37,533 nucleotides of DNA, from the IMG/VR virus record IMGVR_UViG_3300045999_010012, positions 1-37,533 of that record. One strand, given 5' to 3'. A model generated the notes under the pieces. The model was not told where the DNA came from. It worked only from the letters and a program-made list of their open reading frames with translations, and did not search any database. The number at the start of each line of letters is the position of its first letter. Position 1 is the stretch's first letter. The translations under genes were made by a program, and so were the position numbers. Source of the DNA: a virus. This document shows, piece after piece, positions 1 through 37,533 of this stretch.

Positions 1-69
1 GAGGGAAACGGCGGGGGCGCACAATTTTTTTGCCCGCGAGTTTCGGGAATCTTTTTTTTGGAGAGCGGC
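1..69. other. Candidate cos region (left end) and terS leader
   Basis: Non-coding bases before terS. They hold the second CGGCGGGGGC copy (9-18), a T7 run (25-31), a T8 run (52-59) and the GGAG ribosome-binding site of terS (60-63). Probably part of cos or the TerS binding region when joined to the right end. Confidence 0.45.
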
Positions 70-612
70 ATGCGGAGGGGACCAAAGCCTGACCCTGCCG
101 CCGTCAAGGTCGCCAAGGGAAACCCCGGCAAGCGTCGGGTCGGGGCTGACCCGGTCCAGCCGCTGGCCAATGCTGCCGGCGGCGTGCTGCCGCCGGTCTG
201 GCTCAAAAAGGGCGGGCTCAAGGTGTGGCAACGGCTGGCGCCGAACGTCGCTAGGCTAAAGCTGCTGACCCCGGTCGATGCGGAGTCCTTTGCGCGGTAC
301 TGCCGCAACCTGGACCGCTGGCTGCGGATGCAAGAGATTCTCGACAACGAGGGTGAGACCTACGAGAGCGAAAGCACTCACGGGAAACTGAAGCGGGTGA
401 ACCCGGCTTTTCTGATCGGCGACCGGACGGCTCGTTTGCTCGAGACGCAGGAGGCGCTGTTCGGGCTGAACCCGGCCGAGCGGCAGCGGATCTTCGCGGC
501 GCGGTCGATGACGCCGGATCCCGCGGGCGATCTGTTCGGGCCTCGGCCTGCGGCGGCCGCAGCTGCGGCTGAACCGGCAGCGCCAGCCAGCCCGCTCGGG
601 CTGCTGAACTGA
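70..612 (+). CDS. terS: Terminase small subunit (P27-like)
   Basis: Small subunit of the packaging motor, which recognises the cos/pac DNA and loads it onto the large subunit. The protein opens with the RGPKP-type basic start typical of the P27 terminase small-subunit family. A helical core with a W-x-R-L and 'LTPVDAESFARYCRNLDRW' pattern follows, then an Ala/Pro-rich tail. I chose the ATG at 70 because the TTG at 58 overlaps the GGAG ribosome-binding site (60-63), six bases before that ATG. The length of 180 residues is normal. It ends two bases before the large subunit gene. Family assignment is by pattern recognition and position. Confidence 0.88.
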   Translation: MRRGPKPDPAAVKVAKGNPGKRRVGADPVQPLANAAGGVLPPVWLKKGGLKVWQRLAPNVARLKLLTPVDAESFARYCRNLDRWLRMQEILDNEGETYESESTHGKLKRVNPAFLIGDRTARLLETQEALFGLNPAERQRIFAARSMTPDPAGDLFGPRPAAAAAAAEPAAPASPLGLLN

Positions 613-614
613 CA

Positions 615-2255
615 ATGCGCCAGCCGGCGCGGCCGGCGGCCGTGCGAGAGAAAGCGGTCTGGAATGCCGACGCGGGGCGTTGGGAGGACGGGCCCTATTG
701 GTACGACCAGCGCGCGGCCGATGCGGCGGTCTCGTTCTTTCACAAACACCTGAGGTTTACCGAGGGCCAGTGGGCCGGTCAGCCCTTCCTGCTGGAGCCC
801 TGGCAAGAACACGACATCATCCGCCCGACGTTCGGGTGGAAGCGCGCCGACGGGACGCGGCAGTATCGGCGGGTCATCTGCTGGGTGCCGCGCAAGAACG
901 GAAAGACGGAGCTGGCGGCCGGCGTCTCACTGCTGACGCTGCTGGGCGACGGCGAACAGGGCGGGCAGGTCTATTCGATCGCCAAGGACAAGGATCAGGC
1001 GCGCCTGGTCTTCTCTAAGGCCGGTGCCATGGTCAATCTATCGCCGGACCTGTCGGCGCTGCTGGAGCCGTTCAAGACCTCGATCTACTGCGCCGAGCTC
1101 AACGCCAGCTTCAAGCCCCTGTCGGGCAATGCCGGCGGCAAGCACGGGCTCTCGATGTCGGGGCTGATCGGTGACGAGATCCATGAGTGGCCCTCGGGCG
1201 ACCTCTACACCTTCGTCCACCAGTCGTCCGGCGCGCGTCGCCAGCCGCTGGAGTTCCTGATCAGCACGGCCGGTCAGCGGATCGGCTTCGGCTGGGAGAC
1301 CTGGGAATACTGCATCAAGGTGCGGGACGGCGTCGTCTCGGACGATGAGACGCTGGTCATCATCTATGCGGCCGACCCGGCCGCGGACTGGACACTGGAA
1401 GAGACCTGGCGGTCGGCGAACCCGAACTATGACGTCAGCGTCAAGGCCGACTATCTGCGGGCCGAATGCCTGAGGGCGCAGGAGTCGCCCCGGCATGAGA
1501 ACGATTTCAAACGCTACCACCTGAACCTCTGGACCGAACAAGCCGTGCGTTGGCTGCCGATGGATCGGTGGCGCGAGCTGGCCGGGCCGGTTCACTGGTC
1601 AGAAATGGCAGAGGCCAACCGGGGCCGTCGATGCTACGGCGCTGTTGACCTTGCAGCCACGACCGATCTTGCAGCCCAGCTGCTGGTGTTCCCGCCCGAT
1701 AATGTGGTCGAGCGGTGGCGCTTTGTGCCGCGCTTCTATGTGCCGTCCGAGGCCATCGCGAACCGGGTTCGTCGCGACCGCGTGCCCTATGACAAATGGG
1801 CCCGGTCCGGCGCGCTGATCGCGACCGAAGGCAATGTCGTCGATTACGATTTCATCAAGACCCAGATCCTGGCCGACGCCGAGATGTTTCAGATCGAGCG
1901 GTTCGGCTTCGACCCGTTCAACGCCCTGCAGGTGATGATCCAGCTGGGCGGCGAGGGCTTGCCGACGGAGAAGGTGCGGCAGGGCTTTCTCAGCCTGTCC
2001 GGGCCTTCGAAGGAACTGGAACGGCTGCTGCTGAGCGGCATGTTCGAACACGGCGGCCATCCAATCCTGGACTGGTGCGCCAGCAACGTCGCCATCGAGA
2101 TGGACGCCGCCGGCAACATCAAGCCGTCCAAGTCCAAATCGACCGAACGGATCGACGGCATTGCGGCGCTGGTGACGGCATTGGCGCTGGCGGTGTCTGC
2201 GGAAAGCGACGGCGGCCCGTCTGTTTATACCGAGCGCGGTCTCCTGATCCTCTGA
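615..2255 (+). CDS. terL: Terminase large subunit (ATPase/nuclease)
   Basis: Motor ATPase and headful/cos nuclease that pumps DNA into the prohead. Residues 91-98 (VPRKNGKT) form the deviant Walker A motif of the Terminase_1 family. The Walker B motif with catalytic acid lies at 184-188 (LIGDE). The C-terminal RNase H-like nuclease shows the three expected acidic positions, D345 (AVDLA), D433 (GFDPF) and D514 (RIDGI). At 546 residues it has full family length, with no break. It starts two bases after terS stops, so the pair is probably translationally coupled. Close resemblance to HK97-type terminases suggests cos packaging. Confidence 0.97.
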   Translation: MRQPARPAAVREKAVWNADAGRWEDGPYWYDQRAADAAVSFFHKHLRFTEGQWAGQPFLLEPWQEHDIIRPTFGWKRADGTRQYRRVICWVPRKNGKTELAAGVSLLTLLGDGEQGGQVYSIAKDKDQARLVFSKAGAMVNLSPDLSALLEPFKTSIYCAELNASFKPLSGNAGGKHGLSMSGLIGDEIHEWPSGDLYTFVHQSSGARRQPLEFLISTAGQRIGFGWETWEYCIKVRDGVVSDDETLVIIYAADPAADWTLEETWRSANPNYDVSVKADYLRAECLRAQESPRHENDFKRYHLNLWTEQAVRWLPMDRWRELAGPVHWSEMAEANRGRRCYGAVDLAATTDLAAQLLVFPPDNVVERWRFVPRFYVPSEAIANRVRRDRVPYDKWARSGALIATEGNVVDYDFIKTQILADAEMFQIERFGFDPFNALQVMIQLGGEGLPTEKVRQGFLSLSGPSKELERLLLSGMFEHGGHPILDWCASNVAIEMDAAGNIKPSKSKSTERIDGIAALVTALALAVSAESDGGPSVYTERGLLIL

Positions 2256-2265
2256 AGGGGGAGCG

Positions 2266-3537
2266 ATGGCATTCTGGTCAAGCTGGTTCGCCAGTGCCCC
2301 GTCGACACGGCCCCAGCCGCTGGCGTCCTATCAGGACTCCGGTGCCGGGGTGGTCATCACCACGGCTGCGGATCTGGAAGAGGCGCTGAGAAGTGGCTCG
2401 GTTTCGGCGTCCGGCGCCTCGGTCACGCCCTCGAGCGCCATGCGGGTCGCCACGGTCTATGCTTGTGTGCGAATCATCGCCGGCGCGGTGGCGACCTTGC
2501 CGCTGGACATCAAACGTCGGGTCGATGCCCGTACCCGGGAGGATGCTTCGGACCACGCCCTGTGGACCCTGATGCGCCGCAAGCCGAACCGCTGGCAGAC
2601 GCCATCGCAGTTCCGCCGGATGATGCAGGCCCACCAGCTGTTGCACGGCAATGCCTATGCACTGAAGGTCATGAGCCGCGGCCAGGTGGTCGAACTGATT
2701 CCCCTGCCGTCCGACCGTATGGAGGTCGAACAGGCTGACGATCTGAGCCTGAAATACACCTGGACCCGTAAAGACGGACGCCGGGTGATCCTGTCGCAGG
2801 GTGAAGTCTTTCACCTGGTCGGGCTGACGCTGGACGGGGTCATGGGGGTGTCGGCCATTCGCTACGCCCGCGAAACCATCGGCCTGTCGCTCTCGATGGA
2901 AGATCACGGCGCAACGACATTCCGGCACGGCGCGCGGGTCAGTGCGGCGCTGTCGCACCCGAACAAGCTGGGCAAGGAAGGCCAGGAAGTCCTGCGCGCC
3001 AGTCTGGATGCCTTCCGGTCGGGCGGCGAACAGGAAGGCAAGACCCTCATTCTTGAAGAGGGAATGACCTATGCGCCGATCGCCATGACGGCCGAAGACG
3101 CCCAGTGGATCGAAAGCCGCAAATTCTCGCGCACCGACATCGCCATGTTCTTTGGCGTGCCGCCGCACATGATCGGCGACACCGAAAAATCGACCAGCTG
3201 GGGCAGCGGCATCGAGCAGCAATCCATCGGCTTCGTGGCCTATACGCTCGAAGACCACCTGACCATGTGGGAAGAGGCCATCGGCCGCGACCTGGTCCCG
3301 GCCGCTGAGCTGGATGTCTATGCGCGGTTCAATCGCGCGGCCCTGGTCAAGGGTGACATCAAGACCCGCTGGGATGCCTACACCAAGGGCCGGCAGCTCA
3401 AGGTCTATTCCGCCAACGACGTGCGGGCCCTCGAGGACCTGAACCCGATCGTCGGCGGCGACGTCTACGAAAACCCGATGATCCAGGTGGATCCGTCCAA
3501 CCAGGGAGGCAGCGATGTCCCTTCGCAAACTGCCTGA
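2266..3537 (+). CDS. Portal protein (HK97 family)
   Basis: Dodecameric ring at the unique head vertex through which DNA enters and leaves. The 423-residue length and the sequence segments 'VYACVRIIAGAVATLPL', 'LHGNAYAL', 'SQGEVFHL' and 'FGVPPHMIGD' are characteristic of the HK97 gp3-like portal family. The ATG is preceded by a strong AAGGGGGAG ribosome-binding site. The last 23 bases overlap the protease gene in another frame, a usual arrangement in HK97-type head operons. The C-terminal tail is Gly/Ser-rich and probably disordered. Confidence 0.96.
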   Translation: MAFWSSWFASAPSTRPQPLASYQDSGAGVVITTAADLEEALRSGSVSASGASVTPSSAMRVATVYACVRIIAGAVATLPLDIKRRVDARTREDASDHALWTLMRRKPNRWQTPSQFRRMMQAHQLLHGNAYALKVMSRGQVVELIPLPSDRMEVEQADDLSLKYTWTRKDGRRVILSQGEVFHLVGLTLDGVMGVSAIRYARETIGLSLSMEDHGATTFRHGARVSAALSHPNKLGKEGQEVLRASLDAFRSGGEQEGKTLILEEGMTYAPIAMTAEDAQWIESRKFSRTDIAMFFGVPPHMIGDTEKSTSWGSGIEQQSIGFVAYTLEDHLTMWEEAIGRDLVPAAELDVYARFNRAALVKGDIKTRWDAYTKGRQLKVYSANDVRALEDLNPIVGGDVYENPMIQVDPSNQGGSDVPSQTA

Positions 3538-4372
3538 AGCCAAGGCGTTTCAGAAGCCGTCCAATTTCCAGTGGGACGCGCCGTCCGACGTGCTGGCCAA
3601 ATGGGCCGAAAGCCCGCAGGCCGCCGAGGCCGACGACCCGAACACAGTCTCGATCTATGACGTGATCGGCGAGGACATGTGGAGTGGTGGCGGTTTCACG
3701 GCCAAGCGCATGGGCGCCGCCCTCCGGGCCATCGGCAAGAACGATGTCACGGTCAAGATCAACTCGCCCGGCGGCGACATGTTCGAAGGCATCGCGATCT
3801 ACAACCTGCTGCGGGATCACCCTGCCAAGGTGACGGTCGAGGTGATGGGCTGGGCAGCCTCGGCCGGATCGATCATCGCCATGGCCGGCGATGAGATCCG
3901 CATGGGTCTGGGCACCTTCATGATGGTGCACAACGCCTGGGGCGTGGTCGTCGGCAATCGCCATGACATGCGTGACGGGGCCGATCTGTTCGACGGTTTC
4001 GACAGTGCAATCGCCGACATCTACGAGGCCCGCACCGGCATGGACCGCGCGGCCATCGTCAAGCTGATGGACGCGGAGACCTTCATGGGGCCGTCCGAGG
4101 CCGTGGCCAATGGTTTCGCCGACGTCGTGGACCAAACCCGCACCGAGGCCAGCGCGAGCGCCACCTCGACCCCGAACCGGGCCGTCATGGCCCGCCGCCG
4201 CACCGAGGCCGCCCTGGCCAAGGCCGGCGTCTCCCGAAACGACCGTTCGGAAATCATCTCCGAACTGACCGCGACCCAGCGTGATGCAAGTCGCCCCACC
4301 CCGGCCGAGCGCGATGCAGGCCAACTCGCTGCCGCTGCCCAGCGGTTCATCGACCTCGCAACGCCGGCCTGA
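3515..4372 (+). CDS. Head maturation protease, ClpP-like (S14)
   Basis: Prohead protease that removes the N-terminal delta domain of the major capsid protein. It has a ClpP fold with 'INSPGGDMFEGIAIYN' (83-96), the nucleophile Ser116 in WAASAGS and His139 in MMVHNAW. The acid is expected in the following helix region. Length (285 residues) fits a protease domain of about 200 residues plus an Ala-rich C-terminal part that may act as a scaffold. The start is inside the portal gene with GGGAGG five bases upstream. It sits, as expected, between portal and major capsid. Confidence 0.95.
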   Translation: MSLRKLPEAKAFQKPSNFQWDAPSDVLAKWAESPQAAEADDPNTVSIYDVIGEDMWSGGGFTAKRMGAALRAIGKNDVTVKINSPGGDMFEGIAIYNLLRDHPAKVTVEVMGWAASAGSIIAMAGDEIRMGLGTFMMVHNAWGVVVGNRHDMRDGADLFDGFDSAIADIYEARTGMDRAAIVKLMDAETFMGPSEAVANGFADVVDQTRTEASASATSTPNRAVMARRRTEAALAKAGVSRNDRSEIISELTATQRDASRPTPAERDAGQLAAAAQRFIDLATPA

Positions 4373-4404
4373 TCGGGCCGAACCTTTCATCATTGGAGAC
4401 TGAT

Positions 4405-5676
4405 ATGAACAAGACCAACCGCCTTCGCGGTGTCTTCGCCGTGCGCGCTGACGCCAACGACCCGACTGCCATTCTGAACAAGCTGACGCAGACCTTTGAG
4501 GACTTCAAGGTCGCGAACGACAAGGAAATCGCCGACCTCAAGGCCCGTCGCGCCGACGTGGTCCAGACCGAACAGGTCGATCGCATCAACGCCGCCATCT
4601 CGGCCATCCAGAAGGACCTCGACGCCGCGACCGGCAAGATCGCTGCCGGCATCGTCGGCGGCGCCGGCAAGTCGGCCGATCCGGACAAGCGCGAACACGC
4701 CCAGGCGTTCGACCGCTTCTTCCGCAAGGGCGTCGACAACGGCCTGAGCGACCTGCAGGTCAAGGCCAAGCTGACCACCCAGGACGACCCCAACGGTGGC
4801 TATCTGGTCCCCGATGAAATGGAAGCCGCGGTCGATCGCGTGCTGGGCACCGACTCGGTGTTCCGCAGCCTGGCCCGTGTCATTCAGGTCGGTTCCAGCT
4901 CCTACAAGAAGCTGATCAACCAGGGCGGCTCCGGTGCCGGCTGGGTCGGCGAGGAACAAGCCCGCGCTGAAACCAACACCTCGACCCTTCGTGAGATCAC
5001 GATCAACACGAAGGAACTGTATGCCAACCCGGCCATCACCCAGACCTCGCTGGACGACAGCCGCCTCGACATCGCCGCCTGGCTGGCTGACGAAGTCTCG
5101 ATCGAGTTCGCCGAACAGGAGGGCGAGGCCTTCATCACCGGCGACGGTGTGCTGAAGCCGCGCGGCATCCTGGGTCACACGCCCGTGGCCAATGCCAGCT
5201 ACGCCTGGGGCAACCCCGGCTACATCGCCTCGGGTGCGGCTTCGGACTTCGCGACCGTCTCGACCAGCGTCAACCCTGCCGATGCCCTGATCGACCTGTA
5301 TTTCGGCCTCCGCGCCGGCTACCGGAACGGCGCGTCCTGGCTGATGGCCGATGCCACGATGGGCCGCGTCCGCAAGTTCAAGGACGCAGACGGTGCCTAC
5401 ATCTGGGCCCCGCCGTCGGCGACCGCCGAGCTCCCGACCATCCTGGGCAAGCCGGTCTACAACGACGACAACATGCCGGCCGTCGGCGCAAACAACTTCC
5501 CGATCGCGTTCGGCGATTTCCGCCGGGCCTATCTGATCGTGGACCGGACCGGCATCCGGGTGCTGCGCGATCCCTACACCAACAAGCCCAACGTGCACTT
5601 CTACACCACCAAGCGCGTCGGCGGCGGGATCGTGAACTTCGAAGCCCTCAAGCTCCTGAAGATCGCCACCTCCTGA
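4405..5676 (+). CDS. Major capsid protein (HK97 fold)
   Basis: Forms the icosahedral shell. Residues 22-80 look like the coiled-coil delta domain that acts as internal scaffold. The mature domain starts near residue 122, where 'KAKLTTQDDPNGGYLVPDE' begins, and this opening is typical of mature HK97-type coat proteins. By analogy with HK97, cleavage would fall just before LTT. I start at ATG 4405, because the upstream in-frame TTG at 4393 overlaps the GGAG ribosome-binding site (4395-4398), which has ideal spacing to 4405. Length is 423 residues. The next gene follows after a 92-base gap holding a long hairpin. Confidence 0.96.
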   Translation: MNKTNRLRGVFAVRADANDPTAILNKLTQTFEDFKVANDKEIADLKARRADVVQTEQVDRINAAISAIQKDLDAATGKIAAGIVGGAGKSADPDKREHAQAFDRFFRKGVDNGLSDLQVKAKLTTQDDPNGGYLVPDEMEAAVDRVLGTDSVFRSLARVIQVGSSSYKKLINQGGSGAGWVGEEQARAETNTSTLREITINTKELYANPAITQTSLDDSRLDIAAWLADEVSIEFAEQEGEAFITGDGVLKPRGILGHTPVANASYAWGNPGYIASGAASDFATVSTSVNPADALIDLYFGLRAGYRNGASWLMADATMGRVRKFKDADGAYIWAPPSATAELPTILGKPVYNDDNMPAVGANNFPIAFGDFRRAYLIVDRTGIRVLRDPYTNKPNVHFYTTKRVGGGIVNFEALKLLKIATS

Positions 5677-5703
5677 GGCCCTGGCTGAGCCAGATCTGAC
5701 CCC

Positions 5704-5730
5704 CGGCGAGATGCCTCGCGCATCTCGCCG
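5704..5730 (+). terminator. Perfect 11-bp hairpin after the capsid gene
   Basis: An 11-base stem (5704-5714 with 5720-5730) closes a five-base loop with no mismatch. There is no U-tract, so this is not a classic rho-independent terminator. It lies 28 bases after the capsid stop and 39 bases before the next start. Such structures commonly act as partial attenuators or as RNA 3'-end stabilisers that raise capsid mRNA relative to downstream genes. That role is inferred. Confidence 0.5.
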
Positions 5731-5768
5731 GATCCGTCTCCGTTCCATTCTCAATCGAAAGACCCGCC

Positions 5769-6179
5769 ATGAAAGACCTTCACTCCAAGGTCGGTGTGCT
5801 GTCGGCCCTCAGCCCCGCGCTGACGACCGCCACGACCGACACCGCCGGCAATGCCATCGACCTGCAGGGCTTCAACAGCCTGGCGTTCGTGGCCCAGACC
5901 GGCGCCGTGACCACCACGACCGCCTCGATCAGCCTGCGCGTTCAGGAAAGCGACACCTCGACGGCCTCGGACTTCTCCGACGTCGCCGCCGCTGACCTGA
6001 TCGGTTCGAACCCGGCCTTCACCGCCGGTGCCACCTCGATCGCCAATGCCGTCCGCAAGGTCGGCTACAACGGTGCCAAACGCTATGCCCGCATCGTGCG
6101 GACGGGCGCGGCCTCGGCCACCGGCAACGTCGGTGCCATCGCCGTCCTCGGCCATCCCATCGACGCCCCGGCCGCCTGA
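5769..6179 (+). CDS. Possible head decoration protein
   Basis: This 136-residue protein has no catalytic motif that I recognise. It is rich in Ala, Thr and Ser with beta-strand-like segments such as 'SLAFVAQTGAVTTTTASISLRVQES' and 'YARIVRTGAA'. Proteins of this type lie directly after the major capsid gene in many HK97-like siphophages and are usually annotated as hypothetical. A role as a shell-binding cement or decoration protein is inferred from position and composition. It ends in a TGATG overlap with the next gene. Confidence 0.5.
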   Translation: MKDLHSKVGVLSALSPALTTATTDTAGNAIDLQGFNSLAFVAQTGAVTTTTASISLRVQESDTSTASDFSDVAAADLIGSNPAFTAGATSIANAVRKVGYNGAKRYARIVRTGAASATGNVGAIAVLGHPIDAPAA

Positions 6180-6874
6180 TGTCGTCCGGTGACGCGCCGA
6201 GCGTCGAACCCGTCATTGCGGCGGGCGAGCGGACGGCGTGCGCCGCCTGGTCTCCGGCACCGCGTCAAGCGGTGCCGGAGCGGGTGGCCATCGTCGCCAT
6301 GGGAAAGTCCAGCGCGACCTATATCAATGTCTGCGCCCGGGCCGGTGACCGCCGGCTGATCGCAGACGAGACCTGGGCCATCGTGGCCACGGCCGGCGTC
6401 ATTCAGCACGACGTGCTCTTCCTGATGGATGACATTCCCGGCCTGCTGGAGCCGACGGTCGGCGTCGATGCCTGTATGACGGGCATGTGGGGCTGGCTGA
6501 AGGATCACCCGGGTCCGATTCTGACGTCCAAGACCTATGAAGACTATCCCGGCACGGTAGAGTTTCCGCTGCAGGATGTCGTGAACGCCGTCGGGTTCGC
6601 CTATTTCTCGAGCTCGGTCGCCTATGCCATCGGCTATGCGATCCACATTGGGGTGAAACAGATCCAGCTGTACGGCTGCGACTTCACCTATCCGAGCCAT
6701 CACGCGGCTGAGGCCGGGCGTGCCTGTGTCGAGTTCCTGATCGCCATAGCCATGTCCCGAGGGATCGGGGTGGTGATCGCCGAGGACTCCACGCTGCTGG
6801 ACATGCTGGAGCCGGAGCGCCGGCTGTATGGCTATGTCGAGCGCCCTGACCTGGTCGAGCCTGGAGAGGCCTGA
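6179..6874 (+). CDS. MptE/DUF115-like Rossmann protein in head operon
   Basis: A 231-residue protein with an alpha/beta pattern. 'VAIVAMGKSSATYI' (36-49) looks like a nucleotide-binding loop, 'DETWAIVATAGVI' and 'VLFLMDD' (79-85) are further strands, and 'YFSSSVAYAIGYAIHIGVKQIQLYGCDFTYP' spans 142-172. The S-S-V-A-Y helix followed by I-x-L-x-G-C-D-F resembles the MptE/DUF115 and CST-type glycosyltransferase superfamily. I do not know an experimentally proven phage function. Its place between structural genes, overlapping the previous stop (TGATG) and sharing one base with the next ATG, suggests a role in head modification or assembly. Substrate unknown. Confidence 0.5.
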   Translation: MSSGDAPSVEPVIAAGERTACAAWSPAPRQAVPERVAIVAMGKSSATYINVCARAGDRRLIADETWAIVATAGVIQHDVLFLMDDIPGLLEPTVGVDACMTGMWGWLKDHPGPILTSKTYEDYPGTVEFPLQDVVNAVGFAYFSSSVAYAIGYAIHIGVKQIQLYGCDFTYPSHHAAEAGRACVEFLIAIAMSRGIGVVIAEDSTLLDMLEPERRLYGYVERPDLVEPGEA

Positions 6875-7449
6875 TGCTGGCACCTGTCCGTACTGTTGCG
6901 CCGACTGAGGACCCGGTCACCCTGGCCGAGGCCAAGGCCCATGTTCGCGTCGATCATGCCGACGATGACAGCCTGATCACGGCCCTGATAGCGGCGGCCA
7001 CAAACCATCTCGATGGGTATACGGGCATTCTGGGCCGCGCGCTCGTCACCCAGACCTGGCGGCAGGATTTTGCCGCCTTTGCGCCCAAACTTCGGCTTGC
7101 GCTGCGGCCAGTCGCCTCGGTGACCAGCGTGACCTATTTCGACGGCGACAACACCAGCCAGACGCTGTCCGCCTCGATCTACGGCCTGTTCGAGGATGGG
7201 GCCGGGCCATACATTGCGCTGGACCCTGACCAGACCTGGCCGGGTTCCTATCGTCGGGTTGACGGTGTGTCGGTGACCTATGTCGCCGGCGAGGCGGCTG
7301 CGGCAGTGCCGAAGGGCATCAAGCAGGCGATCCTGCTGCTGGTCGGTCATTGGTACGCCAACCGCGAGGCGGTGGCTGAGGCCCAGATGCACGCAGTGCC
7401 GATGGCGGCCGCGGCCCTGATCCAACCCTATCGCCGCATCGGCGTCTGA
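6874..7449 (+). CDS. Head-tail connector (gp6/phiE125 gp8-like)
   Basis: Likely ring protein that docks under the portal. The N-terminal 'PVTLAEAKAHVRVDHADDDSLITALIAAATNHLDGYTG' is diagnostic of the gp6-like connector / phiE125 gp8 group. The C-terminal helix 'GIKQAILLLVGHWYANREAV' is also typical. Length (191 residues) is normal. The start ATG shares its A with the TGA stop of the previous gene. Confidence 0.88.
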   Translation: MLAPVRTVAPTEDPVTLAEAKAHVRVDHADDDSLITALIAAATNHLDGYTGILGRALVTQTWRQDFAAFAPKLRLALRPVASVTSVTYFDGDNTSQTLSASIYGLFEDGAGPYIALDPDQTWPGSYRRVDGVSVTYVAGEAAAAVPKGIKQAILLLVGHWYANREAVAEAQMHAVPMAAAALIQPYRRIGV

Positions 7450-7477
7450 TTTCATCACCTGATCTAAGGACCGCCGC

Positions 7478-7885
7478 ATGGCCGACATTTCCATCACCGC
7501 CGCCAATGTGGTCGCGGGCTCTGACGCTGTGCGCGAGTCCGGCACGGCGGGGGCGACCGTCACGGCGGGGCAGCTGGTCTACCTCGACACCTCCGACATG
7601 AAGTACAAGCTGGCCGACTCCAACGGGGCGGCGGCGCTTCGCGTTCCGAACGGGATTGCGCTGAACGGTGCCTCGAACAACCAGCCGCTGTCGGTCCAGA
7701 AGGGCGGCGACATCACCATCGGCGGGACGATGACGGCCGGTGTGGCCTATTATCTGTCCGACACGCCGGGCGGCATCTGCCCGGTCGCTGACCTCGGGTC
7801 GGGCGAATATCCCTGCATCGTCGGCATCGCGAAAAGCACTTCGGTGCTTTCGGTCAACATCCAGCCGTCGGGCGTGGCGCTCTAA
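7478..7885 (+). CDS. Possible head fibre or decoration protein
   Basis: A 135-residue protein, Gly/Ala/Thr rich, with 'GQLVYLDTSDMKYKLADSNGA', 'GIALNGAS', 'VQKGGDITIGGTMTAGVAYYLSDTPGGI' and 'YPCIVGIAKS'. This pattern recurs in phage proteins annotated as capsid stabilising or hypothetical head proteins, and resembles the beta-rich capsid cement folds. AAGGA seven bases before the ATG is a good ribosome-binding site. It lies between the connector and the head-tail adaptor. The function is inferred from position and composition. Confidence 0.5.
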   Translation: MADISITAANVVAGSDAVRESGTAGATVTAGQLVYLDTSDMKYKLADSNGAAALRVPNGIALNGASNNQPLSVQKGGDITIGGTMTAGVAYYLSDTPGGICPVADLGSGEYPCIVGIAKSTSVLSVNIQPSGVAL

Positions 7886-7888
7886 GCC

Positions 7889-8224
7889 ATGGGCTTGTCC
7901 GCTGGGGATCTGGATCGCCGGGTCACCCTGGAGCGGTTCACCACGACCGTCGATTCGTTCAACGAGCCTGTGAAGGCCTGGGGCGTGCTGGCGGTGCGGG
8001 CGGCCTCGTATGAGCCGCTGTCGGACGGCGAGCGGTTCCGGGCCGGAGAAACGGCCGCGACGGCGTCGGCGCGGTTCGTGATCCGCCATTCCGCGGCGGT
8101 CGCGGATCTGAACCCGAAGGATCGGCTAATCTTTGAGGGCGTCACGTTCCAGATCGTCCGGGTCAAGGAAATCGGGCGGCGCGAGGGGCTGGAGATTACG
8201 GCAGACGCCCGGGCCGATGGTTAG
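7889..8224 (+). CDS. Head-tail adaptor (head closure protein)
   Basis: Small beta-barrel stopper protein of the SPP1 gp16 type. 'GDLDRRVTLERF' at the start, 'WAVxAxxx' region 'GVLAVRAASYEP' and 'RLIFEGVTFQIVRVKEIGRREGLEITADA' are the standard signature of this family. It has 111 residues, the expected size. It overlaps the following gp10-like gene by eight bases. Confidence 0.88.
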   Translation: MGLSAGDLDRRVTLERFTTTVDSFNEPVKAWGVLAVRAASYEPLSDGERFRAGETAATASARFVIRHSAAVADLNPKDRLIFEGVTFQIVRVKEIGRREGLEITADARADG

Positions 8225-8702
8225 GGGCGTCTCCGTCTCGGTCGAGGGCCTGCGCGAGGTTGACGCGGCGCTGGGCGAACTGCCGAAGGCGACGGGCCGA
8301 AATGTCATGCGGCGCGTCGCCCTGGCGCGGCTGGAGCCAATAGCCGAGGAAGCCCGGCGGCTCGCGCCGGATAACCCGGACACGGGCGTGAACGATCTCA
8401 AGGAAAGCATTGCGGTTTCGACCAAGCTGGCCGGATACGCCCGGCGGCTGAACCGGCGTAGCAAGAGCGAGGCGGAGGCTCACATGGGGCCCGCCGGTCG
8501 AGGCGGTACCAAGGCGCCGCCGCAGGGCACCCAACAAGAATTCGGCAACAAGAACCACGGTCCCCAGCCGTTCATGCGACCGGCCTGGGACGGCGGGCAG
8601 GAGGCGCTGCTGGACGGCATCGCTGCTGACCTGTGGGCAGAGATTGAAAAGGCCGCCGCCAGGTTGGCCAAGAAGGCCGCCCGACTGGCTGCGAAGGGAT
8701 AG
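8217..8702 (+). CDS. HK97 gp10-like tail-completion protein
   Basis: This 161-residue protein matches the HK97 gp10 family, a tail-connector or completion protein. It shows 'VSVEGLREVDAALGELPKATGRNVMRRVA', then 'LAPDNPDTGVNDLKESI' and a C-terminal 'TQQEFGNKNHGPQPFMRPAWDGGQEALLDGI'. The signature E-F-G and P-F-M-R-P-A-W are present. The ATG at 8217 overlaps the end of the adaptor gene and begins the conserved part. The upstream extension is Arg/Ser rich and not conserved-looking, so I excluded it. Confidence 0.9.
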   Translation: MVRGVSVSVEGLREVDAALGELPKATGRNVMRRVALARLEPIAEEARRLAPDNPDTGVNDLKESIAVSTKLAGYARRLNRRSKSEAEAHMGPAGRGGTKAPPQGTQQEFGNKNHGPQPFMRPAWDGGQEALLDGIAADLWAEIEKAAARLAKKAARLAAKG

Positions 8703-8705
8703 GAC

Positions 8706-9098
8706 ATGGAAGCCGCCCTGATCGCCAAACTGCTGGCCTCGGCCGGCGTGGCCGCGCTGGTCTCGACCCGCATCAACTGGAGCCGCCGGCCTCAAGGCGC
8801 GGCGCTGCCGGCTATCGTGCTGCACCGCGTTTCGGGGCTGCCGGATGTTCACCACGCCGGGGCCTCGGGTCTGGTTGTGAGCCGGGTCCAGGTCGATTGC
8901 TGGGCTGCGTCCTACGGGTCGGCCAAGGCCGTCGCGCGGGCCGTTGAGACCGCCATTACGGCGCAAACCTTCACCCAGGGCGCGGTGCGCTTTGACGTGA
9001 TCCTGATCGACTCCGAGCGAGACGATTCCACCGACGAGACCACCCCGCTTTTCCGCACCTCCCTGGACCTGATGGTCCACCACGCCTCAGCCTCCTGA
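8706..9098 (+). CDS. Tail terminator / completion protein (DUF3168)
   Basis: A 130-residue protein of the DUF3168 type, which caps the tail tube at the head-proximal end. It has 'ALIAKLLASAGVAALVSTRINWSRRPQGAALPAIVLHRVSG' and the later 'VSRVQVDCWAASYGSAKAVARAVETAI', the family's strand and helix landmarks. The start lies four bases after the gp10-like stop. Its place just before the major tail protein supports the call. Confidence 0.88.
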   Translation: MEAALIAKLLASAGVAALVSTRINWSRRPQGAALPAIVLHRVSGLPDVHHAGASGLVVSRVQVDCWAASYGSAKAVARAVETAITAQTFTQGAVRFDVILIDSERDDSTDETTPLFRTSLDLMVHHASAS

Positions 9099-9111
9099 AG
9101 GAGAAACACAC

Positions 9112-9531
9112 ATGGCCGCTTCTGCCGCTGTCAACGGGTTCGGCGCTGTTTTCGCCTACCTCTCGACCGATCCCTCGACCTACACCTCGCTGGCCGAGGT
9201 GCTGTCGGTCACCCCGCCCTCGATCAATGTCGAGACGGTCGAGACGACCCACATGGGTTCGGACGACGGCTTCCGCGAGTATATCGCCAGCCTGAAGGAC
9301 GGCGGCGAGGTCACCGTCAACCTGAACTACGTCGAGGCCAGCGCCACCCTGCTGCAGACGCTGGTCCTGGCCGGCGTCGAGACCTTCCGTGTGACCTTCC
9401 CCGGATCCTCGACCTTCACCTTCTCGGGCATCCCGACCGCCTTCGCCTTCGATGACGTGGTCATCGACGACAAGGTGGCCATGAGCCTGACCATCAAGGT
9501 CACCGGCAAGCCCGTCTACGCGGCAGTCTAA
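9112..9531 (+). CDS. Major tail tube protein
   Basis: A 139-residue structural protein. The pattern 'SINVETVETTHMGSDDGFREYIASLKDGGEVTVNLNY' and the later 'VTFPGSSTFTFSGIPTAFAFDDVVIDDKVAMSLTIKVTGKP' are the hallmark of lambda gpV-N-like tube subunits. It forms hexameric rings stacked into the tail tube. AAGGAG eight bases before the ATG is the strongest ribosome-binding site nearby, consistent with high expression. Confidence 0.92.
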   Translation: MAASAAVNGFGAVFAYLSTDPSTYTSLAEVLSVTPPSINVETVETTHMGSDDGFREYIASLKDGGEVTVNLNYVEASATLLQTLVLAGVETFRVTFPGSSTFTFSGIPTAFAFDDVVIDDKVAMSLTIKVTGKPVYAAV

Positions 9532-9534
9532 GCC

Positions 9535-9927
9535 GTGGGGGCCAACGCTCACAAAGGCGAGGCGTCAATCGAGGTTGGGGGCCGGGTCTATGTCCTGGCC
9601 TTCAACATCAATGCGATGTGCGAGGTCGAGTACGTCCTGAACCTCTCGACCGATCAGATCCTTCGCGCTCTGTCGAAGGGCGAGGCGGCCCCCATGCACG
9701 TCGTTCGCGCCCTGCTTTGGGGCGGGCTTCGGCACCACCACCCAGATCTGGACCTGCTGGCCTGCGGGTCCCTGATGGAAGAGATGGGCGGCCCCGGGCC
9801 GGCACTGGACGGCATCGGCAAGGCCCTGATCTCGGCCTTCCCTGACGCGAAAGACGAACCGGAAAACCCTCAGAAGGGAGCGGCGGCTGGGACTGGCCGT
9901 CGCTCCTTAAAGCGTGGGTCGCGGTAG
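9535..9927 (+). CDS. Tail assembly chaperone, N-terminal part (GTA gp10-like)
   Basis: A 130-residue protein beginning at a GTG four bases after the tail tube stop. 'GEASIEVGGRVYVLAFNINAMCEVEYVLN' and 'RALLWGGLRHHHPDLDL' match the GTA-gp10/G-type chaperone. Such proteins coat the tape measure protein and recruit tail tube subunits. The last ~20 codons are Gly/Arg-rich and look non-conserved. The conserved second domain continues in the -1 frame, so this product is probably made both as this short form and as a frameshift fusion. Confidence 0.85.
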   Translation: MGANAHKGEASIEVGGRVYVLAFNINAMCEVEYVLNLSTDQILRALSKGEAAPMHVVRALLWGGLRHHHPDLDLLACGSLMEEMGGPGPALDGIGKALISAFPDAKDEPENPQKGAAAGTGRRSLKRGSR

Positions 9928-10172
9928 GGGAATCCGAAGAGCGGTTCTGGCTGATCACGCCGCGCGTCATGCAGCTGGTGTTCGAGGGTGCGTCGCAACG
10001 CATCGAGCGAGAACACCAAGGCCGGGCGTGGTTGGCCTGGCACACGGCCGCCCTGCCCCGGCTCAAGACGTTTCCAAAGCTTGAGAGCCTGATGGGCACC
10101 AAGCGCAACGCCCGCCGCCAGACGGTCTCCGAGATGGAGGCGATCTTCGCGGCGTGGGCAGCGAGAGGATAG
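9846..10172 (+). CDS. Tail assembly chaperone, -1 frame extension (T-like)
   Basis: This open stretch in the -1 frame relative to the upstream gene encodes 'WDWPSLLKAWVAVGESEERFW' followed by 'LITPRVMQLVFEG', resembling the second tail chaperone domain (DWP...FW.LTP pattern). No ATG, GTG or TTG precedes the conserved part in this frame. The first ATG, at 9969, lies after the FW-LTP motif. Expression therefore most likely needs a -1 ribosomal frameshift in about 9861-9912. It ends three bases before the tape measure ATG. The exact slip site is unresolved. Confidence 0.75.
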   Translation, partial: RERRTGKPSEGSGGWDWPSLLKAWVAVGESEERFWLITPRVMQLVFEGASQRIEREHQGRAWLAWHTAALPRLKTFPKLESLMGTKRNARRQTVSEMEAIFAAWAARG

Positions 10173-10175
10173 ACC

Positions 10176-12089
10176 ATGTCTCAAGCTGTCGTCGGCGCGC
10201 TCCGGGTCACGCTCGGCCTCGACTCTGCCCAGTTTACCAGCGGCATGAAGGAGGCCCAGACCGGCCTTCAACGGTTTGCCGGAATCGCCAAGGCCGGCGC
10301 GCTGGCTATCGGCAGCGCCATGGTCGCGGCGGGCGGTGCAATGGCCGTAGCCATGAAGGGCGTGATCGACCGGGCGGACCGAATGTATGAGGTCTCGCAG
10401 TCCCTCGGGGTCGCGGTCGAAGACCTGAGTCGGATGCAGTACGCCGCCGAGCTGTCCGGGGTCAGCCTCGAGGGTCTGGAAAAATCGATCAGGAAGCTCT
10501 CGACCTCGCTCTACGACGCGAGCCAATCCGCCACGGGCCCGGCGGCTGACGCCTTTCGGGCGCTCGGAATCAGTGCGACCGATGCCAATGGCAATGTCCG
10601 CCCCGTCATCGACGTGATGGGTGACCTGGCGGCCAAATTCGAAGACATGCCGGACGGCGTGACCAAGACGGCCCTGGCCATCAAGGTCTTCGGCCGGTCC
10701 GGTGCCGACATGATCCCCATGCTCAACGAGGGCCGTGCCGGTCTGACGGCCATGTATGAGGAGGCCCAGCAGCTGGGCATTGTCCTCGACACCGAGACGG
10801 CGGCGGCTGCGGAGCGATTCAACGACAACCTGTCCCGCCTCGGCAAGGTTCAGGACGGCATCATCACCAAGATCACGGCGGGGATGTTGCCCGCCCTGTC
10901 CAACCTGACCGACGCGCTGGCTGACACATCGCGGAACACGGGACTCCTGAACGCCATCGGTGGCGCGCTGGGCCGCGTCATGCAGGCTCAATACACGGTC
11001 ATTGCAGGCGTTGCGGGTGCGTTCAGTTTCCTCGCCCGAACCGCCAATATGGCGGCTGTCGCGGTCGGCCGGCTCGTAAAGGGCGACTTTGTCGGTGCGG
11101 CCGAGGCTCTGAGGGTCGGGTCGCTCGACATCGCGGATTCGCTTACCGGGACGGTTGCGACCATTCGCAACATCTGGAAACCGCTTGAGGATGTGGCCGT
11201 CGTCGAAGACGCGACCGCTCAGGTGGAGCTGCTGGGGGCGTCGGCAAGGGGCGCGGCGCGAGAAAGCCGCGGCCTGACGGACGAACAGCGCGCTCTTCAG
11301 GATGTCATGGATGCGGGCCGCCAGACGTTCCAGCAGACGCGAACCCCGGTCGAGATCTACACCGCCCGGGTGGCCGAACTGCGGAACCAGCTGGCGGCGG
11401 GCGCCATTGACCTGAACACCTTCACGCGCGCCATGCGAGATGCCGGGACGGCCCGCGATGCCGCCGATCCCCTGTCGATCGCCGGTCAGCGCATCATGCA
11501 GGAGCGCCAGGAGGCTGCGGCCAGCGCCCGCGAGGAAGCGGTCAGGCTGGCGGCCCAGAACGAAGAAGACCTGCGCGCCTCGACCTATGACGGGATCCGC
11601 GGCGGGCTCGAGGCGGCGGCTGACGGCAATCTGGGGCAGTACCTAGCCTCGCGGTTGCGGTCGGCGCTGTTTGACGGGCTGGCCGACACCCTGACCAACA
11701 TCCTGCGCGGGCCCAAGGGTGGCGACGGCGGTGCTATGGGCTGGCTGAAAACGGCCGGCTCGATGCTGAAGACCTTTTCGGGCGGCAAGATTCCCGGCTT
11801 CAAGACCGGCGGCTCGTTCAAGGTCGGCGGGTCTGGCGGGGCGGACAGCCAGCTGATGCAGTTCCGGGCCACGCCGGGCGAGATGGTGGACATCCGCCGG
11901 CCGGGTCAGGACGCGGGCGGGGGCATGGCGGTTCATGTCGTGCCGTCACCCTATTTCGATGTGCGCGTGGAGAAGGTGGCGGGGCCTCTGGCTGGTCGTG
12001 CCGGGTTCCAGGCGTTTGGCGCGGCGCGGGATCAGGTTCCGGCCGATCAGGCGCGCCGCCAAAGGTTCAGTTTCGCGCGGGGTAAATAA
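10176..12089 (+). CDS. Tape measure protein
   Basis: Sets tail length and is ejected during infection. It has 637 residues with the typical start 'VVGALRVTLGLDSAQFTSGMKEAQTGLQRF' and long helical stretches. Hydrophobic segments fall at about 36-64 and 270-297, and a Gly-rich C-terminal end includes 'FKTGGSFKVGGSGGADSQ'. At about 1.5 angstrom per residue the tail would be near 95 nm. The reading frame is unbroken. Position after the frameshifted chaperone pair confirms the assignment. Confidence 0.94.
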   Translation: MSQAVVGALRVTLGLDSAQFTSGMKEAQTGLQRFAGIAKAGALAIGSAMVAAGGAMAVAMKGVIDRADRMYEVSQSLGVAVEDLSRMQYAAELSGVSLEGLEKSIRKLSTSLYDASQSATGPAADAFRALGISATDANGNVRPVIDVMGDLAAKFEDMPDGVTKTALAIKVFGRSGADMIPMLNEGRAGLTAMYEEAQQLGIVLDTETAAAAERFNDNLSRLGKVQDGIITKITAGMLPALSNLTDALADTSRNTGLLNAIGGALGRVMQAQYTVIAGVAGAFSFLARTANMAAVAVGRLVKGDFVGAAEALRVGSLDIADSLTGTVATIRNIWKPLEDVAVVEDATAQVELLGASARGAARESRGLTDEQRALQDVMDAGRQTFQQTRTPVEIYTARVAELRNQLAAGAIDLNTFTRAMRDAGTARDAADPLSIAGQRIMQERQEAAASAREEAVRLAAQNEEDLRASTYDGIRGGLEAAADGNLGQYLASRLRSALFDGLADTLTNILRGPKGGDGGAMGWLKTAGSMLKTFSGGKIPGFKTGGSFKVGGSGGADSQLMQFRATPGEMVDIRRPGQDAGGGMAVHVVPSPYFDVRVEKVAGPLAGRAGFQAFGAARDQVPADQARRQRFSFARGK

Positions 12090-12676
12090 TGGCTATCGCG
12101 CTTCCGCTCTATCCGCCGCCGTCCCGGATGAACATCCGGCTGGTGACGGCTCGGGCTGAACTCAAGCCGGCCTTCGGCGGCGACACCCAGCGGATCAACC
12201 GGATGGGCGCGCGTTATGCCGGGGTCTTTGACCTGCCGCCGCAGACCTATGTGGACGCCCAAGACTGGGCGGACATTGATGATGAAGATGCCACGGTCAC
12301 CTTTCCGGTGTTGCAACCGGGGCTGGATACGGGTGCGCCGGGCGTGCCGCGCGTCAACGGCGGGTCGCAAGCCGGATCCAGCCTGATCCTGGACGGGCTG
12401 ACGCCGCAATATGTGCTGCGCAAGAACCAGTTCCTGTCGGTCTCGACCGGCGGCCGGCTGTATCTCTACCGGGTCAAGACCGAGACCGTCGCGAACTCCT
12501 CGGGTCAGGCGACGGTGCCTCTGCGCACCATGCTGCGGACCTCGCCGGCCGACAATGATGTGGTCGAGATTGCCCAGCCGCTGATCGAGGGGTTCTGCAC
12601 CCCAGCGGACGGCTGCTGGCAGACGGATTCGACGCATCTGGTCTATCTGTCATTCACGATTGAAGAGCGCGGCTGA
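12089..12676 (+). CDS. Possible distal tail protein
   Basis: A 195-residue protein of unknown family, starting on the last base of the tape measure stop. It is beta-strand rich ('LSVSTGGRLYLYRVKTETVAN') and ends 'VYLSFTIEERG'. In siphophages the gene after the tape measure usually encodes the distal tail protein that joins tube and tip. No signature proves this here, so the role rests on position. TGATG overlap with the next gene. Confidence 0.5.
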   Translation: MAIALPLYPPPSRMNIRLVTARAELKPAFGGDTQRINRMGARYAGVFDLPPQTYVDAQDWADIDDEDATVTFPVLQPGLDTGAPGVPRVNGGSQAGSSLILDGLTPQYVLRKNQFLSVSTGGRLYLYRVKTETVANSSGQATVPLRTMLRTSPADNDVVEIAQPLIEGFCTPADGCWQTDSTHLVYLSFTIEERG

Positions 12677-13254
12677 TGGACGCCGCGCTGATTGCGGCCC
12701 TTGAGGCCGCGTCACCGACCGAAGTCCTGCTGGTCACCATCACCCTGCCCTCGGCCACGATCCGGCTGACGGACGGTGGGTTCGTGGTGTGGTCGTCCCA
12801 GACCTATGACGTCGAGGACGCCACCTATGGGTCGCTGGCAAGCGTCGAGGCCATCGAAGACGGTGCGGATTCGCAAGCCACGGTCTGCGCCCTGACGCTG
12901 CTGTGTGATGAGGCGGCCATGGCGCTGCTGATCGAGCCTGAGGTGCAGGGGTCGCTGGTGACCGTGCATCTGGGGGCCGTCAACCGTTCGACCGGCGCCC
13001 TGATCGGCGAGCCAGACCTGTTGTTCCGTGGCGAACTGGATCAGCCCCGGATCGCGGCCGGCCCGTCACTGTCGCTGGCCTATGACTGCATCACCGAAGA
13101 GGCGCGGATGCTGGAGCCGAACGAGGAGCAAAGGCTGACCTCGTCCTTTCATCGTCAGGTGCATCCTCTCGAAGAGGGCTATGATTTCGTGATTGACATC
13201 GAAGAGCGCGTCTACTGGCGGGCCGACGATCCCAACCCGGCCATTTCGCGGTGA
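12676..13254 (+). CDS. Tail tip protein, DUF2163-like
   Basis: A 192-residue protein. The pattern 'LVTITLPSATIRLTDGGFVVWSSQTYDVEDATYGSLASVEAIEDGADS' followed by 'LFRGELDQPRIAAGPSLSLAYDCITEEARMLEPNEEQRLTSSFHRQVHP' resembles the DUF2163/GTA gp13-like hub proteins of alphaproteobacterial phages and gene transfer agents. I infer a baseplate hub position. It is coupled to both neighbours by 1-3 base overlaps. Confidence 0.6.
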   Translation: MDAALIAALEAASPTEVLLVTITLPSATIRLTDGGFVVWSSQTYDVEDATYGSLASVEAIEDGADSQATVCALTLLCDEAAMALLIEPEVQGSLVTVHLGAVNRSTGALIGEPDLLFRGELDQPRIAAGPSLSLAYDCITEEARMLEPNEEQRLTSSFHRQVHPLEEGYDFVIDIEERVYWRADDPNPAISR

Positions 13255-13661
13255 TGACGGATCGCGCGCAGGCCGCCCAGGCCTGCATCGACCGGTTTGC
13301 CGGCAAACCCTATGAGCCCGGCAAACGGGACTGTGTCCGGCTGGCGGCGCATCTGCTGCATCAGTTTGGCCACGCCGTGCCAGTGTTGAAGGGCCTGCGG
13401 TATCAAGGCGAGGCCGGGGCGATCCGGGCGCTGAAACGAACCGGGTTCGCCAATCTGATCGAAGCGATGGACAGCCTCGGGCTGGAGCGGATCGCGCCGG
13501 TCGCGGCGCGGACCGGAGACATTGTCGGCCTGCCCTGTGACGACGGACCCTGGGGCTGTGCCCTGACGGTTGCGGTCGGCAATGGGCGGGTCCTAGCATT
13601 CGTCGATGGCCTGGGCCGGGTCGTCCAGCCTTTGGCGTATCTGGCAGCCTGGAGGGCTTGA
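13254..13661 (+). CDS. NlpC/P60-like tail tip protein (DUF6950-type)
   Basis: A 135-residue protein with 'CIDRFAGKPYEPGKRDCVRLAAHLL' carrying the Cys of an NlpC/P60-type papain-like fold and 'RTGDIVGLPCDDGPWGCALTVAVGNGRVLAFVDG'. In active family members a His follows the G-D-(I/L)-V strand. Here that position reads C-A-L-T, so catalysis is doubtful. Related proteins in siphophages and gene transfer agents sit in the same slot and assist cell-wall passage at the tail tip. I start at ATG 13254, one base overlapping the previous stop, rather than GTG 13251. Confidence 0.65.
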   Translation: MTDRAQAAQACIDRFAGKPYEPGKRDCVRLAAHLLHQFGHAVPVLKGLRYQGEAGAIRALKRTGFANLIEAMDSLGLERIAPVAARTGDIVGLPCDDGPWGCALTVAVGNGRVLAFVDGLGRVVQPLAYLAAWRA

Positions 13662-13662
13662 G

Positions 13663-15579
13663 TTGCCAAACGCTGCAGTCGCCGCCGTTGCCTTTGTCGT
13701 CCAGACTGCCCAGGTCGTCTCGACGGCCGCGCAAATGGCCTTGACGGCGGCGGGTTGGACATCTGGCCAGATCGCTTTCGCCGGCACGGTGCTGGTGGAG
13801 GCAGGCAAGCTTGCGGCCACTGCAGCCTTGACGGCGGCCACTCAAGGCACGCCTCGGGTCGAAGGGTCCGCAACCGCGTTTCGACTGGACACGGACGCGG
13901 GTCTGCCCTTCGCCTTCGGCCGGGTCGCTACCGGCGGGACCATCAACTATCGCAAGGGCTTCGGGGCCACCAATCGCTATCAAGGCATCGTCTGCACCCT
14001 GGCGGCGGCCGGTCCGATCCGGTCGCATGAGGCGTTTTACGCCGACGATGAGCTGACGACCTTCGGCGCCAATGACGTGGCGACCTCGGGCGACCATGTC
14101 GATGCCATGTGGCTGCAGCGCAAACTGGGGACGCAGCCGCAGACGGCGCTGACCAGTCCGACCGGGCTGGAGCTTTCGGCCACCGCGCCGGGATGGACCA
14201 GCGACCACAAGATGTCGGGCCGGGCCTGCGTGATGTGGACCCTGTTCGAGAACTCCAAACTGACGGAATACAAGGGCGGCCTGCCCAAGCCGCTGCACGT
14301 CATCGAGGGAAAATACGGTTGGGACCCGCGACTGGACGGCACATGGCCGGGCGGGACGGGGGCCTGCCGGCTGCTGACGCCCTCGACCTGGGTGTGGATC
14401 GAGAACCCTGCCATCGCGGCCCTGAACTGGGCCATCGGGATGTGGGAAGGTGACGGCGGGGCGTCTGAGGACGGAACGCCCTACGCCTGTTCGCTGGTCG
14501 GGGGGATCGGGTCGTCGCTGGACGGGATCGATGTCGCGGCTTTCATCAATGCCGCCAATGTCGCGGACGCGAACGGCTGGACCATTGCGGCCTATCCCTC
14601 GACGAAGGACGACAAGTTTGTGGTCCTGGCCAATATGCTGCAGGCCGCCGGTGCGGTGCCATCGCGCAATGCCGGCCGGATTTCGTGCGTCACTCTGGGC
14701 GAGGCGCAGGCATCGATCGTCACGGTGAGCCGCGCCGATACGGTCGGGGCGGTCGAGGTGTCGCTGGGCCAGTCGCGACTGGAGCGGATCAACACCATCC
14801 TGCCCCGCCACTGGAGCGAGGATCACCGCTGGGAGATGGTCCAGCTGGGCCCGATCTCGGACTCGGCCTGGGTGACGCAGGACGGCGGCAAGCGGACGCG
14901 CGGCCTCGACTATCCCTATGTCACGGAAAAGAACCAGGCGGCGCAGCTGGCCTATTATGCGGCGGCCGATGCGCGTGAGGCGATCTCGGGCACGGTGACG
15001 TTCAAGCCGCACCTGCGCCGGATCCAGCCGGGGGACTGTTTCACCTTTGATGACCCCGGCTTCCTGCTGGACGGGGTCAAGGTCAAATGCCTGAAGCGGT
15101 CCTATGACCCGATCTCGGCCACCGTGCGGATCACCTTCCGGCAGGAAACAGATGCCAAGCATACGACGGCCCTGACCAAGGTCGGGGTGGCCCCGCCGGC
15201 CGCCTCAGCCAGTTCGGTTCCGGGTGCCTATGTCGAGCCGCCGTCCAGCTTCTCGGTGTCGGTAACGGGCGAGACGGTGACGCTGGAATGGCGCAATCCG
15301 GGAAGCCTGTTTGAGAACACCCGCCGCTATCGCGGGGCGACCTCGTCGTTCGGCTCGGCCACGCTGTTCGGCGGCTCGGCCGGGGCCCTGCTGGAGAACC
15401 GCACGGCCACGGACGCGCCGGGCGTCGGCACCTGGTTCTACTGGGTCACCAGCGTCGATGCGGACGACAATGAGTCGGACCCGGTCGGGCCGGCGAGCGC
15501 GGTTGTGGCGGACCTGATGCTGACTGAGCCGGGCGACTTCCTGCTGGCCGAGTCCGGCGCATTCATCAACGTGGGCTGA
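13663..15579 (+). CDS. Central tail hub / host specificity protein with FN3
   Basis: A 638-residue tail tip protein. The N-terminal third is Ala-rich and helical. The middle has 'LPFAFGRVATGGTINYRKGF' and the C-terminal third 'FKPHLRRIQPGDCFTFDDPGF', the pattern of phage tail-tip (J-like) proteins. A fibronectin type III-like domain follows at about 525-615 ('PPSSFSVSVTGETVTLEWRNP'). I chose a TTG start at 13663, as GGAGGG lies six bases upstream (13651-13656), in contrast to the ATG at 13606, which would give a 56-base overlap and an unlikely leader. This protein probably contacts the cell surface. Confidence 0.85.
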   Translation: MPNAAVAAVAFVVQTAQVVSTAAQMALTAAGWTSGQIAFAGTVLVEAGKLAATAALTAATQGTPRVEGSATAFRLDTDAGLPFAFGRVATGGTINYRKGFGATNRYQGIVCTLAAAGPIRSHEAFYADDELTTFGANDVATSGDHVDAMWLQRKLGTQPQTALTSPTGLELSATAPGWTSDHKMSGRACVMWTLFENSKLTEYKGGLPKPLHVIEGKYGWDPRLDGTWPGGTGACRLLTPSTWVWIENPAIAALNWAIGMWEGDGGASEDGTPYACSLVGGIGSSLDGIDVAAFINAANVADANGWTIAAYPSTKDDKFVVLANMLQAAGAVPSRNAGRISCVTLGEAQASIVTVSRADTVGAVEVSLGQSRLERINTILPRHWSEDHRWEMVQLGPISDSAWVTQDGGKRTRGLDYPYVTEKNQAAQLAYYAAADAREAISGTVTFKPHLRRIQPGDCFTFDDPGFLLDGVKVKCLKRSYDPISATVRITFRQETDAKHTTALTKVGVAPPAASASSVPGAYVEPPSSFSVSVTGETVTLEWRNPGSLFENTRRYRGATSSFGSATLFGGSAGALLENRTATDAPGVGTWFYWVTSVDADDNESDPVGPASAVVADLMLTEPGDFLLAESGAFINVG

Positions 15580-15582
15580 CCA

Positions 15583-16647
15583 ATGGCAAATGAGAAATTC
15601 AGCGACGCGGGCTGGGCGGAAACGGTCGTGGCCGGCACCGATAGCGTCGTCGGGCTTAAGGGTGGCCAGAACGCGCGTTGGGCGTGGTCTGCGGTCCTGA
15701 CGTATATCTCAAATGCATTGGTTGATGCTGCGCCGGGTACCCTCGACACGCTGAACGAATTGGCAGCGGCTCTGGGTGACGACCCGAATTTTGCAACGAC
15801 GGTGACGACGGCGCTGAGCAACAGACAACTGCTGAGTGCCGACCTGACTGCCATCGCCGCGCTTACCTCGGCGGCCAACAAATTTCCCTATTCGACCGGC
15901 GCCGGGACCTGGGCCCTTGGTGATCTGACCGCTGTGGCTCGGACGTTGCTGGCCGCCTCAACCGTTGCCGCGCAGCAGGCGGCGCTTGGCGTCAATCCAT
16001 CCCGGTTGGACCCGTCGAACCCCACCATCACGATTGACGAATTCGAGTTCGCCTCGACCGAGACCGGCGAAATTGGACAACTCGGCTGGGGCTTTACGAA
16101 CGGCACCTGGAACCTGGTCAACCCGGAGTCCGGACGGCCCGGCACCTGTCGTCGGGCCTCGACGGCGGTCAGCGGCACGGTGGCCTCGGTCTTCCCCGGC
16201 GGCGGCGGCGCGGCTCCGACACACCGGTTCGACCAGATCGACGAACAGACCTGGATCATCAAGCCGGTGACGGCGGACACCGACTATGACCTGCGGTTCG
16301 GATGGTCGTCTGACTTCACCTCGGCCACGGCCTCGAACGGCGTCTATTTCGAAAAGCTGACCACGGACACCAACTGGTTCGGTGTCAGCCGGACGGCAGG
16401 GTCACAGACCCGCACGGATCTGGGCGTGGCCTTCGCGGCGTCCTGGTTCAAGCTGCGCTGCCGGCGCATCGACGCCTCGACCGTCGGCTTCAGCATCAAC
16501 GGCGGCAGCGAGATCACGCTCACCTCGACGATCCCGCCGGCCACCAACGTCCTGCTGTTCGGCTTCCACATCATTCCCCAGTCCGCCAACGCGCGATCGG
16601 TCGATGTGGACTGGTACGGCCACCGCCTCGTCGCGCAGTCGCGCTAA
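15583..16647 (+). CDS. Tail fibre protein, lectin-like C-terminus
   Basis: A 354-residue protein. The segment 'GTLDTLNELAAALGDDPNFATTVTTALSNR' is the repeat seen in many phage side tail fibres. The C-terminal ~200 residues are beta-rich ('LRFGWSSDFTSATASNGVYFEKLTTDTNWFGVS', 'WFKLRCRRIDASTVGFSINGG') and look like a jelly-roll or concanavalin-like receptor-binding domain. Its place directly after the tail hub supports a host-binding role. The receptor is unknown. Confidence 0.8.
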   Translation: MANEKFSDAGWAETVVAGTDSVVGLKGGQNARWAWSAVLTYISNALVDAAPGTLDTLNELAAALGDDPNFATTVTTALSNRQLLSADLTAIAALTSAANKFPYSTGAGTWALGDLTAVARTLLAASTVAAQQAALGVNPSRLDPSNPTITIDEFEFASTETGEIGQLGWGFTNGTWNLVNPESGRPGTCRRASTAVSGTVASVFPGGGGAAPTHRFDQIDEQTWIIKPVTADTDYDLRFGWSSDFTSATASNGVYFEKLTTDTNWFGVSRTAGSQTRTDLGVAFAASWFKLRCRRIDASTVGFSINGGSEITLTSTIPPATNVLLFGFHIIPQSANARSVDVDWYGHRLVAQSR

Positions 16648-16665
16648 GGCCAAGGAAAACACCGC

Positions 16666-17073
16666 ATGACGCCTGTCGTCCTGAACCTCGAAGCCTGGCG
16701 CAATGTGCCGTTCGTGGAGTCCTTCATCCTGACCGACGGCGATCCGGCGGCGGCGGATGAAGACGGCAATCCCATCGACCTGACCGGCTATGCCGGGGCG
16801 CTGCAGGTGCGCCTGTACGGGCTGGCCGCGGGCGATGCCCTGATCTCGCTGGCGACCGTCACCTCCGACATTCAGGGGGTGCGGTTCATCGAGCCGGCCG
16901 CCGGGCGGATCAACATCCGCATCGACGAATCCACGCTGGCGGGCCTGCCTGCGCCCGGCAAGGCCGGCGGCAAGCTGGTCCTCGCCTATGACCTGGTCCT
17001 GACCGACGCAGCCAGCCTGCAGGAAGTCTATGCGACCGGGACCTTCACTGTTCACCCTGGAGTGACCCGATGA
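16666..17073 (+). CDS. BppU-N-like fibre adaptor protein
   Basis: A 135-residue protein whose 'PFVESFILTDGDP...IDLTGYAGALQVRLYG' start and 'LAYDLVLTD...VYATGTFTVHPGVTR' end follow the pattern of the BppU N-terminal fold, in which a beta-sandwich joins receptor-binding proteins to the baseplate. It overlaps the following fibre gene by four bases (ATGA), so the two are likely made together, one as adaptor for the other. The role is inferred from fold pattern and context. Confidence 0.6.
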   Translation: MTPVVLNLEAWRNVPFVESFILTDGDPAAADEDGNPIDLTGYAGALQVRLYGLAAGDALISLATVTSDIQGVRFIEPAAGRINIRIDESTLAGLPAPGKAGGKLVLAYDLVLTDAASLQEVYATGTFTVHPGVTR

Positions 17074-18932
17074 GCACTGTCGTCAAACTGGGCCGCAGCG
17101 GCCTGCGCGGTCCGGCGGGGGCCAACAGCTCCAACTATATTCCGTGCGACGTGGTCGTGGTGGGCAGCTATTGGCGCATGACGCCCAAGGCCGGCTATTC
17201 GGTCGTCAATGTCGGCCTGGATCAGGTGTTCTTCGGCAAGGCCCCGGCGGCCAGCCCGGCGTCGCTGGGTGTGCGCGTCGTCGGGATCAACTCGAGCGAA
17301 GAACGGGTGGTCAAGCGGTCGGACGCCAGCACGACCGTCACGACCGGCGACATCCTGATCGACGGCTTCTTCGCCCTCTACTACCACGGCAGCGGCAGCC
17401 GGGCGGGCCTGTTCCAGCTGATCGACGGGCTGGCCAGTTCCGGCGGCTCGGCCGGCGGCGGCCTGATGACCAAGATGAGCGCCTCGGCGCGGACGCAGAA
17501 CACCGTCGATCTGGCGGCGGCCAGCGGCTATTCCCTGCCGAACAATACCGGCAATGACACGATCATGGTCTGGGAGGTCGATGCGGACGGCCTGCCGGAG
17601 GCGTCCTGGCTGTTCCGGGTCGCGGGCATCAATGCGCCCGACCTGTATGCGGTCAAATACCGTGACGGCACCGTGCTGAGCCCGACCACGCCCAAGGCCG
17701 GTGACCGCATCTTCTTCAGCCGCCCCGGCGGGACGGGGGCCTTCTTCACCATCCTGCAGCACTGGAAGGCCGACACGGCGCTGGGCGGCGGCGGGTCGTC
17801 CATGAGCCTGTATGAGCGCGCGGCCGCCCGGGGCACTGCCGAGCGCGCGGCGACGGCCGAGCGGATCGCCCGCAAGAAGCTGAACATCGCGGATCCCAAA
17901 TTTACCGGCGTCCTCAGCACCGGGGATGCGGCCTGGCAGGGGTCGGACCCGGCTTTTGTCCATGCGCGCACCATCACGACGGCTGATGCCTCTCCGCATG
18001 CGTTCAGCGACAGCGCGGCGCTGAGCTTCGCCGACGACCTGGCGTACAACAGCTTTGAAGCGCGGTTTCAGGTCACCGGGACCGGAAACTACAATCATTT
18101 TGCCGGGTTTCAGGCGAATTTCGACATTGCCACCAGCGGCACGACGACGGATGTCTGGGCCTATTTCTCGGCCCCGATCATCGACACCGGCACGGCCACG
18201 AATGCCTATGGGTTGGAGGTCATGTCGTTCCGGGGGACCGGCACGATCACCAATGCCTATGGCATCCTGATTCGGACCCTGGACCGGGGCACCAACCGCT
18301 GGGCCATCAAACAGGAGGGCGCCACCGACCTGAACGACTTTGCCGGTCGGGTAAATGTTTCCAACTTCGTTCGCGTCAGCGGCAACACCAGCGTCCCGCC
18401 GAGCGGTGCGGGGCTGGAGCTTAACTACAATGCGGCGTTCAACTCCGGTGCGGGCGGGGCCAACATCCTGGCCTATGACCGGACGGGTGCGGCCTACAAG
18501 GCGCTGCTGCTTTCCGGCCTGACGCTGAATCTTCGGACGGCCGACGTTGATCGCCTGGTCATCACCGACACCACCTGCCTGGTCGTGTCGGGGGCGCTGG
18601 GGTACGGCACCGGCGCGGGCGGCGCGGTGACCCAGGCCAGCAGCAAGGCAACCGGCGTCACGCTGAACAAGTCGTGCGGCAACATCACCCTGAACAACGC
18701 GAGCCTGGCGGCGGGGGCGGCGGTCGCCTTTACCCTGACCAACAGCGTCATCGCGGCCAATGACGTGGTTCTGGTGACCATCAAGTCCGGTGCGACGGCG
18801 GCGGCCTATGAGACTCAGGTCGAGGCCACGGCGGCGGGCTCCTGTTCGATCTCGATACGCAACCGCTCGGCCAATCCGCTGTCAGAGGCGGTCGTCCTCA
18901 ACTTCGCCGTCATCAAATCCGCCGCGGCATAA
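17070..18932 (+). CDS. Large tail fibre protein
   Basis: A 620-residue fibre. The start 'VVKLGRSGLRGPAGANSSNYIP' contains a short collagen-like Gly-x-x stretch used for trimer entry. The middle is beta-rich, with an Ala-rich helix near 245-275. The C-terminal ~110 residues ('GYGTGAGGAVTQASSKATGVTLNKSCG' to 'LSEAVVLNFAVIKSAAA') match a mobile module seen at the ends of many unrelated phage fibres. This domain is a candidate for horizontal exchange. It lies between the adaptor and a third fibre-like gene. Confidence 0.82.
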   Translation: MSTVVKLGRSGLRGPAGANSSNYIPCDVVVVGSYWRMTPKAGYSVVNVGLDQVFFGKAPAASPASLGVRVVGINSSEERVVKRSDASTTVTTGDILIDGFFALYYHGSGSRAGLFQLIDGLASSGGSAGGGLMTKMSASARTQNTVDLAAASGYSLPNNTGNDTIMVWEVDADGLPEASWLFRVAGINAPDLYAVKYRDGTVLSPTTPKAGDRIFFSRPGGTGAFFTILQHWKADTALGGGGSSMSLYERAAARGTAERAATAERIARKKLNIADPKFTGVLSTGDAAWQGSDPAFVHARTITTADASPHAFSDSAALSFADDLAYNSFEARFQVTGTGNYNHFAGFQANFDIATSGTTTDVWAYFSAPIIDTGTATNAYGLEVMSFRGTGTITNAYGILIRTLDRGTNRWAIKQEGATDLNDFAGRVNVSNFVRVSGNTSVPPSGAGLELNYNAAFNSGAGGANILAYDRTGAAYKALLLSGLTLNLRTADVDRLVITDTTCLVVSGALGYGTGAGGAVTQASSKATGVTLNKSCGNITLNNASLAAGAAVAFTLTNSVIAANDVVLVTIKSGATAAAYETQVEATAAGSCSISIRNRSANPLSEAVVLNFAVIKSAAA

Positions 18933-18942
18933 GGGCTTCAGC

Positions 18943-20004
18943 ATGACCACCTATACGACGACCCAGAACCTGATCATCGACGACCTTTCGTCCGCCGCCG
19001 CCCTCGCCGAGGCGCTCAAGTGGTGGTCGATCATGAACGGCGGTACCGTGAATGATACGGTGACCGGGGCGATCAGTTCCAATGTGCTGGCGCACCCCAA
19101 ATATGTCGCCGCCGCCGGCGGGGTGGACGCGCATTTCCTGTTCTCGTTTGCCGAAACCCCGGTCGAGGTGGCAGGGGCCTATTCGACCAAGACGGCGATG
19201 GATGCCGATCTGGTCCCGGCGGCCTCGACGCTGGTCAACTGCTGGGATCCTGACCCGTCGAAGCGTGGGCGGTATTCGAAGACGGGCGGGACCGGGACCG
19301 GGTCGTGGACGCTGGTTTCGGCCACGCCTGCCGACAAGGCGTGGTCGGATTACAACCACCCGCAGCGGCTGCTGGAGCTGCTGATCTGTTCGTTTGTGTT
19401 CAGTTCGGCTCCCCTTGCCTTCATGGGCAGCCAGCAGGGCTGGGTCGGGCCGTCGGACGGCAACTGGATGGGTGCCCGGGTCACGCTGGACATCGAGTTC
19501 CAGCAGGCCAAGCTGGGGCCCTATTCCAAGGTCGGGCTGCATGTGCAGGGCAATGTCGCGTCGCGCGCCGCTGCCCTGTCCGCGCTCTATACCGAGAGCC
19601 CGTCCGAGAAATTCTTCCTGCCGAACTTCATCCAGAAGACCGACCTTATCAGCGACCAGCTGGACTTCGGCCACGACAGCTGGGGCACCGAGAACAAGGT
19701 GCCGGTCGTGCGGTCCAGCAGCCGCCAGAATGTGGTCATCAACATGACCGGCGACGACGACGACTTCCACTGTTTCGGCGACACCGGGCGCGATCCGACC
19801 GGCCGCCTGATCAGCTATGGCGAGGCCCCGGTCTCGTCGGTGCTGAGCAATCTGCAGGGCAATATGTACGTCCTCGCCCACCACCCCGCGCCGGTGGACG
19901 GTGACGCCTTCTGGACCAAGTCCTCGGCCGAGAGCGTGGCCCAGTTCGACCGCTTCCGCGGCGACATCAAACTGTTCGGCGTGAAGGTCGAGGTGCCGGC
20001 GTGA
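18943..20004 (+). CDS. Putative tail fibre or receptor-binding protein
   Basis: A 353-residue protein I do not recognise by family. I start at ATG 18943, with AAGGG upstream, because the open frame upstream overlaps the fibre gene and encodes an Arg/Ser-rich shadow. The start 'TTYTTTQNLIIDDLSSAAALAEALKWWSIMNGGTVNDTV' is helical. Later parts are mixed strand and loop with Gly-Trp-rich segments such as 'SQQGWVGPSDGNWMG'. Position at the end of the tail block suggests receptor binding or fibre assembly. It overlaps the first lysis gene by four bases. Confidence 0.5.
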   Translation: MTTYTTTQNLIIDDLSSAAALAEALKWWSIMNGGTVNDTVTGAISSNVLAHPKYVAAAGGVDAHFLFSFAETPVEVAGAYSTKTAMDADLVPAASTLVNCWDPDPSKRGRYSKTGGTGTGSWTLVSATPADKAWSDYNHPQRLLELLICSFVFSSAPLAFMGSQQGWVGPSDGNWMGARVTLDIEFQQAKLGPYSKVGLHVQGNVASRAAALSALYTESPSEKFFLPNFIQKTDLISDQLDFGHDSWGTENKVPVVRSSSRQNVVINMTGDDDDFHCFGDTGRDPTGRLISYGEAPVSSVLSNLQGNMYVLAHHPAPVDGDAFWTKSSAESVAQFDRFRGDIKLFGVKVEVPA

Positions 20005-20234
20005 CGCTGCACTCCGACGCCCGCAAGCTAAACTGGGCGATGATTGGCGTGATTGTCACCTTGGCGATGCAGATCGCGGTCTTCATCTTCTGGGGTGGCG
20101 GCATCAATCAGCGGGTCGCCAGCCTTGAGCGCATCGTCGGCCCTCTCGCTGACGGAACGCTCGCCCGACTGGATGAACGGACGCAGGCCATGAAGGAACA
20201 ACTCGACCGCATCGAGAAAGGCGAGCATCCGTGA
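20001..20234 (+). CDS. Small membrane protein, lysis cassette
   Basis: A 77-residue protein starting at a GTG that overlaps the previous stop. One transmembrane helix spans about 11-31 ('NWAMIGVIVTLAMQIAVFIFW'). The rest is a charged, amphipathic helix ('RLDERTQAMKEQLDRIEKG') that looks like a short coiled coil. Such proteins accompany holins in phage lysis cassettes. It overlaps the next gene by four bases (GTGA). A holin-like or anti-holin role is inferred from topology and position. Confidence 0.5.
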   Translation: MTLHSDARKLNWAMIGVIVTLAMQIAVFIFWGGGINQRVASLERIVGPLADGTLARLDERTQAMKEQLDRIEKGEHP

Positions 20235-20527
20235 TCGACCTGCAAGACCCACTGCCCGAGCCGGGTTTCCTGTGGCGGCGCATGATGGCCTTCGCCGTCG
20301 TGGCGGCGTCCCTGGGGTTGGTCTGGCGGCTGACCTATTTGATCCCCGCCGGCGACGTTCTGGCGCTGGCTCAGGCGATCCTGCTGTTCGCGGCCCTCAT
20401 GCTGCTCTTGTGGGCCGGCGGCGCCTCGGCGGCGGATATTTCGGGCATTCTGGCCAACCTGAAGCTGAGGCTTCGCGGGCCGCGAGCGGCGGAGCCGGAA
20501 ACGGTCCAGACGCGCGGCGACGACTAG
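20231..20527 (+). CDS. Candidate holin
   Basis: A 98-residue protein with two predicted membrane helices (about 19-37 and 43-62) and a short charged C-terminal tail ('KLRLRGPRAAEPE'). That is the layout of a class II holin, which forms the membrane lesion that releases or activates the endolysin. It starts at GTG, four bases before the previous stop ends, and precedes the endolysin gene by 36 bases. No family signature is visible. Confidence 0.55.
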   Translation: MIDLQDPLPEPGFLWRRMMAFAVVAASLGLVWRLTYLIPAGDVLALAQAILLFAALMLLLWAGGASAADISGILANLKLRLRGPRAAEPETVQTRGDD

Positions 20528-20563
20528 GCCGCAACCCTCCAACACAATCACGGAGTCCGACCC

Positions 20564-21046
20564 ATGGGATATGCCCTTGGCGCGAAGTCGCTTGCCGAAT
20601 TGGCGGGCGTCGAGCCTCGCCTCGTCGCCGTCGTCAAGCGCGCGATCGAGATCAGCCCGCAGGATTTCTCGGTGCACGACGGCCTTCGGACGGAGGCCGA
20701 GCAAACGAACCTGGTTCGCAGCGGGGCATCGCAGACGATGAACTCGATGCACCGCAAACAGGCCGACGGCTTCGGCCATGCGGTTGACCTCGTGCCGTTC
20801 ATCAACGGCAAACTGAGGTGGGAGTGGGAGGCGATCTATCCCATCGCCGCCGCCGTCAAATTCGCCGCGGCGGAACTGGATGTGCCGGTCCGTTGGGGCG
20901 GGTGCTGGCAGTTCATGAGCCAGATCAAGGGCTCGACGGCTGACGACATGGAGCGGGCCGTGGAGGCCTATGGCGCCGCGCGTCGCCGGGCCGGCAAGAA
21001 GGCCTTCACCGACGGGCCGCATTTCGAGATCCCGGTGGGCCTGTGA
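20564..21046 (+). CDS. Endolysin, M15 D,L-peptidase (VanY-like)
   Basis: A 160-residue peptidoglycan peptidase. 'FSVHDGLRTEAEQTNLVRSGASQTMNSMHRKQADGFGHAVDLVPF' gives zinc ligands near H63 and D75, and 'TDGPHFEIPVGL' gives H153. This is the M15 family layout, which cuts the L-Ala-D-Glu or D,L cross-links. No signal peptide is visible, so release through the holin is expected. CGGAG lies a few bases before the ATG. It overlaps the next small gene by one base (TGATG). Confidence 0.92.
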   Translation: MGYALGAKSLAELAGVEPRLVAVVKRAIEISPQDFSVHDGLRTEAEQTNLVRSGASQTMNSMHRKQADGFGHAVDLVPFINGKLRWEWEAIYPIAAAVKFAAAELDVPVRWGGCWQFMSQIKGSTADDMERAVEAYGAARRRAGKKAFTDGPHFEIPVGL

Positions 21047-21147
21047 TGGTCGACGCCCTCCTGTTCTTCGCCATGGGCTGGTTTGTCGGCATCGCCAGCG
21101 TCTTCGGGGCCATCATCTGGGCCTATCGCAAGCGGGTCGGCGGGTGA
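21046..21147 (+). CDS. 33-residue membrane protein in lysis cassette
   Basis: A short gene starting on the last base of the endolysin stop and ending within the start region of the inner spanin. It encodes one hydrophobic helix ('ALLFFAMGWFVGIASVFGAIIWAY') followed by a basic C-terminus (RKRVGG), a topology that suits an inner-membrane protein. Tight coupling on both sides (TGATG and a four-base GTGA overlap) argues that it is translated. It may be a pinholin- or antiholin-like helper, but that is speculation. Confidence 0.55.
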   Translation: MVDALLFFAMGWFVGIASVFGAIIWAYRKRVGG

Positions 21148-21575
21148 GCGCCCGCGTCCCCTGGCGGCTGATCGGCTATGTCCTTGCCGCCGTGCTGGCG
21201 CTGGCCGCCCTGAACCATTTCGCTGCCTTCGTGCCGTTCACGCCCCAGTGGAGCGCCAAGCGCGCCGAGGCCAAGGCCGATCGGCTGGAGGGTCAGGTCT
21301 TAACCCTTGAGCGCGAGGCGGCCGGGCAGGCGGAGATCGCCGTCGCCACCGAGACTTTTCACACGCGGGAGGTCGTCGTGCGCGAGATCGCCGCCCAGGC
21401 CGAAACCGAAGCGAGGAACGCGCCCGATGCCGACACGCCTCTTGCCCCTGAGCGGGCTGATCGCCTTCGCTCTCATGACTTCCGCCTGTGCGACGAGTTC
21501 CCCGGCTTCTGCGCCGATCCTGACCCTGCCGCCGGCCGCGCGGGAGCGGTGCCGCCTGCCGGTTCTGCCGGATAG
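21144..21575 (+). CDS. Inner-membrane spanin (Rz-like)
   Basis: A 143-residue protein starting at GTG 21144. One N-terminal membrane helix (about 10-27, 'IGYVLAAVLALAALNHF') is followed by a helical, charged segment (35-90) and a Pro/Ala-rich tail with 'RLCDEFPGFC'. This is the design of an i-spanin, which joins with the outer-membrane partner to fuse inner and outer membranes at lysis. The outer lipoprotein gene starts inside this one in another frame, the classic Rz/Rz1 arrangement. Confidence 0.75.
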   Translation: MSARVPWRLIGYVLAAVLALAALNHFAAFVPFTPQWSAKRAEAKADRLEGQVLTLEREAAGQAEIAVATETFHTREVVVREIAAQAETEARNAPDADTPLAPERADRLRSHDFRLCDEFPGFCADPDPAAGRAGAVPPAGSAG

Positions 21576-21732
21576 CCCAACGCAGGCCGATCTCGACGCG
21601 ACCTATGCCGCCCGGGCCTCTGCGCTGGCCGTGTGCGACGGTCGCCGGGATCTGGCCGTGCAGGCCTTCGACGCCCAGACGCGGGCGCTGACGACCCCTT
21701 CCCGCCCCTGGTGGCGCAGACTGTTCGGGTGA
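21427..21732 (+). CDS. Outer-membrane spanin lipoprotein (Rz1-like)
   Basis: A 101-residue protein embedded in the +1 frame of the inner spanin gene. Residues 1-21 are a lipoprotein signal ('LLPLSGLIAFALMTSAC') with Cys21 as lipid anchor. The first mature residues are Ala/Thr/Ser, and Pro is frequent afterwards, as in other Rz1 proteins. It outlives the i-spanin stop by 157 bases, so the genes are staggered rather than fully nested. It ends four bases before the next gene. Confidence 0.78.
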   Translation: MPTRLLPLSGLIAFALMTSACATSSPASAPILTLPPAARERCRLPVLPDSPTQADLDATYAARASALAVCDGRRDLAVQAFDAQTRALTTPSRPWWRRLFG

Positions 21733-21735
21733 TCG

Positions 21736-23457
21736 ATGCCGCAGCCCCGACTCAAGCATGAAGTGGCCGTTGAGGCCGTCCAGCGTGTCGAGGCGAAGCT
21801 GCGAGAAGGATTCCGGCCGTTCGGCAGGAGCGGCACCGGCCCCGGTGCCCTGGCTGCGGCGGCGGATGAGTGGAAGATCAGCCGAGGGACGCTGCAGGGC
21901 CGGTTGAAAGCCGCCGAGACCTTGTACAAGCTCAAGCCCGACGAAACGCTCTACACGGGCGGCCAGCCGAGCCAGAAGGGCAAGGCCGCGCGCCGCGCCG
22001 CGCCCGTGCCGGCGGTCCAGCGATGGCTCCTGACGGCCGCCCAGGACGACACCGATGTGCATGCCGGGTTCTGGATGAACCTGCAGGCCTATGCGCTGGC
22101 GATCAGCGCGCGGATTCTGGTGGGTGGCTTCACCTATCAGAAGGGGCTGTATGAGGACCACGCGACGCGGACGGCGGCGTTCCGGGCCGAGGTCCAGCCG
22201 TATCTTGAGCATGAGAATGTCGATCTCGGGCCGCTGATCTTTTTTGCCAAGATGAACACCCTGCCGACCGCGGTGAAGCCGCTGTCCGGTCTCGAGACGC
22301 TGGCCCGGGGCAAGTTCGGCGTCTTTCCCCATGCCAAGGTGCAACTGGCCTCGGTGCCGTCGCTGACCTCCGGCCTCGGCTATGCCCACCAGATGACGAC
22401 CGGGGCCTGTACGGTCGCCAACTATGTCGAGAAGAAAGCGGGGCTGAAGGCCGAGTTTCACCACCAGATCGGCGCGACGCTTGTCGAGATTGACGATGTG
22501 GGCCGCGTGTTCTGCCGGCAGATCATCGCGAGCGATGACGGGGCGTTTCAGGACCTCGATGCCGTCACCCGCAAGGGCATGGTCACCTATGGCCACCGGG
22601 TCGAGGCGATCACCTGGGGCGACATTCACCGCGAAAAGCTGGACCCGGTCGTGGCGCGCGCCTGCTGGGGGCTGGACCTCGAGACCGACCATGTCGTTGA
22701 CGCCGACAACATGATCGATGCGCTGCGGCCCCGGCACCAGATCTTCCACGACCTGCTGGACTTCATGACGCGGAACCATCACCGCAAGGGCGACCACCAT
22801 TTCCGTTTTCGGATGGTCCAGCGCGGCACCGACAGTGTCGAGGCGGCCGTCAACGCCTGTGCGCGGTTCCTGCGGCTGTCAGAGCGGCCCTGGGCTACCA
22901 GCGTGGTCGTGCCGTCCAACCACAACGACGCCTATGAGCGGTGGCTGCGCGAAGCCGATCCGCGCGAGGATGCGGTCAATGCCCTGTTCTGGTTCCGCTC
23001 GAACACCGCCATCTATGAGGCGATCCAGCGCGAGGATGAGGGCTTCGACGTGTTCCGCTGGGCGCTGGCCGGGGCCGACGACCGCAACATGGACGACATC
23101 GTCTTCCCGCCACGCGGCGGGTCCTACATCGTGTGTCAGGCCTCGGGCGGGATCGAGTGCGCCTTCCACGGTGACCAGGGGGTCAACGGGGCGCGGGGAT
23201 CGCCGCAGAACCTGACGCGGGTCGCGGTGCGGATGAACACCGGCCACACCCACTCCGCCTCGATCATGGACGGGGTCTATACCGCCGGCCTCTGCGGGAT
23301 GATGGATCAGGGTTATAACAACGAGGCCCTGTCCAGCTGGTCTCACACTCAGATCGTGACATACCCGAACGGCCGCCGGACGCTGGTGACCGTCGTTGAC
23401 GGCAAATGGCGGGCGGCCGAGGCCAAGGGCGCGGAGGTTGCCGCCCGCGCCGCCTGA
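21736..23457 (+). CDS. Metallophosphoesterase-like protein with N-terminal HTH
   Basis: A 573-residue protein, last of the late operon. The first ~60 residues include 'AADEWKISRGTLQGRLKAAE', a helix-turn-helix-like segment. The second half has the calcineurin-like phosphoesterase motif set: D296/H298 (WGDIH), D322/D324 (VVDADN), N395-H396 (PSNHND), H478 (FHGD) and H504/H506 (TGHTH). This suggests a dimetal phosphodiesterase, possibly a nuclease; the phage T5 A1 protein is a distant comparison. A DNA-binding nuclease with a late role in infection is one reading. The substrate is not shown by the sequence. Confidence 0.7.
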   Translation: MPQPRLKHEVAVEAVQRVEAKLREGFRPFGRSGTGPGALAAAADEWKISRGTLQGRLKAAETLYKLKPDETLYTGGQPSQKGKAARRAAPVPAVQRWLLTAAQDDTDVHAGFWMNLQAYALAISARILVGGFTYQKGLYEDHATRTAAFRAEVQPYLEHENVDLGPLIFFAKMNTLPTAVKPLSGLETLARGKFGVFPHAKVQLASVPSLTSGLGYAHQMTTGACTVANYVEKKAGLKAEFHHQIGATLVEIDDVGRVFCRQIIASDDGAFQDLDAVTRKGMVTYGHRVEAITWGDIHREKLDPVVARACWGLDLETDHVVDADNMIDALRPRHQIFHDLLDFMTRNHHRKGDHHFRFRMVQRGTDSVEAAVNACARFLRLSERPWATSVVVPSNHNDAYERWLREADPREDAVNALFWFRSNTAIYEAIQREDEGFDVFRWALAGADDRNMDDIVFPPRGGSYIVCQASGGIECAFHGDQGVNGARGSPQNLTRVAVRMNTGHTHSASIMDGVYTAGLCGMMDQGYNNEALSSWSHTQIVTYPNGRRTLVTVVDGKWRAAEAKGAEVAARAA

Positions 23458-23480
23458 CCCGATCCCCGCATAGGATTTGT

Positions 23481-23516
23481 GGCCCCGGTTTCGCTTCGGC
23501 GGGCCGGGGCCTTTTT
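23481..23516 (+). terminator. Strong rho-independent terminator of the late operon
   Basis: An eight-base GC stem (23481-23488 pairing with 23504-23511), with a small inner stem closed by a UUCG loop, is followed by five T (23512-23516). It lies 23 bases after the phosphoesterase stop. It ends rightward transcription before attP and the convergent integrase gene. Confidence 0.88.
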
Positions 23517-23539
23517 GCCGTCTGGAATCCGGCTGTCAG

Positions 23540-23743
23540 CAGTTGGGAAAACGGCTGTAACCCATTGAAAGCACTTAGGCCGAATTGAGCGCGGTTGGGA
23601 GCGAGCGCCTTGAAAACCCGAGGTTCCGGCTGGCTTCCCAAGCTTTTCGTGCGGGTTCGATTCCCGCCGCCCGCTCCAAGCCCTGCAAGGGTTTTCGGCC
23701 CGCTCCCCTGCCCTCGGTGGGTCCAGTTGGGAGAAAGTTGGGC
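23540..23743 (+). repeat. Four GTTGGG arm-type repeats around attP
   Basis: Short direct repeats with the core GTTGGG occur at 23540-23548 (CAGTTGGGA), 23592-23600 (CGGTTGGGA), 23724-23732 (CAGTTGGGA) and 23735-23743 (AAGTTGGGC). Two lie left and two right of the tRNA-like core. The layout matches integrase arm-binding sites of lambda-type attP regions. Binding is inferred. Confidence 0.6.
23634..23678 (+). other. attP core: 3' half of a tRNA-Gly(CCC) gene
   Basis: From the anticodon loop (anticodon CCC at 23637-23639) to CCA at 23676-23678, this matches the 3' half of a bacterial tRNA-Gly: T-arm stem GCGGG / CCCGC around TTCGATT, acceptor strand CGCCCGC, discriminator T and encoded CCA. The 5' half is missing, so it is no functional gene. 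Such a fragment next to the integrase lets the phage insert into the host tRNA-Gly(CCC) gene and restore its 3' end. The left boundary of identity with the host is unknown. Confidence 0.78.
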
Positions 23744-23744
23744 G

Positions 23745-24863
23745 TTATGTGCCGGATTCGTTCCGGCGGATGCGCTCAGCGATCGAGCGGACGATGTCGT
23801 CGCGGTCCACATAGACGGACAGCAGGCGTTCGGCGCGGGCTTCGTCCCAGCCGAGGATCTGGGCAATCTCGGACGCGGTCAGGCGGGCCTTTTTCCGCAG
23901 GCGGGTGCCGAAGGTGCCGCGGGTGTCGTGCAGGTGTTTGTCGATGGGCGGGGTGGCCGAGGCCTTGCCGTCCTGCACCGCGCTGTCGAGGCCGGTGACC
24001 TTCCAAGGGCGGCCCTGGGTGTTTGACAGGACGGTCAGGGGCATGACGGGCGCGGGGCGGCCCTTGCGGCGGGCGGCGGCGCTGAGGTCGGCGTGGCGCT
24101 GCAGCTGCTGGGCGCGGATTTCCTGCAGCAGGGTCAGGGTCTCGGGCAGGACCGGGATGATGGCCGAGCGGGTGCCCCGGCTCTTGGACGTGGGTTTGAC
24201 GATGGCGACATCCCCGACGTGCGACCATGCGAGGGCCGCCAGATCCTCGCGCCGCAGGCCGGTGACGCAGGCCAGCCGGATGATGAAGCCGACCTCGGGC
24301 GAGGGCGCGGCGGCGACAAAGGCGGCGACCTCGGCGTCCGTCCAGACCTGATCGGCGCGGTTGCCCTTGTAAAGCTGGCCGATGCCGGCGGCGGGGTTGA
24401 GGGCGATCAGGCCGCGATCCATGGCCCAGCTGAGGACGCGCGACAGCACCTGGATGGCATAGTCGGCCGAGCGCGGCTGATGCGCCCATTGATCGCGCCA
24501 GGCCAGCAGGTCGGCCCGGACGCGGCGGTCATCGAGGGCGACGTAGGGCAGCGCCCCGATGGGGTGCGGGCCGTCGGTCGCGGCGACAAGATCCAGCCAG
24601 CGGGTCCAGACCTTGCGCGTGGCGTCGGCCAGGCCGGTGAACTCGGGCGAGGCGCGATAGAGGCAGGTCAGGGCGCGGAGGTTGTCGCCGGTCGGGGTCT
24701 TGCGCTGGGCATGGGCGGCATTGAAGGCGGCCAGAAACTGCGGCGAACCGGGTTTGCCGGGCAGGCGCGGCCCGCCCTTCCAGGCGTACCAGTAGGTCAC
24801 GGTCGAGCCGTCGGCCAACCGCTTGCGGATCGAGTTAAGACCCTTGAGCCGCACGCGCGCCAT
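23745..24863 (-). CDS. int: Tyrosine integrase
   Basis: A 372-residue site-specific recombinase. The catalytic domain shows R204 in TGLRRED, H312-x-x-R315 (HDTR) and the nucleophile Y351 (LLSVYV). The second His of the family is replaced by W339 (GWDEARAE), a tolerated variant. The N-terminal third looks like the arm- and core-binding domains. Its 3' end is 66 bases from the attP core, as usual for tRNA-targeting phages. It is the last gene of the leftward operon and its start overlaps the preceding 70-residue gene by 29 bases. Confidence 0.95.
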   Translation of the reverse strand: MARVRLKGLNSIRKRLADGSTVTYWYAWKGGPRLPGKPGSPQFLAAFNAAHAQRKTPTGDNLRALTCLYRASPEFTGLADATRKVWTRWLDLVAATDGPHPIGALPYVALDDRRVRADLLAWRDQWAHQPRSADYAIQVLSRVLSWAMDRGLIALNPAAGIGQLYKGNRADQVWTDAEVAAFVAAAPSPEVGFIIRLACVTGLRREDLAALAWSHVGDVAIVKPTSKSRGTRSAIIPVLPETLTLLQEIRAQQLQRHADLSAAARRKGRPAPVMPLTVLSNTQGRPWKVTGLDSAVQDGKASATPPIDKHLHDTRGTFGTRLRKKARLTASEIAQILGWDEARAERLLSVYVDRDDIVRSIAERIRRNESGT

Positions 24864-25047
24864 CCCGTTGCTCCCGCCAGGCGTCCAGCGCCGACCGGGG
24901 AGAGTCCTGAGCCGGGATGTCCGCGCTCGTCAAGAAGATCACCGCCCCGGCCTCGACGCGCGCACCCGTGACCTCGACCCCGGCGGCCTTGAGGGCGGCC
25001 AGGGTGCGGTCGAGGACGGCGCGGGTGACGGACGGGGTGCGGGACAT
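24835..25047 (-). CDS. Small protein upstream of integrase
   Basis: A 70-residue protein whose start 'SRTPSVTRAVLDRTLAALKAAGVEVTGARVEAGAVIFLTS' reads as helix, strand and strand. Small proteins of this pattern lie just before the integrase in many alphaproteobacterial phages, but I know no proven function. An excisionase-like or DNA-binding role is possible but not shown. The overlap with the integrase start argues for translational coupling. Confidence 0.7.
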   Translation of the reverse strand: MSRTPSVTRAVLDRTLAALKAAGVEVTGARVEAGAVIFLTSADIPAQDSPRSALDAWREQRDGARAAQGS

Positions 25048-25049
25048 GG

Positions 25050-25214
25050 TCAGGCTGGCGGGTTGTCGTTATTGGGGGGTTGGGGCAGCGGCATCCAGTC
25101 GGTCGCGGCGAAATGCAGCAGGAAGCCGTTGCGAGCCGACCATGTGCCTTGGACCTCGTTCCAGCGCGCCTCATAGACGCGCTGATGGGGCTCTAGACGG
25201 GCTCGCTTGGCCAC
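25050..25214 (-). CDS. DUF551-like C-terminal fragment (GTG start)
   Basis: A 54-residue product beginning 'VAKRARLEPHQRVYEARW' and carrying 'FLLHFAATDWMPLPQPP', the end expected of a DUF551-like protein (W-x-P-L-P-x-P-P). The matching N-terminal part ('GWQPIETAPRD') lies just upstream in the +1 neighbouring frame, ending at 25193. The two would join after a shift of one base near 25216-25226. Translation alone could start at GTG 25214, but the ribosome-binding site is weak. It stops three bases before the next ATG. Confidence 0.6.
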   Translation of the reverse strand: MAKRARLEPHQRVYEARWNEVQGTWSARNGFLLHFAATDWMPLPQPPNNDNPPA

Positions 25215-25435
25215 GTTGTCGTCGTATCCCTCGGAGCCGTCTCTATAGGTTGCCAGCCGTCAGCAGGGGGTGCGGCTGCGAGCATGGCGGCGTACCGAGC
25301 GCGAAACCAGTCAGAAGCGGGGGCGGTCCAATAGCCCTCATCATCTTGAACGGCGTTGCCGGGGCGAGCGTCATTGAAGGCCCGGACCATCGCCTCTGGC
25401 GGCTCTCTCGGCACTAGGACCCATCCGTCAGTCAT
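25193..25435 (-). CDS. DUF551-like protein, N-terminal part (probably frameshifted)
   Basis: An 80-residue protein starting 'TDGWVLVPREPPEAMVRAFNDA', a common opening in phage accessory proteins, with 'GWQPIETAPRD' at 60-70, the start of the DUF551 domain. After 'PRD' the frame degenerates to 'TTTTWPSEPV' and stops. The expected downstream half is present in the alternative frame (25050-25214). This looks like a one-base deletion or a recoding site. The function of DUF551 is unknown. Confidence 0.65.
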   Translation of the reverse strand: MTDGWVLVPREPPEAMVRAFNDARPGNAVQDDEGYWTAPASDWFRARYAAMLAAAPPADGWQPIETAPRDTTTTWPSEPV

Positions 25436-25620
25436 GCGTCGTCTCCTGTTTGACGGGCACGACGCCGAAGGGCCTTCTCTAGCGCGAGGGCTTGCCGCTT
25501 CGACCGGGGCCGAAAGGGCGGCTGATACTCGCGCTCCGCCCGTTCAAATGACGGGCCGTCAGAAAGTCCGGCGAGGCCCATCATGAGCGCGGCAGCGGCC
25601 ATTGTTCTGAACTCGCTCAT
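25432..25620 (-). CDS. Small hypothetical protein (62 residues)
   Basis: Begins 'SEFRTMAAAALMMGLAGLSDGPSFERAEREYQPPFRP' and ends in a basic helix ('SKRQALALEKALRRRARQTGDDA'). The hydrophobic N-terminal segment is short and Gly-containing, so not clearly a membrane helix. I chose ATG 25620, as the upstream open extension is an Arg-rich shadow of the next gene. It has four-base overlaps with both neighbours. I do not recognise its family. Confidence 0.6.
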   Translation of the reverse strand: MSEFRTMAAAALMMGLAGLSDGPSFERAEREYQPPFRPRSKRQALALEKALRRRARQTGDDA

Positions 25621-26039
25621 GCGTCTTCTCCTGTAAGGGCGGCTCGGGCGACCGCGCGCATAAAGTCTCTCTCGCCGTTGGACCCCCACGCCGCGCCGTA
25701 AGACATGGGGCGGGCGCTTTCGGTGGGGTCTTCGCTGGGCCAGAACCGTCCCGTTTCGGGGAACTCGCCGAACCAACGCTCTATCCGCTCCAAAGCCCCA
25801 CGGAGCATCTCTATCTCAGCGGCTTGGCGTTCAAGGGCGTCGAGAAACGAGGGGACGGCCTCGCGGGACAGGGCGATGAAGGCGGCGTCTTTTTCTGACA
25901 CATAACTCGCCACCGGACACCCGCTGTCGCCCTCGATTATCCTCAAGCCCGACCGACCCATAGTGTCGTCCCAAGGCCCCGGCGTAACGCATTCCAGCGC
26001 AGCCCGCAGCCTCTCGCACAGACCGGCTATGTCAGTCAT
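25617..26039 (-). CDS. Ea22-like phage protein
   Basis: A 140-residue protein matching the Ead/Ea22-like pattern: 'CERLRAALECVTPGPWDD', an I-x-x-G strand, then 'EKDAAFIALSREAVPSFLDALERQ' and a helical end with 'LRGALERIERWFGEFPETGRFWP'. Ea22-like proteins occur in accessory operons of temperate phages. Their action is not established, though lambda ea22 affects the lysis-lysogeny balance. ATG 26039 matches the conserved start. Confidence 0.7.
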   Translation of the reverse strand: MTDIAGLCERLRAALECVTPGPWDDTMGRSGLRIIEGDSGCPVASYVSEKDAAFIALSREAVPSFLDALERQAAEIEMLRGALERIERWFGEFPETGRFWPSEDPTESARPMSYGAAWGSNGERDFMRAVARAALTGEDA

Positions 26040-26499
26040 GGTCGGCCCCCTTCGTGCCAAGGGCTGCGATGATGGCGTCGGCGGCTTTGTAGCAGTCAGC
26101 CGCCGTCTCGTTCGCAACAGTGACGCGCGGCCAAATGTCCTGGTTTCCAGTGAACGCGACCCAGATTTTTCGCGCAATCTCCTCCCTCGATACCGGAACG
26201 ACAGGGGATGCGTAGAGGGGTTGGCCAACCAAGTCTTGCAGCCGGTCCATTTGGTCGCTTATTTGCTTTTCACCGGCCCGCTGTTCTTCTACCAAAGCCA
26301 CAAGCCCGCGAATGACCGCCGCTACCTTCTTCATCGAAGGCGCTTCTGCTGCCGGAACCACGACGGCCTTTCCGTCCAAATAGTCGAGCAAAAGTGCGAT
26401 ACTGGGTGCGTCGGGAACCACCACCGCCTCCCCCTCTGGTGCAGGGGTGGGGTCAGCAAGGATGCCGCGCACTTCGTCGGTAACGTCTTTCTCAGTCAT
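26032..26499 (-). CDS. Hypothetical phage protein (155 residues)
   Basis: I do not recognise the N-terminal half, which is acidic and contains repeated A-V-V-V-P segments. The C-terminal end 'SREEIARKIWVAFTGNQDIW' with 'DCYKAADAIIAAL' is a short motif seen at the end of several phage accessory proteins. It overlaps the Ea22-like gene by eight bases. An accessory role in the leftward operon is all that can be inferred. Confidence 0.6.
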   Translation of the reverse strand: MTEKDVTDEVRGILADPTPAPEGEAVVVPDAPSIALLLDYLDGKAVVVPAAEAPSMKKVAAVIRGLVALVEEQRAGEKQISDQMDRLQDLVGQPLYASPVVPVSREEIARKIWVAFTGNQDIWPRVTVANETAADCYKAADAIIAALGTKGADHD

Positions 26500-26538
26500 G
26501 GCTCTTTCCTTTCAGGGTGGCGCGGGCGGCGGACGCCA

Positions 26539-26661
26539 TCACGACTGCTCCGGCCAGGTCATGGCCAGCCAGATCAGGACGCCGATCGAGAGCGGCCAGT
26601 CGGTGAAGCGCCAGTGGCGCCGGCGGCCGGCGGGGATGCGAGGGTGCGCGGCGCGGGTCAT
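26539..26661 (-). CDS. 40-residue membrane protein
   Basis: A short gene in tight coupling, with its ATG overlapping the MazG-like stop by four bases. A basic N-terminus ('TRAAHPRIPAGRRRHWRF') leads into one hydrophobic helix ('WPLSIGVLIWLAMTW'). That fits a small inner-membrane protein. I do not recognise a family. It has no visible ribosome-binding site of its own, so coupling to the MazG-like gene is likely. Confidence 0.5.
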   Translation of the reverse strand: MTRAAHPRIPAGRRRHWRFTDWPLSIGVLIWLAMTWPEQS

Positions 26662-27263
26662 GCGAGCGGGCGTTCCTCAGCGCAGGCTTTGCAAACGAGG
26701 TTGGTCAAATCGACCAGTCGGCCCTCGACCAGGTCCCACACGGCCATCGGAGGTTCGAACGCCAGGGCCCAGTCGGCGGCCTCGACGACGTCGGTGAACC
26801 ATGCCCTGCAGTGCGGGATGCTGGCCCAGTCATCGGACGGGGTGACGCCGAACCGTGCGCCGATCTCGTCCTGGGAGGCGGCGTAGGCGGCGCTGACGCT
26901 TTCATCAGGGGCCAGCATCCGGGTCGCCAGCCCGACCTTTTCCGACGTCGCATTGAACTTGGCGGCGACGGCAGCGGCAAGGTCGATGCCCTCGCCCATG
27001 GCGACCAGATCAGCGCAAATCACCACGTCGGCCAGTTCCTCGGCCAGCTGCTGCAGTGTCGCCCGCGAGCCACGAATGCCGAGGCGCTCGCGCTCGATCT
27101 TCTTGCCGACGTTGCAGGCCTCGCCCGTTTCGCCCGCCAGTTCGTTCAGGCGGTAAGACAGGGTAATTCGCGCGTCCTGATCCCACTCCGCCTGTCGAGC
27201 GATGTTGGCTGCGCGCAATGTAGGAAAGCCGGACGGCGGCTGGATTTCGGCATTCTCGGTCAT
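26658..27263 (-). CDS. MazG-like NTP pyrophosphohydrolase
   Basis: A 201-residue protein. The MazG-type metal-binding set is visible as E45/E48 (GETGE) and E76/D79 (EELAD), each in a helix. The domain hydrolyses (d)NTPs to monophosphates, and phage versions are linked to nucleotide pool balance or (p)ppGpp-related signalling. The C-terminal ~85 residues ('DDWASIPHCRAWFTDVVEAADWALAF') are an additional region I do not recognise, ending with a Cys pair (LVCKACAEE). Confidence 0.82.
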   Translation of the reverse strand: MTENAEIQPPSGFPTLRAANIARQAEWDQDARITLSYRLNELAGETGEACNVGKKIERERLGIRGSRATLQQLAEELADVVICADLVAMGEGIDLAAAVAAKFNATSEKVGLATRMLAPDESVSAAYAASQDEIGARFGVTPSDDWASIPHCRAWFTDVVEAADWALAFEPPMAVWDLVEGRLVDLTNLVCKACAEERPLA

Positions 27264-27409
27264 GTCAGGCTCTCGGCTGGTGTCGGTTCCCGGTTAAGGG
27301 GTGGGCTAAGGGTCGGGGCCGGGCGTGGGGTGACCATGCCGTATTCGCCCGCGCGGGGCTGGTGCGGCATGCGGGCCAGCCGGTCGATGTTGCGGGTCAG
27401 GCTGCGCAT
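27260..27409 (-). CDS. Small Pro-rich hypothetical protein (49 residues)
   Basis: Reads 'RSLTRNIDRLARMPHQPRAGEYG', then a Pro-rich tail. It starts 13 bases inside the end of the preceding gene and stops with an ATGA overlap on the MazG-like start. It fills the only gap between two real genes, and its coupling suggests translation. No family or function is recognised. It could be a mere linker ORF. Confidence 0.4.
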   Translation of the reverse strand: MRSLTRNIDRLARMPHQPRAGEYGMVTPRPAPTLSPPLNREPTPAESLT

Positions 27410-27870
27410 TGGTGGCCGCCGTTCAGATCGTTGTGGCCGGCCAGATCGCGGCGGGCCGTGCGCAGGGCGGGCTCGAGCCGGTCGCGGCCTTCGCCTTTCA
27501 GCCAGGCGTAGCCGAGGCTGGTCTCGCGCTCATGCGCCATGTCCAGCAACCAGACCTGCACGCCGCGGTGCAGGCCGCGCCGGTTGGCGAACTGCAGATC
27601 CTCGACCTCTTCCAGCTGGATGGCGCGGTCGCCGGGCAGGGCAAGGCGGCGGCGCTCGATGTGGCGGGCCAGACCGTGCAGGTCCGGGCAGACCGTCGGT
27701 TTGGTGGTCGCGTCGATGCGGGTCAGGAAGGCAAAGTCAGCGTCGTGGATCATGGGGAGCGTCCAGATGCAGCCCAGTGCGGGCATGGGGGCCGCGCCGA
27801 CGGGCGGCGGCGGGGCGTGGTTGGTGAAGGCCAGGGCCGGGCCGGATTCGAACCAGGGGCGGCGCATCAC
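27397..27870 (-). CDS. Hypothetical protein (157 residues)
   Basis: Starts 'MRRPWFESGPALAFTNHAPPPP' and continues with 'MIHDADFAFLTRIDATTKPTVCPDLHGLARHIERRRLALPGDRAIQLEEVEDLQFANRRG', a helix-rich region with a single Cys. The C-terminal part 'DMAHERETSLGYAWLKGEGRDRLEPALRTARRDLAGHNDL' is charged and helical. I do not recognise a family. Its ATG overlaps the ParB-like stop by four bases, so both are probably made from one message. Confidence 0.6.
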   Translation of the reverse strand: MMRRPWFESGPALAFTNHAPPPPVGAAPMPALGCIWTLPMIHDADFAFLTRIDATTKPTVCPDLHGLARHIERRRLALPGDRAIQLEEVEDLQFANRRGLHRGVQVWLLDMAHERETSLGYAWLKGEGRDRLEPALRTARRDLAGHNDLNGGHQCAA

Positions 27871-29381
27871 GCGGCCTCTTGATCGTCGGCGAACTCTTCG
27901 GAGTCCGGGTCGGCGGCGGGGTCGTTGCCGTCGATGTCCTGTTCGGGTTCGTCGTCCTGGTCCGCAGAGAGCTGGGGCGGGGCCTCGGGCGTGGCGTGGC
28001 CGCCGCCGGCGTTAACGGCCATGGCGATGACCCGGGCCAGCGACCGGCCCTGTTCGGCGGGTGCGGCGCTGTGCCAGTCGCGCAGGTCGGCGACCTCATT
28101 GCCGTTGGCGTCGAACAGGCCGCCCAGTTCGCCCGCCGTCCAGGGCAGCGGATGGTCCAGCGCGGTCAGGATGTCGGGCAGGCGGTCATCGACCGCCGGA
28201 GCCGTGGCGGCTCGGCGTTCCGAGAACAGGGTGTCGGCGCGGCTCTGGGCGGCGAGGATGCGCTGGCGCGCGGCCTCCCTGATCGCCTGGTTGTGCGCAA
28301 TCCGTTCGGCATGGGTAGCAGCGTCAGCGGCGCGGGCGGCCACGATGGCCTTGCCTTCCTCGGTCAGGTCGAACGGGCCGTTCAGCCAAGGGGTGGCATA
28401 GGTTTCAGGTGCGGCACCTTCCGGGTCGATGCCCCGGAGTTCGCGCAGGCCAAGGTCGCGCGCCTCCTGTTCGATGCCGTCCTTGAGCCAGGAGAAGACA
28501 CGACCGGCAAAATGCCAGCCCTCATAGCGGATCGTCGCCTTGAACTCGCCGGTCTGATAGTGCGGGCCTTCGACGGTGATGACGCGCAGGGTCGTGAGTT
28601 CGGCGACGGCGGGGTCGTCAATGGCCGTGCTGTCTACCGGGATGTGGACCCACCAGCTGCGCGGGTCAGCCTTGCGGGTCGCGTGGCCCAGTTCGCCGAG
28701 GACCAGGCGGGCAGCGGGTGAAAGGTCCGGCAGGTCTTCCTCGACCCGTTTCGCCAGCTTCTGCCGCGCGTCGCGCACCGACAGGTGGCGGGGGTCGTCT
28801 TTCGGCAGGGTCATGCGCTGCTGGTCGTTGTCGTCCAGCTGGAGGAAGCGGCGGTGCTGTTGGACGTGTTCAGGCGTGGCGACGATGCGTTCGGCAATCT
28901 GCTGGTTCGTCAGGCCGGCCTCGGCCAGGCCTTCGAACGCCCGGGCCTTTTCGATGGGGTTGAGGTTGCGGCGCTGGATGTTCTCGGCCAAGGCGGCCAG
29001 ACGGCAGCCGAGGTCGTCGGCGGTCAGTTCGCGGCAGGGGATCAGGCGGTCATCCGGCCAGTCTCCGTCGCGGATCGCCTCGGCAATGGCGCGCCAGCGG
29101 CGCTCGCCCCCGACCAGCCGATAGAGCGGCAGGGTGTGGCGGGCGCCGAGGGCGTCAGTGCGCTCGATCGAGACGCCCTGGATGTCGTCGGCCGGGGCGG
29201 CGCGGACCACAAGGTTCTGCAGCAGGCCGTTCAGCAACAGGTCCTCGCGCAGGGCGTCGAGGTCCATGATGGCCTCCTGACTGTCCCAGTCGCGGCGGGC
29301 GTTGGCCGAGTCGGGCAGGATCTGGGCGTGATAGAGGGCCAGCATGCCGTCTGCGGCGGCCGGCGGGTTCGGAACGGTCAT
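27867..29381 (-). CDS. ParB/Spo0J-like protein
   Basis: A 504-residue protein with a ParB N-terminal domain: 'ILPDSANARR' (21-30), box I 'GLLQNLVVR' (52-60), box II 'GGERRWRA' (91-98) and 'AENIQRRNLNPIEKARAF' (132-149). An HTH region ('LTNQQIAERIVATPEHVQQH') follows. The C-terminal half is long, charged and acidic at the end. No ParA lies nearby, so classic partition is unproven. Alternatives are a regulator or a nuclease-like ParB relative. I chose ATG 29381, as upstream residues are Arg/Pro-rich and overlap the next gene. Confidence 0.8.
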   Translation of the reverse strand: MTVPNPPAAADGMLALYHAQILPDSANARRDWDSQEAIMDLDALREDLLLNGLLQNLVVRAAPADDIQGVSIERTDALGARHTLPLYRLVGGERRWRAIAEAIRDGDWPDDRLIPCRELTADDLGCRLAALAENIQRRNLNPIEKARAFEGLAEAGLTNQQIAERIVATPEHVQQHRRFLQLDDNDQQRMTLPKDDPRHLSVRDARQKLAKRVEEDLPDLSPAARLVLGELGHATRKADPRSWWVHIPVDSTAIDDPAVAELTTLRVITVEGPHYQTGEFKATIRYEGWHFAGRVFSWLKDGIEQEARDLGLRELRGIDPEGAAPETYATPWLNGPFDLTEEGKAIVAARAADAATHAERIAHNQAIREAARQRILAAQSRADTLFSERRAATAPAVDDRLPDILTALDHPLPWTAGELGGLFDANGNEVADLRDWHSAAPAEQGRSLARVIAMAVNAGGGHATPEAPPQLSADQDDEPEQDIDGNDPAADPDSEEFADDQEAA

Positions 29382-29518
29382 CGGCGGTCGGTCCTGTGCA
29401 GGGTGAGGTTCAAGGGGCCGCGGGTGCGGCGGCGGCGCGCGTCGGTCTTCGGACGCAGCGGGATGAAACAGATGATCAGGGCCCCGATGGTCAGGGCGAA
29501 AAGGGCGAGGCCGTTCAT
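29378..29518 (-). CDS. 46-residue membrane protein
   Basis: One N-terminal hydrophobic helix ('NGLALFALTIGALIICFIPL') precedes a strongly basic tail ('RPKTDARRRRTRGPLNLTLHRTDRR'). It ends in an ATGA overlap on the ParB-like start and begins just before the stop of the next gene upstream, so it is tightly coupled. The topology suits a single-pass inner-membrane protein. I do not recognise a family. Confidence 0.5.
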   Translation of the reverse strand: MNGLALFALTIGALIICFIPLRPKTDARRRRTRGPLNLTLHRTDRR

Positions 29519-29520
29519 GG

Positions 29521-29856
29521 TCAGAAACGCCCAAAGATCAGGGCCGCCAGCGGCAGGGCGACAAGCGCCGCGCTGACCGTGCCCGCCATCACCATGCCGA
29601 CCGCATTCTTGTGGGCCGCGGTCGTCGGCCGCTGCGCGGACTTCCCGACCCGACGCGCCTGAACGGGCGTCCTTTGCGCGATGGTTTCCAGCACCGAGGC
29701 CCGGGCGGCGTCCAGGGCGGCCAGCGCCTCAGTCAGGCAGCGGTCGGTGCGGGGTTCGTCGTGGGTCCAGAAGGCGTCAGCCTCGGACAGGGCCACGGAT
29801 GCGCCGGCGGCATAGCTGCGGGCGGTCGAGATCGGAAACGGGTCGTGGGAAGCCAT
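29521..29856 (-). CDS. First gene of leftward operon, membrane-anchored
   Basis: A 111-residue protein. The N-terminal ~75 residues are soluble and helical ('CLTEALAALDAARASVLETIAQRT'). A C-terminal hydrophobic helix ('AVGMVMAGTVSAALVALPLAALIF') would anchor it in the membrane. I prefer ATG 29856, with GGAG eight bases upstream, over GTG 29865. It is the first gene after the leftward operator/promoter region. No family recognised. Confidence 0.6.
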   Translation of the reverse strand: MASHDPFPISTARSYAAGASVALSEADAFWTHDEPRTDRCLTEALAALDAARASVLETIAQRTPVQARRVGKSAQRPTTAAHKNAVGMVMAGTVSAALVALPLAALIFGRF

Positions 29857-29987
29857 GCAGGACACTCCGGTGCAGGCCCCGCAGGGCCATGATCAGGGTG
29901 TCCGCACCGACGCCGGTTCATGGAGACCGGTTGAGCGGCACTCGGGGGAGGGGCGGGCGAGGCGCTCGGCCGGTGCGGACGACTGAT

Positions 29988-30039
29988 TGCGTAACGCACA
30001 GTTACGCAGCACGCAAGAGAAAGTTACGCATGGTTACGC
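29988..30039. promoter_or_regulatory. Left operator cluster and candidate leftward promoter
   Basis: An 8-base perfect inverted repeat TGCGTAAC / GTTACGCA with a 5-base spacer (29988-30008) and two more half-sites at 30023-30029 and 30033-30039. On the minus strand a TTGCGT box (30016-30011) and a TACGCA box (29993-29988), spaced by 17 bases, straddle the dyad. A repressor bound here would block the leftward operon. The cluster also lies upstream of the rightward HIRAN gene. Binding is inferred from the repeated motif. Confidence 0.72.
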
Positions 30040-30072
30040 GCTAGGCTCTAAGGTCCTGGCCAGGAGGACGCA

Positions 30073-30543
30073 ATGGTCTTTGGGCGGGACAGGCATCGAG
30101 CGGCGGGTGACTGGGTCCAGTTCACCGGTTTGTTCAACGTGGCCGGCATTCACCACAGGCGGGAGGCCGCCGGGACGTTCGCCCGGCTTGTGAAGCGCGC
30201 CGAGCAAAAAGGCTGGACCTACGGCGTCGGCCTGTTGCCGGAGCCTGACAACCCGCAGGATCCTTGTGCCATCCGTGTCTATGGGGTTGCGCAGTCGAAA
30301 GGACTGTTCAGCCCGATGAAGGTCGAGCAGGGCCATATTGGATATTTGCCGCGCGAGCAGGCTGAGGCTGTCCACCGTGAGCTGATCGTGCCAGGACTGC
30401 CTTATCAGGCCGAACTCTATTCGATTTTCGTCACCGATGGCGGTTTCATTGACGTGAAGATCGCCGTGCTGGGTCCAAAGGGAACGAGCGCGTCAGCCCG
30501 GAAACGGCGCGACAGCAAGGCTGGAGAAACAGCAAAACACTAG
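30073..30543 (+). CDS. HIRAN-domain protein
   Basis: A 156-residue protein. Residues 54-71 ('LLPEPDNPQDPCAIRVYG') and 87-100 ('GHIGYLPREQAEAV') form the HIRAN signature, a fold that binds 3' ends of single-stranded DNA in helicase-like proteins such as HLTF. Here the domain stands alone, with a basic C-terminal tail. It is transcribed rightward between the two operator clusters and convergent to the repressor. AGGAGG five bases before the ATG is strong. It may protect or sense damaged DNA during lysogeny, but that is inference. Confidence 0.78.
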   Translation: MVFGRDRHRAAGDWVQFTGLFNVAGIHHRREAAGTFARLVKRAEQKGWTYGVGLLPEPDNPQDPCAIRVYGVAQSKGLFSPMKVEQGHIGYLPREQAEAVHRELIVPGLPYQAELYSIFVTDGGFIDVKIAVLGPKGTSASARKRRDSKAGETAKH

Positions 30544-30546
30544 CGC

Positions 30547-30568
30547 GACCGTTTTTGACGTATCGGTC
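30547..30568. terminator. Weak convergent hairpin
   Basis: A five-base inverted repeat (30547-30551 and 30564-30568) with a T-rich loop lies between the convergent HIRAN and repressor genes. It might help end both transcripts, but the stem is short and the T-tract is in the loop rather than after it. Confidence 0.25.
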
Positions 30569-30953
30569 AGGCAGATTTTAGAAGCTGCTCGATCGCATCG
30601 GCGACTACGGTCTGTCGAGCCTCCGGGGCCTCGCGAAGGGCGTCGATCACGCGGCGTTCGGTCGGGGTCAGTTCGGATAGGCCGCTGGCGTGAGGCGATC
30701 CGCCTCCTGTCATGAGCCATTCCCAGCTGACCCCGTATTTCCGGGCAAACTGGATAGCGCGCTGGTGAGTTAGTTCGGTGTGTTTTGATGAACCCGGCGC
30801 GCGTTCATAGGCGCGATAGGTGTGGGGCTGAATGCCCAGGCTCTCGGCGGCTGCACCGGCATCGGCCTTAATCCCTTTGCTTTCTTGCCATCGCATCCGG
30901 GCCCAGCGCACGCGCTCGTGGGGCTCGGTCAGGGTCTGCCAATCGTTTTCCAT
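30567..30953 (-). CDS. CI-like repressor, short form
   Basis: A 128-residue protein. 'KGIKADAGAAAESLGIQPHTYRAYERAPGSSKHTELTHQRAIQFARKYGVSWEWLMTGGG' is the Xre/CI helix-turn-helix pattern with the terminal 'WLMTG'. The C-terminal part is only ~45 residues and lacks the LexA/CI peptidase with its Ser-Lys dyad, so RecA-triggered self-cleavage is not expected. I chose ATG 30953, after which the conserved part starts. It faces the Cro-like gene across 84 bases filled with half-sites. Confidence 0.85.
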   Translation of the reverse strand: MENDWQTLTEPHERVRWARMRWQESKGIKADAGAAAESLGIQPHTYRAYERAPGSSKHTELTHQRAIQFARKYGVSWEWLMTGGGSPHASGLSELTPTERRVIDALREAPEARQTVVADAIEQLLKSA

Positions 30954-30963
30954 GTGACGAAAC

Positions 30964-31030
30964 GTTACGCGCTTGCCCGTAACCTCGCGTAACTTTGGCC
31001 TTGCAGGACTCGCGTAACCCGTAGTAACGC
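30964..31030. promoter_or_regulatory. Right operator cluster between repressor and Cro
   Basis: Five half-sites of the GTTACGC motif: 30964-30970, 30977-30983 (one mismatch), 30987-30993, 31012-31018 and 31024-31030 (one mismatch). The last two form an inverted repeat with a 5-base spacer, the same layout as the left operator. A TTGCAG box at 31001-31006 and TAACGC at 31025-31030 could be a rightward promoter, with transcripts beginning near the Cro ATG. Repressor and Cro binding is inferred. Confidence 0.7.
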
Positions 31031-31037
31031 GGAGGCC

Positions 31038-31328
31038 ATGAGCCATTCCGACATCATCGCGCGCATTGGCACCGCTGAGATTGCCGCCAAGCTCGACGTT
31101 CCTGCGGCCCACGTCCGCGTCTGGAAGAACAGGCGGATTCCGCGGGCGATGTACGCTGAGCTGATCGCTGCGTTCCCCGAGGTTACGCTTGGTTTGTTGA
31201 AGGCCGGCGAACCCGGTTCGCATGGTCCCGCTCCTGTGGTGGACGACGCCCCGACCATGGCCGCCGGGACCGCCTGTGGCGCCGATAATCGAAACGAGAA
31301 CATCACGCGAACAGGAGAGGCCGCATGA
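31038..31328 (+). CDS. Cro-like regulator
   Basis: A 96-residue protein. 'IIARIGTAEIAAKLDVPAAHVRVWKNRRIPRAMYAELIAAFP' is a compact helix-turn-helix as in Cro/YdaS-type proteins. It is divergent from the repressor and first in the rightward early operon, the standard Cro position. GGAGG ends only two bases before the ATG, close for a ribosome-binding site, so leaderless translation is possible. The C-terminal third is low-complexity. Confidence 0.78.
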   Translation: MSHSDIIARIGTAEIAAKLDVPAAHVRVWKNRRIPRAMYAELIAAFPEVTLGLLKAGEPGSHGPAPVVDDAPTMAAGTACGADNRNENITRTGEAA

Positions 31329-31780
31329 GCCGCCCCGATCCGAGCCGTTGGCTGAAACTCAAGACGCGGCAGTTGATTGCGGCGTGCGGCGGTCTCGATG
31401 AGGCGTCGCGGGCCTGTGCCGAGGGGTGCCGGTCCTATTCCGTGCCGCACCTGAGCCGGTGCCAGGTGGCGGGCGGGCCCGACTTCCTGCCGATCGACAT
31501 CGTGCTGTGTCTCGAGGCCTATTGCGGCGAGGCCATCGTCACGGCGGCCATGGCCGAGGCGCGGCCCAGCGTGGTCGAGGCCGGGGACCTGCGCGACGAA
31601 CTGTCCGACGTGGTCGAGGGCGGGGCCGCCCTGATGACGCGGTATCGCGCGGTGATGGCCGACGGACGGATGGATGCGGTTGAGCGGGGCGAGATGTCGG
31701 CCCTGCTGGACCAGCTGGTCGATGAGGTGCGCGAGGCGCAGGCGGCGTTGACGCCGGGGCCGCAGCTGGTGCGCTCATGA
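31325..31780 (+). CDS. CII/CP76-like regulator
   Basis: A 151-residue protein. 'RQLIAACGGLDEASRACAEGCRSYSVPHLSRCQVAGGPDFLPIDIVLCLEAYCGEAIVTAAMAEA' follows the pattern of CP76/CII-like phage regulators, which carry an atypical HTH and are placed after cro. The C-terminal helices resemble an oligomerisation coiled coil. ATGA overlaps join it to both neighbours. It may activate lysogenic or replication genes. Exact function inferred. Confidence 0.6.
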   Translation: MSRPDPSRWLKLKTRQLIAACGGLDEASRACAEGCRSYSVPHLSRCQVAGGPDFLPIDIVLCLEAYCGEAIVTAAMAEARPSVVEAGDLRDELSDVVEGGAALMTRYRAVMADGRMDAVERGEMSALLDQLVDEVREAQAALTPGPQLVRS

Positions 31781-32307
31781 CCGCCCGGGCCTGTGACGTC
31801 AGCGCGATCTTCATCGCCGAGAAGCGGGCGTTGAATGCCAGTTGGGCGGCGATTGCGCGGATGACCGGGGTGCCGGAGACGGCGCTGCGCCAGCACCATG
31901 ATCCGAGCCTGTTCGGGTCTCTGGCGGCACCCGTGCGCAAGGATGCCCGGTCGGACCGGGAGAAGGTGCGCGATGCCCTGGTCGAGCGCGGGTGCAGTTT
32001 TGACCAGGCGGTGATCCTGTCACGGATGTGGATGGCCGGGCCGGCGCGCCGCAAGGCGACGGAACTGGCGTCGGGCATCGCGACCGGCGAGGCCGCGGGC
32101 CATGCGGTGCGCATGGCGTTGAGGGTCGCGCGTCGGTTCGGCGTCGTGCCGTCCAGCGCCGGGAGTTCATCGGCCGGGGTGGGGTATTCGCTGACGCCCG
32201 CATCGGTCGTGGCCATGTCGAAGATGGCGGGCCTGGGTCAGGATCATGCATCTTTGCGGCCTACCGCCGCCCTGGTTCAGGGCGGGCATCCGATGGTGCG
32301 GCGATGA
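31777..32307 (+). CDS. HTH-containing hypothetical protein
   Basis: A 176-residue protein. 'AEKRALNASWAAIARMTGVPETALRQHHDP' is a plausible helix-turn-helix near the N-terminus. The rest ('SDREKVRDALVERGCSFDQAVILSRMWMAGPARRKATELASG') is helical and charged, with a Gly/Ser-rich tail. I do not recognise a family. Its position in the early operon suggests regulation or replication. Confidence 0.55.
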   Translation: MTARACDVSAIFIAEKRALNASWAAIARMTGVPETALRQHHDPSLFGSLAAPVRKDARSDREKVRDALVERGCSFDQAVILSRMWMAGPARRKATELASGIATGEAAGHAVRMALRVARRFGVVPSSAGSSSAGVGYSLTPASVVAMSKMAGLGQDHASLRPTAALVQGGHPMVRR

Positions 32308-32717
32308 GCGGGCGGGTCGCCCGGGGCCGGGGCCGGACGCGGGCCGTCAAGGCGGTCGAGACCTCGGCCGAGTGGCATGCGGTGCTGGCGCTGGCCCTGA
32401 CCTGTGCGGACGATGCCGACCGGGGCGCGATGGATTGTGCCGAGGCCGAGGCGCGGCGGGCGACCCTGTCGAACCGGATGAACACCGCATCGACCGGCCT
32501 GTTCGACCGGCGGGCGGGCGCGGCGATTGCCGATGTGGCCAAGGCCTGGGTGCGGATCGCGCGGGCCTTTGCACGGCGCGAGACGCCGCAGGGCCTGCGC
32601 CAGGACATGGCCGCCATGGTCGCCGATGGGGCGACGTTTCTGGATCTGCAGCTGCACCGGTTGGCCACGGCCGATTTCGAGCGGGCGCACCACGGAAGAC
32701 CGGAGGTTTACGGATGA
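32304..32717 (+). CDS. Hypothetical helical protein (137 residues)
   Basis: Starts with a basic segment ('SGRVARGRGRTRAVKAVE') and continues with long helices ('EWHAVLALALTCADDADRGAMDCAEAEARRATLSNRM'; 'AGAAIADVAKAWVRIARAFARRETPQ'). I chose ATG 32304, because the longer upstream frame is an Arg/Gly-rich shadow of the preceding gene. It overlaps its neighbours by four bases on each side. No family recognised. DNA-associated roles would fit the basic start. Confidence 0.55.
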   Translation: MSGRVARGRGRTRAVKAVETSAEWHAVLALALTCADDADRGAMDCAEAEARRATLSNRMNTASTGLFDRRAGAAIADVAKAWVRIARAFARRETPQGLRQDMAAMVADGATFLDLQLHRLATADFERAHHGRPEVYG

Positions 32718-33382
32718 GGAATGAGATTTCTGCCGAGCCGGTGATGACGGCGGCCCATATCGCGGTTGCCATTGTGGCGGCCTGTGGCGTGACCGGGACC
32801 AAGCCCGAGCGGGCGTTCGACAACGGCGACGGCCAGGGCCGGACGCGGGTCATGGCGGCGGCCGGGCTGATGGCGCGGCTGGGCTGGTCCAAGGTCGATG
32901 CGGCGCGGTTGTTCCGGGTGCATCCGAACCGGTTGACGCCGTCGGGCCTGCAGCTGGCGCGGGTCTGGACCGAGCATCTGTTGGTCATCGCCGAGGCATT
33001 GGCCGCCCATGGTCTGTGTGAGCCGGGCAATGCGCGGGCGCGGTTCCTGAGGCCGTATGGGCCGGGCGCGGACGCCAAGGAGGCGGTCACCGACCATTCG
33101 CCCGCGGCGGCTGCGGCGGAGACGCCTCAGCGTAAGGCCGGCGGCGGTGAAGCGGCGGTTGCGGCAGGTGTGCGGGCGATCCCGCGTCGTCCGACGGCTT
33201 CGGCGGCGCGGCCTGATCCCCTGAAGACCGAGCGGCTGAGGCCGGTGACGGACCGGGTGATCCGGTGGACGCGCCAGCAGCTGGCCCTGGGGGCCGATGT
33301 GGATTTCGTGGCCTGGTGTTTTGACGTGGATGCCGAGGTGCTGGCCCAACGGGTGCGGCCGGTTCAGGCGGTGGCGGCATGA
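32714..33382 (+). CDS. HTH-like regulatory or replication protein
   Basis: A 222-residue protein. 'LMARLGWSKVDAARLFRVHPNRLTPSGLQLARVW' has the look of a helix-turn-helix. A flexible Ala/Arg/Pro linker (about 125-175) follows, then 'TDRVIRWTRQQLALGADVDFVAWCFDVDAEVLAQRV', a second HTH-like helical part. Two HTH-like domains joined by a linker suggest a DNA-binding protein. Family unknown. Start at ATG 32714 overlaps the previous stop. Confidence 0.5.
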   Translation: MRNEISAEPVMTAAHIAVAIVAACGVTGTKPERAFDNGDGQGRTRVMAAAGLMARLGWSKVDAARLFRVHPNRLTPSGLQLARVWTEHLLVIAEALAAHGLCEPGNARARFLRPYGPGADAKEAVTDHSPAAAAAETPQRKAGGGEAAVAAGVRAIPRRPTASAARPDPLKTERLRPVTDRVIRWTRQQLALGADVDFVAWCFDVDAEVLAQRVRPVQAVAA

Positions 33383-33489
33383 GCGGGTCGCGCTGGGAGT
33401 TTTCCGCCTCGGCCGAGGGTTGGGGCGTGGTGGCGGTTTTCGTTGCGGGACTGGTGGTCGGCCTGTTTGCCGGGGCGGCTTTCCTGTGA
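33379..33489 (+). CDS. 36-residue membrane protein
   Basis: A short gene between two ATGA/GTGA overlaps. It encodes 'SGSRWEFSASAEGWGVVAVFVAGLVVGLFAGAAFL', that is, a polar start and one hydrophobic helix to the very C-terminus. Coupling argues for expression. It may sit in the inner membrane. I do not recognise a family. Confidence 0.5.
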   Translation: MSGSRWEFSASAEGWGVVAVFVAGLVVGLFAGAAFL

Positions 33490-33857
33490 GCGCCGAGATC
33501 CTGCCCTTTCCGGCCCGGCCTGCGCCGGTGCCGCCGGTTCCTTCGCCCGGGGCCTGTGCGGTCGGCGACATGGTGGTGACCTGTATCAATGCCACGGTCG
33601 GCCTGTGGTGCGCGTGGCCGGTGGCCGAGGTCGATGACGACGGGGTGGTGATTGCCGTCTCGGCCCGCGACGGGCGACGGATCGGCGTGGACCGGGTGAA
33701 CTGTCAGCCGACGGTCTATGGCCTGAGGGCGGCCGATCATCAGCCGGCGGCGTTCGCGGCTATGCGGTGGCGGACCTGGCGCGAGCCGGGGGATGCGCTG
33801 CTGGATTTTGCCGAGATCGGGCCGGTTGATGATGCGGGGGCGAGACCTGCGCCATGA
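33486..33857 (+). CDS. Hypothetical protein (123 residues)
   Basis: Starts at GTG 33486 overlapping the previous stop. It has a Pro-rich N-terminus ('FPARPAPVPPVPSPG') and then a beta-rich domain: 'VGDMVVTCINATVGLWCAWPVAEVDDDGVVIAVSARDGRRIGVDRVNCQPTVYGL'. The alternating G-D-M-V and valine-rich strands resemble a small SH3-like or KOW-like barrel, but I cannot name a family. It precedes the methyltransferase with a four-base overlap. Confidence 0.5.
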   Translation: MSAEILPFPARPAPVPPVPSPGACAVGDMVVTCINATVGLWCAWPVAEVDDDGVVIAVSARDGRRIGVDRVNCQPTVYGLRAADHQPAAFAAMRWRTWREPGDALLDFAEIGPVDDAGARPAP

Positions 33858-34597
33858 GCCAACAGATCGTTGCGGCCGCTGTGCCGCCCAGGCGCAAGCC
33901 CGCCAATAGCCGGGCGACCATGGCCGACCGCGTCGAGACGCGCGAGAGCCTGGACTATTTCCCGTCGCCGCCCTGGTGGGGCCGGGCGCTGGGTGACGTG
34001 CTGAGGCGATTGGACCTGCCGACAGACGGCATGATGTGTGAGGAACCGGCGGCCGGTGAGGGGCATCTGGCCCATGGTCTGGCCGATGTGTTCGCCATGG
34101 TGCGGGCGTCGGACATCCACGCCTATCCGCCGCGAGCCAGTGTCCAGGCGATGGGTGCCCAGCCGATTGCGGTGCGGGATTATCTGGATGCCGGGGCGCG
34201 GTCAGGGGTCGCGCCGGACTGGACCGTGACGAATCCGCCTTTTGGGCCGTTGACGACGGCCTTCATCCGGCAAGCGGTGAGTCGGTCGCGGGTCGGGGTG
34301 GCCATGCTGCTGCAGCTGAGGCTGCTGGAAGGGACCGGGCGGCATGCCCTGTTCCGGGAGTGTGGCCTGTACGCGACCGCCGTGATTCCCCGGCGGGGAT
34401 CGGGTTTGCGCAAGGGCCTGTGGCAGCCGGGGCTGTCCACGGCGACGGCCTATGGCTGGTTCATCTTCATCAAGCCGGGCGTGGTCGCGGGCTGGGACGG
34501 GTTCGAGGGCGAGGCACGACAGGTGTGGGTTCAGCCCGATGCCTGCGTGACGTTTAGCCGGGACAGCGACCGGGCGTTTGCGGGGTTGGCGTCATGA
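33854..34597 (+). CDS. DNA adenine-N6 methyltransferase
   Basis: A 247-residue SAM-dependent methylase. Motif I is 'EPAAGEG' (64-70), motif II region 'SDIHAY' (86-91), and the catalytic motif IV is 'NPPF' (127-130), typical of N6-adenine methylases. 'DYFPSPPWWGRAL' (34-46) resembles the SAM-binding N-terminal motif X. There is no restriction endonuclease nearby, so this is an orphan, likely used to modify phage DNA against host restriction or to regulate. The recognition site is unknown. Confidence 0.85.
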   Translation: MSQQIVAAAVPPRRKPANSRATMADRVETRESLDYFPSPPWWGRALGDVLRRLDLPTDGMMCEEPAAGEGHLAHGLADVFAMVRASDIHAYPPRASVQAMGAQPIAVRDYLDAGARSGVAPDWTVTNPPFGPLTTAFIRQAVSRSRVGVAMLLQLRLLEGTGRHALFRECGLYATAVIPRRGSGLRKGLWQPGLSTATAYGWFIFIKPGVVAGWDGFEGEARQVWVQPDACVTFSRDSDRAFAGLAS

Positions 34598-34830
34598 GCC
34601 GCGACCTGTTCGGGTTCGATGCCCGCAGCGGAGACCGCCAGCCCGGGGCCGAGGTCGATCTGACGCTGATCCTGCATCGCGAGGGGGCCTCGGCCTGGTT
34701 GCTGGGCGAGAGCCTGGACGCGCGAGAGGCCAAGTGGGTTCCAAAGAGTCAAGTGCTGCGTGGCGAAGGCCGCGACGAAAACGTGTGGTCGATGCCGGCA
34801 TGGCTGGCGCGCGACAGGGGGTGGATGTGA
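34594..34830 (+). CDS. Hypothetical phage protein (78 residues)
   Basis: Contains 'VDLTLILHREGASAWLLGESLDAREAKWVPKSQVLRGEG' and the end 'VWSMPAWLARDRGWM'. The W-V-P-K-S-Q and M-P-x-W-L-A motifs recur in small phage proteins found beside replication genes, but no function is known to me. It overlaps the methyltransferase stop and the following GTG start. Confidence 0.6.
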   Translation: MSRDLFGFDARSGDRQPGAEVDLTLILHREGASAWLLGESLDAREAKWVPKSQVLRGEGRDENVWSMPAWLARDRGWM

Positions 34831-35183
34831 GTTTGGCAGAGAACCATTTTGAGGCGGCGCTGAACGTGCTGCGCGAAGAGTTGCGGGCGGTCACGGCGGC
34901 GCGCCGGGCGATCCTGAGCGACCGCGAGCTGGCTGCGACGGACGGGGTGCATCATCAGCAGCTGCTGAAACAGACCATGGCCGAGATGGCCCAGCATGCC
35001 CGGGCGATCAGCCTGTTGGAGCGGGTCGTGTCCGGTGAACTGATGGAGATGGCCCTGCCCGATCCGGTGCCCTCGCCCGCCTTTGTGCAGGCCCCGCGGC
35101 CGGTGCGGCAGACGGCGTTGGTGCGGCGCACGCCCGATGCGGTGGCAGTGGCCCGGCGCGCGCCGCTGGGAGGCTGGGCATGA
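34827..35183 (+). CDS. Coiled-coil hypothetical protein (118 residues)
   Basis: Begins at GTG 34827 overlapping the previous stop. It is mostly helical ('LREELRAVTAARRAILSDRELAATD', 'LLKQTMAEMAQHARAISLLERVV') with heptad-like spacing. The tail is Pro/Arg rich. ATGA overlap with the replication initiator. It may be a small accessory of the initiator, which is inference from coupling only. Confidence 0.5.
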   Translation: MSLAENHFEAALNVLREELRAVTAARRAILSDRELAATDGVHHQQLLKQTMAEMAQHARAISLLERVVSGELMEMALPDPVPSPAFVQAPRPVRQTALVRRTPDAVAVARRAPLGGWA

Positions 35184-36151
35184 GCGATGTGGCGGTGACC
35201 TGGGCCAAGGCGCAGGTCTGTCTGAACAAGGCCGGCAAGCCCGACCGGTCGGCCAAACAGGTGCTGGTGCACATGGCCAGCTATGCCGACGCCTCGGGCG
35301 AGGCGTGGGTGCTGGTCGATGTGCTGAAGATGGAAATGGATGTCGAATATCGGACCGTGGAGCGGGGTCGGGCCGCCCTGGTGGCCGCCGGTCTGCTGAT
35401 CAAGACGGACAAGACCCGGGTGCATCGGGGCAAGCGGATCCCGGTCTATCAGCTGCCGCTCGAACAGGGTCACGCCTCGACCGTTCGGCGGATGATGGCC
35501 GAGCGTGCGGCGATCTCTTCCCCCGTCACCCATGACGGGGGAAGCGATGGGCTTGGGGCGTCACCCATGACGGGGGAGAATTGCACGGATGACGGGGCTA
35601 GGGGCGTCACGGGTGACGCCCAAATAGGGAAGGGAAAAGATAAAGAGCTAACGCTCAGCGCGGGCGTGCGCGAGGACATCGATCTGGCGATCAAGGGATG
35701 GGCGTCGAAGGCGCCCGAACGGGTGGCACCGGTGAAGGTCGAGCGGGCCTGGCGGGATGCGATCGACCGGACGGGGCGCGCATCGGGCCAGTTGCTGGTC
35801 GCCGTGCGGGCTGCGCTGGCGGCGGATCCGGACTTCAAGCGGGGCAAGGCGATGAACCTCGACCGGTGGCTGGATGACGGACGGTTCGAGGGCTGGCTGG
35901 TCGAGGGCGAGGCCGGGGTGGTCGAGCCCAGGGCCGGATGGGTCGGGCCGGAAGAGGTGCGGGCCGCCGTTGCCGGGGTCATGCAGGCCGGGCCGATGGC
36001 CAGCTATTTCGAGCCCGCGGGCTGGGACGGCGAGCGGCGGGCCGTGATGGTCCGAACCCGGTTCGCGGCCGACAAGCTGAGCGAGATGGCCGGGCGGACG
36101 CTGAAGGCCATGGGTGTCTCCATCGAGTGCGAAAAGGGTGTGCGGGCATGA
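35180..36151 (+). CDS. Replication initiator, HTH type
   Basis: A 323-residue protein. Residues 22-75 ('RSAKQVLVHMASYADASGEAWVLVDVLKMEMDVEYRTVERGRAALVAAGLLI') form a winged HTH as in phage replication proteins (HTH_36/O-like). A linker at about 112-155 is disordered and encoded by an array of GTCA/TGAC repeats. The C-terminal domain ('ASYFEPAGWDGERRAVMVRTRFAADKLSEMAGRTLKAMGV') resembles DnaA-N/helicase-contact regions. No helicase gene is present, so host DnaB would be recruited. Confidence 0.75.
   Translation: MSDVAVTWAKAQVCLNKAGKPDRSAKQVLVHMASYADASGEAWVLVDVLKMEMDVEYRTVERGRAALVAAGLLIKTDKTRVHRGKRIPVYQLPLEQGHASTVRRMMAERAAISSPVTHDGGSDGLGASPMTGENCTDDGARGVTGDAQIGKGKDKELTLSAGVREDIDLAIKGWASKAPERVAPVKVERAWRDAIDRTGRASGQLLVAVRAALAADPDFKRGKAMNLDRWLDDGRFEGWLVEGEAGVVEPRAGWVGPEEVRAAVAGVMQAGPMASYFEPAGWDGERRAVMVRTRFAADKLSEMAGRTLKAMGVSIECEKGVRA
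35521..35655 (+). repeat. Iteron-like array, candidate origin of replication
   Basis: Two copies of a 19-base unit, CGTCACCCATGACGGGGGA (35524-35542 and 35559-35577), a half-copy ATGACGGGG (35589-35597), and a 9-base inverted repeat GGGCGTCAC / GTGACGCCC (35602-35621). An AT-richer purine stretch follows (35622-35655). The first unit forms an 8-base inverted repeat by itself. It lies in the linker-coding part of the initiator gene, as in lambda O. Confidence 0.65.
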
Positions 36152-37008
36152 GCGGCAAGATCCAGACGCGGCTGACCCCGGCGCAGGCGGCGCGGATTGC
36201 GGCGGCCGAGGCGCGGCGGATGGAAGCCGTCGCCCTGGCCCAGCCGGTGACGGTCAACGGGCGGTCGCTGACGGCGACGCAGCGGGATCGGCTGATCGAG
36301 GCCGAGCGGCTGGCCGGCGGTGGCCTGTCGGAGCGGAAGAAGGCGGCGGCGCTGGTGCGGTCGGTTGAGGCCGAGCTGACGGCGGCGCGCGAGGCGCGGG
36401 CCGTGGATCGCGGGATCGAGGACACCTTGGCCCGGGCGGCCGGGCGCGGCGAGGTGTTCGAGGTCGAGATCGTGGACATCGGCGAATGGCGGCGGGCCGA
36501 GGACGGCGGCTTGGTGCGGCGGCATGGCCTGCCGGTTCTGGATGTGCAGACGGTGCGCCGGGCCAGCCGGGTCGATGGGCTGGCCAGCCTCTACAAGTCG
36601 GGCTCCATCGGGGACGAACAGAAGCGCATTGGCGATTCGTGCCGCGTCCTGTTCGAACAGGCCAAGCCGCCGATCTCGTCCAGCCAATACGGATCCAGCG
36701 CGGGCGGTGGGTGCGACACCGGGCGGATGCTGGTTGCCGTGGCCGAGGCCGGGAAGGCCGGTGCCATGGTCTGGCAGATCGCAAGGGCTTGTCGGGATGT
36801 GAAGGTGTTCGCGGTGCTGGAAGCCGTCGCCGGGCGCGGGGCCACGATCCGGTCGCTGGGTGACGGTGGCGACCTCAAGGCTCGGAACCTCGACCGCCTA
36901 AAGGCCGGTCTGGCTGCCGCTAAAGGGGTTATCGAACAGGACCGGGAAGGCCGCAAAGCGCGCCTCTCAGACCCTAAATCGAAGGCGCTTGCGAATCAGG
37001 CCCGCTAA
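36148..37008 (+). CDS. Possible late-gene regulator (DUF6456-like)
   Basis: A 286-residue protein. The N-terminal half is helical and charged. From about 141 'RVDGLASLYKSGSIGDEQKRIGDSCRVLFEQA' and from ~214 'DVKVFAVLEAVAGRGATIRSLG' follow the DUF6456-type pattern known from GTA activators (GafA-like) and phage late regulators of alphaproteobacteria. I infer activation of the late operon, as it sits last in the early operon just before HNH, cos and terS. The basic tail ('EGRKARLSDPKSKALANQAR') may bind DNA or RNA polymerase. Confidence 0.5.
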   Translation: MSGKIQTRLTPAQAARIAAAEARRMEAVALAQPVTVNGRSLTATQRDRLIEAERLAGGGLSERKKAAALVRSVEAELTAAREARAVDRGIEDTLARAAGRGEVFEVEIVDIGEWRRAEDGGLVRRHGLPVLDVQTVRRASRVDGLASLYKSGSIGDEQKRIGDSCRVLFEQAKPPISSSQYGSSAGGGCDTGRMLVAVAEAGKAGAMVWQIARACRDVKVFAVLEAVAGRGATIRSLGDGGDLKARNLDRLKAGLAAAKGVIEQDREGRKARLSDPKSKALANQAR

Positions 37009-37046
37009 GGGCATGTGACACCCATCGCTGAGAAATGCGCCTGCAG

Positions 37047-37074
37047 CCCGCCCGACCCCGTCGCGGCGGGTTTT
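37047..37074 (+). terminator. Candidate terminator before HNH gene
   Basis: A six-base GC stem (37047-37052 with 37065-37070) is followed by four T (37071-37074). It lies 38 bases after the putative regulator's stop, and may end the early operon or attenuate readthrough into HNH. The loop is 12 bases and the T-tract short. Confidence 0.5.
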
Positions 37075-37092
37075 GCATGTCTGGAGGGTTGG

Positions 37093-37467
37093 ATGCCGTC
37101 GATGCCTCCGACCTTCCGCCCTGCCGGGAACCTGAGTCGGCAGGAAGCGAACAAGACCTATGACGCTCGCCGAGGCTCGGCCCGCGAGCGCGGATATACC
37201 TCTCGCTGGGACAAGGCGGCCAAAGGCCATCTGGCATCCAGCCCGCTCTGCCGTTACTGCGCCCTGGTCGATCAGACGACCGTCGCCGAACTGGTCGATC
37301 ACCTCTATCCGCACAAGGGCGATCAAGTCCTGTTCTGGAACCGCAGCTACTGGATCAGCAGCTGCCGCCCCTGCCACGACACCTTCAAGCAGCGCACCGA
37401 ACGCCTCGGTCGCCTCGCCCTCGACAACCTCGCCCGTCGTCTCGACCTTCCCACCATTGCCCACTGA
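37093..37467 (+). CDS. HNH endonuclease, packaging-associated
   Basis: A 124-residue nuclease. C53-x-x-C56, H70, H74 and C91-x-x-C94-H95 form the HNH/treble-clef zinc pattern. 'SRWDKAAKGHLASSPLCRYC' is typical of HK97 gp74-like HNH proteins that act with the terminase in DNA cleavage at cos. I start at ATG 37093 with GGAGG five bases upstream. It is followed by the cos-like region and then, across the window ends, terS. Confidence 0.93.
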   Translation: MPSMPPTFRPAGNLSRQEANKTYDARRGSARERGYTSRWDKAAKGHLASSPLCRYCALVDQTTVAELVDHLYPHKGDQVLFWNRSYWISSCRPCHDTFKQRTERLGRLALDNLARRLDLPTIAH

Positions 37468-37533
37468 CCTGCACCCTTGGGGGGTGGGTCAATCTCTGGA
37501 ACCGTTGGCCTACGGACCGGCGGGGGCTCCTTT
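37468..37533. other. Candidate cos region (right end)
   Basis: This 66-base non-coding stretch after HNH contains a G-run (near 37480-37489) and ends in CGGCGGGGGC (37518-37527) plus six bases. The same ten bases recur at 9-18 at the other end, 24 bases apart if the ends are joined. Together with 1-69 this fits the HNH-cos-terS layout of HK97-type phages. The exact nick positions are not determinable here. Confidence 0.5.

Follow-up and report, generated by a model that had tools for sequence, protein, structure and literature searches.

A candidate lambda-type replication origin in the linker-coding part of a phage initiator gene, and a possible specificity code shared by the two

The initiator gene and its surroundings

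The DNA described here (the window) is the entire virus record IMGVR_UViG_3300045999_010012, positions 1 to 37,533, and it encodes terminase, portal, capsid, and tail genes. In the PHROG and ORF annotation of the window, a minus-strand repressor (30567-31223) is followed by a CII-like gene (31325-31780) and then by a replication initiator gene, an order that is lambda-like; an HNH gene is also listed. Three genes upstream of the initiator lies a DNA methyltransferase-like gene (33854-34597), for which tblastn gave a match close to the initiator in just 7 of the 19 relatives, with flanks that vary in length. Relatives of the initiator were found in Brevundimonas and Caulobacter genomes, so the host of the phage is probably a member of the Caulobacteraceae.

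The initiator gene (35180..36151, plus strand, 323 aa) was defined by its ORF, its PHROG matches, and an AlphaFold2 model. The model has an N-terminal winged helix, a disordered linker, a helical middle domain, and a C-terminal alpha/beta domain. The winged helix is ordered over residues 1-112. Residues 1-125 match the replication initiation (O-like) families of PHROG (E 7e-9 and 1e-8); in the comparison with the proteins of PHROG 1032 and 391, it is the N-terminal 120 residues that match, whereas the C-terminal half falls outside. There is also an HTH_36 match, below the curated cut-off, and a search of solved structures with the initiator sequence returned nothing useful. The codons of the recognition helix occupy 35345..35389 on the plus strand (residues 56-70, EYRTVERGRAALVAA; a modeled helix at 57-70 that follows a helix at 46-53).

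The disordered linker is encoded by 35516..35653 (plus strand, residues 113-158, pLDDT below 50). This stretch contains the entire candidate origin, which the initial annotation had placed in a low-complexity linker; its interval coincides with the linker almost to the base.

The C-terminal 70-aa domain (35939..36148, plus strand) has an alpha-alpha-beta-beta-alpha-beta topology and a pLDDT of 92. A fold search placed several DnaA domain I structures in the top 21 of 350,542 PDB chains, with TM up to 0.61 and none significant; Pfam and PDB sequence searches gave no confirmation of DnaA domain I. The resemblance in topology is suggestive only, and a role of this domain as a helicase-docking module, with direct docking of DnaB, is a possible reading of the model that we offer only as a suggestion. 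The same domain is common to many otherwise different Caulobacteraceae phage initiators (L042-L058).

The gene after the initiator (36148..37008, plus strand, 286 aa) overlaps it by 4 nt (ATGA) and adjoins it in 17 of the 19 relatives searched. It stands at the position of lambda P. Family searches, PHROG included, gave no confident family for its product, and no P or helicase gene was recognized among the window ORFs scanned.

A dyad array inside the initiator gene

Within 35524-35618, inside the initiator gene, lie 3 full dyads of the form CGTCA-N4-TGACG and 1 half-dyad. The initial annotation had reported two identical 19-base units, a half unit, and a 9-base dyad; all of these are real, and what it had missed is that each 19-mer is itself a dyad. 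The identical 19-mers (CGTCACCCATGACGGGGGA) are at 35524-35542 and 35559-35577, and copy 1 can be written CTTCCCCCGTCA-CCCA-TGACGGGGGAAG, with 12-bp arms. The 4 units carry no strand. Dyad 1 (CGTCACCCATGACG) covers 35524..35537, with arms that reach 35517-35544, and dyad 2 (CGTCACCCATGACG) covers 35559..35572. Unit 3, the half unit (CACGGATGACGGGG, 35584..35597), keeps only an intact right half-site (TGACGGGG, at 35590-35597). Dyad 4 (GGGCGTCACGGGTGACGCCC, 35602..35621) is 20 bp long with 9-bp arms, has its CGTCA-N4-TGACG core starting at 35605, and aligns with the last dyad of the relatives. The full dyads are centered at 35530.5, 35565.5, and 35611.5, and the half-site unit at 35587.5.

The repeats exceed chance. 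Not 1 of 1000 synonymous-codon shuffles of the initiator gene reached 3 same-arm dyads within 160 bp (969 gave 1 and 31 gave 2), and the array is the only same-arm dyad cluster of its kind in the 37.5-kb window, as judged by a counter that failed to recover the imperfect iterons of lambda and is thus specific rather than sensitive.

Directly after the last dyad comes an AT- and purine-rich tract (35619..35655, plus strand), a candidate unwinding element. Of all 30-bp stretches in the window, the one with the lowest stability starts at 35622, one base past the 20-bp dyad 4, which bears out the earlier description of an AT-richer purine tract directly after the repeats. The signal is short and modest: the tract is not the least stable at 50 or 80 bp, and at 50 bp, 3% of the positions in the window fall below it in stability. 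In relatives, too, the 30-bp segment of lowest stability in the gene begins at the last dyad or only a few bases away; in rows with a later, spurious unit from the script, the unstable position still matches the last true dyad. GC skew, proposed in the initial annotation as a check, was set aside as an origin test. The cumulative minimum of the window is at 6176, away from the dyads, but the minimum of lambda is at 103, with none at the known ori, and a test that lambda fails with its origin known does not discriminate.

Conservation and change among relatives

Searches of IMG/VR and genome scans yielded the near-identical L004 and, apart from it, 19 distinct relatives. All 19 distinct relatives carry dyads in the same linker. 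Linker residues drift among them, while two features are kept, the full-dyad spacing and the unstable tract that follows the last dyad; persistence of the repeats despite linker drift was a check proposed in the initial annotation. The full-dyad spacing of the window, 35 and 46 bp, recurs in L006, L007, L010, L011, L017, and others, and in the relatives inspected, as in the window, the left arm of the unit that lies between dyads 2 and 4 is degenerate. Beyond these, tblastn and blastn against named phages gave no match, and a class-wide search of 385 genomes gave a match only in the Brevundimonas genome already known.

The sequence of the half-sites does change. Nearly all relatives use the form GGGG-TGA-CAC-NN-GTG-TCA-CCCC, and most have seven half-sites, here of the TGA type; the triplet is CGA in 7 half-sites of L040 and CGT in 7 of the window, the smaller side counts of other triplets in the script arising from overlapping matches. 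Both arms change symmetrically: TGA (relatives), CGA (L040), and CGT (window). The most distant relative, L033, differs in the outer arm (CCCCTGACA) and has fewer matching half-sites.

The protein differs as well. Residue 61 is Q in TGA-type relatives (Y in L033) and E in both L040 and the window; the recognition helix of the window has Y at 57, and its residues 57, 61, and 64 differ from those of TGA-type relatives. This suggests that the recognition helix and its sites change together.

A cassette swap in L040

One relative has exchanged the helix and most of the sites as a unit. The C-terminal half of the L040 initiator is 99% identical to that of L008, but in the binding domain the identity of L040 is 77% with the window and 62% with L008; the trees of the 2 halves disagree in the same way. 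At the DNA level, identity between L040 and L014 is 88-100% from about -900 to -420 and 92-100% from about +510, but falls to 42-75% across the binding domain and first dyads; an unaligned stretch directly precedes the gene. In L040, the third unit is still L014-like. The DNA-binding domain and most of the dyads thus moved jointly onto a foreign C-terminal half.

Residue 61 and the half-site

An association between residue 61 and the half-site was first seen in the family and was then tested on fresh data from DNA-only scans. Three such scans for paired dyads (TGA, CGA, and CGT classes) gave 150 loci with an ORF spanning the array, and in 95 of these the ORF has a winged helix alignable to the family; the set is largely independent and includes the original family members as a minority. 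Across the 71 distinct helices measured, the winged helix always precedes the array, and GC is lower downstream of the array than upstream in 55 (p = 7e-9).

Acidic residues at position 61 are associated with the CGT type. With clusters at 70% identity, which are not wholly independent lineages, the counts of clusters with an acidic residue are 14 of 18 for the CGT type and 0 of 36 for the TGA type (p = 9e-10, for one of about seven helix positions examined); with clusters at 40% identity they are 8 of 12 and 0 of 18 (p = 8e-5). The classes quoted are plain query classes, because automatic re-registration put 5 zero-score arrays in TGA by default. The CGT-type query also caught a Q61 clade (helix ERSVQRDL) with dyads that fit a TGA register better. 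CGA-type clusters are mixed, with an acidic residue in 2 of 7, and L040 and L106 pair Glu with CGA. Exceptions to the rule are L255 and L236, with Q, and L216, with L. Residue 58 differs too, being R in all TGA clusters and mixed in CGT. The association with residue 61 recurs in widely divergent phage initiators.

Acidic side chains tend toward contacts with cytosine and glutamine toward adenine. We lean toward the view that initiator and origin make up a specificity cassette within one gene, with a code that can be read. Residue 61 would recognize the outer base pair in the core of the half-site, with Gln or some other non-acidic residue for TGA, Asp or Glu for CGT, and, in L040 and L106, Glu for CGA. 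This putative code is the new and testable part of the analysis; in the freely accessible literature searched, we found no report on the origins of these phages or on the residue-61 association.

L074, L076, and L075 are phage initiator-like genes, not close to that of the window, whose linkers contain CGTCA-N4-TGACG arrays; Asp stands at the residue-61 position in L074 and L076. A separate clade of initiator-like proteins (L086, L091, L099-L101, and L103-L105) has GCGACA...TGTCGC arrays and the helix KSVDTVWRCL; with W or S at residue 61, this clade falls outside the simple code.

A probable lambda-type origin and its alternatives

We interpret the segment as a phage replication origin that lies where the phage's own initiator gene encodes the linker, with a layout of the lambda type, and put the probability of this reading at about 0.88. 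Three elements of such a layout, as drawn from 2 papers (PMC6022878 and PMC7466680) and the lambda record, are found here: repeats in the linker-coding part of the initiator gene itself, iterons with dyad symmetry, and an easily melted AT-rich tract beside them. Binding of the initiator to the dyads, and origin activity with it, are what we infer from sequence; binding draws support from the parallel change of helix and half-site, both among relatives and in largely independent phages, and from the cassette swap.

Other roles for the dyads are conceivable. Dyads bound by a winged helix are also the usual arrangement of repressor and operator, and a fold search with the initiator yields mainly transcription regulators; the array could serve the winged helix-turn-helix protein, or another regulator, in repressing transcription of its own operon, with no origin involved. 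We consider this improbable, given that the array is set some 350 bp into the gene and adjoins the 30-bp stability minimum of the window, in an order that is conserved, and that the PHROG matches are to replication initiators; autoregulation and origin function could also coexist. A centromere-like partition site with a winged-helix adaptor is called to mind by the centromere binders AspA and TubR, which are among the weak fold matches. No ParA- or TubZ-like partner was seen among the ORFs scanned, however, and the initiator matches and the unstable tract directly adjoining the array make this role more doubtful still than that of hairpins in the mRNA.

Such hairpins, regulating translation or transcript decay, would account for a segment that folds better than its shuffles (z = -5.3), and compensatory changes in the arms suit RNA as well as DNA. 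Yet mismatches in the arms of 33 distinct units are A.C (10), other (15), and G.U in only 6, where RNA pairing would favor otherwise, and we rejected the hairpin reading on this pattern. Hairpins also do not need one recognition sequence kept across the units of each phage, let alone one that tracks the helix of the protein, and we hold this explanation to be very unlikely. Least credible of all is selection on the repeats as peptide in a repetitive linker. Some units in relatives do read in one frame (RGDTGVTQIGK-like), but in the window dyads 1 and 4 share a reading frame and dyad 2 uses another, so the same DNA is read as VTHDGG and SPMTGE and it is DNA, not peptide, that is repeated; the last unit reads RGVTGDAQIGK rather than RGDTGVTQIGK, the linker is predicted to be disordered, and the synonymous shuffles, which never kept the dyads, led us to reject this reading.

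The lambda-type origin can be set beside known systems. As in the window, the lambda ori lies inside the initiator gene (gene O; J02459, iterons 39034-39118) (PMC6022878). Both have about 4 dyad iterons in the linker-coding part, an AT-rich purine tract on the 3' side, a similar gene order upstream of the initiator, and a 4-nt overlap between the initiator and the next gene (O/P in lambda). The iteron sequence differs, the 3.5 dyads of the window are spaced 35, 22, and 24 bp as against 4 at 20-24 bp, and the tract is weaker than that of lambda because the genome is GC-rich. A comparison with lambda O by hhalign detected no homology (E 0.61, probability 0.1), and resemblance to O-like PHROG families is confined to the winged-helix part. 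The earlier term "lambda-like" holds for the layout, and a P gene was not recognized among the ORFs scanned; the segment would work like the lambda origin, and we do not file it in the lambda O/P family. The phages P27 and 933W have lambdoid origins with altered iteron number and a nearly fixed iteron sequence (PMC7466680). Iterons lie mid-gene there (mid-O) and in the window family, and in both iteron changes alter the linker too; in P27 and 933W, however, it is number that varies, while in the window family spacing is fixed and the half-site changes in all dyads.

A proposed mechanism and its implications

In the mechanism we propose, the N-terminal winged helix would bind each palindromic dyad as a homodimer, with seven half-sites in all, and the assembled initiators would strain the adjoining AT- and purine-rich tract. 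The strained tract would then open and take in the replicative helicase of the host, perhaps by way of the initiator's C-terminal domain. Homodimer stoichiometry, tract unwinding, and helicase loading are likewise inferred. Because binding domain and sites adjoin within one gene, they could be inherited and swapped as one specificity cassette, changing in step.

This arrangement bears on an old question: how an origin can alter its sequence and yet keep its initiator. Here both lie side by side in one gene, and the window phage, L040, and the relatives offer 3 states of one array (CGT, CGA, and TGA, respectively) and one natural cassette swap. If the code is true, compatibility between initiator and origin would be predictable from sequence, and a few point mutants and footprints would test it. 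A simple dyad scan finds candidate origins in many unannotated phages.

Distant initiator-like genes of the Caulobacteraceae (L045, L043, L042, and L046) have different linker dyads of their own, for example TTCACCCGACAG...CTGTCGGGTGAA, which is repeated in L045.
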